Below, piece by piece: positions 1-64,000 of a stretch of 64,000 bases of DNA. Source of the DNA: Combretum micranthum (lineage: Eukaryota > Streptophyta > Magnoliopsida > Myrtales > Combretaceae); NCBI GenBank assembly GCA_024138025.1, contig JAMXBD010000965.1, positions 434,001-498,000 of the forward strand. Reading direction: 5' to 3'. Below the pieces are notes generated by a model. It made no database searches. It had not been told where the DNA came from and was given only the letters and a program-made list of their open reading frames with translations. The stretch's first letter is position 1, and every line of letters starts with the position of its first letter. The translations under genes and the position numbers were made by a program.

Positions 1-63
1 CTACTTCCAGCTTTCCATAATATATACAATTTCATTTAAACAGCAATCAATTTAAACAACTTA

Positions 64-1480
64 ATTTCAACTTAGGAGGGTTTCTGTTACTAACCTGTCA
101 CCAGGCCACCATCAGAACTCTCGCTTGGATCCAAAGCTGCCAACTCTACGTCCTCATCTTCGTCTTCTTCCACCATCCATTGGCCTTCTAATTGTACAGC
201 CTCATCCCGTGCATCGCGGAAGCTGCTCGACTTCCGCTCTTGTTACCAGACCTCAAGGGGTTAGCATTGCTCGAGGCTCCGAAGGGTCGGGTGGTCACAC
301 TCTTTCGCTGTGAACACTCGGAAGCTAAGTGCCCTTTCTCTTTGCAAATAAAGCAAGTTACTGCCAGCTTCTTTGGGCATGTAAAAACCATGTGGCCAGC
401 ATCGCCACAAAAATAGCACTTGTTCTCAACTGCGGGCATTGCCTAGGTGCATGTGTCCCTTACATTTCCAACATGTGACGTTGGCTTTGAATTGGGTTGG
501 CTTGCGCTAGACTCCTCTTTAAACCCTTGGTACGGCCTGTACCGTTTACCCTTGAATCCTGAGCTCGAGGCATCAAACGGCCTCTTCCCGAATACTCTCT
601 TTTCGGGCTCCTGATACTTTCTTTTCCTAGCCCCTTCAATGACTCGAGCCTTTTCTACCATCTCGGGATAGGTTCTTACTCCAAACTCTTCTAGCTTGAT
701 TCGTAGTTCTTCGTCCAAGCCTCCCAGAAATACCTGCTTCTTTAATTCCTCACTATCCCTGAAAGATTCAGGGGCATATTGCAGCAGGTGAACAAATTCA
801 GTTTCATATTGCTCTACCGTTCTCCCTTTCTGCTTTACATGAAGGAAGTCCGCACTATACTTCACCCTCAAGCTAGAGGGAAAGTAATTATTCAAGAATT
901 CCCGGCGGAAGGTTTCCCAGGTGGCCGGGGAGGTCAAATTCCTTCTCTTGGAGTCCCACCAGACTCGAGCATTGTATCTTAACATGTACGTCCCATATTC
1001 TAGCTGCAAGTAAGGTGGAATCTCGTATGCAGCAAAAGAACGTTCCACTTGGGCCAGCCAATCCTCAGCTTCATCCGGCTTACCGAATGCCCCATCAAAG
1101 TACCTGTTGCTCTTAATGAAGTCCGGTAAAGAGCTTCGGTGGGGTCTCCTGTATGGTGGGGGTGGCGGCAACCGCACATTATAGGAGTGCTCCTCCTGTG
1201 GAGCAGGTGCTTCCGCAGTCATTTCCCGATGATCTGCGGGCGGCGGATGTGGTGCTGAATCCCGAGCACTCTGACTTGGGGGTGGGTTCGCACGGATTCT
1301 GATTCTGGATAAAGGTGTTCAGGAGATTGGCCAACTGCCCAATCGCGTTTAGCACATCGCCCTGTTGGTTTTGGGGTGCTACTCCTTGGGGGTCAGGTTG
1401 CTGTATAGCCGGTTGATCGGCTTCATTAGGGTTAGACCCTTGTCCTTGGTTCCGAGTTCGTCGGTTTCGTCTGCTTACAC
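64..1480 (-). pseudogene. gag: Element A gag (capsid plus zinc knuckles), frameshifted
   Basis: Ty3/gypsy Gag, the structural protein that packages element RNA. An arginine-rich start near 1480 leads into a proline-rich stretch and an open capsid frame (443-1222, 260 codons) with the Retrotrans_gag pattern: FDGAFGKPDEAEDWL, WWDSKRR, FLNNYFP, QKGRTVEQYETEF. A frameshift near 440 separates this from two intact CCHC knuckles (CYFCGDAGHMVFTC and CFICKEKGHLASEC, 188-439); a third, first knuckle is split by the shift. The tail ends near 94 with the LVTG seen in B and C. I find no in-frame ATG at the arginine-rich start. Protease and polymerase would lie left of the window. The family is certain; the exact start is not. 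Confidence 0.88.
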
Positions 1481-2059
1481 AATGTTTAATGGAGTTTTTA
1501 GCATTTAGGGTTTTTAGGTTTCAAAGGAATAGGATTAATAACAAGCTCAGAAGTTGAAATCTGAAATTTAAACTCAGAAGGAAAAAGGAATACATAACTC
1601 CATAAAGTCATAAGATGAGTCAAAATATCAATCCATAAAAGAAATAAGGAATAATTAAAAGAACACAGGGAAATAGAGAATCCACACATATGTAACTAAT
1701 TGATATTTCACCACAATAATGCGAATGAGTGGATGCTTATGCAATATATGCAGTTAATGTTCTCTTATGTATCAAGACTAGAATGCGTGCTTTTCACAAT
1801 CCCATTTCTTTAAAACAAAAGTGATCCTTTTCATTTCTTTAGCGAGCCATACAAATATTACATCAACTTTTAGTTCCCAAAATTTGGCTAGCTAAGCTTC
1901 CTTCCTATTCTAATCAATTTCCCTATTCCCGAAAACATGACAAAATACAGGGAAAAAGAACAACAAAACACTAACTATCCTGAAATCCTAAGGCAATTTG
2001 GCATCCCGCATTGCCTACTACAAAATAAGAAAATCAGGATTCCGCTTGGACTTTATGGG
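1481..2059. other. Element A spacer between ORF1 and gag
   Basis: About 580 bases between the ORF1 stop and the gag frame. It is AT-rich, has no convincing coding frame and no repeat I can recognise. B and C have a much shorter gap here (about 180 bases to their first gag ATG). Confidence 0.5.
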
Positions 2060-3192
2060 TTAGCTAACATCCCGGTCTCTAATCATCACTAGAGCTGTCG
2101 GGGGTCGGGCTAGGAAGTCGTCCCTGCTGGTAGAACCACCATCGTCCTGTCGGACGAACAAGCTAAGATACTCCCTGGTGGTCATCCTCCGCTTCCTAGC
2201 GGGTCGAACTAGAGGCTCCTGATCCTCACTTTCTTCTTCCTCTTCTTCTTCTTCTTCAGTCCCTTGCCCCTCATGCGGGCTTACTTCTTCCTCCTCTCCT
2301 CTATCTCGGGCTCACCTAGGCGGTTCACCTCTACTTCAGGTTCTCTCACAGGCTCATCTGCCACATTCTCTGTCTCCATAGGCACTGGGGCCTCGGGTTC
2401 TACTACTGCTAGGTCAAGCACAGGTGGGTTCTCACCCTCCACATACACATCTCTCCATAGCCTGGAATCTACCTTGGGTTCTACCCTCCCACTCTCTGGT
2501 ATCTCCAACATCCCATATAATTTGATCGGGTTCTGGGTTTACCTGCACTTCTGGTTCAACAGGCGGGGTAGGGGTCCTAGGTACCTCATTTTGTTCCCAG
2601 TTCGGATCCTCCTCGGGATCCTCCTCCTCCTCCTCTTCTTCTTCCTCTTCAATCACAGGTGCTCCATTCAGCTGCATACCTATATCCATAGCTGGAGGTG
2701 GAGCAATTACACGGGGGGGAGGATGTCCAGATAGATTGCATGCCAGGTGATATGATTCCATGCATCAGCTATGTTCCAGTCATGGTGATCAAACAAGTTA
2801 TCATGAGCATAAACATATAGGGTCCTATGGGGATCCATACCCTAAAATCTGGAGGGGTTCGGTTTCCTCCACTTTTCAAGATAAACGTGGCTTCTCTTGT
2901 CATGGGCTCACGCCCGTAATCAACCATGATCCTCTCTAATGTGTAGATGGTCTCTAACTTCGTCCAGCTCCTTCTTCCCATAGGATCATAACTCAATTGA
3001 TCCACTACTGAAGCCCATCGGGTATATCTCAGCCCATCCTTCCATAACCTGTACATTTCCCCTAGGGTCCGGGGATGTCGGGCAAGGCAAAATCTTCACA
3101 CAGTTCTCTAGCCTCAGTCTATATTCTACCATGGTTTCATCATTTCTTTTCGTAAAATTCCTTGCCCTTTCCCTAGTCTCACCCAGAGAGAC
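2060..3192 (-). pseudogene. Element A ORF1, extra frame between primer site and gag
   Basis: An additional protein-coding region of about 377 codons, also present in B and C. The N-terminal part holds the shared block RLWKDGLRYTRW, LERIMVDYG, ATFILKSGG and PDFRVW; a very acidic middle has a run of ten glutamates near 2625-2650 and a second run near 2240; the end is basic (RKRR) followed by MTTREYLSLFVRQ and a stop at 2060. Frames change near 3060 and again within 2281-2761. The pattern DETMVEYRLRL faintly recalls the capsid helix DETxxEYxxxF, so a degenerate second Gag-like domain is possible. I do not recognise the family. Conservation of blocks between A and the more distant B and C argues that it once coded for protein. 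Confidence 0.7.
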
Positions 3193-3207
3193 CTACATCA
3201 AACAATA
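3193..3207 (-). promoter_or_regulatory. Splice-acceptor-like site before ORF1 (A)
   Basis: Element strand reads TATTGTTTGATGTAG directly before the region homologous to the start of ORF1 in B and C, where TTTGCTTGATAG sits at the same place. T-rich tract plus terminal AG fits a plant 3' splice site. Inferred. Confidence 0.4.
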
Positions 3208-3311
3208 CTACTAATTAGACTCAACAAGAAAACGTTTTTAACTCCATTTAACCTAGTAATTAGATTCTAGGTCCGTTTATTTTAATTCTATTGTCTTGTT
3301 TTATAACCTAG

Positions 3312-3323
3312 GCTCTGATACCA
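3312..3323 (-). promoter_or_regulatory. Primer-binding site, element A
   Basis: Element strand TGGTATCAGAGC, the complement of the 3' end of plant initiator tRNA-Met and the standard start of minus-strand DNA synthesis. It lies eight bases inside the LTR end at 3332, which fixes element A as minus strand. Confidence 0.95.
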
Positions 3324-3848
3324 ACTTAAACTGTCACGCCCCGTAGGGTATCCTAAACGTAACAGTCCGCCACATACTAAGTAAGACTCTCGAGTTCCCT
3401 AACCGGGGCCTTCGGAGTCTTAAGTAGATGTAAAGCGTTCCCTTACGACAATAGAATACTTCAACAAATGGAGTTTAACAGTTTAACAAGGCATTCATTA
3501 GCCATAGATAATAAATCAAAACGCATAAATCTTTAAGGTTTACAAAATCTAAGGGGCATTCCCCCGCAAAAGAATAACAGTCTATTACAGTCATCCAGAG
3601 TCCTTAGTTTCCAATGGAAGTCTATACAAAAGAAATGAATCAAACTTCTATGGGAAACTCCTATCTCCGGTACCTGCGCTGTGGCTTGCCTTGGCCTAAG
3701 CCATATAAACTCATGCTGCAAAAGATAAACACTATCGGGGCGTAAGCTAACTAGCTTAGTGAGTAATACTTCCATAACGCAATTAGATACAATCATTCAA
3801 CAAGTGATTATTCAAGCAAGTGTATGCACCATACAAATGAAATCACAA

Positions 3849-3898
3849 ACATATGACCAACCGGAAATCATATGTGGATGGACTTGCGCCCTCCATCC
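3849..3898 (-). other. Double hairpin module, LTR A
   Basis: Two abutting inverted repeats. First: ACATATGA (3849-3856) with TCATATGT (3868-3875), perfect 8 bp around an 11-base loop which reads TTTCCGGTTGG on the element strand. Second: GGATGGA (3876-3882) with TCCATCC (3892-3898), perfect 7 bp around GGGCGCAAG on the element strand. The same pair occurs with other stem sequences in the LTRs S, I, E, K and F. Confidence 0.75.
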
Positions 3899-3965
3899 CG
3901 GGTTAGCAGATTAACGAATCCTGCGGTACGACGCCGTTTAAGCTCACGGTCAACTGATTAAAAGC

Positions 3966-4055
3966 TCGTTTTATGGATCACGATTAACCTCACATTCGTT
4001 TTATGGATCACGATTAACCTCACATTCGTTTTATGGGTCACGAAAAACCAACCAA
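3966..4055. repeat. Three tandem 30-bp units, LTR A
   Basis: Units starting at 3966, 3996 and 4026, each carrying TCGTTTTATGGATCACG or a one-base variant. They lie 70-180 bases from the double hairpin, on its element-5' side. Solo LTR S has three units of 31 bp at the same place. Confidence 0.85.
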
Positions 4056-4529
4056 TGCAAATGCTCCAACCCCATTGTGACATGAATGAACTCAGTTATA
4101 GTCGGAGTCGAATAGTCATTAATTCGATTCTTTTAGTGACCAACAAGTATACGCAGACATTCTTCATATGATTCTAATAAACAATCAATATCTTAACACC
4201 CGGTTTCGATATGCTTAAGTTCCATTTCACATATCAACAATTCACAACACAAATAATTCCCACATACCCCATCATGCTTGTACAATTTCTTTTATCTTTG
4301 CCTACATCACTAGTGCCACTACATTACATTCACAAGCATTAATTGAGAGTGGAAGTAACTCACTCGGCCATGGGTCACCAAACTCCTTAATAGTAATAAT
4401 CGGGTGGTAGAGAGTCGTCCTGCTCGGAATCACCTACCAATCAAGAATAATCCCTATGAGATTCTCACCATGTAATTAAATCAAACTATACATCTAGACT
4501 AGTTGAATTCGGATTTCTCGCTATATTTG

Positions 4530-4580
4530 GAAGTTCCGACTTAAAACGGCCATAACTTGGTCATTTTAACTCGGAATTTC
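4530..4580. other. Conserved 51-bp imperfect palindrome, LTR A
   Basis: Outer arms GAAGTTCC and GGAATTTC, inner arms TTAAAACG and CATTTTAA, loop around GCCATAACTTGGT. Only a few pairs mismatch. The block is the most sequence-conserved part shared by LTRs A, S, B, C, D, E, I and K. Confidence 0.75.
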
Positions 4581-5888
4581 GCAAACTTTATATCGATCTT
4601 CATCTACTTCGAAAGATCTATCTAATTCAAGTATTAAATCCAAGTTTTGAAAATAATAGGGTCACGGAACAGTGGGATCAGTTCTGTCCCGCAATTGATC
4701 CATCTTTGAAAATGTGCTTTGCTTTTGATAAGAAATGTTCCTAGTTAGTGATTCATGCATGAATGATTTAGGAATGAACTACTAATGTGTATGCCATGTA
4801 ATGAACTCAACTTGTGCATGGTCATGATGATTTTTGTAGTAATAAACTTTTAGGAACTCCTAAGTGTTGGGGAAAGTTTCATAAAGGCTAATTCTAAGAA
4901 GTTATTCTCCCACATTATACTCCTTAGGGTTTCTTTGGTTTTTAATCTTGTAATCTACTTATTATTTAACTAAAATAGGTTCTCAAAGTCTATAATAGTC
5001 ATGGCCTCCATTCATGCACAAAAATTCACATTTTCATTTGGTAAACATGTTTTCAAATAAGCTAGTTATAAAAATCCGAATTTTCCAAATTTTCTTTTCT
5101 TACATTTTTCTTAAGGGAAATCTAGTCTAATGCATTAAAAATTGGGGCTTCAATGTATACATTATCTAAGGACTTCATTTAGCTTATAAAAACATTCATT
5201 TTAGACTTAAATACTAAGTGTTTATTTAGGCATCACACAAAGTTACGAATTTGACACATAAAGTCAACACTTTCCACTTCTAACTTCACCTCTTGTTTTC
5301 TTATTTTTATTATGCCTAACTCATCTAAACTCATGAAAATAATTCCTTCAACATGTCTATTACACATACCCTTCATTTTTCTTATGAAATATAAGTTTAA
5401 AAATGATTTTGGAGGTCTTTAGGGTAGGGTTTCCATTTCATCCGAATTTTCAACTTTCCATATATAACAAAGTCTTTCCTTTTTCAATGGTCTTGCCTTC
5501 TACATGTCAAGATATACTATCTATCATCACTATATATGAACAAGACTACATTTTTGTGGTCATCAATGCATGAAAATGAAAATAGCTCTATGATCATACA
5601 TGTAAATGACAATGTGGCTAGCTAAACTTTAGATCTACTAAGTATGATGCATAAATCATGGATCTCATGACATGAATAACAATATATATGCAAGATCACT
5701 ACTTTACATGCATGAACAAGGTGAGATCTTAACATAAGCTCATCTAAACACTAGATCCATGTCTTGTGATGGCTTGATATTCTTGTTTATGTGTTTTCAT
5801 GTCCCTAGCATGAGCTCATTGGGATTAAATGAGAAAACACACAAGACATAGCTTTGCCATTACAAGGATTGGAAGGAACAAAGCTTAA

Positions 5889-5902
5889 ATACACATACCA
5901 AT
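5889..5902 (-). promoter_or_regulatory. Splice-donor-like site, LTR A
   Basis: Element strand ATTG/GTATGT, with GT at 5898-5897, about 155 bases downstream of the TATA-like TATATATA at 6054-6061. LTRs S, C, D, E and I have a donor-like AG/GT or TG/GT at the equivalent place. Inferred function. Confidence 0.4.
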
Positions 5903-6746
5903 AGAGTCTTGAAGTGAAAAAGAGAAGAAGCAAAGTTGGAAAGTGAGGATGGGGAGAGGAAGAAGCTCACGGCACAAAAGGGAAAAAGAAGAGAGTTTTT
6001 CTCTTTTTCAAAAGTTCAAATGAGAAGAAAATGAGAGAGAGAGAGAAATTTAGTATATATACTAAGGGAATTAGGGTTTAGTTAATAAAAATGAAGTAAA
6101 AATAATACAATTGAGGGGAAATAAGAGGGAGGGGCGCCGGCCACTTCATGCATGGAGTGTGTGTGTGTTTAAAATTTGATTTTTTTGTAATTTAGTAAAT
6201 GAAAATGTAATAAATGTAATAATTATTAAAGAGACAAATTTTCTTGGAAAAGAAAATTGAAATGAGTAGTTGTAAGGATGTAAGAATAGGGTATGGGTAG
6301 TGTGTAGTGTAGGTTGTACTTGTGAATAGTAGACAAGACATCTACTTTACCGGTTGTTCCAAAAACACGGGAAAAGCTATAACTGTAACCTTTATAGCTC
6401 GGAAAATTATGAAATTGATATTTTTGGAATCCTTATAAAATTACGGTTCTAATGAATATTCCGGAATATTTTTCTGAATCCGTGGCCGGGGCACGCTTTT
6501 CCGTAATTGGGCTCGGGAAGGCCCGGAATTGAAAAATTCCCGAATTTAAAACTTTCAAAGGTTTGAAATGTACTTTGGAACAACAATTCAAATTCATTCA
6601 CTCCAATTTATTTATTTTACTATGAAACCGAAGGAAAGCCGGATTTAGGGTTCCTAGGCTCTATTCACTAACTCAATCTGATCGGGTTAGGGTTTCGTCT
6701 CCAACTCCTGGGGTTTTCTAGCTACTGAGAATTCCCGGGGTTTACA

Positions 6747-6985
6747 GGATGCATGATGTATCCGGAGTGATGTGCTTCTTCCATGATTTCTTTTCTCATA
6801 TCCTCATCATCCAGAACACATAATCTGCCTTTCATCCTTACCACTTCATCCTCATCTATGGTGAAATCGGTGTATCTTCCTTCCTGCACCTCTTTCTTAA
6901 TCTTTAGAATCGCCTCGTCATATCGCTGGGCCTCCTTGATTCTTTCTACTAAGGTGGGTTCCATGACAATGTTGGCAATCTCCAC
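6747..6985 (-). pseudogene. Element B integrase, N-terminal fragment cut by element A
   Basis: Start of the Ty3 integrase region of B: a linker rich in E and K ([20 protein letters not shown]) and the first part of the zinc-binding domain (HHSGYIMHP). The homology stops at 6746, exactly at the LTR end of element A. In element C the same protein runs on past this point. The five bases GGATG (6747-6751) should therefore be the right target-site duplication of A; the left one is outside the window. The catalytic core of B is absent here. Confidence 0.88.
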
Positions 6986-6994
6986 TTCCGCACT

Positions 6995-7441
6995 TTACCC
7001 TATGAATTCAATGCTCATTCTTTCAAATTCCTTTATCAACTCGTTCTTGTCAGTGAGCAAAGAGGCTACTTCCCCATAATTCTTTCTGCTTAGGGCATCT
7101 GCAACTGCGTTTACTTTCCCTGGACAATAGTTTATTCCAAAGTCATAATCCTTGATGAGCTCTAACCATCTCCGTTGTCGCATATTCAACTCCTTTTGTG
7201 TGAATAGGTACTTGAGGCTCTTATGGTCTGTGTAAATTTCGAACCTTTGTCCATATAGGTAGTGTCTCCATAACGTAAGTGCGAAGACAATGGTAGCTAA
7301 CTCCAAATCGTGGGTAGGATAATTTTGCTCATGGGGTCTAAGTTGTCGAGATGCATAAGCGATCACTCTTCCATTTTGCATCAACACGCATCCAAGAATC
7401 AACACGCATCCAAGACCACTCTTAGAAGCATCGCTGTGCAC
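6995..7441 (-). pseudogene. Element B RNase H domain
   Basis: The domain degrades the RNA strand during reverse transcription. All four acidic positions can be seen: D in [11 protein letters not shown] in HDLELAT, D in [10 protein letters not shown] and D in VADALSRK. It is open for 149 codons but separated from the reverse transcriptase by an in-frame TAG (7508-7510) where element C has CAG. A six-residue in-frame duplication (bases 7380-7415) lies between the first aspartate and the first strand, likely harming the fold. Confidence 0.88.
7380..7415. repeat. 18-bp tandem duplication in RNase H of B
   Basis: ATCAACACGCATCCAAGA occurs twice in direct tandem (7380-7397 and 7398-7415). Element C has a single copy. 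It adds six residues in frame and gives [11 protein letters not shown] in the translation. Confidence 0.9.
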
Positions 7442-7507
7442 TGTATGGGACTTCTCGGGGTCCGGTAGAATTAGAATCGGGGTGGAGACCAGTCTTTTCT
7501 TTAGTTC

Positions 7508-8644
7508 CTAGAAACTTTGCTCCCTTTTGTTTGTCCAGATGAACTTCTCCTCCTTTTGGGTTAACTGCGTGAGGGGTTTGGCAATGGTTGAAAAATTCTT
7601 CACAAACTTCCTATAATATCCTGCCAAACCGAGAAAACTTCTCACCTCAGGCACAATTTTAGGTTGTTTCCACTCCATCACTGCCTTGATCTTCTCAGGG
7701 TCTACCAATATTCCTTCTCCATATATCACATGTCCTAGGAAAGATATTCGATCCAACCAAAAGTCACAATTAGATAGCTTAGCGTATAACTTGTGCTCAC
7801 GCGAGGTCTGTAATGTCATCCTTAAGTGTTCCTTATGTTGCTCTCGCGTCTTTGAGTAGATCAGAATATTGTCAACAAAGACTATCATGCACTTATCCAG
7901 CAGGGGCTTATATACTCGATTCATGAGATCCATGAAAGCTGCTGGTGCATTGGTTAATCCAAAAGGCATTACTAGAAACTCGTAATGTCCATAACGAGTT
8001 CTAAAAGCTGTCTTCGGTACATCCTCAAGTTTAATCCTCAACTTGTGGTATCCTGATCGTAGATCAATCCTTGAGAAGACACTAGCTCCTTGAAGTTGAT
8101 AAAAAAGATCATCGATTCTAGGGAGTAGATACTTGTTCTTGATGGTAACCTTATTAAGCTTCCGATAGTCGATGCATAAACGCATGGAACCATCCTTCTT
8201 CTTTACGAACAACACTGGTGCTCCCCAAGGTGACATACTTGGTCGGATAAAACCTTGATCTAACAAGTCTTGTAGTTGAGTCTTTAACTCCTTCAACTCT
8301 ACTGGTGCCATTCGATAGGGTGCCTTTGATATTGGCTCTGTATGGACTAATAGATCAATTTCGAAATCCATCTCTCTCTTGGGTGGCAATCCAGGCAATC
8401 CATCCGGAAACACATCTGGGAATTCGTTAACCACGGGTAAGGATCCAAGCTCAGGCTTTTCTTCTTCTTCTTCATCCAGGTTACTAAGGTTGATTTCATC
8501 CTCATCCACTAACTCGAATGAGTTTAACTTCACCGTAGACTCTCCTCTAAACACTACTTCACATCCACTTTGGTCTTTAAAATTCACTTCCTTTTGTTTA
8601 CAATCCACTAAGGCTTTGACAGATGTCAACCAACTCATACCCAA
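7508..8644 (-). pseudogene. Element B reverse transcriptase, long open frame with mutated YXDD box
   Basis: Ty3/gypsy reverse transcriptase, open for 378 codons. Residues 1-60 are the end of the protease region (MGMSWL) and an acidic linker. Polymerase motifs follow: [48 protein letters not shown] (catalytic D194), [14 protein letters not shown], then FVDN at 256-259 instead of FVDD. The second catalytic aspartate is thus asparagine (codon 7870-7868), so the enzyme would be dead although the frame is open. Element C has GAC GAT here; the change is CG to CA, as expected from deamination of a methylated CpG. Confidence 0.92.
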
Positions 8645-8899
8645 GATTACTTTGTATTGCTCATCTCCAAGATTATTAGGTCACACTTAGAGTGACTTCC
8701 TTGTATCTCCATTGGACATCCTTTTAAGCATTTCCTTTGTCGTTACTATGCTTCTGGTGGGGGTTTTAACTCAAAAACCAGTAGCAATAGTATCTACGGG
8801 TAATCTAATTTGCTTAGCTAGGCTAACAGTGATAAAAGAATGGTAGCTCCTGTATCGAACAAAGCATAAGCGGGTTGACTAGCTATACGTATGTGTCCT
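8645..8899 (-). pseudogene. Element B protease, cut by solo LTR S
   Basis: Aspartic protease that matures Gag-Pol. The active site DTGA is at 8856-8845, preceded by AYALF-like residues as in element C. A one-base loss shortly after the active site shifts the frame. The upstream end is cut at 8899 by solo LTR S; only a few codons lie on the other side at 12311. Confidence 0.8.
8895..8899. repeat. Target-site duplication of solo LTR S (left)
   Basis: GTCCT, identical to 12311-12315. Joining the flanks through one copy gives the uninterrupted order seen in element C. Confidence 0.9.
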
Positions 8900-9414
8900 T
8901 GTCACGCCCCGTAGGGTATTCTATACGTAACAGCCCGCCACATACTAAATAAGACTCTTGAGTTCCCTACCCGAGCCCTTCGGGAGTCTTAAGTAGATGT
9001 AAAGCATTCCTTTACGACAATAGAATACTTCAACAAATGGAGTTAAACAATTTAATGGCATTCATTAGCCATAGATAATAAATCAAAACGCATAAATTAT
9101 CGTTTACAAAATCTAAGGGCATTCTCCCGCAAAATAATAACAAGTCCATTACAGTCATCCAGAGTCCTTAGTTCCAATGGAAGTCTATACAAAAACAAAT
9201 GGATTAAACTTCTACGGGAAACTCCTATCTCCGGTACCTGTGATGTGGCTTGCCTCGGCCTAAGCCATATAAACTCGTGCTGCAATAGATAAAAACTATG
9301 GGGGCGTAAGCTAACTAGCTTAGTGAGTAATAACTTCCATAACACAATTAAAATACAATCATTCAGCAAGTGATATTCAAGCGAGTGTATGCATCATACA
9401 AATGTGATCAACAA

Positions 9415-9463
9415 ACATATGACCAACCGGAAATCATAGTGGATGGACTTGCGCCCTCCATCC
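9415..9463 (-). other. Double hairpin module, LTR S
   Basis: Second hairpin intact: GGATGGA (9441-9447) with TCCATCC (9457-9463) around the nine-base loop. First hairpin: ACATATGA (9415-9422) with a damaged partner TCATAGT, one base lost compared with LTR A. Confidence 0.7.
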
Positions 9464-9531
9464 TGGGTTAGCAGATTAATGAATCCTGTGGTACGACGCC
9501 GTTTAAGCTCACGGTCAACTAACAATATTTT

Positions 9532-9622
9532 GTTTTATGGATCACGATTAACCAACGAATTCGTTTTATGGATCACGATTAACCAACATATTCATTTTAT
9601 GGATCACGAAAAACCAACCAAT
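9532..9622. repeat. Three tandem 31-bp units, LTR S
   Basis: Units starting at 9532, 9563 and 9594, each with TTTTATGGATCACGA. Same position as the three 30-bp units of LTR A, but with a one-base longer period. Confidence 0.8.
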
Positions 9623-10099
9623 GCAAATGCTCCAACCCCATCGTGATATGAATGAATCCAATTTACAATTGAAGTCGAATATACATTAGCTCAATTCTTT
9701 TAGGTGACCAATAAGTATTCGCAGACATTCACCATAGGATACTAGCTAATCAGTCAATAGCTTAACACCCGGTTTCGATATTCCTTAAGTTCCATTTCAC
9801 ATATCAACAGTAGACAACATATATAATTTCCCATATACCCCATCATGCATATACAATTTCTTTTTATCTTTGCCTATGCCGCTAGTGCCACTACATTACA
9901 ATCATTCTAAATTGAGAGTGGAAGTAAAACTCACTCGGCCATTGATGCCAATCTTCCTAGTAGTAGTAGTCGGGAGGTAGAGTGTCGTCCTGCTCGGGAT
10001 CACCTACCAAGCAAGAATAATCCTAATGAGACTCTCATTATGTAACTAAATTAAGCTATACATCTAAACTAAATGGATTCGGATTTCTCGCTATTTGCG

Positions 10100-10150
10100 G
10101 AAGTTCCGACTTAAAACGGCCATAACTTGGTCATTTTAACTCGGAATTTC
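10100..10150. other. Conserved 51-bp imperfect palindrome, LTR S
   Basis: Same arms as in LTR A: GAAGTTCC with GGAATTTC and TTAAAACG with CATTTTAA. Confidence 0.75.
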
Positions 10151-11464
10151 GCAAATTTATATCGATCTCTATCTACTTCGAAAGATCTACCTATTTTCTA
10201 GTATTATTTCCAAGTTTTGAAAATAGTAAGGTCACGGAACAGTGGGATCAGATCGTTCCGCAAATGTTCCAAATCTCAAAATTTTGTTTTGCTTTTGATA
10301 AGAAATGTTCCTAGTGGATGATTCATGCATGAATGATATGAAAATGAATTACTAATATGAATTCCATGTGATGAACTTAATATATGCATGGTCATAATAA
10401 TTTTTGTGATAATAAACTCTTATGAACTCTTAAGTGTTGGAAAACTCCCATAAAGATTATTTCTAAGAAGCTTTTTTTCCACATTATACTCCTTAGGATT
10501 TCCTTGACTTTTAATCTTGTAATCCACTTATTATTTAACTAAAAATAAGTTCTCAAAGTCTATATTAATCATGGCATCATTCATGCATAAAATTCCCATT
10601 TTCATTTGGTAAACATGTCTTTGAACAAGCTTTTTGTAAAAATCCGAATTTTCTAAATTTCATTTCTTGCATTTTTCTTAAGGGAAAACTTGTCTAATGC
10701 ATTAAAATTTGAAGCTCCAATATATATTATCTAAGGACTTCATTTAGCTTATAAAACATCCACTTTAGACTTAACTACCAAGTGTTCTTGTAGGCATGAA
10801 CCTAAGTTACGAATTTTAACTATTGATCAACATACCAATATTTTTCATTCTAACTCCATTACTTGTTTTACATTCCTATTATGCCTAAACTCATCCAAGC
10901 TTATAAAAATCATTCTTTTGAGATATCTATCACATATACCCTTCATTTTTCTTGTGAAATATGAGTTCAAAAGAGATTTTGGTGGTCTTTAAAGTAGGGT
11001 TTCCATTTCATCCGAATTTTCAACATTTCATATTTGACAAAGTCTTTCCCTTTCCAATGTTCTTGCTTCCTATATGCAAAGATCCACTATCTAACACCTC
11101 TATACACGATCAAGATTACACTTTTATGATCATCAATGCATGGAGATAAAAATAGCTCTATGATCATACATGTACATGAAGTTGTGGATGTCTAAACCTT
11201 AGATCTACTAAATATAATGCATGAATCATGGATCTCATGGCATGAACAACAATATATATGCATGATCTCTACTTTACGTGCATGAACAAGTGGATATTCC
11301 AAACAAAAACTCATTCAAAGGCTAGATCCACTTCTTGAGATGGCTTGAGATTCTTGTAGTAGTGTTTTCATGTCCCTTGCTCATGCTCATTGGGATTTTG
11401 ATGAGAAAACACACAAGAATGATCTTGCCATAACAAGATTTAGGATGAACAAAGCCTAAAATCA

Positions 11465-11473
11465 ACCTACCAA
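11465..11473 (-). promoter_or_regulatory. Splice-donor-like site, LTR S
   Basis: Element strand ATTG/GTAGGT with GT at 11470-11469, about 153 bases after the TATA-like box, matching the site in LTR A. Confidence 0.4.
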
Positions 11474-12310
11474 TGGAGTCTTGAAGTGGAAAAGAGAAGA
11501 AGCAAGTTGAAGTTGTGAGGGGAGAGGAGGGGAGTTCACGGCAAAGGAGAAAAGAGAGGGTTTTTTTTTGCCTCTTTTACAAAATTTGAAACAGAAGAAT
11601 GAGGAGAGGAGAGAAAAATATGTATATATATGAAGTAATTTAGGGTTTAACTAATTAAATTGAAGTAAAAATAATTGTTTTGAGGGGGAAACAAAGGGAG
11701 GGGGGGCGCCGGCCACACTTCTTGTGTGTGTGGTGTGCTTTTAAAATTTGATATTTGTAATTTAGTAAATTAAATGTAATAAATGCGATAATTATTTCAG
11801 AGACAAAATTTCTTGGGAAAAAAAAATTGAAATGAGTAGTTGTAAGGATGTAAGAATAGGGTATGGGTAGTGTGTAGTGTAGGTTGTACTTGTGAATAGT
11901 AGACAAGACCTCTACGTTACCGGTTGTTCTGAAAACACGGGAAAGCTATAACTGTAATTTTAATAGTCAGAAAATACGAAAAATTGATATTTTTGGAATC
12001 CTTATAAAATTATGGTTCTAATGAATATTCCGGAACTTTTTCTGAATCCGTGTTCGGGCACGCTTTTCCGTAATTGAGCTCGGGAAGGCCCGGAATTGAA
12101 AAATTCCCGAATTTAAAAACTTTCAAAGGTTTAGAATGTAATTTAAACATAATTCAACTTCATTTACTTCATAATATTAATTTATTATAAAAACCGAAGA
12201 AAGCCGGATTTAGGGTTCCTAGGCTTCACTCACTAGACTCAAACTAGACCGATTGGGTTTCGCTTCCAACTCCCGAGGTTTCTTGACTACTGAGTATACC
12301 GGGGTATACC

Positions 12311-12440
12311 GTCCTGCACTCGAATTTTATACTAATTACGAGACTGGTATACTTAAGCTAATCGCAGGTATAAAACTTGTACTTGTACCATAGGAATTGA
12401 ACGCAGGAAACTTAAAGAATTAAGAAAAGGGTTTCGATTC
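12311..12440 (-). other. Element B linker between gag and protease
   Basis: Starts with GTCCT, the right duplication of solo LTR S (12311-12315), then sequence colinear with 21420-21530 of element C. It joins the end of gag to the first codons of the protease and holds no separate gene. Confidence 0.75.
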
Positions 12441-13919
12441 TGACCTGTCACCAATCCAAAATCTGAGCCATAATCTCCATCTATAGCGGTTAGCTCCGCT
12501 CCTTCGTCATCAGATTCCTCGCATACCTACTGTCCTTCCAGGTTGGGTATCCTCATTCCGTGGACAGCTGCTCCAAATCGGCTTGGGTTGCTTCCTCCGC
12601 TTCGTTCTTTGCCGATGCCACTCCTCCCACTGACCCAAATGGTTTAGTTGGGGCATTCTTTCTTTGTGGGCATTCATTGGCGAACTGCTCGGTTTGCTTG
12701 CAAACGAAGCAAACAGTAGAAGCCTTCTTTGGGCAATCACTTATCTTGTGGCTGGGGTCTCCACAAAAGTAGCACTTGTGTTGCAGCAGCAGGCACCTCT
12801 TTGGATAATGCTCTTCCTTGCATTTCCAGTAGGTCACCTTGACCTTGGATGAATCCTTATTGCTAACAACACTTCCTCGGAAGCTGTTGAAGGGCTTAAA
12901 CCTTTTACTCTGGAAACTGGGTTATAGCTATCTTGAGCTCTCTTTCCGAACACGAAGGTCTTCTTCTCAGGGGCTTTGTCTCTACCTTTTCTTTACTCCC
13001 TCAATGATACGAGCCCTTTCTACCAACTCCCGGAGGGTCCTCAGATCTAACTCCTCCAGACACATCCTTAAATCTTCATTCAGGCCACTTAGAAATACTT
13101 GTCTCTTCAGCTCCTCGCTATGCTTGAAGGACTCAGACGCGTATTGAAGCAGTCGGCTAAATTCCGTCTCGTACTGCTCTATTGTCCTTCCCTTTTGGGA
13201 TATATGGAGAAAGTCTCCACTATATTGTACCCTCAAGCTCCCAGGGAAATAGTTGTCCAAAAACTCTCTACGAAAAGCTGCCCAGGTCACGGGTGGCAAT
13301 GATTCCCTACTTTTCAACTCCCACCATATTCTGGCATTGAACCGCAACATGTATGTGCCATAATCCAGGCGTAGATGATGGGGAACTTTGTAGGTGGTGA
13401 ATGACCTTTCAATCTGGGCTAGCCAGTCTTCGGCTTCGTCTGGCTTTCCAAAATTTCCGTCAAAATATTTGTTGCTTTTTATGAAGTCCAGCACAGAACT
13501 TTTGTAAGGTCGGGGCAGTGGTGGTGCTGGTAAAGGGATAGTATGTGACTCAGCTTTTGGGGCTACAAGTGCTTCAACGGTTGCTTCTGGTGCATTTGCA
13601 GCAGGCGGTGGCATATTTTGTGCATTTTGCATGAAATTATTGACCAACCCTGTTAGTTGGTGATGGCGGCCCACACATCTCCTTGTTGATTCGGTAGGGG
13701 ATTTGGTGCTTGTTGTCTTACCGGAGGATTCTTCGATTTTGTTGGTATAATTATTAGAAGCGCGACGTTCACGTCTTCTACCTCTCTTCCACGTTTGGCA
13801 AATTTTATACTTCTTAAATTTTCACAACAAGGAAAAGATCGGAAATGATGGAAATTCCATAGAAAATAATTAAGGCAATCAAATCCATAAATCATCAAAT
13901 CAACATAAAATTCTTGCAT
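12441..13919 (-). pseudogene. gag: Element B gag with three zinc-knuckle motifs
   Basis: Same layout as in A and C. A leader with MQEFYVDLMIYGFDC and an arginine-rich segment is frameshifted near 13800. The capsid is open from 13674 to 12982 (FDGNFGKPDEAEDWL, FLDNYFPGSLR, QKGRTIEQYETEF, RQVFLSGLNEDLR). Three knuckles follow in 12553-12837: the first has lost its first cysteine (YWKCKEEHYPKRC), the second is intact (CYFCGDPSHKISDC), the third has Q in place of H (CFVCKQTEQFANEC). The tail ends at the LVTG near 12441. Frameshifts separate the knuckles from the capsid. Confidence 0.9.
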
Positions 13920-14100
13920 TCAGAGGAAATTAATAAATCCTTACATAACCTTGAGAAGGTAGAAACATTTCATCAAAAGATAATTGTTCAATAAAGCAAA
14001 ACGTTATGCATTAAAACAAAGATAAGCCTAGAAAAGACTATGTTGGACTTGTCGGGTTATGCTCCTTTCTTCCTTCATTCCTTCTTCAAACTTCTTCTTT

Positions 14101-15160
14101 TTACAGGGATGGTGCTGGGTTTAAACTCCTGCTGGTGGATCCTTTGTGCCGTTTGACAAATTGTCGCAGATATTGACTAACTGTCATCCTCTTTCCTCGA
14201 TATAGTGAGGTGATCTTCGCTTGAGACGGCCAAACTTCATCATGCATGGAAATCCTCTCTTCCTAGGTTGTGCCATTCGTTTCCTCCGGTCCTTCTTCTT
14301 CCTCCGGTGCCATTGCCATTGTGGGGGTCTAGGATCTGCTTCTCAGGTATCTATTTGGATCAAAAAGCATTATCTCTTCTTCCTTCCTCTTCAGAATCGG
14401 AGATCATTACTAGGCTATTTCTTGCAACGATCTCCATAGGTACATCTTGACCCAATCTTCGGGGAGGTGCTTGACTAGGGATCAAAGGGCTATCTTCCTA
14501 AAGGGATGCAGACTGGGTCTCCTCAGGCTCTGAATCTTCATTCTAATCTCCTTCCATGCTACCATTTGTCTCTCCATTCCCCTCATTTGCTTGGGCCTCC
14601 TCCATGATGAAGTCCTCATCTGGGATAACGTCTAGTTGCATTCCAACGGAGTTGGGCTGAGTATTGTACTCTGATGGTGTAGGGACAATTCGTCAGTAAG
14701 TGGCATACCAATAAAATAGCTCTTCAACATCTGCCTTCAGCCAGTCCGTACGATCCGCTAACTCATCATGTGCGTAGATGTATAGAGGTCCTAGCTTATT
14801 CCAAGTCTGGAAGTCTGGTTCCTGTCGCTTATCTTCCGCTTTCAAGATGAAGGTCATTTGCTGCAGCATGGTCTCCCGGCACATAAAAACCATCATTCCT
14901 TCAACCACATAAATAACCTCTATATCACTCCATTTCCGATTGCTTACAGCGTCGAATCTCAACTCATTGGGCAAGTTCCTCCACAAGGAATGTCTTAATC
15001 CTATCTTCCATAACTTGAACATTTCGCGGACGATCCTGTGCCATCCGACTAATGCAAACTCCTCACACAGGACCCTTAGTCTAAGATGGTAGTTCACGAA
15101 GGTCTCGTCATGGTCTTTAAGGAATTGTCGGGATTTTTCTTTGACCTCAGGGAAAGTCAA
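14101..15160 (-). pseudogene. Element B ORF1
   Basis: Best-preserved N-terminal part of ORF1: open for 155 codons (15160-14693), with SRQFLKDHDETFVNYHLRLR, CEEFALVG, EMFKLWKIGLRHSLW, MTFILKAEDK and WNKLGPLYIYAHDEL. The first codon in frame is TTG directly after a TAG; the first ATG is near codon 45. The acidic middle (14690-14200) contains several stops. The conserved end MTVSQYLRQFVKRHKGSTSR is at 14187-14101 with its stop. Function unknown; it lies between the primer site and gag. The stops, many at positions where C to T would create them, show it is no longer coding. Confidence 0.72.
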
Positions 15161-15178
15161 CTATCAAGCAAAACAAAA
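15161..15178 (-). promoter_or_regulatory. Splice-acceptor-like site before ORF1 (B)
   Basis: Element strand TTTTGTTTTGCTTGATAG immediately before the first ORF1 codon, identical to C. The TGA and TAG inside it close the frame upstream, so ORF1 cannot start further up without splicing. Confidence 0.45.
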
Positions 15179-15263
15179 GGGGATTAGATCTTGAGCTAGA
15201 GTTTCTATCTTTTTACTATCTATCTTTAAGGTCTATTTCTACTATCTTATGTCTAAAACTTGC

Positions 15264-15275
15264 GCTCTGATACCA
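15264..15275 (-). promoter_or_regulatory. Primer-binding site, element B
   Basis: Element strand TGGTATCAGAGC, initiator tRNA-Met complement, eight bases inside the LTR end at 15284. Confidence 0.95.
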
Positions 15276-15853
15276 ACTTAAACTGTCACGCCCCAAAGGA
15301 TATCCTAAACGTGGCAGTCCGCTGTATATATTATTAAAGCTAATGAATGACAATCCGTAGTCATACAGGAGCTTCGATATCATATGTAAGGCATGCCTCC
15401 AAGATAGTAGGAGACTCACAGGGGTATTACGTTTAAATAGATAGTAAAAGCAATCATGAACTTAAATAAATAAACATAAGATCTTCATTTGATAACAAGT
15501 TTGTACATCATCTTAGGGGCATTCCCCCGCCTTGAAGTCTTTGTTCAACTATACTAATAACAAAATAAACATAACTACCACATAAGTCTACTATAGTGAT
15601 TTTGCCTAAAAGTCTACGTTCAAAACTAAAAATACATAAACTTCCTCCAAAAACTCCTAATAGCATAAGCTCATACCTGGCACACGGAGCTCCTCGGGGC
15701 CAACCATAGATAATCATGCTGTAATAGAAAACTATAAGGGTATAAGCAAATCTAGTTTAGTGAGATAATTCCTAACTATATAACATTTCCATATGACAAC
15801 CAAGTTATTTAATTCAGGCACATGTAATGCACCAATCACATGAACAACCAAAT

Positions 15854-15904
15854 ACACAAGATTAACCGGAAATCAAGTGTAGCATGGATTTGACACCCTC
15901 CATG
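15854..15904 (-). other. Double hairpin module, LTR B
   Basis: CATGGA (15883-15888) with TCCATG (15899-15904), 6 bp, loop GGGTGTCAAA on the element strand. The partner hairpin ACACAAGA (15854-15861) with TCAAGTGT (15873-15880) has two central mismatches; its loop reads TTTCCGGTTAA on the element strand. Confidence 0.65.
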
Positions 15905-15958
15905 ACAAGGGTTGGGTGGTTACAGGCCCATACGACCATCAATATTTGCAGATTTGCA

Positions 15959-16027
15959 GGCTCCTGCTTGCCCTGTAGACTTCCTGGCTCCTATTGGCCC
16001 ATGTAGACTTACCGGCTCCTATCAGCC
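15959..16027. repeat. Three small GGC-GCC units, LTR B
   Basis: GGCTCCTGCTTGCC (15959-15972), GGCTCCTATTGGCC (15986-15999) and GGCTCCTATCAGCC (16014-16027), spaced 27 and 28 bases, each a small imperfect palindrome. Same relative place as the 30-bp units of LTR A. Confidence 0.8.
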
Positions 16028-16503
16028 ACCACTACCACTTCCTCGTTTCCCCACACGAAGAATAGTAGTGAAATAACTGTGACTCACAAGTATGATATGC
16101 ATGAATAAATTTTAATTAAGCATTTAATCATATAAGTTGAATTCATGTTAAAGGTGACCAATCATAACTTCTTCATATCAATACAAGAATCACACTTTTA
16201 CTTAACATATCATTCTTCGATATGCTTTATTTTCATTCAATCATTATTTCATAACAATTGTTCATTTATCTTTTCCTAAATTTCTAGTGCTACTAATTAC
16301 AAGCACAACAAGGAAATGTAACTTAGGAAAAGAATTAACTCACTCCATAATCGGTAGGTCTAATCGAAATAGTCTTCTGGATAGACGATCTCGGGTCCCT
16401 CATCACCTAAACAAGATGAAATGCCCAAAATGAGTCTTTCATAAAACTTCTATTCTTGAAGATCTTAAACTTCTCTTAAAATCGCGGTAAAATGGTATAA
16501 GGG

Positions 16504-16554
16504 GAAATTCCAACTTAAAATGGTCATAACTTGCTCATTTTAACTCGGAATTTC
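16504..16554. other. Conserved 51-bp imperfect palindrome, LTR B
   Basis: Outer arms GAAATTCC and GGAATTTC pair perfectly; inner arms TTAAAATG and CATTTTAA pair perfectly; three-base internal bulges between them. Confidence 0.8.
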
Positions 16555-17857
16555 GCGTATAATATATCATTTTCTATCTTCTCGAAAAGATATACGCATT
16601 TCTAAGCTTATTTTCATCAAACTATATCGTTAGGGTTCCGAAAAAGCAGCGACCAGATTTGCCACGAATTTGCAAAATCTTGTCTTCCTTGTAAATAAGG
16701 CTCATTTGAAAAGATGAATATTTCAAGTATTTTGTAAACTTTTTGAAAGGTATATACATATATGTAATGACTCGTAACAAATGGATGAAGTAAATGAAGT
16801 TGTCCCAACTTATGAAAAGTAAGGTTTTAAAAGACTTTGAACTTGAGATTTTATTGGAATATTCATTTTACTTTTTGAAAGATCTTGAGTTATTTGAGAT
16901 GAATATTCTTTTTCTGAATTTAATCTCTTGTAATTACTTTAAATTCCTAAGGTGTGGTTTTATTTTCTAAACTTGGATTCAAAAGTAATAAAATGATATT
17001 TTTGTTTCTTGTAATGATTCCAAAAGAATTTCTATTTCTTGATGAAAGATAAGTTTTCATAAAACCTTTTGTTTATTTAAGAAAATCATTTCCAAGCATG
17101 TTCATGAGTTTTTAAGAAATCTATTTTCTACTTTTATTTAACAAGAATCTTTAGTTTATGAAAACACTTCCCCATTTATTTTTTTTTTTTTTTGAGACAA
17201 AAACATTATGTTTATGCATGAATGTGAATCATAAACTATAGAAATATAAAGGAACATAATAACTTGAAAGATTAAACAAATAAGAAAGTAAATCAAGTAT
17301 TGAGACCTTAACTTCGTCAAGGTACCCCGGGACTAAGAAAAAAAAATTGAAATGAGTAGTTGTAAGGATGTAAGAATAGGGTATGGGTAGTGTGTAGTGT
17401 AGGTTGTACTTGTGAATAGTAGACAAGACTTCTACTTTACCTGTTGTAACGAAAACACGAGAAAAGCTATAACTGTAATTTTTATAGCCCGGAAAATTAT
17501 AAAATTGATATTTTTGGAATCCTTATAAAATTACGGTTCTAATGAATATTCCGGAACATTTTTCTAAATTCGTGGCCCGGGGCACGCTTTTCCATAATTG
17601 AGCTCAGGAAGGCCCGGAATTGGAAAATTCCCGAATTTAAAACTTTCAAAGGTCTAAAATATATTTTAGAACAATAATTCAACTTCATTTACTTTATAAA
17701 ACTTCTTTTATTATGAAACCGAAGGAAAGCCGGATTTAGGGTTCCTAAGCTTCTCTCACTAGACTCAAACTGGACCGGATTAGAGTTTCGCTTCCAATTC
17801 CCGGGGTTACTTAACTATTGAGAATACCGGGGTTTACAGAGCCGGTAAGTCTAATTG

Positions 17858-17899
17858 GGCCAATAGGAGCCAGGAAGTCTACATTGCAAGTAGGAGTCG
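17858..17899. repeat. Two remaining GGC-GCC units, 5' LTR of C
   Basis: GGCCAATAGGAGCC (17858-17871) and a degenerate GCAAGTAGGAGTC (17886-17898 region). The first of the three units was removed by the insertion of B. Confidence 0.65.
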
Positions 17900-17952
17900 G
17901 CAAATTTGCAAATATTGATGGTCGTATGGGCCTGTAACCACCCAACCCTTGT

Positions 17953-18002
17953 CATGGAGGGCGTCAAATCCATGTTGCACTTGATTTTTGGTTAATCTTG
18001 TG
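17953..18002 (+). other. Double hairpin module, 5' LTR of C
   Basis: CATGGA (17953-17958) with TCCATG (17969-17974) around GGGCGTCAAA. Then CACTTGAT (17978-17985) with AATCTTGTG (17994-18002), imperfect, with two central mismatches. Confidence 0.65.
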
Positions 18003-18581
18003 TATTTGGTTGTTCATGTGATTGGTGTATTACATATGTTTGAATTAAATAACTTGGTTGTCTTATGGAAATGTTATATAGTTAGGAATTATCTCACTAA
18101 GCTAGATTTGCTTATACCCTTATAGTTTTTTATTACAGTATGATTATCTATGGTTGGCCCCGAGGAGCCTAGTGTGCCAGGTATGAGCTTATGCTACTAG
18201 GAATTTTTGGAGGAAGTCTATGTATTTTTAGTTTTGAATGTAGACTTCTAGGAAAAATCTCTATAGTAGATTTATGTGGTAGTTATGTTTATTTTGTTAT
18301 TAGTATAGTCGAACAAGGACTTTAAGGCGGGGGAATGCCCCTAAGATGATGTACGAACTTGTTATTAAATGAAGATCTTATGTTTATTTATTTAAGTTCA
18401 TGCTTGCCTTTGCTATCTATTTAAACGTGATACCCCTGTGAGTCTCCTACTATATTGGAAGCACGCCTTGCATATGATATCGAAGCTCCTGCGTGACGAC
18501 GGATTGTCATTCATTAGCTTTAATATTATATGCGGTGGACTGCTACGTTTAGGATACCTTCTGGGGCGTGACAATTTAAGT

Positions 18582-18593
18582 TGGTATTAGAGC
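18582..18593 (+). promoter_or_regulatory. Primer-binding site, element C (one mutation)
   Basis: TGGTATTAGAGC, eight bases after the LTR end; one C to T change from the tRNA-Met complement TGGTATCAGAGC. Confidence 0.92.
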
Positions 18594-18676
18594 TCAAGTT
18601 TTAGACATAAGATAGTAGAAATAGACCTTAAGATAGATAGTAATAAGATAGAACTCTAGCTTAAGATCTAATCCCC

Positions 18677-18694
18677 TTTTGTTTTGCTTGATAG
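18677..18694 (+). promoter_or_regulatory. Splice-acceptor-like site before ORF1 (C)
   Basis: TTTTGTTTTGCTTGATAG ending at the AG of 18693-18694, directly before the ORF1 frame. Same as in B; a diverged version occurs in A. Confidence 0.45.
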
Positions 18695-19737
18695 TTGACT
18701 TTCCCTGAGGTCAAAGAAAAATCCCGACAATTCCTTAAAGACCCTGACGAGACCTTAGTGAACTACCATCTTAGACTAAGGGTCCTGTGTGAGGAGTTCG
18801 CATTAGTTGGAAGGCACAGGACCGCTCGCGAAATGTTCAAGTTATGGAAGAAAGGATTAAGACATTCCCTGTGGAGGAACTTGCCCAATGAGTTGAGAAT
18901 CGACGCTGTAAGCAATCGATGATGGAGCGACGTAGAGGTTATTTATGTGGTTGAAAAAATGATGGTTTTTATGTACCGGGGGACCATGCTGCAACAAATG
19001 ACCTTCATCTTGAAAGCAGAAGATGGGCGACAGGAACCAGACTTCCGGACTTGGAATAAGCTAGGACCTCTATACATCTACACACATGATCAGTTAGTGG
19101 ATCATACGGATTGGCTAAAGGCAGATGCTGAAGAGAGATTTTATTGGTATGCCACTTACCGACGGATTGTCCCTACGCCATCAGAATACAATACTTAGCC
19201 CAACTCCATCGGAATGTAGCTAAACGTTATCCCAGATGAGGACTTTATCATGGAGGAGGCCCAAGCAAACAAAGGGAATGGAGAGACAAATGGTAGCACA
19301 GAAGGAGATCAGAATGAAGATTTGGAGCCTGAGGAGACCCTGTCTGCATCCCTTTGATCCCCAGTCAGGCACCTCCTCAAAGGCTGAGCCAAGATGTACC
19401 CATGGAGACCATTGCAAGGAATAACCCAGTAATGATCTCTGATTTTGAAGAGGAGGGGAGAAGAAACAATGCTTTTGATCCAAATAGATTCTTGAGAAGC
19501 AGATCCCAGACCCCCACAATGGCAATGGCACCGGAGGAAGAAAAAGGATCGGAGGAAACGAATGGCACGACCCGTGGAGAGAGGATATCGGTGCATGACG
19601 AAGTTTGGCCGTCTCAAGCGGAGATCACCTCATGATATCGAGGAAAGAGGATGACGGTTAGTCAATATCTGCGACAATTTGTCAAACGGCATAAAGGATC
19701 CACCAGCAGGAGTATAAACCCGGCACCATCCCCGTAA
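18695..19737 (+). pseudogene. Element C ORF1
   Basis: Same protein as B ORF1: SRQFLKDPDETLVNYHLRLR, CEEFALVG, MFKLWKKGLRHSLW, then a TGA near 18921, the second half 18947-19198 (MTFILKAEDG, PDFRTWNKLGPLYIY), an acidic region with frameshifts to about 19635, and the conserved end MTVSQYLRQFVKRHKGSTSR at 19651 with stop at 19735-19737. The acidic middle followed by a basic tail suggests a nucleic-acid or chromatin-contacting protein, which is only a guess. The first codon is TTG, directly after TAG. Confidence 0.72.
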
Positions 19738-19922
19738 AAAGAAGAAGTTGAAGAAGGAATGAAGGAAGAAAGGGAGCATAACCCGATGAGTCCAACATAG
19801 CCTTTTCCTAGGCTTATCTTTGTTTTAATGCATTAATATTTTGCTTTTTATGAACAATTATCTTTTGATGAGAATGGTTTCTACCTTCTCAAGGTTATGT
19901 AAGGATTATTAATTTCCTCTGA

Positions 19923-21416
19923 ATGCAAAAATTTTATGTTGATTTAATGATTTCTGGATTTGATTGCCTTAATTATTTTTCTATGGAAATTCCAATATTT
20001 CCGATCTTTCCTTGTTGCGAAAATTTAAGAAGTATAAAATTTAATAGACGTGGTAGGAGAGGTAGAAGACGCGAACGTCGCAGTTCTAATAATATACCAG
20101 CAGAACCGAAGAATCCTCTGGCAGGACAACAAGCACCAAATCCCCCACCGAACCAACAAGGCGATGTGTGGGCCACCATCGACCAACTAGCAGGGTTGGT
20201 CAATAATTTCATGCAAAATGCACAAAATATGCCACCACCTGCTGCAAACGCACCTGAAGCAACCGTTGAAGCACCTGCTGCCCCAGAAGCTAAGTCACAT
20301 ACTATCCCTCTACCAGCACCACCACCACCCCGACCTTACAGAAGTTCCTTGCCGGACTTCATAAAAAGCAACAGATATTTTGATGGAAATTTTGGAAAGC
20401 CAGACGAAGCTGAAGACTAGCTAGCTCAGATTGAAAGGTCGTTCGCCACCTACGAAGTTCCCCATCATCTACGCCTGGATTATGGCACATACATGTTGCG
20501 GTTCAATGCCAGAATATGGTGGGAGTCGAAAAGCAGGGAGTTGTTGCCACCCGTGACCTGAGCAGCTTTTCTTAGAGAGTTTTTGGACAACTACTTCCCT
20601 GAGAGCTTAAGAGTACAATATAGTGGAGACTTTCTCCATATATCCCAGAAGGGAAGGACAATGGAGCAGTACGAGATGGAGTTTAGCCGACTGCTTCAAT
20701 ATGCGCCTGAGTCCTTCAAGCATAGTGAGGAGCTGAAGAGGCAAGTATTTCTGAGTGGCCTGGATGAAGATCTAAGGATGCGTCTGGAGGAGTTAGATCT
20801 GAGGACCCTCCGAGAGTTGGTAGAAAGGGCTCGTATCATTGAGGGAGCAAAGAAAAGGAAGAGCAAAGCCCCTGAGAAGAAGACTTTCGTGTTCGGAAAG
20901 AGAGCTCAGGATAACTATAACCCCAGTTTCCAGAGTAAAAGGTTCAAGCCCTTCAACAGCTTCCGAGGAAGTGCTGTTAGTAATAAGGAAACATCCAAGG
21001 TCAAGGTGACCTACTGGAAATGCAAGGAATAGCACTATCTAAAGAGGTACCTGCTGCTGCAACACAAGTGCTACTTTTGTAGAGACCCCAGCCACAAGAT
21101 AAGTGATTGCCCAAAGAAGGCTTCTACTGTTTGCAAGCAAATCGGGCACTTCGCCAATGAATGCCCACAAAGAAAGAATGCCCCAGCTAGACCATTTGGG
21201 TCAGTGGGAGGAGTGGCATCAGCGAAGAATGGAAGCGGAAGAAGCAACCCAAGCCGATCTGGAGCAGCTGTCCATGGAATGAGGATACACAACCTGGAAG
21301 GACAGTGGGTATGCGAGGAGTCCGATGATGAAGGAGCGGAACTAGCCGCTGTAGATGGAGATTATGGCTCAGATTTTGGATTGGTGACAGGTCAGAATCG
21401 AAACCCTTTTCTTTGA
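19923..21416 (+). pseudogene. gag: Element C gag with stops
   Basis: Leader MQKFYVDLMISGFDC, arginine-rich segment RRGRRGRRRERR, proline-rich linker, then the capsid with FDGNFGKPDEAED, a TAG in place of W (20418-20420), a TGA in place of W near 20560, and an open stretch 20583-21032 (MEQYEMEFSRLLQYAPE, RQVFLSGLDEDLR). First knuckle CKE(stop) is broken at 21030; the second (CYFC, DPSHKISDC) survives; the third has lost two or more residues (VCKQIGHFANEC). The tail ends with LVTG and a stop at 21416. The TGG to TAG or TGA changes fit cytosine deamination. Confidence 0.9.
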
Positions 21417-21529
21417 TGTAATTCATTAAGTTTCCTACGTTCAATTCCTATGATACAAGTATAAAGCTTTATACTCGCGATTAGCTTAAGAATCCCGGTC
21501 TCGTAATTAGTATAAAATTTGAGTGCAGG

Positions 21530-21755
21530 ACGCATACTTATATCTAGTCAACCCACTTATGCTTTGTTTGATACGGGAGCTACCCATTCCTTTATCACCG
21601 TTAGCCTGGCCAAGCAAATTGGGATACCCATAGATACTATTGCTACTGGTTTTTGAGTTAAAACCCCCACCGGAAGCATAGTAACGACAAAGGAAATACT
21701 TAAAGGATATCCAATAAAGATACAAGGAAGTCACTCTAAGTGTGACCTAATAATT
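21530..21755 (+). pseudogene. Element C protease
   Basis: Aspartic protease with the active site DTGA (GATACGGGAGCT, 21570-21581) in ALFDTGATHSFI, and the later ILGMSWL running into the reverse transcriptase. A TGA at 21656-21658 interrupts it. Confidence 0.85.
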
Positions 21756-22960
21756 TTGGAGATGAGCAAATACGAAGTAATCTTGGGTATGAGTTGGTTG
21801 ACATCGGTCAAAGCCTTAGTGGATTGTAAACAAAAGGAAGTGAAGTTTAAAGACCAAAGTGGATGTGAAGTAGTGTTTAAAGGAGAGTCCATAGTGAAGT
21901 TAAACTCATTTGAGTTGGTAGATGAGGATGATATCAACCTTAGTAACCTAGATGAAGAAGAAGAAAAGCCTGAGCTTGGATTTATACCCGTAGTGAAGGA
22001 ATTCCCAGACGTATTTCCGGACAGATTGCCTGGATTGCCACCCAAGAGAGAGATAGATTTCGAAATTGATCTATTAGTCAATACGGAGCCGATATCAAAG
22101 GCACCCTATCGAATAGCACCACTAGAGCTGAAGGAATTAAAAACTCAACTACAAGACTTATTGGATCAAGGTTTTATCCAACCAAGTGTGTCATCTTGGG
22201 GAGCACCAGTGTTGTTCGTAAAGAAGAAGGATGGTTCCATGCGTTCATGCATCAACTATCGGGAGCTAAACAAAGTCACCATTAAGAATAAGTATCCACT
22301 CCCAAGGATAGATGATCTTTTCGATCAACTTCAAGGAGCTATGTCTTCTCAAGGATTGATCTACGGTCAGGATACCACCAGTTGAGGATTAAACCTGAGA
22401 GTACCGAAGACAGCTTTTAACTCGCTATGGACATTACGAGTTTCTAGTGATGCCTTTTGGATTAACCAACGCACCAACAGCTTTCATGGATCTCATGAAT
22501 CGAGTATATAAGCCCCTGCTGGATAAGTGCGTGATAGTTTCATCGACGATATTATGATCTACTCAAAGATGCGAGAGCAACATGAGGAACACTTAAGGAT
22601 GGCATTACAGACCTTGCGTGAGCATAAGTTGTACGCTAAGCTATCTAAGTGTGCCTTTTGGTTGATCGGATATCTTTTCTAGGACATGTGATATCTAGAA
22701 GGAATATCAGTAGACCCTGAGAAGATCAAGGCAGTGATGGAGTGGAAACAACCTAAAACTGTGACTGAGGTAAAGGAGTTTTCTCGGTTTGGATGGATAT
22801 TATAGTAAGTTTGTTAAGAATTTTTCAACCATCGCCAAACCCCTCACACAGTTAACCCAAAAGGGAGAAGTTCATTTGGACGGACAAGAGAGAAAAGTTT
22901 CCAGGAGCTAAAGAAAGACTTGTCTCTGCCCCGATTCTAATTCTACCAGACCTTGAGAAG
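21756..22960 (+). pseudogene. Element C reverse transcriptase, frameshifted
   Basis: Open from 21756 to 22385 ([50 protein letters not shown]), then a frame change just before the [12 protein letters not shown] motif. A second stretch gives [14 protein letters not shown], and a lost base near 22540 puts the catalytic FIDD (22542-22550) in another frame. More shifts follow. Unlike B, the bases for both catalytic aspartates are kept. Confidence 0.9.
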
Positions 22961-23389
22961 TCCTATACAGTGCATAGCGATGCGTCAAGGAATGGTCTTG
23001 GATGTATGTTGATGCAAGACGGAAAGGTAATCGCTTATGCATCCCGACAGCTCCGATCTCATGAACAAAACTATCCCACCCATGATCTGGAGTTAGCTGC
23101 CGTTGTGTTTGCACTAAAGTTGTGGAGGCATTACTTGTATGGACAAAGGTGCGAGATCTACACCGACCATAAGAGCCTCAAGTATCTTTTTACACAAAAA
23201 GAGCTGAATATGTGGCAACGGAGATGGTTAGAGCTCATCAAGGATTACGACCTTGGAATCAACTACTATCTAGGGAGAGTAAATGCAGTTGCAGATGCCC
23301 TGAGTAGGAAGAATTATGGAGAAGTAGCCTCTTTGCTCACTGACAAGAAAGAATTGATAAGGGAATTTGAAAGAATGAGCATTGAATTC
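22961..23389 (+). pseudogene. Element C RNase H domain
   Basis: [49 protein letters not shown]: all four acidic residues present. It is open through this domain and into the integrase linker, and lacks the six-residue duplication of B. Confidence 0.9.
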
Positions 23390-24636
23390 ACAGGGCAAAG
23401 CACGGAAGTGGAGATTGCCAACCTTGTCGTAGAACCCACCTTAGTAGAAAGAATCAAGGAGGCCCAACGATATGACGAGGCGATTCTGAGAATTAAGAAA
23501 GAAGTGGAGGAAGGAAGGTACACCGATTTTGCCATAGATGAGGATGAAGTGTGAGGATGAAAGGCAGCTATGTGTCTGGATGATGAGGACATAAGAAAGG
23601 AAATCATGGAAGAAGCACATCACTCCGGATACACCATGCATCCAGGAGGAACAAAGATGTACCAAGATCTGAAGAGCCACTATTGGTGGAACGGCATGAA
23701 GAGAGACGTAGACTTGTGTTGAAATGTCCCACATGCCAACAAGTAAAAGTGGAGCACCAAAGACCTGGTGGACTCTTGAAACCCCTGCCAATACCCGAGT
23801 GGAAATGGGACCAAATCACAATGGATTTTGTGTGTGGATTACCAAGGACGTCGGCTGGATATGATGCAATTTGGGTCATAGTGGATTGATTGACGAAGAC
23901 GGCACATTTCCTTCCAATGAACATGACGTACTCTATGGACAAGTTGGCAAGAATGTACATAAGAGAAATAGTACGCTTGCATGGAGTACCCGCTGGAATA
24001 GTCTCCGACCGAGACCCAAGGTTTGTATCTAAATTTTGGATGAGTTTGCAGAAATGTATGGGAACTAAGCTGCATTTCAGTACGGCCTATCACCCTCAAA
24101 CGGATGGTCAATCGGAGCGGATGATACAAATGTTGGAAGATATGCTATGAGCCTGCGTAATAGAGTTTAAAGGTAGTTGGGACACACATTTATCTTTGGT
24201 AGAATTTGCCTCCAATAACAGTGACCATTCCACGATCCAGATGCCACCCTATGAAGCGTTGTATGGAAGAAGATGTTGATCACCTTTGTTTTGGGATGAT
24301 GTAGAAAAGTTGAGCATCAGACTTGACTTGGTACAAGATGCGGCCGACAAGGTGAGGATCATCCAACAAAAGATGAAGGAGGCACAAGATAGGCAAAAGA
24401 GTTGGGCGGATATGAAAAGACGTACACTTGAGTTTGAAGTTGGAGACCATGTGTACTTGAAATTGAACCCCATCAAGAGTATCTGCTGAGTTCGAGCGCA
24501 AGGAAAGTTGATCCCACGATATGTTGGACCTTTTGAAGTGCTTGAAAGAGTAAGAGATCTTGCTTACCGTCTGGCACTCCCTCCTAGCCTATCTGGAATT
24601 CACAATGTACTCCATGTGTCAGTTCTATGAAAACAT
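23390..24636 (+). pseudogene. Element C integrase with DDE core and GPF motif
   Basis: Inserts the DNA copy into the chromosome. Zinc-binding region [11 protein letters not shown] with CPTCQQ after a stop; catalytic aspartates in [10 protein letters not shown] (about 23823) and VSDRDPRF (24007-24009); glutamate in TDGQSERM (24115-24117), 35 residues after the second aspartate as in the family. A GPFEVLERV segment follows near 24530. Stops at CGA codons changed to TGA (for example 23887-23889 and 24148-24150) and frameshifts near 23553 and 24286 break it. Confidence 0.92.
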
Positions 24637-24882
24637 GTGTCCGACCCGACCAGGATTGCAGAGTTGGAACCAGTTCAGTTAAAAGAAAATCTCACATACG
24701 AGGAACACCCAGTTCGAATCTTAGATCATAAGGTACAGAAGCTTCAAAACAAGGAGATCAAGTATGTGAAGGTCCTATGGAGAAACCACTCACACAAGGA
24801 AGCAACCTGGGAGGCAGAAAGTGACATACGCCAGAAGTACTCGAGTCTGTTCAAGGAATTAGGTATGAACTTCAAGTTTTGA
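24637..24882 (+). pseudogene. Element C chromodomain
   Basis: The end of Pol: PVRILDHKVQKLQNKEIKYV, KVLWRNHSHKEATWE and YSSLFKELG, the pattern of the chromodomain at the C-terminus of plant chromoviruses, which is thought to direct insertion to heterochromatin. This places A, B and C in the chromovirus branch; long LTRs point to the Del/Tekay group. The frame is open for 81 codons but cut from the integrase by a TGA just upstream. Confidence 0.85.
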
Positions 24883-24898
24883 GGACAAAACTTTCTTT

Positions 24899-24911
24899 AA
24901 GGGGGGTAGGT
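24899..24911 (+). promoter_or_regulatory. Polypurine tract, element C
   Basis: AAGGGGGGTAGG directly before the 3' LTR start; the primer for plus-strand DNA synthesis. Confidence 0.9.
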
Positions 24912-25607
24912 TGTAAATCCCCGAATTTTTGGATCCGAATTAAGGCTTAAACCCTAATCGGAAGTCAATCGAATTTCCAGAGTCAATAAAACCCTAGTTT
25001 ACCGTAACCGCTTAAGTCCAGCATCGCCGTTTTCTCAAGCCCTAGAAAATGAAGTTGGAAAAGTTAGCTATAATAGTTCGTAATAGCTATAGGTTAATAA
25101 AAATATCAGATAGAAGGAATTCTAGTGTCCTTTGAATCCGATCAGACATAGTTCTTGAAAAACGTATCTGGAAGCTTGAAATAGGAAAAATATTCCGAAT
25201 ATACCGTTAGACTCGTAAAAATATGAGATTTCCAAAAATATCAATTTTCGTAATTTTTCGGTAGCTAAAAATATCAGATACGCTTTTATACGTGTATTTT
25301 CTTACTACCGGCATTAAATCGTCATGTCTACTTTTACATTACACTATTTTCTACTATTCTACACTATTCACCTATCTCTACTTTTTCTTACAACCTACTC
25401 TTACAAACCATACACCTTTTTCTTACACATTTTAATTTCCAATACAACTTCACATCTTTTATTTCTTACTTTTAATTAACAAAATAACAAAAAAATAATT
25501 TTTTGTCTTCCGCATGCATAGAAATGGTGCCGACCCCCTCCCAATTTCCCTCAATTTATTTTATTTTTCAGTTATTTAATTAAAACAAATTATCTCCCAC
25601 ATTTTCC

Positions 25608-25614
25608 TATAAAT
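25608..25614 (+). promoter_or_regulatory. TATA box, LTR C
   Basis: TATAAAT in CCTATAAATCCCCCC; the same context with TATAAATA occurs in LTR H and, on the minus strand, LTR E. It implies U3 of about 0.7 kb and a very long transcribed LTR part of about 2.4 kb. Confidence 0.6.
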
Positions 25615-25718
25615 CCCCCCTCATACCTTCACTTCTTTCATACCACTTTTACACTAAAGTTACTATATCAATATCTTTCTCAAAATCTCTCAAGAAGTTC
25701 TTCCTAGTTTAGCTTCTT

Positions 25719-25727
25719 TTAGGTAAA
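25719..25727 (+). promoter_or_regulatory. Splice-donor-like site, LTR C
   Basis: TTTTAG/GTAAAAA with GT at 25723-25724, about 110 bases after the TATA box. No ATG is seen between TATA box and donor. Confidence 0.4.
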
Positions 25728-26811
25728 AATTTCTCTAAGCTTTCTTTATGTTCATCTACTTAGTGTGTGTTTTCTAAAACCATGAAGGTTAAGAAAGCAA
25801 CAATAGGTTCATACTTTGTTTTTGTTCATAATCACAATTCCTTTATGTTCCTTTATGTTTCCTTTATGTTTGTTACTATCTAATATATCTATATAGCTAT
25901 ATATATTATTTAGAGCATATAAGCTCATTGTCTTGTAATTTATTTACTTCATTGCAATTTAATTCATTTTAAGTTGTTTTAAGACTAGTCATTCTAGTCT
26001 TTTCTTTTAGGGACTAGTCTTTCTTAGTCCCGGGGTAACTTCATGAAGCTAAGGTCCCAATACTTGATTTACTTTCTTATTTGCTTAATCTTTCAAGTTA
26101 TTATGTTCATTTATATTTCTATAGTTTATGATTCATATTCATGCATGAACATAATGTTTTTGTCTCAACAAAAATGAGGAAGTGTTTTTTTTTTTTTTTT
26201 TTTGCTAAAACTAAAGGTTCTTGTTAAATAAAAATAGGAAATAGATTTCTTAAAAACTCATGAACATGCTTGGAAATGATTTTTCTTAAATACACAAAAG
26301 GTTTTATGAAAACTTATTTTTCATCAAGAAATAAAAATTCTTTTGGAATCATTACAAGAAACAAAATATCATTTTATTACTTTTTTTGAATCCAAGTTTA
26401 GAAAATAAAACCACACCTTAGGAATTTAAAGTAATTACAAGAGATTAAATTTAAAAAAGAATATTCATCTCAAAATAATTCAAATCTTTCAAAAGTAAAA
26501 TGAATATTCAATAAAATCTCAAGTTCAAAGTCTTTTAAAACCTTACTTTTCATAAGTTGAGACAACTTCATTTGCTTCATCCATTTGTTATGACTCATTA
26601 CATATATATATATTATATACCTTTAAAAAATTTTACAAAATACTTGAAATATTTATCTTTCAAATGAGCTTTAAATACAAGAAAGAAAACAAGTTTTTGC
26701 AAATTCGTGCAAATCTGGTCGCTGTCTTTTCAGGACCCAAACGACCTAGTTTTATGAAATAAGCTTAGAAATGCTAGATCATTTCGAGTAGGTAGAAAAC
26801 GATATTATACT

Positions 26812-26861
26812 GAAATTCTGAGTTAAAATGAGCAAGTTATGGCCATTTAAGTTGAAATTTC
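26812..26861. other. Conserved imperfect palindrome, LTR C
   Basis: GAAATTCT with GAAATTTC and TTAAAATG with CATTTAA; one T lost from the inner arm compared with D and E. Confidence 0.65.
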
Positions 26862-27356
26862 CCCTTATACGATTTTTACCGCGATTTTAAGAAAAATTAG
26901 AATCTTCAAGAATAGAAGTTTTATGAAAGACCCATTTTGGGTATTTCATCTTGTTTAGGTGACGAGGGACCCGAGATCATCTATCCGGAGGACTAATTTT
27001 GATTAGACCTATCATTATGGAGTGAGTTAATTCTTTTCCTAAGTTACATTTCCTTGTTTGTACTTGTAATTAGTGGCACTAGAAATTTAGGAAAAGATAA
27101 ATGAACAAGTCATGAATAATTATTGAATGAAAATTAAGTATATCGCAAGACGATATGTTAAATAAAAGGTGACTCTTGTATTGATATGATGAAATTATGA
27201 TTGATCACCTTAACATTAAATCAACATATATGGTCAAATGTTTAATTGAAATTTATTTATGCATATCATACTTGTGAGTCACATTTATTTCACTACTATT
27301 TTTTCGTGTGGGGAAACGAGAAGTGGTAGTGGTGGCCGGCAGGCCTAATCTACTTG

Positions 27357-27397
27357 GGCCAGTAGGAGCCAGGAACTCTACAGGGCAAGCAGGAGCC
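27357..27397. repeat. GGC-GCC units, LTR C
   Basis: GGCCAGTAGGAGCC (27357-27370) and GGCAAGCAGGAGCC (27384-27397), spaced 27 bases, with a degenerate third unit (GGCCGGCAGGCC) just before. Confidence 0.75.
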
Positions 27398-27453
27398 GGC
27401 ACATCTGCAAATTTTTGATGGTCGTATGTGGGCCTGTAACCACCCAACCTTGT

Positions 27454-27500
27454 CATGGAGGGCGTCAAATCCATGTTGCATTTGATTTCTTAATCTTGTG
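27454..27500 (+). other. Double hairpin module, 3' LTR of C
   Basis: CATGGA (27454-27459) with TCCATG (27470-27475) around GGGCGTCAAA; then CATTTGAT (27479-27486) with AATCTTGTG (27492-27500), imperfect. Confidence 0.65.
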
Positions 27501-28893
27501 TATTTGGTTGTTCATGTGTGATTGTGCATTACATATGTTTGAATTAAATAACTTGGTTATCTTAGAGAAATGTTATATAGTTAGGAATTATCTCACTAAG
27601 CTAGATTTGCTTATACCCATATAGTTTTTTATTACAATATGATTATCTATGGTTGGCCCCGAGAGCCCCAATGTGCCAGGTTTGAGCTTATGCTATATTA
27701 GGAGTTTTGGAGGAAGTCTATGTATTTTTAGTTTTGAACGAGACTTCTAGGAAAAATCTCTATAGTAGACTTATGTGGTAGTTATGTTTATTTTGTTATT
27801 GGTATAGTCAAACAGGGACTTTATGGCGGGGGAATGCCCCTAAGATGATGTACGAACTTGTTATTAAATGAAGATATTATGTTTATTTATTTAAGTTCAT
27901 GCTTGCTTTTGCTATCTATTTAAACGTAATACCTCTGTGAGTCTCTTACTATCCTGGAAGCACGTCTTGCATATGATATCGAAGTTCCTGCGTAACGATG
28001 GATTGTCATTCATTAGCTTTAATATTATATGCGGCGGACTGCTACATTTAGGATACCCTTTGGGGCGTGACACTGGTAATCCCGCATTCTCAAACCCGAG
28101 AAAACGAAATTAAGTTAATTGCTTAAAATAGTTCGTAATAATATAAGGTAACATAAAAATATTAGATTCGCAAATTTCGAGTATCTTCGGACTCAAACGG
28201 GATCAGTTCTCGAAAAGTGTGTCAAGGAGCTCGGAACATTAAAAATATTTCATTAACACCAAAAGACTCATAATTAAACAGGGATTTCAAAAATATCAGT
28301 TTTAGAATTATTTGGTAGCTAAAAATTACAGATATCGCATTATTACCGTATTTTTATATACTACCGTACTTTAATTGTCTAGTTTACTATTTATATTACT
28401 TTTCTACTATTCATTACTATTCCTTTATCTCTATTTTTTCTTACTACCTATTCTTACACCTACATACCTATTTCTTACAATTTTCTTTTCCCATAAAAGT
28501 TCTACACCACACATTACTAAACTTCTCTTACACTTTTCTTTTAAAATTAATTTTTTATCAAATTTTCCCCTGTTTCATGGAGTTGCCGTCCACCAATCTC
28601 TCTCTCTCTCTTCATCTCCATTTATTTTCTTTTTCAATTAAATTAATTACATCTAATTTTCACTTCAAAATTCTATTAATACCCCCTTCCTCCTTCATCC
28701 TTTCACACAATTCATTTTACTACCAAAACTCTCTCAAAATCTCTCCACAAATCCTCTCTTCAAGAATTCTCTCTACCAAAACTCCCTTAAACCAATTCCT
28801 CAAAAAAATAATTCCTTATACATAAACTATCTACCACATATCACTACTCACATAATACCCCTTTCATCTACCATCTTCATATCACATAAACAC

Positions 28894-28904
28894 TTTAGGT
28901 AAAC
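28894..28904 (+). promoter_or_regulatory. Splice-donor-like site, LTR D
   Basis: CACTTTAG/GTAAAC with GT at 28899-28900, in the position of the site in LTR C. No ATG in the pyrimidine- and A-rich leader before it. Confidence 0.4.
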
Positions 28905-30510
28905 TTCTTCCAACCATTTATTTACTCATGTCATGTAACTTAACATGACTATGGTGTTGTTTTGAAACTCATATGAGTAGTAAAAGCAACAACAGTTCAT
29001 GTTTTGTTCTTGCACATGAACTTCCTATTTTATTATGTTGTTATGTTGATTTTATTATTCATATCTAACTAAAATATTTATGTGTATATAATAATCTTTA
29101 GAGCATATAAGCTCACTTGTATTTATTTATTTCATGCTACTTTTAAGACTAGTCTTCCTAGTCTTAGACTTGTCCATATCAAGTCGAAACAATCTTTTAT
29201 TTATTTTCTTTAATCTTTTGGGACTAGTTCATTCTTAGTCCCGGGATGCCTTGATGAAGCTAAGGCTCCCAATACTTGGCCGGATTCCTTGATGAAGCTA
29301 AGGTTCTCAATACTTGATATTTTATTTTCTTGCTTATTATTTGTTTCTAGCATTTTCTTATGCTTTTATTATTTTATATTCTCATAATACTTTTATTTAC
29401 ATAATGATATTGTCTCAACTAATTTGAAATTGGAATTTTACTTTACTAAAGGAACTTAAAACCAAATTTTCTATTATATGATTTGTCACAAAATAATCAA
29501 CAACATAAAAATAAAGTAATACAAGTTTTTTCAACGTTTTTTTAAATAACAAAGATAGTTTACCAAGGAAACATAAGAAATAAATATTTTCTTTGTATAT
29601 TATGGTAACCTAAGTTTTAGAAAAATAATTTGTTAATATTAAAAGTTTTTACAAAAAGCTTAAGATTTAAACTCTTTTAAACTCTATAACAAAACTAAGA
29701 AACAAGCTAGTTTTCAAAGTTAAGATGAATTCAACCAATAGAATTATAAACCTACTTAGGAAAAATAATGATTTTTCAAATTTCTAAAAAAAATAAAAAT
29801 AAAGAACTTGTTTTCAAATAATATAAACAAGATAAGATTAAAAACCAAAGGTTTTATAAATAAAGAAAATTCTTTTCAAAGGAAATAAAATAACAAGTTT
29901 TAGAAAACAAAAAAACTTATATTTTAATAATAAATAATAGAGACAAGAGTCAATTCTAAAACCATTCTAACATACAAATTCACAAAGAGGTTTTCAATAA
30001 CTTAATATACTTTTGATAAATTTGATTTTTAATCACTAGAAGTAAAATTTATGTAAGGTTAAAGGTTAAAGGAAAATTTACTTGTTTTTGGAAAAAGAAT
30101 AAAGAAAATAAAATAAGAATATACTCATTTATAATAACCTATGAAAATATAAAGTTTCTTCAAAAGATTTGAAAAGAAATTGTCAAAGTTAAAGTTTTAA
30201 CAACTCAAAATAAATTGTTATATGAAATAAATTGTTGAGACGCTATCATTAGCATTTTTGCATATAAAGTGAGCTTACCTATATACTTAAAGTATTTATC
30301 AAATATATATTTATATTTATATATACATTGTTACGAAAGGATTTTCTTTAAAATGAAGATTGAGTTAGAAAATGATTTTTGCAAAATCTAAAAATATTCG
30401 TTTTAAATCTGTACCCAACGTTTTCGAAACCCAAATGACCTTATATGACAAAGATAACCTTAGAAATGGATAGATTTTTTCAAATAGGTAGAAAATGGTA
30501 TATTATATGC

Positions 30511-30561
30511 GAAATTCCAAGTTAAAATGAGCAAGTTATGGCCATTTTAAATTGAAATTTC
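30511..30561. other. Conserved 51-bp imperfect palindrome, LTR D
   Basis: GAAATTCC with GAAATTTC and TTAAAATG with CATTTTAA, loop AGCAAGTTATGGC. Conserved although the rest of D has diverged strongly from C. Confidence 0.75.
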
Positions 30562-31422
30562 ATTCTATACGATTTTGACGAACATAATGAGATAGAATTA
30601 GAAATTTTAAGTAGAATTTCTACGAAATACTCATCCCGGGTATTTCTTTTGTCTAGGTAACAAAAGGTACGAGATTACCCTTCCCGAAGATTACTACAAC
30701 TAAGAAGACCGCGAAATAAAAGAGTGAGTTATTCTTCTTAATTTTGTTACCTTGCTTGTGCTTGTAAAGTAGTAGCATTAGTATACTAAGAGAAGATAAA
30801 AATGGATATATATTTGGGGATTTTGGGATTATGAGTATATATGTGATTCTATGTTTATGCGTGAAATGAGAATGAAGAATATCACTGTCACACCCCGAAG
30901 GGTACCATAAACATGGCAGTCCACCACATATAATATCAAGACTTAAGAATGACTACCTTAGTCATGCGAAAGCCTTAGATTACAAGTAAGGCGTCTAGTA
31001 CGGTAATAAGACGCTTTTGGGAACCATAGTTTAAGCAAGTAAAGATGAACAAACAAGAATCTAGAAATAAAATATATTATATCATTAATAACCTAAGATC
31101 TATTACATGATTTATTAGGGGAATATCCCTGCTAATTCAAGGATCATAATAGTCTTTACAACATTCAAAAACTACATTAAAGATTTCAAAGGAATTTTAA
31201 TCTAACTTTTCAAGCTGATTTCCTCCAAAAGCTTCAATGGAAAACTACATGGATATGGGGAGGCCCCGGGCACAAAATAGGTGTTCCTGAGAATACAAAT
31301 ATCTATAGGGGTGTAAGCTTATGGGCTTAGTGAGTAAATCCCAAAATTCATACTCAAAGTAAATTATTAACCAAGTTTATTATTCAAACATATGGAAAGT
31401 AACAACCACATGAGCATACAAG

Positions 31423-31469
31423 ACATATGACTTTCCGGGAATCATATGTAATGAATTACGCCCTTCATT
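31423..31469 (-). other. Double hairpin module, LTR E
   Basis: ACATATGA (31423-31430) with TCATATGT (31442-31449), perfect 8 bp, loop TTCCCGGAAAG on the element strand; directly followed by AATGAA (31450-31455) with TTCATT (31464-31469), loop GGGCGTAA on the element strand. Both bases of several pairs differ from those in A. Confidence 0.78.
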
Positions 31470-31530
31470 CGAGGTTGGGTATTCAGGCCAATTACAGCCA
31501 TAAATTTTAAAACACTTTTATAGTTCTTCA

Positions 31531-31615
31531 GGCTCTTATACACCATCAAAAACTTGTAGTATTTTACAGGCTCCTACTACCACCAATTTACGTATTCTAC
31601 TGGCTCCTACTCGCC
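31531..31615. repeat. Three small GGC-type units, LTR E
   Basis: GGCTCTTATACACC (31531), GGCTCCTACTACC (31569) and GGCTCCTACTCGCC (31602), spaced 38 and 33 bases. Confidence 0.75.
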
Positions 31616-31785
31616 ACTTACATGATATACCGGTATACACCACCACTAACACTTATGCCACCAATTGTATAGTAGAGAATGCAATGTGACTCAACATATG
31701 AAGTGCAATGAATAATTTCTTAATTAAAGTCTAGCAGTTAAATTTAACTTCTTTCAAGTTAGCAACCAATTTCAAACACTTCAAG

Positions 31786-31790
31786 ATAAT
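31786..31790. repeat. Target-site duplication of solo LTR F (left)
   Basis: ATAAT, against GTAAT at 35258-35262 (one difference). The intact family member K reads AATGTAATAAT at this site, consistent with a duplication. Confidence 0.7.
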
Positions 31791-32240
31791 TGTCACGCCC
31801 CGAGGGTACCCTAGTAATAGTAAATAAGTTACACTTGCACACCATTACTAGATTACCTTCAGAGAATGGCACGTTTTCAAAACAACATGATCTTTTAAGT
31901 TGCTTGATAAGAAATAACAAATATATATGAGAAATGACTAGTGAATAAACATTACATTACTATACAAACCATATAATTCTTTTGTAGTACACAACTAAAT
32001 AATCTAATCTAATTGTACATAACCATCACACTACAATAGATCTGTAGACTTCTAGCTTCAAAGCTCTTACCGGAGCCATGTTCCTGGATGTAACTAACCA
32101 GGGTCATAAAGTGAACCTGAAAAGACTGTAGGAGTATGAGCGAAACCACAGCTCAGTGAATAACCAAACATACCATACATCACACAAGTCATTAACAAAT
32201 CATATGCAATGCAAGCACTTAACCATATGCACAAATACAA

Positions 32241-32290
32241 GTTTGGATGATCTAGAATCCAAACAGGAAAAAGATTTACGCCCTCTTTTT
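32241..32290 (-). other. Double hairpin module, LTR F (different stems)
   Basis: GTTTGGAT (32241-32248) with ATCCAAAC (32257-32264), perfect 8 bp around GATCTAGA; then AAAAAGA (32268-32274) with TCTTTTT (32284-32290), perfect 7 bp, loop GGGCGTAAA on the element strand. The stems share no sequence with those of A or E but pair fully, and the second loop is the conserved one. Confidence 0.78.
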
Positions 32291-33240
32291 AATGGGTTGA
32301 AGAACCAAATCTTAATGACCCACCTGCCTAGGAGAGACTAAGTACACAGGAGCATCAGCAATTTCTCATTTTTAAGTTATCACTCTTAATATAGTTGATT
32401 AAACTGACCATCTCCTGCAACTTCCTTAGAAACTCCCTAAGTATTAATCATTTCAAAGCGATTCTACGGACGATGTTCTTCGGTGCCTTTTAGTTCCTCA
32501 TAGGACCGCCAAAGAGAACCTTGGAAGACTCACACATTAGATCAACTAAGCAAAAATAGAGATCCGAAATATTAATATGTAGCAGGCTGTCACAACCATA
32601 TATGCAATAATGCAATTTGTGCAATGCATGTTCACATTATTTTGTGAAGTCAAAAGTCTAATCAATTTGAGGTGCCATACATTACACACAATCATCATCA
32701 TACTACTGCACAACATCAATCATTGCATTACCGCTTGTATAAAATATTTTAACAATCATACAATCAGATCATATCAAACTTTCAACAAACATTCATTGAT
32801 TATCTTGCATTACGTATTTGACTATTTACAATCACAACCAGTACAATATGATTGAATTACTCACCTGCTCATACTGACTCAGTCGTAGTAATCCTGTAGA
32901 TCCTCTAATGAGTTAAAGTCACCTATTTAAGATAAAGTATTCATTAATACAAATTAACTAAATTCCTATATGTGATTAGTGTCCTAGACTCGATATTAAT
33001 ACTTAATATCGTCGTGTTTCTCCTATTTTATCTCACATAATTGTTTGGTTATTTTTAGAAGTCACATTACTCAAGAAATCAGTTTATTTCAATTTTCATT
33101 CTTGCCTATTTTATCTAGTTAAAACAAATATTAAACTAATATTACTTTAATTAATACTAAATATTTTCTTAATTCTAGGGTTGCAAAAGTTATTAGATAT
33201 TAATCTAGTTATTCTAATCACTGGTAAATATTATATTGTT

Positions 33241-33270
33241 TACACACACACACATATATATATATATATA
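33241..33270. repeat. CA then TA microsatellite
   Basis: Alternating CA repeats followed by TA repeats within LTR F. Confidence 0.9.
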
Positions 33271-33351
33271 CTAAATAGGCTTAAAGATATATATATATAA
33301 TATAGTTTCTGTTTGGATTTGAAAAAGCTTTCGTTGGAAATTTTGAATGTA

Positions 33352-33627
33352 AGCCGGCTCAAGGCCGCCAGCCTTTATCTCCAGGTGCCGGTGTAACATC
33401 ATTTTGAAGAAAAATTCATATCGAGTGCACTGGCATTGAAAGCTGCCGGCTTTCAACGTACGCCGGCCTTACGCCGTCGGCGTAGATCTCCAGGAAGCCG
33501 GCTTACGTTCATGTTTTACGTGAAAATTATTTTACGTAGCCTCTGATCAGTGTAAGCCGCCTATAAGCCGCCGGCCTATCCATGTAAGCCGCCGGTGTTC
33601 AGCGTTTACACTGTCGGCCTTGAGACA
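33352..33627. repeat. Cluster of GC-rich small palindromes, LTR F
   Basis: A GC-rich patch in an AT-rich LTR, built of variants of GCCGGC, GCCGCC and GCCGTCGGC. Perfect palindromes include TACGCCG-T-CGGCGTA (33470-33484) and GAAAGC with GCTTTC around TGCCG (33439-33455). Confidence 0.75.
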
Positions 33628-34122
33628 GTGTTGCACTATTCATCGTCTTCCTCCTCGGTTCGATTTTTTTTCTTTGATTTTTACACGTTAAAAACATACT
33701 TAAACTACTTCTAAGTGTTTATATATCATATATAAGGATATATAACAACTTTCAACACGTTTAAAAACATAAATATAGATCACGATTCTTAAATCATAAA
33801 GCTAGGGTTTTGGAGTTTTTACCTTATTGGAGCTCGTTTGATGTAATCCGAAGCTTGTGTTTGTGTTTATTAAGTTCCTAAGACGATTATAAGTCAGTTA
33901 CAATCCATATATTTGAACGAAAATCCTTTGAATCATGTCAACTTACCTTTGAACTCGTTTTTGAGGGTTTTCAGCTTTGTATTTCCTTTGATCCGAGCTT
34001 GTGTTTTATGATCTATTTGTTTTCTGTTTTTGATTCGTTTTGGTTGTTATTTGGAGTCTATTTCGTGCTGTGGAACTTGGGAATGAAGGAGTTTTGTTTG
34101 TTCTTCATTAATGGCCTTTAAT

Positions 34123-34128
<6 letters not shown>

Positions 34129-34159
<31 letters not shown>
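34129..34159. repeat. TA microsatellite
   Basis: About 15 alternating TA or AT pairs. Confidence 0.9.
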
Positions 34160-34161
<2 letters not shown>

Positions 34162-35614
34162 AAGAAAGGGAAATGAGGTTGCGGCTGTTCTCCTTTGTTT
34201 TCCTCCGAATTTGTTCTCTTTTAGTTGTTATTTTCCTTGCAATTAATGTGGCGCTGAGTTGGTAACCATCGATTGGTGTGAAGGTTACTTTTTGACAAAT
34301 TTGGTTCATGATTGAGAAAAAATCCGGCTCCTCTTTCTTCTTTGTATCTCCACCGAAAGTCAGCCGAGATTCATATATATATATATTAGTTTATTATTCT
34401 ATTTTAGTTTTGAGTTAATTATACGAGTTATACGGGTATAAATTAGCTAATATTTGGAAGTTTTTGTACAAAAATATGTGTATAAAGTTATACAAAACAC
34501 TTAGACTTTCAAATAATACAAATTTAGGTTATATATATACGTAGTTAATTATTCGTATAATTTTTATCTCCCGCGATTTGGATTTCTTAAGCTCATTAGG
34601 TCAATTTTTGTTTCAGGCTCCGATAGCTTAAGAAAACTCGGTTTAGAACAATAGCTTGATCCGATTATTTGTTTGGAGTTTAGATTTTGAGTTATTTAAC
34701 AGTTTATATTTTCGTTGTGTATTTAAAATCTTAACAGTTCATTTTTGGATCATCGTTTTCTGTTTAGGAGCATAAATAATCATTTATGCAGTATTGTACT
34801 TGATACAAAAATTAACTATATATATATCTCTAGTTTTGATACTGAACATAAATTATTATTAGCTTTTAATTTCAACTAGAAAATCTTGAATTTAAAGCTT
34901 AAGTCTAAATATAAACTCATCACTATTCGTTATTCTAATCTTGAATCATTATCGAAATAAAAAACAATCATTTAATCTCTATATTCATGTTTTCTTATTT
35001 AAATTTATTTGTATATCAGGTTTCGGGTCTAAATTTAGATCATATCTTGAATTAATTATTCAAGATACAAGATCCCGTTTTTGGTATTAACTAGGGTTAA
35101 GGAATTTCTTTATTCAGTTACTAAATATTTCATTTATCAAAAATCTAAATATTATTCTATTATTAAACTTCAATCAAAATCTAAATCTATTATCTAGTTT
35201 ATACAATCTATTATAAAGTCGGGTACTAATGTGAAAAAAAATTTCCAGCGGTTTATAGTAATGTACAAACAACTTTATTACAAACAAATCAAGTTTCGAT
35301 ATACTTAATATTCTTTCAACATTTTATCATACAACTTCCATTTGATTTTTGCCTAAATTCTAGTGCAACTAATTTTACAAGCACAATCATAAGTATGAAA
35401 AATAACGGGGAATAAACTCACTCAGCCATGATGATACCTTTCTTGAAATGGATGAGTCGTTTAGGATTTCCACTAATCGTAGTAATCTTCGGGATACGAA
35501 CGATCCTCCTTGAGATTATCTAATCAAGAAGAATACCCAAAATGAGTATTTCATGACGGTTCTATTCTTGAAGATTCTAAACTTTTCTTAAAATCACAGT
35601 AAAATCGTATAAAA

Positions 35615-35666
35615 GGAAATTCCAACTTAAAATGGCCATAACTTGCTCATTTTAACTCGGAATTCC
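35615..35666. other. Conserved imperfect palindrome, LTR E
   Basis: GGAAATTCC with GGAATTCC and TTAAAATG with CATTTTAA. Confidence 0.75.
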
Positions 35667-36823
35667 GCAAATAATATATCGTTTTCTACCTACTCGAAAA
35701 GATCTACCCATTTCTAAACTTATTTCCATAAAACTAAGTTGTTTGGGTTCCGAAAAAGCAGCGACCAGATTCTCCACGAATTCGCAAAAACTTGAGTTCC
35801 TCCTTTTAAATAAAGTTCACTTGAAGAGATAGATTTTCCAAATATTTTATAAGCTTTTGAAAGGTATATACATATATGTAATGACCCATAACAAATGTAT
35901 GAAGTAGATGAAGTTGTCTCAATTTATGCAAAAGTAAAGTCTTTGAATGATTTTGAACTTGAGAATTTTTGAAATATTCATTTTACTTTGAAAAGATATT
36001 GAGTTACTTCAAATGAGTGTTTCTTTTTCTAAATTTAATTTCTTGTAATTGTTCTAAATTTCTAAAGAATGATTTTTATTTTTCTAAGTTTAGATTCCAA
36101 CAACTTTTAAAAGTAATAACAATTTCATAAAAGAATATTTTTGTTTCTTGTGATTATTCCAAAAGAATTTCTAATACTTGATGAAAAATAAGCTTTTAAA
36201 AACCTTTTATTTATTTAAGAAAAATCATTTCTAGGCATGTTTATGAGTTTTTAAGAAACTTAATCTCTTCATTTAATTCTTAGAAAAAGAATCTTTAATT
36301 TAAGAAAACACTTCCTCCTTTATTTTTGTTGAGACAAAAATCATTATGTTCATGCATGAATATGAATCATAAAATTATGGAAATGTAAAGAAACATAATA
36401 ACTTGAAAGAATAAGCTATTAAAGGAATAAATAGAGTATTGGGACCTTAGCTTCATCAAGGTACCCTGAGACTAAGAAAAGACTAGTCCCTAAAAGAAAA
36501 GAAAATGTTTTGACTTGATGAGGACAAGTCTAAGACTAGAAAGACTAGTCTTAAAAACAACTTGAAATTAAATAAATTGCAATGAAGTAAATAAAGTGCA
36601 AGAAAGGTAAATAAATTGCAAGACAATGAGCTTATATGCTCTAAATAATATATAGCCATATAGATATATTAGATAATTATGAACATAAAAGAAACATAAA
36701 AGAGTTTAGATTATGAACAAAAACAAAGTATGAACCTATTGTTGCTTTCTTAACCTTCATGGTTTTAAAAAACACACACTAAGTTCATACTAAGTAGATG
36801 AACATAGGAGATTCTTGAAGAAA

Positions 36824-36832
36824 TAATACCTA
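36824..36832 (-). promoter_or_regulatory. Splice-donor-like site, LTR E
   Basis: Element strand TTTAG/GTATTATT with GT at 36829-36828, about 107 bases after the TATA box at 36944-36937. Confidence 0.4.
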
Positions 36833-36936
36833 AAGGAGATGAACTAAAGAGAGCTTCTTGGAAGAGAATTCTTGAGGAATTTTTAGAGAGTAACTTTAGT
36901 AATGAAGAAGTGTGAAAGAAGTAAAAGTGTGAAGGG

Positions 36937-36944
36937 TATTTATA
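36937..36944 (-). promoter_or_regulatory. TATA box, LTR E
   Basis: TATAAATA on the element strand, in the same CCTATAAATACCC context as LTR H. Confidence 0.6.
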
Positions 36945-37645
36945 GGAAAATATGGGAGATAAATTGTGTTAATTAAATAAATGAAAAATAAAACAAATTG
37001 AGGCATGGGAGAGGGGTGGCCGGCAAGAATCTAAGGGTAATGGGGAGAGAAAATTTTATTTTTTTGTTATTTTGTTAATTAAAAGTAAGAAATGAGAGAT
37101 GTGAAGTTGTATTGGAAATGAAAATGTGTAAGAAATAGGTGTATGGGTTGTAAGAGTAGGTTGTAAGAAAAAGGAGAGATAGATGAATAGTGTAGAATAG
37201 TAGTAAATAGTGTAATGTAAAGTAGATATGACAATTTAAATACCGATAGTAAGAAAATACGCGTATAAATGCAATATCTAATATTCTTAGCTATCGAAAA
37301 AATATGAAATTGATATTTTTGAAAATATTATATTTTTACGAGTCTAACGGTATATTCGGAATATTTTTACTATTCCGAGCCTCGAGACACGTTTTTCAAG
37401 AACTGTGTCCGATCGGGTTCAAGGGACACTCGAATTTCGTAAAACTGATATTTTTATAAAACCTATAGTTATTCCAAACTATTATAGCTAATTATTCCAA
37501 ATTCGTTTTCTAGGGCTAAAGAAAACGGGAATGCCGGATCTAGAATCTAGGTTTTGTACTAGCCTTTTGTTGACCTCTAGGGTTTCGGTTGACTTTTAAT
37601 TCTAAGATCAAACTTAAAATTAACCGAAAATTTTAGGGGTTTACA

Positions 37646-38595
37646 ATTGCAACTTCAAACTGCTTGTTTAAATAATTTTGTATGACTGCTTATTAATTGC
37701 TAAATTAATTGATCACCCCCAAATAAACCTTAATAAGGTTTGGCTTAAGAAAAATGAAACACTCACGCATAGCATCCATCGACTCACATCTTTTTCGAAA
37801 AGCTCTTACTCCTACGCGTAGAGTTGGATTGGCTGTGATCGTGTGGTTACACGAGCCATATTCTTTCCTGGAGAATTTAAATCACTCGGGGAAAGCAACT
37901 CTAGGTTCAGAGCCGAGCCAACCGAATGCTGTGGGTGAGGACTTGGGGACTAGTAGTAGAAGATCGAGGATCTTCAACCCCGATTCCCTAACTTTTGACA
38001 TGGAGGGGTAAATCCATTCTATATATGGTTTCCGAATTACTATATATATTTTTGTATTCATGTGATTGTTGCATTGCATGCATAGCATATGTGTGAAAGT
38101 TTAAATGAACTTGTTTGAAAATATGATGCGAATGAAAAGGAATATCTCACTAAGCTAGTTATAGCTTATACCCTATAGACTTTGTTGAAACAGGTATACC
38201 CATGGCTTAAATTGAGGATCATAACATTAAGGAAGTCATGGAATGATGTTAAGCTTCTATGAAGGAAATGGAATCATAAGATGAAGTAATTTTTGTAAGG
38301 TTCTTTATATGTAATGACTTATATGATTAGTGATGTATATTTATTTGAAGACAATAGAGGGATATGCCCCTAAGAATTGTAATTTAATATGTTTATGTTT
38401 TATGATAAGTATTCTCTTTGCCTTGTTACTTATTTATTATCAATATAAATTGCGGTACTACGATGCATTCCCTTGGTTGTGATGTATGCCTTATATATGA
38501 CATGGAAGCCTTTCCGTGACTGAGGTAGTCATTCCTAGGCTTTAGTATTGTGTACGGTGGACTGCCACGTTTAAGGTACCCCTCGAGGCGTGACA
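37646..38595 (+). mobile_element. Element D 5' LTR, last part
   Basis: Continues LTR D after solo LTR E and ends GAGGCGTGACA at 38595, directly before the primer site. Over 37750-37990 it differs from the other LTRs and lacks the GGC-GCC units. Confidence 0.85.
38000..38048 (+). other. Double hairpin module, LTR D (weaker)
   Basis: ATGGA (38000-38004) with TCCAT (38013-38017) around GGGGTAAA; then TATATAT (38020-38026) with ATATATA (38042-38048), loop containing TTTCCG. The second stem is low complexity and weaker evidence on its own. Confidence 0.5.
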
Positions 38596-38603
38596 GTTTA
38601 AGT

Positions 38604-38615
38604 TGGTACCAGAGC
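38604..38615 (+). promoter_or_regulatory. Primer-binding site, element D (one mutation)
   Basis: TGGTACCAGAGC, one change from TGGTATCAGAGC, eight bases after the LTR end. Confidence 0.9.
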
Positions 38616-39199
38616 AACAAGGATTTGGGAATTAGGAAAAAGAAGAGTAGAAGGATACTAGAAGATTATATTAATAGGATTTGATCTTATGTTTAAGAAT
38701 CCTTATGTCTACGAGTAGAACTCTATCTTGGAGAATATTAAAAGAAGGCAGGAAATACTTATACAAGAATTGGAGGATAATTAGGAAGATATGAAATGGA
38801 AGTATCGCGTAAAGAGGATTTACCTTAAATGTTGACCCAAGATTGAGAAAGGTGGAAATGACTTAGAAATAGAACATAGCAGAATAATGTGGAGAAAACA
38901 TGAAGGAGACAAAGAATTGAGACATGGAATGAATAAAGTAATCCTACCTTAGCAATTTCAATAAGCCTTGATGCATAGTAACCCTATTCAACTCCTAGCT
39001 AAGACCAATTAAGAACAAGATAAGTATAATGCCTCTTTTATAGGTAAGACCCCTTTTGTAAATAATACTAAGTACCTACGTTAACCTTTAATCAGACGAA
39101 CAAAAATCTGTAATGCTTCTCTTTTCCTTAAAAACAAATAACATGTGCGTAAAAACCCTAATTGAAGAAAATATCTAATACGACCGCTTCATTTGGTTT
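38616..39199 (+). other. Element D leader, no recognisable ORF1
   Basis: AT-rich, with no open frame and no block resembling ORF1 of A, B and C. The distance from primer site to first zinc knuckle is about 0.9 kb here against about 2.4 kb in C, so ORF1 and much of the capsid are missing from D. Confidence 0.55.
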
Positions 39200-39832
39200 T
39201 AGGAAGCTACCCGAGGAAGTTATGCCACGATTAAGCATCCCTCTTGAAGAATAACAAGAACAAAGAGCACCCTTACCACAAGATCTAACTCAAGAACTCT
39301 TGACCACCATGAGATGCCTAGAAAAGACGATAAGAGCATATATGCAACAAGTACCCACGACCTCTGCACCCGTTCCAGTTATAAGACCCCAACTCAGGGT
39401 AACACCAGTATCATAAGTGCCTTCCTTCATGGCCGATCGAGACCCTAAGGCTAATATGCATAAACAACTCCAACCACTCAATAATCTAGTAACTCCTAAG
39501 TTCAAATGTTGGAAGTGTAAAGAAGGACATTTCCCAAACGTTGCCCACGACTGCAGCACAAGTGTTACTTTTGTGGAAACAAAGATCACAAAATCCATGA
39601 TTGTCCTAAGAAGAATGGTATTATCTGCTTTGGTTACGCAAAGAGAAGACATGGCGTCAACATTTCCTCAATAACAACGAAAGAATGCTACGTTTGCAGA
39701 CGCCTCATCTATAGGACCAAGAATTATCCTACAAGTGCCAAAAAAACGTGCTACATGTGCAAAGTGACGCACCTCTATATATGTGAAGAAATAAAGTCGC
39801 AAGGTCTATGGGATAAACCCACCCTATTCCCT
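39200..39832 (+). pseudogene. Element D shortened gag with zinc-knuckle series, cut by element G
   Basis: A short N-terminal part (TTMRCLEKTIRAYMQQVPTT, like the region before the capsid in C) runs straight to knuckles; the capsid is missing. First knuckle CWKCKEGHFPN, then a one-base frameshift, then one frame open from 39542 to the insertion: an intact knuckle (CYFCGNKDHKIHDC) followed by three degenerate ones (CFGYAKRRH, CYVCRR, CYMCKVTHLYIC). The frame continues unbroken on the far side of element G at 50548. D may be a non-autonomous, Gag-only derivative. Confidence 0.75.
39828..39832. repeat. Target-site duplication of element G (left)
   Basis: TCCCT, identical to 50543-50547. Removing G and one copy restores an open reading frame in D. 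Confidence 0.95.
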
Positions 39833-41448
39833 TGTTGGTCCCAGATTTGCAAACAAGAGGGGAGGGGTGAATTGTTTGCTTTTTAAAAAATTTTGAAAAC
39901 ACTTAACAAATTAAAATCTTCGGAAACTTCTTCTGACAAATAATTTAGAGAATCTGATTATAACTTAGATAAATATTGTTGCTTTGAAGAACTTAATAAG
40001 AAAAAGATTTGAACAACAATATAAACAATTATAACCAATAAAAATTGCAGAGTAATAAAGTGCAGAAAATTAAATGAGCCCAGAAATTTATAAAGGTTCC
40101 TCCTTGCGAGTACGTCCTCTCTTCCAGCTCCACTGCTGGGGATCCGGTTTCCAACCGGTTGTTCCACTAATCCAATTAAACAAAAAGAGATTACAAACAC
40201 CAATCAATCTTGTTCTATCTCACAAGCCTATATCTATTGGCTAAACACAGACTACAAGATTATTTGTAATCCTCTCAACAACTCTCAACATACTCAATAC
40301 AAGAGTAGAGAATCTTCAATCAAGAGTTACAATAGACACTCTAAGTATTTGAGCACAAGAACACAGAAGAAAGTAAATTTTGGAGTTTTGCACAAAATGT
40401 CTGACTAGTATTTGACTAGTGTCTGACAGAAAGTCTGATGAAGTAGAAATATAAAATTGACAGTAAAATTTCAGCTCATGTAATTCTGGGTTTTTTTAAT
40501 CTCGTCTCTTCTGTTCTTGTTTTTCCTGAAACATTATAATATATATATATATAGAATATCCTGGTCTTTATCCTTCAGTTCAACGGGCTTTTAACAACTT
40601 TATCTTTATCCATCGAAACAGAATTTGCCGTTGGAAGAGGAGAGAGATAGAAAATATCTCGTATTTTGAAAACCAAAACTGGAGAGAGATCCGCATAAGA
40701 CGCTTTGCTGGAATATTTTCTTGATATTGTGGAATAAAAACTAACAACAAGATGAGTTGTTGCTGTAACTAAAAGGATATTTCACAATTTAAAAAGATCC
40801 ATATCCTTACGGTTTTGAACAGATTTGAAATTTATTCAAATCTTCCCATAAAATCCGAGATTTAGATATATACCTTATCCGGAGTATTTTTTAACAACAA
40901 TCTTCACTTGATACACTTCACGTGATAGAAGATAGAAGAAATCACTATTCATCTGAAACAGCAAGCTATTTGAGAAGATGAACAGTAAAAAATTAAACAT
41001 CTTGAAAATTTCAAAATCCTCATGAGACTTAAATCTTCCCTTGTGAAACATATTAGATATACTTTCTAATATCTAATAAAAGAATTAGGCCTTCAATTAA
41101 TTCCTTGTGTGAAAAATCAATCCAATAAATCCGATTTAGAAAACCTGATCTGAACGTGATAGTGCTTTATACTGTCTGATGAAGAACCAGAAAACGTGAC
41201 AGTTCTTTATATTGTCTGATGAAGAACCAGAAAATCTAACTTCGTCTGAGATATTAATATTCACCCTTGACCTTCGTCTGATATATTAATATTTCACCCT
41301 TGAATTTTCTTAGGGCTTGAGGTTTAAAAGATCAGAACCATATTGTCTGACTTACTGTCTGATAAGCTGCACACTGCATACTAAATAAATATTATTATAT
41401 TTTATTCTTCTTTAGTTATCATCAAAATAAAATAAAGAGAACCTAACA
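39833..41448 (-). mobile_element. Element G 3' LTR, copia (Sirevirus-like), 1616 bp
   Basis: Starts TGTTGGTCCC and ends CCTAACA on the plus strand. It pairs with 48947-50542. Nine GTCTGA hexamers occur on the plus strand, two pairs exactly 12 bases apart (40421 and 40433; 41345 and 41357). A 40-bp unit with CTGTCTGATGAAGAACCAG is tandemly doubled near 41157-41236. TATA repeats at 40540-40553. Confidence 0.95.
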
Positions 41449-41462
41449 TTCTCCCCCTTTTT
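41449..41462 (-). promoter_or_regulatory. Polypurine tract 1, element G
   Basis: Element strand AAAAAGGGGGAGAA directly next to the 3' LTR: the expected plus-strand primer. Confidence 0.9.
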
Positions 41463-41557
41463 GATGATAACAAAACCTTTGAAAAATTTTGTGATTTCAA
41501 TTAAAACATTCCATGTAACCATAAATCAAAATATTCCAAAAAAATATCAGAACTTCA

Positions 41558-41570
41558 TCTCCCCCTTTTT
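41558..41570 (-). promoter_or_regulatory. Polypurine tract 2, element G
   Basis: Element strand AAAAAGGGGGAGA, a second copy about 100 bases inside. Multiplied polypurine tracts near the 3' LTR are a described trait of Sireviruses. Confidence 0.8.
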
Positions 41571-41586
41571 GTTATCAACAAATAAA

Positions 41587-41597
41587 CTCCCCCTGAG
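41587..41597 (-). promoter_or_regulatory. Polypurine tract 3, element G (partial)
   Basis: Element strand CTCAGGGGGAG, a shorter third copy. Confidence 0.6.
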
Positions 41598-41731
41598 CAG
41601 ATGCTAAAATATAACAAGAAAACATCAAATGCATTAATAAAACCACAAACTTAAGTTCAAATACAGACAAAGAGCAGAAAAAAAAAATTCAGTTCAACAA
41701 AACTAAAAACTTATCAACGAAAAGTAAAACA

Positions 41732-43694
41732 TTAAGAGTCTTCATGTTTCTTGGCAGGCTTATCCTTATCCTTATCAGCATCTTTTGATGTAGATTTTGA
41801 ACCAGATTTTTTCTTTGAAGAGACTGCGCAAAGCTTGACAGCAGATCTTTTAATTCTTGAATGAGTCACCTTAGGAGGAATTCCTGTTGGTACATAAGAA
41901 TCAGCAATCCGTTTTAAAGCAGAAGAAAGATCCTCTTTGGGAGGTTGCTGAGGTGGATCTTGTACAGATTGAACAGGAGGTTGAACGTTTTGAGATGGTG
42001 TAGATTGAGCATACTGAGCTATAATCTTGGATAAATCCAAGGGCATGTGAGGAATGATGCTCAGGCATGGTGTAGAATCATGTGGAGTCTGAGAGGTATC
42101 CTGAGTAGGAGATATAGAGGATTCAACTAAAGGTTCAGTTTCAGACATTTTTGGAGAGGATGGAAGAAGTCTGTTCACCATGAGATTGAGGAGAACTAGG
42201 TTGGACAGACTCAACAGGAATTTGTTTAGATGCAGCAGCTGGAGTTGAGATTGGGAAAGAAACTGAGAGAGCAACTCTTTCATTGCTGCAAGATCATTTT
42301 CCATCTTATTAATCCTCTCAACATCCTTACTAGTGGAAGCCTCAGGATCTACTGTCTGATGGTGAACAGGAGTGTCAGATGAATCAGACTCAGTGTCTGA
42401 TTGTCTTTGAGAGTGTCCTTCTTTAATTTCTACTCCTTTTAGACCAGACAGTGGATCACTTTTCTTCTTCTTCCTTACTTCCTGAGGTGCCTTCCCTTTT
42501 CTTTTCTTGTCAGATTTTCCAATACTTTTGTCTGACCTAACATCTGAAACAGCTTTGGGTCTATTATCAACAAACACTCCCCTTTTGAACTTCATCCAAG
42601 ATGGCAACTCCCTTGTAGTGTGTCTAGGATCAAAATACACTGCCATATCATTGGAGAACCACACTTTTTCTTGAAAATGAATTCCCATGTGATGCAGTGT
42701 GTGTGCATCGACCTTTTTTAGCTCAAAACGATGGACAGACCTTTTTGGAAGCTTGAATTTCTTCCATTTCAGCAGACTTATTATCAAATGTCCAAAAGGT
42801 TTTCTTTGCATTTGTCAGAGCATGACACAGAAGTTTCCCAGCAACATCTACTTTTTTCTTTTTGGTCATTCCTAAAATTATTTTTGCTTCATCCACCGAA
42901 ATAGATGTTCTACTGCCTTGCTTCGGGAAAATACATGAACAAACTATCTTATGCAGTAATCTGACAATCAGTGGAAATTGTAAAATAAAAACATCTCTTT
43001 CAACCTTTGTTTCGAAATTATCATTCAACAAGTTGAACAGCTGTTGTCTTCCAAGTAATGCTAGTTCAACTGAGTCCTCACAATCATCTAATCCCAAGAA
43101 GTTTATCAAATCTTTGCGAGTAAAAGTGACATCTTTACCGCAAACCTAGAACACAATTTGTTCTTCTTTTCCAGATTAAGATTCTTATAGAATTCTAGAA
43201 CAATTTCTCCATAATCACAGGTTTTGAGAGTACACAATTTTTTGCATTTATTTCCTCAAGAAACTCATCAATGTGTAACCTCGTTCGACAAAGAAGCTTA
43301 TATCTATGAAATAACATTCCCCTATTTTAGAATTTTTCTCACAGCATATCGAGACACTCCAGAACCCTTCTTAGTAGATAAAGAAGATTTCTTTACCTGT
43401 TTTGCAGGAACCCTAGGTTCGTCTGACGAACTATCTGACGAAGCAGCCTTTGAGGAGTCATCATCGTCTGATTCTTGAACGGAATCTGTTTCTCTTTAGA
43501 TTGATCTGATGAGGTTCGTTCACTAGGAGATGAAGTGGAGTTGCTAGGGTTAGGGTTTGGATTAGGAACATCTGATTGGGGTTCATCAGATTGTGGAGAA
43601 GTGAAGAATCAGTGTCTGATATCTCCATTGGAGTTAAAGAAGACCGTGCTCGAGAGAAGACAGCAGCAACTCTGGATGATTTTCGTGGAGGCAT
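41732..43694 (-). pseudogene. Element G envelope-like third gene, broken
   Basis: The position after RNase H and before the 3' LTR, and the size (about 650 codons if intact), match the envelope-like frame of Sireviruses such as SIRE1; its function in plants is not established. It starts at 43694 (MPPRKSSRVAAVFSRARSS), and frames change near 43465, 43110 and 42770. The last part (41732-42811) contains lysine-rich segments, a short coiled coil (about 42270-42330), proline- and glutamine-rich tracts and a lysine-rich end. I see no signal peptide. A leucine-rich stretch near 42150-42240 is probably out of frame and not a membrane segment. Several GTCTGA hexamers lie inside. Confidence 0.78.
43421..43438. 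repeat. TCAGAC grid in envelope-like gene
   Basis: GTCTGA (43421) and ATCTGA (43433) on the plus strand, exactly 12 bases apart. Confidence 0.7.
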
Positions 43695-43846
43695 AATGAT
43701 GATTTTTGAAGATTGATTTGAAGAAGAGAAAACGAAGATATTGAGAAAGAGAAGATATAAATGAAGACAGTTACCAATAATTTTATTGGGTAATTCGAAA
43801 CAGGAAGAGAAAACGGTTCCCTCCTTTTTTTTTTTTAAAAAACTTT

Positions 43847-43888
43847 GTCTGAAAAGATTTCAATATCAACGTCTGACATACTGTCTGA
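43847..43888. repeat. TCAGAC grid in non-coding gap of G
   Basis: GTCTGA at 43847, 43871 and 43883: steps of 24 and 12. It lies between the end of RNase H and the start of the envelope-like frame (43695-43904), where no protein is coded; nothing else is seen in that gap. Confidence 0.75.
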
Positions 43889-43904
43889 CTCAAGAAAAGA
43901 AATT

Positions 43905-44506
43905 TCATTCAAGCAAATGGATTACACACTCCAATTTCATTTCTAATAAACTCAAATCTGGTTTTATCAAAGGTTTAGTAAAAATATCAGCAAATTGAAT
44001 ATCAGTTGGCACAAATTCAACTTCAATATTACCATTTGAAACGTGATCTCTAATGAAATGATGACGAATTTCAATATGTTTAGATCTCGAATGATGAACC
44101 GGATTTTTTGTTAGATTTATGGCACTAGTATTATCACATTTGATTGGTACTTTTTCAAAACATAAGCCATAATCACTCAACTGTTGTTTGATCCATAAAA
44201 TTTGAGCACAGCAATTTCCAATAGAAACATATTCTGCTCAGCTGTTGATAGAGCAACAGAGTTTTGTTTCTTGGAAGACCAAGAAACTAACTTATCACCA
44301 AGAAATTGACAAGTACCGGATGTGCTTTTTCTATCTATTTTACAACCAGCATAATCAGCATCTGAGTATCCAATTAGGTTAAAATTGTTATTTTTTGGAT
44401 ACCATATGCCCAATTTTGAAGTGTTTGAAAGGTACTTGAAAATTCTTTTAACAGCAGACAAATGTGTTTCTGTTGGAGCACTTTGGAATCTTGCACACAA
44501 ATACAC
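43905..44506 (-). pseudogene. Element G RNase H domain, frameshifted
   Basis: Copia RNase H after the reverse transcriptase: YSDADYAGCKIDRKSTSGTC, SWSSKKQNSVALSTAE, then after a frame change near 44180 KCDNTSAINLTKNPV, SKHIEIRHHFIRDHV and ADIFTKPL. Acidic residues and the RHHF motif are present. A further frameshift near 44500 separates it from the reverse transcriptase. Confidence 0.9.
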
Positions 44507-46760
44507 TAAATAGAATATCCGGTCGTGAAGCAGTTAAATACAAGAGAGAACCAATCATACCTCTAAAAAGCTTCTCATTTACCTTTTTGCCAGAAATGTC
44601 AAGATCTAACTTTGATGATGAACTCATTGGAGTTGAATTAAGTTTTGCACTTTCAAATCCATATTTTTTGACAATTTGATTTGTATATTTCTCTTGATGG
44701 ACAAAAATTCCATCAGATGTTTGCTTGATTTGCAGACCAAGAAAGAAGGTTAATTCACCCATGAGAGACATCTCAAATTCACCCTGCATTAACTTAGCAA
44801 ATTCTCTACAATGATATTCATTATTTGAACCAAAAATAATATCATCAACATAGATTTGGATAACTAATAAATCATTATCAAGATTTTTGAAAAACAAAGT
44901 AGTATCTATTTTTCCTCTTTTGAAACCATTTTTTATCAAATAAGCACTCAGACGTTCATACCAAGCTCTAGGAGCTTGCTTTAAACCATATAAAGCCTTT
45001 TTGAGTTTAAAGACATGATTTTCCTTAAAAGGATCTTCAAATCCTGGAGGTTGTTCAACATATACCTCCTCTTTAATATAACCATTTAAAAAAGCACTTT
45101 TAACATCCATTTGAAAAAGTTTAAAATTCTTGAAGCATGCAAAAGCAAGCAATAATCGAATAGCTTCTAATCTAGCAACAGGTGCAAAAGTTTCATCAAA
45201 ATCAATTCCTTCCTCTTGTGAGTAACCTTTTGCAACTAAACGAGCTTTATTTCTTACTACTTTTCCATTTTCATCGGCTTTATTTTTGAAAACCCATTTA
45301 GTTCCAATTATACTTTTCTCTTTAGGTCTAGGAACCAATTCCCAAACTTCATTTCTTTCAAATTGGTTTAATTCCTCTTGCATAGCATTAATCCAATTAC
45401 TATCCTTCAAAGCATCATCAATAGAAGTAGGTTCAAAATCAGCAAGCAAAGCAAAGTGGTTTTCAAAATCTTTAAAACTTGATCTAGTTTTAACACCACT
45501 TCCAATGTTACCAATTACTTGTTCGGATGGATGGTGAGGTTTAAATCTCCAAGGTCTAGAAGATTCAGTTTCAAGCTGTGAAGGTTCTGCGTTACCGTCT
45601 GACATACCGTCTGACGCAACGTCTGACTGAGGTTCAGAAGGTTTTTCAGCTTCATCTTTTATCCCTTTTTGAGAGTTTAAACTTTCATCCTTATGTTTAG
45701 ATTTAGGACAATCATCAAACACATCAATCACAGAAGAATCAATAAATTTAACATTAATAGACTCTTCTACAATCTTAGAGGATTTATTAAAAACACGAAA
45801 AGCTTTACTTTTCTGAGAATACCCAAGAAAGATTCCTTCTTCAGCTCGCTCGTCAAATTTGCCCAGATTTAATCCAGACTTCCTGATGTAACACTTAGCT
45901 CCAAAAACATGGAAGTAGGAGACGTTAGGCTTCCTTCCTTTGTATAGCTCATATGCTGTTTTCTGTGTCAAAGGTCTCACATAAACTCTGTTAATAATAT
46001 AACATGATGTAGAAACAGCTTCAGCCCAAAAATATTGTGCAATACCACTTTCATTTAAGAGACTTCTAGCCATTTCCTGAATTATTCTATTCTTTCTTTC
46101 AACAACTCCATTCTGTTGTGGAGTATATGGTGCAGAAAAATTATGCTTAATTCCATTTTCTTCACAGAAAATCATGAAGCTTTCATTTTCAAATTCCTTG
46201 CCATGATCTGTTCTCAAGCTAATGATTGAGAAACCTTTCTCATTTTGTACTTGTTTTGAAAATTTTTCGAAGACTTGAAAGGCTTCATTTTTATGTCTTA
46301 AGAAAAATACCCATGTAAATCTTGAAAAATCATCGACAATTACCAAACCATATTTATTACCTCCAAGACTTAAGGTGCGAGTAGGACCAAAAAGATCTAG
46401 ATGAAGAAGTTCTAGAGGACGCTTTGTGGAAATCAAATTTTTTGATTTATGTGATACTGAAACCATTTTGTTCTTTAAACATGTATCACATCTTACATCA
46501 TTTTTTATAAAAATTCTTGGTAAACCATGTACAAGATTTTTCTTTGAAAGATTTTCCAATTGAGAAAAGTTGACATGGCCAAGCTTTTTATGCCAGAGAA
46601 ATATGTTATCATGCATGGTTAAAAAACAACTTTCAGTTTCCACTTTCGCGGGCTCTATCATATATATATTCCTTTTTCGAAAACCTTCAAAGATCTTTTC
46701 ACCATCTTGATTAAAGGCTTCTACTTTATCCTTACCAAAAGTCATCTTAGCCTTTGTCAC
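44448..46760 (-). pseudogene. pol: Element G Pol: integrase and reverse transcriptase, 770-codon open frame
   Basis: Copia order, integrase before reverse transcriptase. Residues 57-94: zinc site HKKLGH and CDTC. Integrase core: D122 (LLHLDLFGP), D185 ([10 protein letters not shown]) and E221 ([10 protein letters not shown]), with 35 residues between the last two. Linker about 340-480 with an acidic serine-rich part. Reverse transcriptase from about 485: [29 protein letters not shown]552 in [23 protein letters not shown] and YVDD at 637-640. All catalytic residues are intact. It is cut off from protease at 46760 and from RNase H near 44500 by frameshifts, so G looks younger than the gypsy copies but is no longer autonomous. 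Confidence 0.96.
45597..45626. repeat. TCAGAC triple on a 12-base grid in pol linker
   Basis: GTCTGA on the plus strand at 45597, 45609 and 45621. It codes for repeated SD pairs in the linker between integrase and reverse transcriptase. Confidence 0.85.
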
Positions 46761-46769
46761 AAAGCTGAC

Positions 46770-47080
46770 TAATACTCAAGAGATTGTGTTTAAGACCTCT
46801 TACCAGAGAACATTTTCGATTGTGGTTGGAGGAAATCCGATAGTACCAGTTGCTATTATTTTCACCTTACTATTGTCACCAAATTTGACATATCCTCCAT
46901 TCTTCCATTCTATTGTTGTGAACAGTGAAGCATCTCCAGACATATGGCGTGAGCACCCACTATCAAGATACCATATTCCTTTAATTTGTGCTCCATGTTC
47001 CTGTAATCATAGAAGGAAGGATCAAACCTTCTTAGGAACCCAAACTAGTTTGGGTCCACCAAAACTCAAGCTCGTAATAT
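46770..47080 (-). pseudogene. Element G protease
   Basis: Aspartic protease with WYLDSGCSRHMSGD, the copia DSG active site (about 46960-46975), then FGDNSKVKI and [15 protein letters not shown] near 46770-46800, split between frames. A TAA or TAG in each frame shows it is broken. Confidence 0.85.
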
Positions 47081-47229
47081 TTAAATTTGTAGCTTGTTGT
47101 TTACTGAGCTTGTAATTTTTGTAATAGCAATTTTCTCAATATGTCCCACTTTGTTACAAAGAAAACAAGCATAGGAATTAGATCTTACCGTTTTCTTTTG
47201 AAACTGATTTGGGTATCTTCTGTCAAACC

Positions 47230-47259
47230 GTCTGACGGACTGTCTAAAATACCGTCTGA
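47230..47259. repeat. TCAGAC grid in gag tail, different frame
   Basis: GTCTGA at 47230 and 47254 with a one-base variant GTCTAA at 47242. In the arginine-rich tail frame these bases read VRR, not SD, so the repeat is kept at DNA or RNA level. Confidence 0.8.
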
Positions 47260-47868
47260 CTGGATAATTATTTTGTTGATGATATTGACTGACATACCTT
47301 TTTCTTTGCACAAAGGATTTAGATTCATAGTAATTTTACCAGAATTAACAGGTATTTTACTTTTTGTTTCTTCTCCTTTAATAAAAACAGTTTTTATTTT
47401 AGTTTGGTTTGAAGATTCGGCTTGATCAAAACCTAAACCAATTTTTGAATTACCAAGTCTTTGAGAAGAAATCAACCTTTGAAGTTTTTCATCACTTTCA
47501 GAAAATTTTCGAAAAGTAGAACTTAAATCTTTTGAAATGTGTTCCATTCTTTCCTTAAGTTCTTTAATTTGTGATTGTAACTCAGAATTTTCCTTTTTAA
47601 AAACATCTTGAGTAATGCGTAATTTTTCATTATCACTTTGTAAAACTTCAATATCATTTTTGAAGATGTCGTTTTCTTCAGCTAAAAGTTGATTTGTTTG
47701 ACTTAAAGCTTCTTTCTCATTTTTCAAAACTTCAATTTTCTCATTTGCTTTTGAAATGCCCTTTAGTAGTTTTTTAAATTGCTTTCGAATACTTTCTGGC
47801 ATCTCATCTTCAGAATCAGAAGTTACCTCAGATAAAGCCATAAAGCACAGATTGGCTTCTTCTGTATT

Positions 47869-47898
47869 GTCTGATGCATCGTCTGACTCAGCGTCTGA
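47869..47898. repeat. TCAGAC triple on a 12-base grid in gag
   Basis: GTCTGA at 47869, 47881 and 47893, coding for ESDAESDDASD. Confidence 0.85.
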
Positions 47899-48203
47899 CT
47901 CATCTAAGTCACTCCATGTTGCCATAGTGCTTTCTGCTTTAACTTGTATTTTTCCATTTTCTTCATAAGTACTGGACAGGCATACTTGATATGTCCTGGT
48001 TTTCTGCATTCGTAGCACACAATTTCTTTCTTCTCTTTCTTCTTTTCTTTCTTTTCTTCTTTCTCATTAATCAGATTTCCTGCATCACTTTTAAACCGAT
48101 CATTAGCATAACGAGGACTTCGGTTAGTACGCTTACCTTTCTTCTTGAAGAATTTTGAGAGCTTCCTAGCTAGTAAATTCACATCATCAGCTTCATCATC
48201 ACT

Positions 48204-48221
48204 GTCTGACTCATCGTCTGA
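48204..48221. repeat. TCAGAC pair on a 12-base grid in gag
   Basis: GTCTGA at 48204 and 48216, coding for SDDESD upstream of the zinc knuckle. Confidence 0.8.
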
Positions 48222-48932
48222 CAATGGATCTTTCTCAACCGATGCCTTAAAAGCAATAGACTTCCTGACTTTCTCTTGTTCCTGCTGATGTTTCAGCTTG
48301 GATTCATAGGCTTGAAGCTTTTCTCTTAGTTCACTTAGACTCAGCGTGTCCAAGTTATGAGCTTCTTCTATCGCATTTGTCTTTGAATCCCACGAACTTG
48401 GTAAGATCCTTAGAATCTTCCTTACTAGTTCACTGTCATCAAATTCCTTACCAAGCAATGCAAGTTCATTAGTAATTAAAGTAAATCTATTAAAGCCATC
48501 AGAGATACTTTCACCCGTTTTGAATCTGAATAATTCATAGTCATGCATGAGCACTTCTTCTGGTGTCTTTGATCATTGTTGCTCCTTCATAGGTTTCACA
48601 AAGTTTGTCCCAAATTTCTTTGGCAGTTTTGCATGATGAAACCATTGCAAACACAGATTGTGATATGCTCATCAGGATCATATTCTTGGCTGCATTGTTC
48701 ATCTCAAGCTTCTTTCTTTCATCATCATCAAGTTCACTCTTGTCATTGAGTACAACTTGCTTGTCGCCATATTGAATAATCTGCCAAGAGGAGAAATCAG
48801 TGGCCTTGATGTAAGTTTCCATTCTGCATTTCCAATAGGGAAAATTAGTTCCATCAAAAAATGGAATCCGATTTGAAGCAATAGTAATAGTGTTTTCCAT
48901 AGTTGATCACTTTTTTTTTAAAAAAGAACTCT

Positions 48933-48944
48933 GCTCTGATACCA
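48933..48944 (-). promoter_or_regulatory. Primer-binding site, element G
   Basis: Element strand TGGTATCAGAGC, two bases from the 5' LTR: initiator tRNA-Met complement. Confidence 0.95.
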
Positions 48945-48946
48945 AA

Positions 48947-50542
48947 TGTTGGTCCCAGATATGCAAACAAGAGGGGAGGGGTGAATTGTTTGCTTTTAAA
49001 AAATTTTGAAAACACTTAACAAATTAAAATCTTTGGAAACTTCTTTTAACAAATAATTTAGAGAATCAGATTATAACTTAGATAAATATTGTTGCTTTGT
49101 AGAACTTAATAAGAAAAAGATTTGAACAACAATATAAACAATTATAACCAATAAAAATTGCAGAGTAATAAAGTGCAGAAAATTAAATGAGCCCAGAAAT
49201 TTATAGAGGTTCCTCCTTGCGAGTACGTCCTCTCTTCCAGCTCCACTGCTGGGGATCCGGTTTCCAACCGGTCGATCCACTAATCCAATTAATCAAAAAG
49301 AGATTACAAACACCAATCGAATCTTGTTCTGTCTCACAAGCCTATATCTATTGGCTAAACACAGACTACAAGATTATTTGTAATCCTCTCAACAACTCTC
49401 AACACACTCAATACAAGAGTAGAGAATCTTCAATCAAGAGTTACAATAGACACTCTAATATTTGAGCACAAGAACACAGAAGAAAGTAAGTTTTGGAGTT
49501 TTGCACAAAATGTCTGACTAGTATTTGACTAGTGTCTGACAGAAAGTCTGATGAAGTAGAAATAAATTGAAGTAAAATTTCAGCTCGTGTAATTCTGGGT
49601 TTTTTAATCTCGTCTCTTCTGTTCTTTTTTTCCTGAAACATTATACATATATATATAATATCCTGGTCTTTCCTTCAGTTCACGGACTTCAACAACTTCA
49701 TCTTATCCATCAAAACAAATTTGCCGTTGGAAGAGGAGAGAGATAGAAAATATCTCGTATTTTGAAAACCAAATCTGGAGAGAGATCCGCATAAGACGCT
49801 TTGCTGAATATTTTCCTGATATTGTGGAATAAAATCTAACAAAAGATGAGTTGTTGCTGTAACTAAAAGGATATCACAATTTAAAAAGATCCATATCCTT
49901 ACGGTTTTGAACAGATTTGAAATTTATTCAAATCTTCCACAAAATCCGAGATTTAGATATATACCTTATCCGGAGTATTTTTAACAACAATCTTCAGCTT
50001 GATACACTTCACGTGATAAAAGAAGATAGAAGAAATCACTATTCATCTGAAACAGCAAGCTATTTTGAAGAAGATGAACAGTAAAAAATTAAACATCTTG
50101 AAAATTCAAAATCCTCATGAGACTTAAATCTTCCTGTGAAACATATTAGATATACTTTCTAATATCTAATAAAAGAATTAGGCCTTCAATTAATTCCTTG
50201 TGCGAAAAATCAATCCAATAAATCCGATTTAGAAAACCTGATCTGAACGTGACAGTTCTTTATACTGTCTGATGAAGAACCAGAAAACGTGACAGTTCTT
50301 TATACTGTCTGATGAAGAACCAGAAAATCTAACCTTCGTCTGAGATATTAATATTTCACCTTGACCTTCGTCTGATATATTAATATTTCACCCTTGAATT
50401 TTCTTAGGGCTTGAGGTTTAAAAGATCAGAACCACATTGTCTAACTTACTGTCTGATAAGCTGCACACTGCATACTAAATAAATATTATTATATTTTATT
50501 CTTCTTTAGTTATCATCAAAATAAAATAAAGAGAACCTAACA
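48947..50542 (-). mobile_element. Element G 5' LTR, 1596 bp
   Basis: Same ends as the other copy (TGTTGG and CCTAACA). Differences from the 3' LTR are scattered substitutions and short indels, so the insertion is not very recent. GTCTGA hexamers recur (49534 and 49546, 12 apart; 50439 variant and 50451, 12 apart). Confidence 0.95.
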
Positions 50543-50673
50543 TCCCTAAAGGAGATGACTCATCTAAGAAGGAATGTGGAACTTCGTCTAAAGGTCCTAC
50601 CACAATATCTCACCACACAGGACAAGGAAAAGCTCCTGATGATGAAGACGAGGGATCAGTAAGTGAATCTTAA
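50543..50673 (+). pseudogene. Element D gag tail after the G insertion
   Basis: Begins with the right duplication TCCCT, then continues the D frame: KGDDSSKKECGTSSK, GKAPDDEDEGSVSES and a TAA at 50671-50673. A hydrophilic, acidic C-terminus. I infer the join from the duplicated site and matching frame. Confidence 0.65.
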
Positions 50674-51119
50674 ATAAAAGATAATAAAAAAAATTTGTAT
50701 ACTGTTTGGTTTGTGGAAACTGTGTATGGTATTGCATTGATGCTAGGTCACTCTATTATAAGTGATAACAGAGTGTATATGTCTGTATTGCTTATATAAT
50801 ATGATTAAATGTCTATAATGCTTGATCACCTTCAAATTGATTAAAAACTACTGGTACCATAAAGAAAATTTGTCATGCATTACATATTTTCCATAAATAG
50901 CATTTGAGTAAGTGGTAGCCTACTATGTGTTAGTTTTTCGGATCTCTAGTAATGCTTGGATTATCTAGGAAAGAAAGCCATTAGTTAATTGCAAGACTAC
51001 CTGTTGTTTTGTTAATACAATTGGTACTAAATGGTAAATGAAGGACGCCGCTTATGGTATTGCATGGAAATAGCTAACACTTAGTGGAGTTTCTAAAGCT
51101 AAATCAGGAAATAAATAAC
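50674..51119. other. Element D 3' internal remainder
   Basis: AT-rich and without coding frame. No polypurine tract precedes the LTR at 51120, so this is probably not the natural end of D. Confidence 0.5.
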
Positions 51120-52897
51120 TGTAAATCCCTAAAATTTTTAGATTCAAACTATAGTTTAAACCTTAATCTGAAGTCGACCGAATTTTTTAGAGTCAACGAA
51201 ACCCTAGTTTACCGTAACCGCTTAAGTCTGGCATTGCCGTTTTCTCTAGCCCTAGAAAACGAAGTTAGAAAAATTAGCTATAATAGTTCATAATAGCTAT
51301 AGGTTTTATAAAAATATTAGTTTTTCAAAATTTAGGTGTCCTTTGAACCTGATCGGACACAGTTCTTGAAAAACGTGTTCGGGAGCCCGGAATAGGAAAA
51401 ATATTCTGAATATACCGTTAGACTCGTAAAAATATGAGATTTCCAAAAATATCAATTTCATAATTTTTCAGTAGCTAAAAATATCAAATATCGCATTTAT
51501 ACGTGTATTTTCTTACTATCGGCATTAAATTGTCATGTCTACTTTTACATTACACTATTTTCTACTATTCTACACTATTCATCTATCTCTACTTTTTCTT
51601 ACAACCTATTCTTACAACCCATACACCTATTTCTTACACATTTTCATTTCCAATACAACTTCACATCTTTCATTTCTTACTTTTAATTAACAAAATAACA
51701 AAAAAAATAAATTTTGCCCCTCTTCTATGCATGAAAGAAGCGCCCCCCGCCACCCCCCATAATGCCTCAAATGTTTTAATTTTTCAATTATTTAATTAAC
51801 ATAAATTATCTCCCACATTTTCCTATAAATACCCCCTCATACCTTTACTTCTTTCACACCACTTCTTCTCTAAAGTTACTATACCAAAATCTCTCTCAAA
51901 TTCTCTCAAAAATCCTCTTCAAGAAGTCTTACAAGAAAAGCTCTCTTTAGTTTCTTCTTTAGATAAACTTTCTTCAAGAAAATCCTCCAAGCTTTCTTTA
52001 TGTTCATCTACTTAGTATGAACTTAATGTGTGTTTTCAAAACCATGAAGGTTAAGAAAGCAACAATAGGTTCATACTTTGTTTTTGTTCATAATCACAAA
52101 TTCCTTTATGTTCCTTTATGTCTCCCTTATGTTTATTACTATCTAAGTATCTATATAGCTATATATTATTTAGAGCATATAAGCTCATTATCTTGCAATT
52201 TATTTACCTTTCATGCAATTATTTACTTCATTGCAATTTTTATTTCAAGTTGTTTTTAAAACTAGTCATTTTAGTCTTAGACTTGTCCTCATCAAGTCAA
52301 ACAATTCCTTTTCTTTTCTTTCGGACTATCTTTCTTAGTCTCGGGTACCTTGATGAAGCTAAGGTCCCAATACTTGATTTACTTTATTTTTACTTAAGCT
52401 TTCAAGTTATTATGTTCCTCTATATTTTCTATAATTTATTATTCATATTTATGCATGAATATAATGTTTTTGTCTCAATAAAAATAATGGGAAGTGTTAT
52501 CATAAACTAAAGGTTCTTATTAATAAAAATAGGAAATAGATTTTCTAAAAACTCATGAACATGCTTGGAAATGGTTTTTCTTACATAGACAAAAGGTTTT
52601 ATGAAAACTTATCTTTCATCAAGAAATAGAAATTCTTTTGGAATCATTACAAGAAACAAAAATATCATTTTATTACTTTTGAATCCAAGTTTAGAAAATA
52701 AAACCACACCTTAGGAATTTAAAGTAATTACAAGAGATTAAATTTAGAAAAAGAATATTCATCTCAAATAACTCAAGATCTTTCAAAAATAAAATGAATA
52801 TTCCAATAAAATCTCAAGTTCAAAGTCTTTTAAAACCTTACTTTTCATAAGTTGAGACAACTTCATTTACTTCATACATTTGTTATGAGTCATTACC
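51120..52897 (+). mobile_element. LTR H, C family, 5' part only
   Basis: Starts TGTAAATCCCT and follows the C 3' LTR closely to GAGTCATTAC, where LTR I begins. Its second half is not in the window. TATAAATA at 51824-51831; the donor-like site is mutated (TTTAG/ATAAAC near 51960). It differs too much from the D LTR to be D's own 3' LTR. Confidence 0.85.
51824..51831 (+). promoter_or_regulatory. TATA box, LTR H
   Basis: TATAAATA in TCCTATAAATACCCCC, same place as in C and E. Confidence 0.6.
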
Positions 52898-53414
52898 TGT
52901 CACGTCCCGAAGGGTACCCTAAATGTGGCAGTCCGCCGTACACAATATTAAAGCCTAAGAATGACCACCTCGGTCATGCGAAGGCCTCCATACTATGTAC
53001 AAGGCGTCTAACACATAGAGGAGACACCTCGGAATGATACATTTCATGTTGATATAACTTGAGTAACAATGGAAAGGAAATTCAATTCACTATTCTTCAA
53101 AATACAACTCATTAAACTTCAATACAAATCATCAAAAGATTCTATTACATAGAACTATTACAAGGCAAATAATAAAACCTAGCTAATAACTTCAAACATT
53201 CTTATGTCTTGCCGGAATCTGAAGTCAATCTCGACTTCAACCATCTCAGTCCCCACTTAGCATTCTTGAGATACCCTGTTCATTTAAACAACTATTGGGA
53301 TATAAGCTACACTAGCTTAGTGAGTGAAAACTTCTAGGATTACATTTATAACACATCATACAATCAAGTGATTAGTCAGACAAGTGATATGCATCAGACA
53401 CGTGAATTCAACAA

Positions 53415-53464
53415 ACATATGACCTGCCGGAAATCATATGTGGATGGACTTGCGCCCTCCATCC
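53415..53464 (-). other. Double hairpin module, LTR I
   Basis: ACATATGA (53415-53422) with TCATATGT (53434-53441), loop TTTCCGGCAGG on the element strand; directly followed by GGATGGA (53442-53448) with TCCATCC (53458-53464), loop GGGCGCAAG on the element strand. Confidence 0.75.
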
Positions 53465-54038
53465 CGGCTTAGCAGATTAACGAATCCTGTGGTACGACCA
53501 AGACCGTTTCAGCTTACGGACAACTATAAACTATAAAATCGTTTAAGGTACAACGATAAACCAACAAATGCTAATGCTCCATCCCCATCGTGTATGAATG
53601 AGTTCAATTTCATCTTCAATTCCGAATAATCTATTATACCAATTCTTTTAAGTGATCAGTCAATAATCGCAGACATCAATTCTAATTCATCTATACAAGC
53701 AATAGTTAATCACTTCGGCTTCGATATTCTTACATTCCATTTCTCATATCAACAACAAGTATACATAGTTCCCATTCGTCCCCATCATGCATATCCATTT
53801 TATCTTTACTAAATATCTAGTGTAACTATTATTACAATCACATACAATAAATGAAATCGGAAGTAATACTCACTCGGCCATTGGATCACCGGCCTCTTAG
53901 TACAAGTAATCCGGTGGTAGGGAATCGTCGACTCCGGGATCGCCTAAAAAGGAAGAAATACTCTAATAAGTATTTCATCACTTAACTAATCTAAACTATC
54001 TTATACAACCTATTAAATTCGCAATTTTAGTCCAAAGC

Positions 54039-54090
54039 GAAAATTCCAACTTAAAACGGCCATAACTTAGTCATTTTAACTCGGAATCCC
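54039..54090. other. Conserved imperfect palindrome, LTR I
   Basis: GAAAATTCC with GGAATCCC and TTAAAACG with CATTTTAA. Confidence 0.65.
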
Positions 54091-56089
54091 ATAAATTATA
54101 TATCGATTTCTATCTACTTCGAAAGATCTATCTATTTCTAATATTATTTTCAAGTTTTGAAACATTTAGGTCTCGGAAAAGAGGGATCAGATTTGATCAG
54201 TAACGGTTTCCGATTCCGAAAAATAGTTTTGTAAATATTTGTAATGTTTCTACTATATAGATTAGCTATACATCCAATATGAATGATTTCCTAACATGAA
54301 TGACATGACATGAGTTTAATATATGCATGATCTTGATGCTTTTTTTTAAAAGGAAATTTATAACTTTTTATCTTGCTAGACTCATAATAACAACTACTTA
54401 TAAAAATCTAGTTTTTCTCTAGCTTTGATCATTTCCATTTGTTTTGGGATTTATTACTTAAGAAAATATAATTATTTTTGTTAAAATTGAGTCTTCATTA
54501 TACTATTACTTATGAATTTCATTTCTACATAAAAATTTCCATTTTTGCACTTTGTAAACATGTTTTCAAGTGGGGTTGATTCCAAAATCCAAATTTTACA
54601 AAAATTAGTTTTGAGTGATTCCTTTAAGTAAGAATCATTTGATACTTAGAAATTTAAGGCTCAACCATATATAACTACTAAGGACTTCATTCTTACACAA
54701 AATTTGCATTTTACACTTTGCAAATATGTTTTCCAATATGATTTACTCAAAATCCGAATTTTAGAAAATCCACTTTTTGCATGATTCCTTTAGGAAAAAC
54801 TTGTTTGATGCATTAAAATTTGAAGCTGTACTACATCTATTGTCTAAGGACTTTATTTAACACATAGAACTTGCAATCTGAGCTCAAATACTAAGTGGTT
54901 ACTTATGCATCATCTTAAATTACGAATTTGACAATTGATCACTATCTCAAAATTTTTCATTTTAATTCCATTACTTGTTTAACACTTTACTTATGCCTAA
55001 ATCATTCTAACTTGTAAAAATCATTGCTTAATGATATCTATTACTTACATACTTCATTTTTCACATAAAACATGAGTTTTGGAGTTGATACATGGGTTCT
55101 AAAAATTGGTCTTGGTTGGAATCCGAATTTACAAAATTCATTTTTGGTTATATCTTTTGATAAAATCTAAGCTCATGAAAATCCATTCCTTACATATCCT
55201 ATCCTAAGAGCCTTCATTTTTAAATAAAAACTTCATTTTTGAGTTGGTAAACATGTTTTTAAAATAGGCCTTGGCCAAAATCCGAAAATAGAATTTTTAT
55301 TTGAAAATAACTTTTGATTCTTGTAAAAAGAAGTCTTGATGATATACATATATTAAGTCTTCATTTTCTTAAGTAAAAATTACATTTTGACACTTGGAAA
55401 GTGGTTTTTAAATGGAGGTCTTGCCAAAATACAAATTTCACAAATTTTGTTCAAGTTCAAATCTAAGATCTACACATAATATGAATAAGATCTAAAAGAA
55501 ACCCATGGTAATGAACTATAAATCATAGATCTAAACTTTACTTATCAAAATCATTCATTTATGTTATCTATACCTAAGCCCTTCATTTTAAATGAAAAAT
55601 ACACATTTTGAAGTTGAAAAACCACTTTTCTAAATATGGTTCCATTTTCATCCGAATTTTCAAAAGTTGTTTTTGTTGAAAATAAATAGATCTTGAGTTT
55701 CTACAACTTTCCTACCATCATCATGCTATTACAAGTTGTTCATGATCATAAAACATAAGTCTAATGCATGTATGAACCTAAACAACTAGATCTAGCCTTC
55801 TAAACTAGTTTTGAAGCATGAACACATGTGAATGAGAAATATATGCATAAATCATAAGTAATAAATAAGAATAATAACTTAAATAGCAAGATCTATGGCA
55901 TAAACAAAAATCAAAGCTATAAAAAGTTAGATCTACCATATATATCAACTTTAAACAAGAAAATAATTGTAATACAAGATAAATAAAAGTGGAGAAGAGA
56001 AAGATTTCATTTTTTGGCATCATCATCCTAAGCTTTTAAGCTTATGGAAGTTCATTTGATGCATGAAACCTTCATTAGACTTTACTTAT

Positions 56090-56098
56090 ATCACCTAT
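56090..56098 (-). promoter_or_regulatory. Splice-donor-like site, LTR I
   Basis: Element strand CCATAG/GTGATA with GT at 56094-56093. The partial copy J has CCATAG/TTGATG at the matching place near 58830, so it is lost there. Confidence 0.35.
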
Positions 56099-57781
56099 GG
56101 AGCTTTGGGATGAAGATTTGCTTAGAAAATCTTTAAAAATGAAGTATGGAAGCCATGGAAGAAGAAGGGGGCAGCTTTGTTTATTGAGAAACATGAACAA
56201 GAAGAAGAAAGAAAGAGAGGGAAAGAGAGGAAAAGAGAGAGGGTTTCAAAAAGGAAATGAAAGGAAATAATAAAGAGGCATTAAATGGAGATAGAATTGT
56301 ATTAAATGAAAGGAAAAAAAAATAAAACAAGGACAGCAATATGGACATGCTGCACGTGAATTGTGAGGAGAAGAGAGAGAGTGTTTTGTTGAAATTTGAC
56401 TCAAAATTGAATTGTATAATTAATGTGTAATGTAACTTTTTGAAGAAGGCTTGGATTATATTTATTTTTAGTCAAAATGGGAATAAATAAAGGACAATGA
56501 CAGCCATAAAGAAGGTCAAAAATCTACCATGAAGTGTGGGTTAATGTGTAGAAAAATTGAAGTGAAAAGGAAGTGATATGTGCAAGGGGTACTTGAAGGT
56601 ATGGGTTGCAAAGGTACTTTATTAATAAAATAAAATTGGAAAATTTATTTCCAAATAATTGTAGCAGGTTTTTCATATTAAAATTAAATAATTATTTGAA
56701 TTATTTTAGTATTTTAACAAATATGTTACCGGTACGATCAAAATACGCGAATATGGGCTATAAATAATATTTTTATAACCCGAAAAATTCTAAAAAAATT
56801 ATTTTATGAAAATAAAAATATTTTTAAATTATTTTCCAATTATTAAATTAATTTATTTTATTTTTAGTATCGGGTCTTAAACAGAATCTGATCCCGTAAA
56901 AGCCCAACTAACTAAATTTTAGAAAAAAAAATTTTCTATAACATATAAAATATTTATCTAAAAATATAAGGCTTTATAAGAATAATAAAATTTTGTAATG
57001 AAATAAAAATGAATAGTGCAAAAGACTACTCAATTACCGGTAATAACGGAAATACGATAAAAAGGTTATAACTGTAACTTTTATAACCCGAAAAATTTCA
57101 TAACTGATATATTTGAAATCTTATGAAATTACGAGTCTAACGGTACTATTGGTATATTTTTGATATCTCGAGCCCTCGGACACGCTTTTCGAAGTCTGTA
57201 TCCGAATGGGTTCAAATTAGGTCAAAAATTTACCAATCTGATATTTTAAACAAACTTATATTACTATGAGTTATTCTATATATTTAAACTACATCTCGGC
57301 CTCTAGGGTTAGGGGCGCTAGATTGCCGGACTTAATTAGTGTATTCCGCTTAGGGTTTCCGGGTGATTTTTGGTTTAAATCTTTGCCAATTTGGAAACTG
57401 ATATTTTATGTTTATACCACGTATTTATTATCTTTTAACGTTTTCGAAAATTTTGAATTAGGTTTCATTTCCGAAAGTTAATTGTTATTTACTTTTTAAT
57501 AATTCGTTTTTTTTTTATCTATATTACCCGATTTTATAAATCGGAGTCACATATGGAGTTTGTCGTACGTAGTGGTTTTGGAATCTAAGACCACTGAGTC
57601 CTTATTTTATTTTTTTTTTATTTTTTATTTTTAGGATTTTCATTTTCTCATGATTAAGAAATTTTTGGATTCATTTGTGATTTAGGACTTGTCGAAATGG
57701 GGTTTTAATTTGGAGTGATTTTTAGGGTTTATTTTCGAAGTTCATCTTGGTATTATTTACTGAAATTTTCCGAAGCTTACA

Positions 57782-60568
57782 GTTTTCATGACCTTACTCC
57801 AAAATTACGAATTTCTTAAGTTGACTAGCAACTTAAATTTTCCTACTTCATTTCTACTCCTTGTTCTACATGTTTTTATTAGCAAATCCCATCCAAACTT
57901 ATAAAATCATTACTTGATGATATATATTACCTATACTCTTCATTTTTCATATAAAACACAAGTTTTGGAGTTCATAAAAGGGTTTTTAAGGCATGGTCTT
58001 GAAACCATCCGAATTTCACAAAGATAGGATAAAACTCAAATTTTATATTTTGTAATATCTTCCTATTTTGAGAATCTCTATTAGTAGATCTACCATTTAC
58101 TTATCAAAAACATCTCCTATTGATACTTATTCCATAAACCTTTCATTTTTTTTAAACAAATCCTTCATTTTGGTGTTAAAAAATGGGTTTCCAAAATTGG
58201 TCTTGGTTGAGATCCGAATTTACAAAATTTGTTTTTGGACATATCTTTTGATAAAACCAATCTAAACTTATGAAAATTCATCCTTTACATATCCTATCTT
58301 AAGAGCCTTCCATATCTTGAATAAAAACTTCACTTTTGAGTTGGAAAACATGTTTTTAAACTATGTCTTTGTCTAGATCCGAAAATAGAATTTTGTTTTG
58401 AAAAATAATCTTTGAAAATCACCTTTGAATCATATAAAATGAAGTCTTGATGATATATATACATTAAGCCTTCATTATTTCAAGTAAAACTTCCATTTTA
58501 ACACTTGGAAAGTGGTTTTTAAATGTGGGTCTTGCCTAGATACGAATTTTACCATTTTTATTTCAATTCAAACCAAGATCTACATCTACTATGAACATAA
58601 ATATAAAAGAAATCCATGGTAGTAAACTATAAACTCATAGATCTAAACATAACCATAATCAAAGTTACATAAAAAGTTAGAACTACAAAATATAACTACT
58701 TCTAGTAAGAAAATAATAATATTACAAGAGAATAATCATGAGTAGAATGAGTGTTTCATTTTGGCATCATCATCCTTAGCTTTTAAGCTTATGGAAAGTC
58801 ATTTGATGGAACTCTCACTATACTTTACCTACATCAACTATGGAAGCTTTGGACAAGAGTTTTACCAAAGAATCTTAAAGAAATATGTGTGGGAGCTCAA
58901 ATAAAGAATAGGGACAGCAAGCTTCTCTTGTAAGAACAAGAGAAAATGAAGAGAGAAAGAGAGGAAAAAGGAGAGGAAAAATTGTAAAGAATGATAAAGG
59001 GTTAAAGTGTGAATGAAAGAGAAAGATAGAAGGAGTTAATGGCACTTTAAATGAAGTAAAAAAAAAAAAGAAATGGGCAGCGAAGACATCCACAAAGATG
59101 GTGTGATTTATTAGAAGAGAGAGGGAGGAGTTTAGTTGGTTTTTGACTTGAAATTATAATGTGTAATTAATGTATGTGTTGCTTCTTAAAAAAGGATTGG
59201 AAGAGATTTATTTTAATCAATTTGGGAGTAATTCAAAGGACAAAGGTAGCATGAAGAAGTAAAAAATCTACCATAAAGTGATGAGTGAAGTGTAGAAAGA
59301 TTGAAGTGAAAAAAAAGTGATGTGTGAAAGGTGTACTAAAGGTATGGGTTTGTAAGAGTACTTTCTTAATAAATAAAATAAAAATAAGAAAAAAAATAGA
59401 AAATGCATTCCAAATTTTTGTAGCATAATTTTCATAATTAAAATAATATAATTAATTAATTTATTTTAATGAATTATCAAATAAGTTACCGGTATGATCA
59501 AAATACGCGAATATAAGCTATAATTGATATTTTTATAACCCGAAAAATTTTAAAAAGTTATTTTATGAAAATAAAAATATTTTTCAAATATTTCCAATTA
59601 TTAAATTAATTTATTATTTTTAGTATTGGGTCTTAAACAGAAATTGATCTCGTAAAAACTCGAAACGAACTAAATTTTAGAAAAATAGAATTTTCTATGG
59701 TATATAAAATATTTATAAAAAAAAATACAAGGGTTTACGAGAGTAGTAAAATTGTGTAATGAATAGTAGTGAATAGTGCAAAAGACTAGTTAATTGCCGG
59801 TAGTAAAAAAATACGAATATAATCGCAAAATCAAATATTTCTAGTTATCGAAAAATTATAAAACTGATATTTTTGAAATCCCTATGAAAATACCGGTCTA
59901 ACAGTATTAATGGTATATTTTTTATATCTCAAACCCTAGGATACGCTTTTCTAAGTCTATATCCAAACTGGTTCGAAATAGGTCAAAATTTTACCAATCT
60001 TATATTTTTAAGTGACCTTATATTACTACGAACTACTCTATACACTTAAACTATACCTCGGCCTCTAGGACTAAGAATGCGAGATTGCCGAACTAAAACT
60101 GCTATATTCCACTTAGGGTTCCCAGGTGATTTTCCGGTTTAGATCTTTGTCAATTTGGAAATTGAAGGTTTATATTTATACAACACATTTAGTTTGAGAA
60201 ATTTATTTTAAATTTAATTTTTGTAAGTATTTAATATCTCTTAACGTTTTTGGAATCCTTGAATTGGGTTTTGTTTCCGAAGGTTAATCGTTATTTACTT
60301 TTTAATAATTTGTTTTTGGGTTCTATATTACCCAATTTTACAAGTCAGTGTTAAGTATAGAATTTGTCATATGTAGTGGTTTTGGATCTAGACTGTTGAG
60401 TTCTTATTTTATTTTTAAGGATTCTCTTTTTCTCAAGATTAAGAAATTTCTAGATTCGTTCGTGATTTAGGACTAGTTAAAGTTCGGTTTTAATTTGGAG
60501 TCATTTTTTAGAGTTTTATCTTCAATGTTTATTTTAGAATTATTTACTGAAATTTTCCGGGGCTTACA
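57782..60568 (-). mobile_element. LTR J, partial near-duplicate of I
   Basis: Aligns with about 54890-57781 of LTR I, in the same orientation and directly after it, including the end TTTTCCGGGGCTTACA. About 2 kb corresponding to the LTR 3' part, with its hairpins and palindrome, is missing. It could be a truncated LTR into which I inserted, or a local duplication. Confidence 0.7.
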
Positions 60569-61695
60569 TCCCCCCATTAGCTATCCACTTAACAAAAAGA
60601 ATCGCTATTGCATCATAGCGTACCATAGCATCATGGTAAAGTATTGCATCATGACTTAGGTTAAACACCTAACTAACATGTCATTGCATCATGACAGGTT
60701 TGCTGCTCCTCGGACCTGATTAAACAGCGTAATAAACATCCAGTTCATCAAAGCATTAAGCTGAATTAAATTAAATTAATTTAAGAATGCCTAGTTCTAT
60801 CACACAACAAACTAAATTAAATTAATTTAAGAATGCCTAGTTCTATCACACAACAAACAAGCTATTGTGTACCTGTACCCAACAGTGTATTACTATATTC
60901 ACTCAGGGGGGAAATAACCGAATAACCTTTAACTGAAATAAGAATATCAAAATAATTAATAATTGAATGTAGAATTTACACACACACACACACATATAAA
61001 TATCACAATCCTAGGTTAACTATACAAGGAGATTCAATAAGTTTAGCATATAGTTTTAACATCTAATTCATACATAAAACATGTTTATTTAGCTTATACA
61101 TTCATTAGAAGATCATATATGAAGTAAAGAATGACAATTGAAGAAGATTGAATTTGTAAAACTCAGGGGATACGTGGCCTTTCTACATAAGAAAAATTTG
61201 ACTGAACGCTGGCAGCGTTGGAATTATATGCCGATGGCGTTAAGCCCGGTGTTAAATATTTTGATTATGTTAGCATCCAACACCACCAATACGCCTATGG
61301 CGTTGAAGCTCTAGTGGCCGGCGTACGATTTGAAAAATAAACGCTAGCTAATTTCCTTACAAAAGCTGGTGGCGTTTGAAGCGGATTTAAAAAATTGGTT
61401 GTGATCACATTCAACACTGCCTCTACATCAATAATTAACATTAATAAACATAATATATCCAACATATTTCTACACATTCAATTTCATAAATCAAAATTAC
61501 TCCAAACTTAATATCTAGAACTAATATTATATTCACAAGCAAATTTTAGTTATTGAATAATTTAGATTATTTCAGTTTTTTTTGTACCGGTAGACTTAAA
61601 GTAAAGAGAAACTTCAGTGTGCCAAAGTATTACCCGATGTGATCACTATGATGCTTAAATTAGTAAGGAGATTAAGAGGATAAAGTAACATAACG
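60569..61695. other. Unclassified stretch, perhaps an F-like LTR remnant
   Basis: No coding frame. CCCCCC at 60570-60575 looks like a polypurine tract on the minus strand beside J. Four GCATCAT motifs at 60610, 60628, 60646 and 60686. CA microsatellite near 60978-60995. GC-rich palindromes at 61205-61219 (AACGCT-GGC-AGCGTT) and near 61290 (ACGCC-TAT-GGCGT), recalling the cluster in LTR F. Confidence 0.45.
60767..60858. repeat. 46-bp tandem duplication
   Basis: Two units (60767-60812 and 60813-60858), nearly identical, each containing AAGAATGCCTAGTTCTATC. Confidence 0.9.
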
Positions 61696-62248
61696 TGTCA
61701 TGTCTTGTAGGGTACCCTAAACGTAGCAGCCCACCACATATAATATCAAGACTCAAAAATGACCACCTTAGTCATGCGAAAATCTTTGTATTACATGTAA
61801 GGCGTATAGCACGGTAATAGAAGACACTTTTGGAAAGTATGGTCTATACAAGTAAAAATGAATATACAAAAATCCAAAAATAAAATAGATCATAATATTA
61901 ATAAACAAATGTCATTACATAAACCTTAGGGGCATACCCCTGCTAAAACCCAGAGATCAAAGATAACTGATAGTATATACAATACTTAAATTCTACATCA
62001 AAGATTTCAAAGGAATTATAATCTGATTCTTCAAGTAGATTTCCTTCAAAAGCTCCAAAAGAAAACTTACGCAGATATGAGGAGACTTTGGGTACAAAAA
62101 CAAGTGTTCTTGAGAATGCAAATATCTATAGGGGCGTAAGCTTACGAGCTTAGTGAGTAAATCCCAAATATATTCATACTTGAAACGAAATATCAACCAA
62201 GTTTATTAATCCAGCAAATGAGATGCAACAAACATGTGTGCAAATAAG

Positions 62249-62298
62249 ACATATGACTTTCCAGGAATCATATGTTGAATGAATTACGCCCTTCATTC
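62249..62298 (-). other. Double hairpin module, LTR K
   Basis: ACATATGA (62249-62256) with TCATATGT (62268-62275); one base later GAATGAA (62277-62283) with TTCATTC (62292-62298), loop GGGCGTAA on the element strand. K has one more base pair than E. Confidence 0.78.
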
Positions 62299-62363
62299 TG
62301 GGTTAGGTATTCCGGCCCATTATGGCCACTACTTCTTTTAAAAACATTTTTATAGCTCTTACC

Positions 62364-62450
62364 GGCTCCTATACGCCATCAAAAGCATGTAGTTATTACA
62401 TGCTCCTATTAGCCACCAATTTATGTAGTTCTTACTGGCTCCTACTAGCC
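62364..62450. repeat. Three small GGC-GCC units, LTR K
   Basis: GGCTCCTATACGCC (62364), TGCTCCTATTAGCC (62401) and GGCTCCTACTAGCC (62437), spaced 37 and 36 bases. Confidence 0.8.
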
Positions 62451-62983
62451 ACCTACATAATATACTGGTTATGCCTACCACCACTATCATACACTTGTCC
62501 CACCAATTGTATAATAGCAAATGCAATGTGACTTAACATATAAAATGCATGCATAAATTCTTAATTAAAGTCTAGTCGCTATAGTTTAATTTCTTTCAAG
62601 CGAGCAACCAATTTCAAACACTTCAATGTAATAATACACATACAACTTTTTTACAAGCAATTCATGCTTCGATATACTTAATATTCTTTCAACATATTAT
62701 CATACAATTTCCATTTTATCTTGCATAAATTCTAGTGCAACTAAATTTACAAGCACAATCATAAGTATGAGAAATAAAGGGAAGTAGACTCACTCGGCCA
62801 TGATGACACTTTTTCCTGATGGATGAGTCGATCGAGAATTCTGCTAATCGTAATAATCCTCCGGATACGTACACTCCTCCTCGGGATCACCTAATCAAGA
62901 AGAATACCCTTAATGAGTATTTCTTGTTGATTCTACGGTACTTTTCAAAATTTATGTCATAAGATCGTTAAAATTCGTACAGA

Positions 62984-63048
62984 GGAAAATTCTAACTTAA
63001 AATGGTCATAACTTGGTCATAACTTGGTCATTTTAACTTAGAATTGTG
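62984..63048. other. Conserved palindrome with enlarged loop, LTR K
   Basis: Same arms as in E, but the loop holds a tandem duplication of TCATAACTTGG (63006-63016 and 63017-63027), with the stem unaffected. Confidence 0.7.
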
Positions 63049-64000
63049 CATATAATATACCGTTTTCTACCTATTCGAAAAGATCTATCCAATTCTAAAA
63101 CTATTTTCATCAAATTAAGTCATTTGAGCTCCAAAATAGTAGTGATCAGATTTACCACGAATTTTACAAAACTTACTTTCTTCTTTTTACAAAAACTTGT
63201 ATCAAAGAGATTATATTATAATAGTTTGTAAGACCTTTGAAATGCATATATATATATATATATCATCATTTACTCATGTTAAATGCATGAAATTAATGAA
63301 GTTGTCTCAACCATGAATTTTTTTGGTAAAAGTAAAGTCTTCTAAAAACTTTGGAAAAGTAAAACTTTTAAAAATTTCTTCTTAGCTTGCTAGAAACTTT
63401 CTCAAGTTATTTTGAATGAGTATTTTCTTTTCCTTAATTCTATTTCCTTAGTCTTTTTTAAATTTCAAAAGGATGATTTTCATTTTCTAAATTTCTTATA
63501 ACTTAGTTTCTAATGTTTGTTGAAAGTAGTAATAATTCTATATTTGAAGAAATGATCTCCTAAGTTGTTCATTAATCTTATTTCTTAAGATCATTCTATT
63601 TTTATGAAATGAAATTTCTTGGTGTTTGTTAAACTAGTCTATTTAAAATTTGAAGTATTGATGAAAAGTGAAGTTTAGTAAAACTTTTGTTTAATCTAGA
63701 ATTCCTTTCCATTTTATGAATTTGTAAAGTGTAGTATTTATTGTTTTAAAAAAAAATTCTTATGTCCTTAAATTTTTAATGAAATTCCTCTAAATTTCTA
63801 GAAAAAATTTGTTAAGATAAATTCCTAAGTTTTTATGAAAAATCACTTCTTTTATAACAACATTTATTTTTAGAGAAGAACTTCTATTTAAAGAAAACTT
63901 TTCCTTATTTATCTTGTTGAGACAAAATCAATATGTTCATGCATGATCATGAATATAGAATTATAAAAACATAAGAAAAGCATAATAAATAATAAAATAA

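Follow-up and report, generated by a model that had tools for sequence, protein, structure and literature searches.

Twin hairpins in the inferred R region of chromovirus LTRs from Combretum micranthum

Two small hairpins stand side by side in long terminal repeat (LTR) after LTR of a 64-kb stretch of the Combretum micranthum genome (the window). The question they raise is whether an RNA structure has been preserved there and, if so, what it could do for the elements that carry it. Plant Ty3/gypsy elements account for a large share of many genomes; to our knowledge, little has been established about their cis-acting RNA structure.

The hairpin pair and the LTRs that carry it

The window is AT-rich and packed with nested LTR retrotransposons. 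Gag and pol pieces matched PF03732, PF19259 (Ty3-type gag), PF00078 (RVT_1) and RNase H in Pfam, and a chromodomain closes the pol region of a related element; two open reading frame pieces at the integrase place before this chromodomain (23587-23889 and 23890-24150) had no Pfam match. Because of the RVT_1, RNase H, Ty3-type gag and chromodomain matches, the LTR-bearing elements are, judged by their domains, chromoviruses (Ty3/gypsy). Their lineage is presumably Tekay/Del, the label used in an earlier note on this DNA.

24631-24882, plus strand: chromodomain (PF00385, E 2.2e-9) at the end of pol of a related element, a chromovirus mark
3332-6745, minus strand: LTR carrying hairpin copy A2; its 3′ end reads ..GGGGCGTGACA and is followed by TTGGTATCAGAGC, the primer-binding site (PBS)

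The LTR at 3332-6745 is taken as the 5′ LTR of its element, because the PBS, which we take to be of the initiator-tRNA type, adjoins its 3′ end and because a same-strand LTR outside the window (L031:3114-6525), probably its partner, is 98.6% identical to it. The LTR at 8900-12309 shares only 84.6% identity with it and belongs to a different insertion. In well-kept copies the LTR 3′ end is TACCCTTCGGGGCGTGACA or near it, and in part of these copies a PBS comes next, again presumably of the initiator-tRNA type. A UUCG-type hairpin is possible at some LTR 3′ ends, where the sequence is ACCC-TTCG-GGG.. (copy I, 30886-30904, minus strand).

Read on the element strand, the module opens with the single strand C(T/A)AACCC, followed by a stem, a GGGCGYAA-type loop and a stem (hairpin 1), mostly 0-3 spacer bases, and then a stem, a TTYCYGG-type loop and a stem (hairpin 2). 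In copy A2 (3849-3898, minus strand), hairpin 1 is composed of stem GGATGGA, loop GGGCGCAAG and stem TCCATCC, and hairpin 2, which abuts it with no spacer, of stem ACATATGA, loop TTTCCGGTTGG and stem TCATATGT. A covariance model (R1) seeded with four window copies (A2, A1, S and D) returned 24 matches in the window at E ≤ 10; nine copies, the four seeds included, were found at E ≤ 1.5e-7. The diverged copy F scored E = 0.02, just below a match at 37610-37664 (E = 0.015) that we judged false by eye and that is absent from the list of a second model, R2, at E ≤ 0.1. R2 was built without F or its sister L030:6463 and still finds both, at E 0.0017 and 0.0092. The ten window copies are as follows.

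3847-3902, minus strand: twin hairpins, copy A2 (stems 3849-3898), spacer 0; 87.8 bits, R1 seed
9413-9467, minus strand: twin hairpins, copy A1; 79.7 bits, R1 seed
15852-15910, minus strand: twin hairpins, copy S; 62 bits, R1 seed
17947-18005, plus strand: twin hairpins, copy T; R1 E 1e-10
27448-27503, plus strand: twin hairpins, copy U, loop 2 three bases shorter; R1 E 4.5e-8
31421-31474, minus strand: twin hairpins, copy I, spacer 0; R1 E 7.7e-10
32239-32295, minus strand: twin hairpins, copy F, stem letters largely different, spacer 3; E 0.02 (R1), 0.0017 (R2)
37994-38049, plus strand: twin hairpins, copy E, spacer 2; R1 E 1.5e-7
53413-53468, minus strand: twin hairpins, copy D, spacer 0; R1 seed
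62247-62302, minus strand: twin hairpins, copy K, spacer 1; R1 E 2.5e-10

Ten is also the number of LTR copies that the earlier note had listed. Its spacers of 0 (copies at 3849, 31423 and 53415), 1 (K) and 3 (F) bases hold, and the distance of 480-620 bases that it gave to the LTR 3′ end agrees with the 505-627 bases measured in the ten window copies from the start of the aligned module.

Double hairpins are common in this AT-rich window and single-copy energies are modest; the case for a module rests on comparison. A loose double-hairpin scan gave 378 overlapping solutions on both strands. Folding z-scores of the window copies range from -0.6 to -2.5, and for copy D the structure of lowest energy is not the twin hairpin. 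The element strand folds more stably than the opposite strand in nine of the ten copies, F being the exception. What is beyond chance is the recurrence of the pair at one LTR position with stems that have changed and are complementary all the same.

Two other features of the window were recorded alongside. A copia element with LTRs at 39833-41449 and 48947-50543 (95.7% identical) also has two abutting hairpins in each of them, at 41051-41106 and 50144-50199, which have the top stem score of the window scan; their loops differ from those of the chromovirus module, and the two pairs are probably unrelated. Upstream of the twin hairpins, several copies have short tandem repeats (A2: 3960-4060, minus strand) with units that differ by clade and that look like U3 promoter repeats.

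Genomic copies and compensatory change

A third conserved element, HP3, lies downstream of the pair, and a further small possible hairpin, GGGG-AATG-CCC, follows it in seven of the ten window copies.

3733-3763, minus strand: HP3 of copy A2, CTCACTAAGC..GCTTACGCCCC, a short possible hairpin
3554-3565, 9117-9128, 15517-15528 and 61930-61940, minus strand: GGGG-AATG-CCC possible hairpins in the LTR, 3′ of HP3
18329-18340, 27828-27839 and 38359-38369, plus strand: GGGG-AATG-CCC possible hairpins in the LTR, 3′ of HP3

With two spacer lengths, the exact HP3 motif has at least 17,473 copies in the genome, a count that leaves out F-type copies. Copies of the module were gathered in four ways, all from this one 1.86 Gb genome. 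To the ten window copies found with R1 we added nine copies from eight loci located by a 28-base pattern spanning both loops. Six came from 20 ten-kilobase stretches spread over contigs regardless of content (one of them, in L026, at E 0.047 only), and five from four ten-kilobase stretches beside known copies. The last set comprised 40 loci chosen by HP3 and not by the hairpins, hand-picked, largely for variety of the HP3 loop, from the first 100 entries of each of two search lists. Twin hairpins occur at the expected place and strand in 38 of these 40 loci (E ≤ 4.2e-8), and nearly all copies examined have the pair, as had been proposed. The other two, L038 and L040, are without twin hairpins; L040 keeps the CTAACCC that precedes them. 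One further weak match (L048:810-863, E 7.4e-4) brought the total to 69 copies.

Young copies retain the hairpins, whose absence from young, transcribed copies the earlier note had named as telling against the module: they are present in two same-strand LTR pairs, of 98.7% and 98.6% identity along 3.4-3.5 kb. The copies are both recent and old. Single bases are missing from several, perhaps through errors of assembly. In L003, downstream of position 1487, an A-type LTR start (TGTAAACCCC) about 20 nt after the hairpins marks a nested insertion.

The alignment of the 69 copies (65 distinct rows) leaves out match-free loci, L038 and L040 among them. Standard pairs fill 93.4% of its 936 stem cells, compared with 82.3 ± 0.5% after shuffling. 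Cells changed on both sides number 137 (shuffled, 44.9 ± 9.0; slid structures, at most 9), and 12 of the 15 pairs are changed on both sides, a value that shuffling (8.6 ± 1.3) reached in 3 of 500 runs. Because this alignment was fitted to the structure and the copies are related, we also made a tree-aware null, in which the changes of the 3′ partner were redistributed over the branches of a tree of 68 copies built from the downstream flank. The observed 25 paired-to-paired double changes contrast with 2.6 ± 1.5 under this null (maximum 7 in 500 runs), and the 93.7% pairing with 81.3 ± 2.9%; steps from unpaired to paired show no excess among the 68 copies (20 versus 21.4).

For a cis/trans test, arms were cut at hand-made loop patterns and not taken from a structure-fitted alignment; the duplex energy of two arms of one copy was then set against that of arms drawn from different copies. 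Hairpin 1 arms average -6.8 kcal/mol in cis and -4.6 in trans (p = 0.002 with 9 representatives, 0.009 with 14), and hairpin 2 arms -9.2 and -3.9 kcal/mol (p = 6e-5 and 2e-5, respectively). The covariation that had been suggested as a check is thus found over the whole structure and not at single pairs: a homemade R-scape-like test gave no column pair at E < 0.05 (best 0.89), with stem pairs making up 7 of the top 13 among 1540 column pairs.

Individual copies illustrate the pattern. Copy F has nearly its whole stems replaced (AAAAAGA/TCTTTTT and GTTTGGAT/ATCCAAAC) with loop 1 kept, and the stem 1 letters of its sister L30b differ again from those of F. Stem letters vary widely in F, L30b, L32 and L3, with pairing largely kept. 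The GGG..AA columns of loop 1 are 90-100% one letter and exceed many of the stem columns (43-100%) in uniformity; the loop 2 core hardly differs in this respect from the central part of its stem, and much of stem 2 matches its loop. Across the stems of 30 related rows, G.T wobbles exceed A.C mismatches by 17 to 4, and in 13 representatives by 5 to 1, which favours RNA of the element strand. The structured RNA that the earlier note had suggested gains from both lines, covariation over the whole structure and the excess of G.T over A.C, and it seems, from these sequence comparisons, that the folded RNA of the element strand itself is preserved by compensatory change.

Flanking signals and the inferred R region

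In 51 of 67 copies (shuffled, 0.2 ± 0.5) the hairpins are followed, at a distance of about 39 nt, by an AATAA..CTTG motif that resembles a poly(A) signal; its pattern was written with the sequences already in view. Plain AATAAA follows the hairpins in 25 of 67 (shuffled, 3.2 ± 1.7). Upstream, TATAAA is found in only 16 of 68 copies (shuffled, 3.2 ± 1.6). Fourteen of these copies are, by eye, of the K/I kind, and 15 of the 16 boxes lie at -47 to -54 relative to the aligned module.

3808-3812, minus strand: copy A2, AATAA part of the motif AATAA..CTTG, which resembles a poly(A) signal (motif scan)
62348-62355, minus strand: TATA-like box CTATAAAA upstream of copy K (motif scan)
31516-31523, minus strand: TATA-like box CTATAAAA upstream of copy I (motif scan)

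In plants the usual distance from TATA box to start is about 32 nt, and cleavage usually falls 10-30 nt past the poly(A) signal. Applied here, these spacings would place a putative transcription start about 15-22 nt ahead of the module as aligned, with a putative cleavage site shortly before HP3, which would open U5. R would then span about 125-155 nt with both hairpins inside, and the genomic RNA would carry the module twice, at its 5′ end and near its 3′ end. Because a TATA box lies upstream of the hairpins in some copies and an AATAA-like signal downstream in most, we infer that the pair belongs to the R region and so to both ends of the genomic RNA. A position in the transcribed LTR, from which the earlier note argued, is here deduced from these two signals.

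HP3 may be linked to the twin hairpins by pairing. Its 3′ flank is complementary to loop 1 in copy A2 (8 of 9 bases) and in K (8 of 8), and over 27 copies the mean duplex energy of loop 1 with this flank is -7.97 kcal/mol, compared with -5.12 ± 0.37 for shuffled flanks. Covariation of loop 1 and flank is not established, because in 7 of the 27 copies (D, L4, L6, L13, L23, L32 and T) the energy is no better than the shuffled mean and the cis/trans comparison gives only p = 0.04 to 0.15. The HP3 stem has a both-sided change in the F lineage (F and L30b), with cis versus trans p = 0.06-0.16. In a separate, unscored observation, GGGGCGTGA at several LTR 3′ ends is complementary to the HP3 flank TTACGCCCC.

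Possible roles and comparison with known systems

We consider it fairly probable that the pair is a conserved R-region module with leader-like functions in genomic RNA selection and dimerisation and in R-to-R strand transfer. In the manner of the structured retroviral, Ty1 and Ty3 leaders, loops 1 and 2 would be bound by Gag, or RNA would bind RNA through the CCGG palindrome of loop 2, and such binding would select and dimerise genomic RNA and guide strand transfer. The palindrome is suggestive of a kissing loop; the loop 2 region has CCGG in 42 of the 69 copies, CTAG in 2 and neither in 25, and CTAG could have arisen from CCGG by CpG decay, which blurs this interpretation.

Control of the poly(A) site is unlikely by comparison and still a live rival: the hairpins would modulate use of the AATAA-like signal, which would be passed over in the 5′ LTR and take effect in the 3′ LTR. 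Plant far-upstream elements act where the hairpins lie relative to the signal, caulimovirus poly(A) bypass offers a precedent, and the AATAA..CTTG motif recurs at about +39 in 51 of 67 copies, although it lies outside the hairpins. In many copies loop 1 is complementary to the HP3 3′ flank, which by our reading lies in U5, and this could mark one end. A related proposal, to which we give rather little credence, is that the U5 flank of HP3 (TTAYRCCC) pairs with loop 1 (GGGCGYAA) as a pseudoknot at the 5′ end only, since both RNA ends share the R hairpins and U5 would follow R only at the 5′ end; the U5 end GGGGCGTGACA might be a competitor for that flank. If so, identical R sequences would fold differently at the two ends, the 5′ poly(A) signal would be silenced, and the PBS and dimer loop would be exposed at the 5′ end only.

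Splicing of the leader, the other live rival, seems to us rather unlikely. The candidate 5′ splice site lies in loop 1 (GTAAAT; in clade A, GCAAGT), a YAG past HP3 would serve as the 3′ site, the leader intron between them would be short, and the hairpins would keep part of the RNA unspliced. G(T/C)AA is present in most loop-1 strings, and 57 of 67 copies have a YAG at 38-62 nt past TCACT, a count without shuffled control; by the available text of one report, BARE1 RNA is spliced (PMC3735527). Copies S, T and U nevertheless read GTCAAA, L057 and L059 have no YAG in the stretch examined, and the base before GT is often C. Translational control of a long leader by shunting or internal entry is improbable: some 500-600 nt of LTR would precede the PBS if transcription starts near the module, but the module would then lie near the putative cap and far from gag. 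The disfavoured reading, and a very improbable one, is that the hairpins are DNA-level palindromes, either factor sites or cruciforms. Stem 2 does contain a CATATG palindrome in several clades, yet pairing is largely kept while stem letters vary widely in F, L30b, L32 and L3, and G.T prevails over A.C by 17 to 4.

The covarying module is compact, at about 50 nt, and its element type has at least 17,473 exact HP3 copies in a 1.86 Gb genome. It offers a defined RNA for studying chromovirus packaging, dimerisation and strand transfer, and the twin hairpins would help to find R where LTRs are very long.

No comparable module was found in Rfam or in the literature, the latter mostly without subscription papers. 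The 64-kb window has no Rfam match at gathering score. In five loci searched to E = 1, three matches appeared, none of them a ribozyme: MIR1120 in L045 and L037 (E 0.012 and 0.18), away from the hairpins, and ALIL at L037:519-639 (E 0.83), just downstream of them; being far below gathering score, they are taken as chance. Hammerhead elements, as in retrozyme LTRs, are reportedly known from plant LTR elements and do not account for the module, given these Rfam results. Searching the motif letters in the literature returned no LTR paper by title, and their occurrence in an orchid paper is a marker primer, again taken as chance. The ENE triplex of Evade is likewise a structured RNA of a plant LTR retrotransposon; the text available describes U-rich internal loops in a stem, in the spacer before the downstream LTR (PMC12501189). 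The twin-hairpin stems have no U-rich internal loops, their loops are GGGCGYAA and TTYCYGG, and Rfam gave no window match at gathering score, so we set this identity aside. The LTR profile models of Benachenhou et al. 2013 keep TATA and AATAAA and include stem-loops in long R regions, and conservation of TATA, AATAAA and stem-loops is common to them and the module (PMC3601003). The six Metaviridae clades named in the accessible part of that paper are not plant LTRs; 'Tekay' occurs there 0 times, and no twin hairpin is described in it (PMC3601003). An IMG/VR search for relatives by pol yielded 77 pattern matches, none of them confirmed.

Lentiviral R carries TAR and the poly(A) hairpin near a TATA-driven start and an AATAAA-like signal. 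The module resembles this arrangement in having two adjoining hairpins, in what is probably R, near a putative TATA-driven start and an AATAAA-like signal, but its signal lies about 39 nt past hairpin 2 and not inside a hairpin, as in the lentiviral poly(A) hairpin. Loops and stems are unrelated, host and clade differ, and, unlike for the lentiviral pair, we know of no activator for the plant module. The retroviral dimer initiation site is a short loop palindrome near the RNA 5′ end. Within Ty3/gypsy, the genomic RNA dimerisation site of Ty3 is, by the available text, the palindrome CUGCAG at nt 391-396 (PMC11381356), and the module would, in part of its copies, share with it and with the retroviral site a short loop palindrome in a hairpin near the RNA 5′ end. 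It differs from Ty3, as described there, in that its palindrome is CCGG, is not present in all copies and would lie in R (PMC11381356). As far as can be judged from these likenesses, the module would work like retroviral and Ty3 leader elements.
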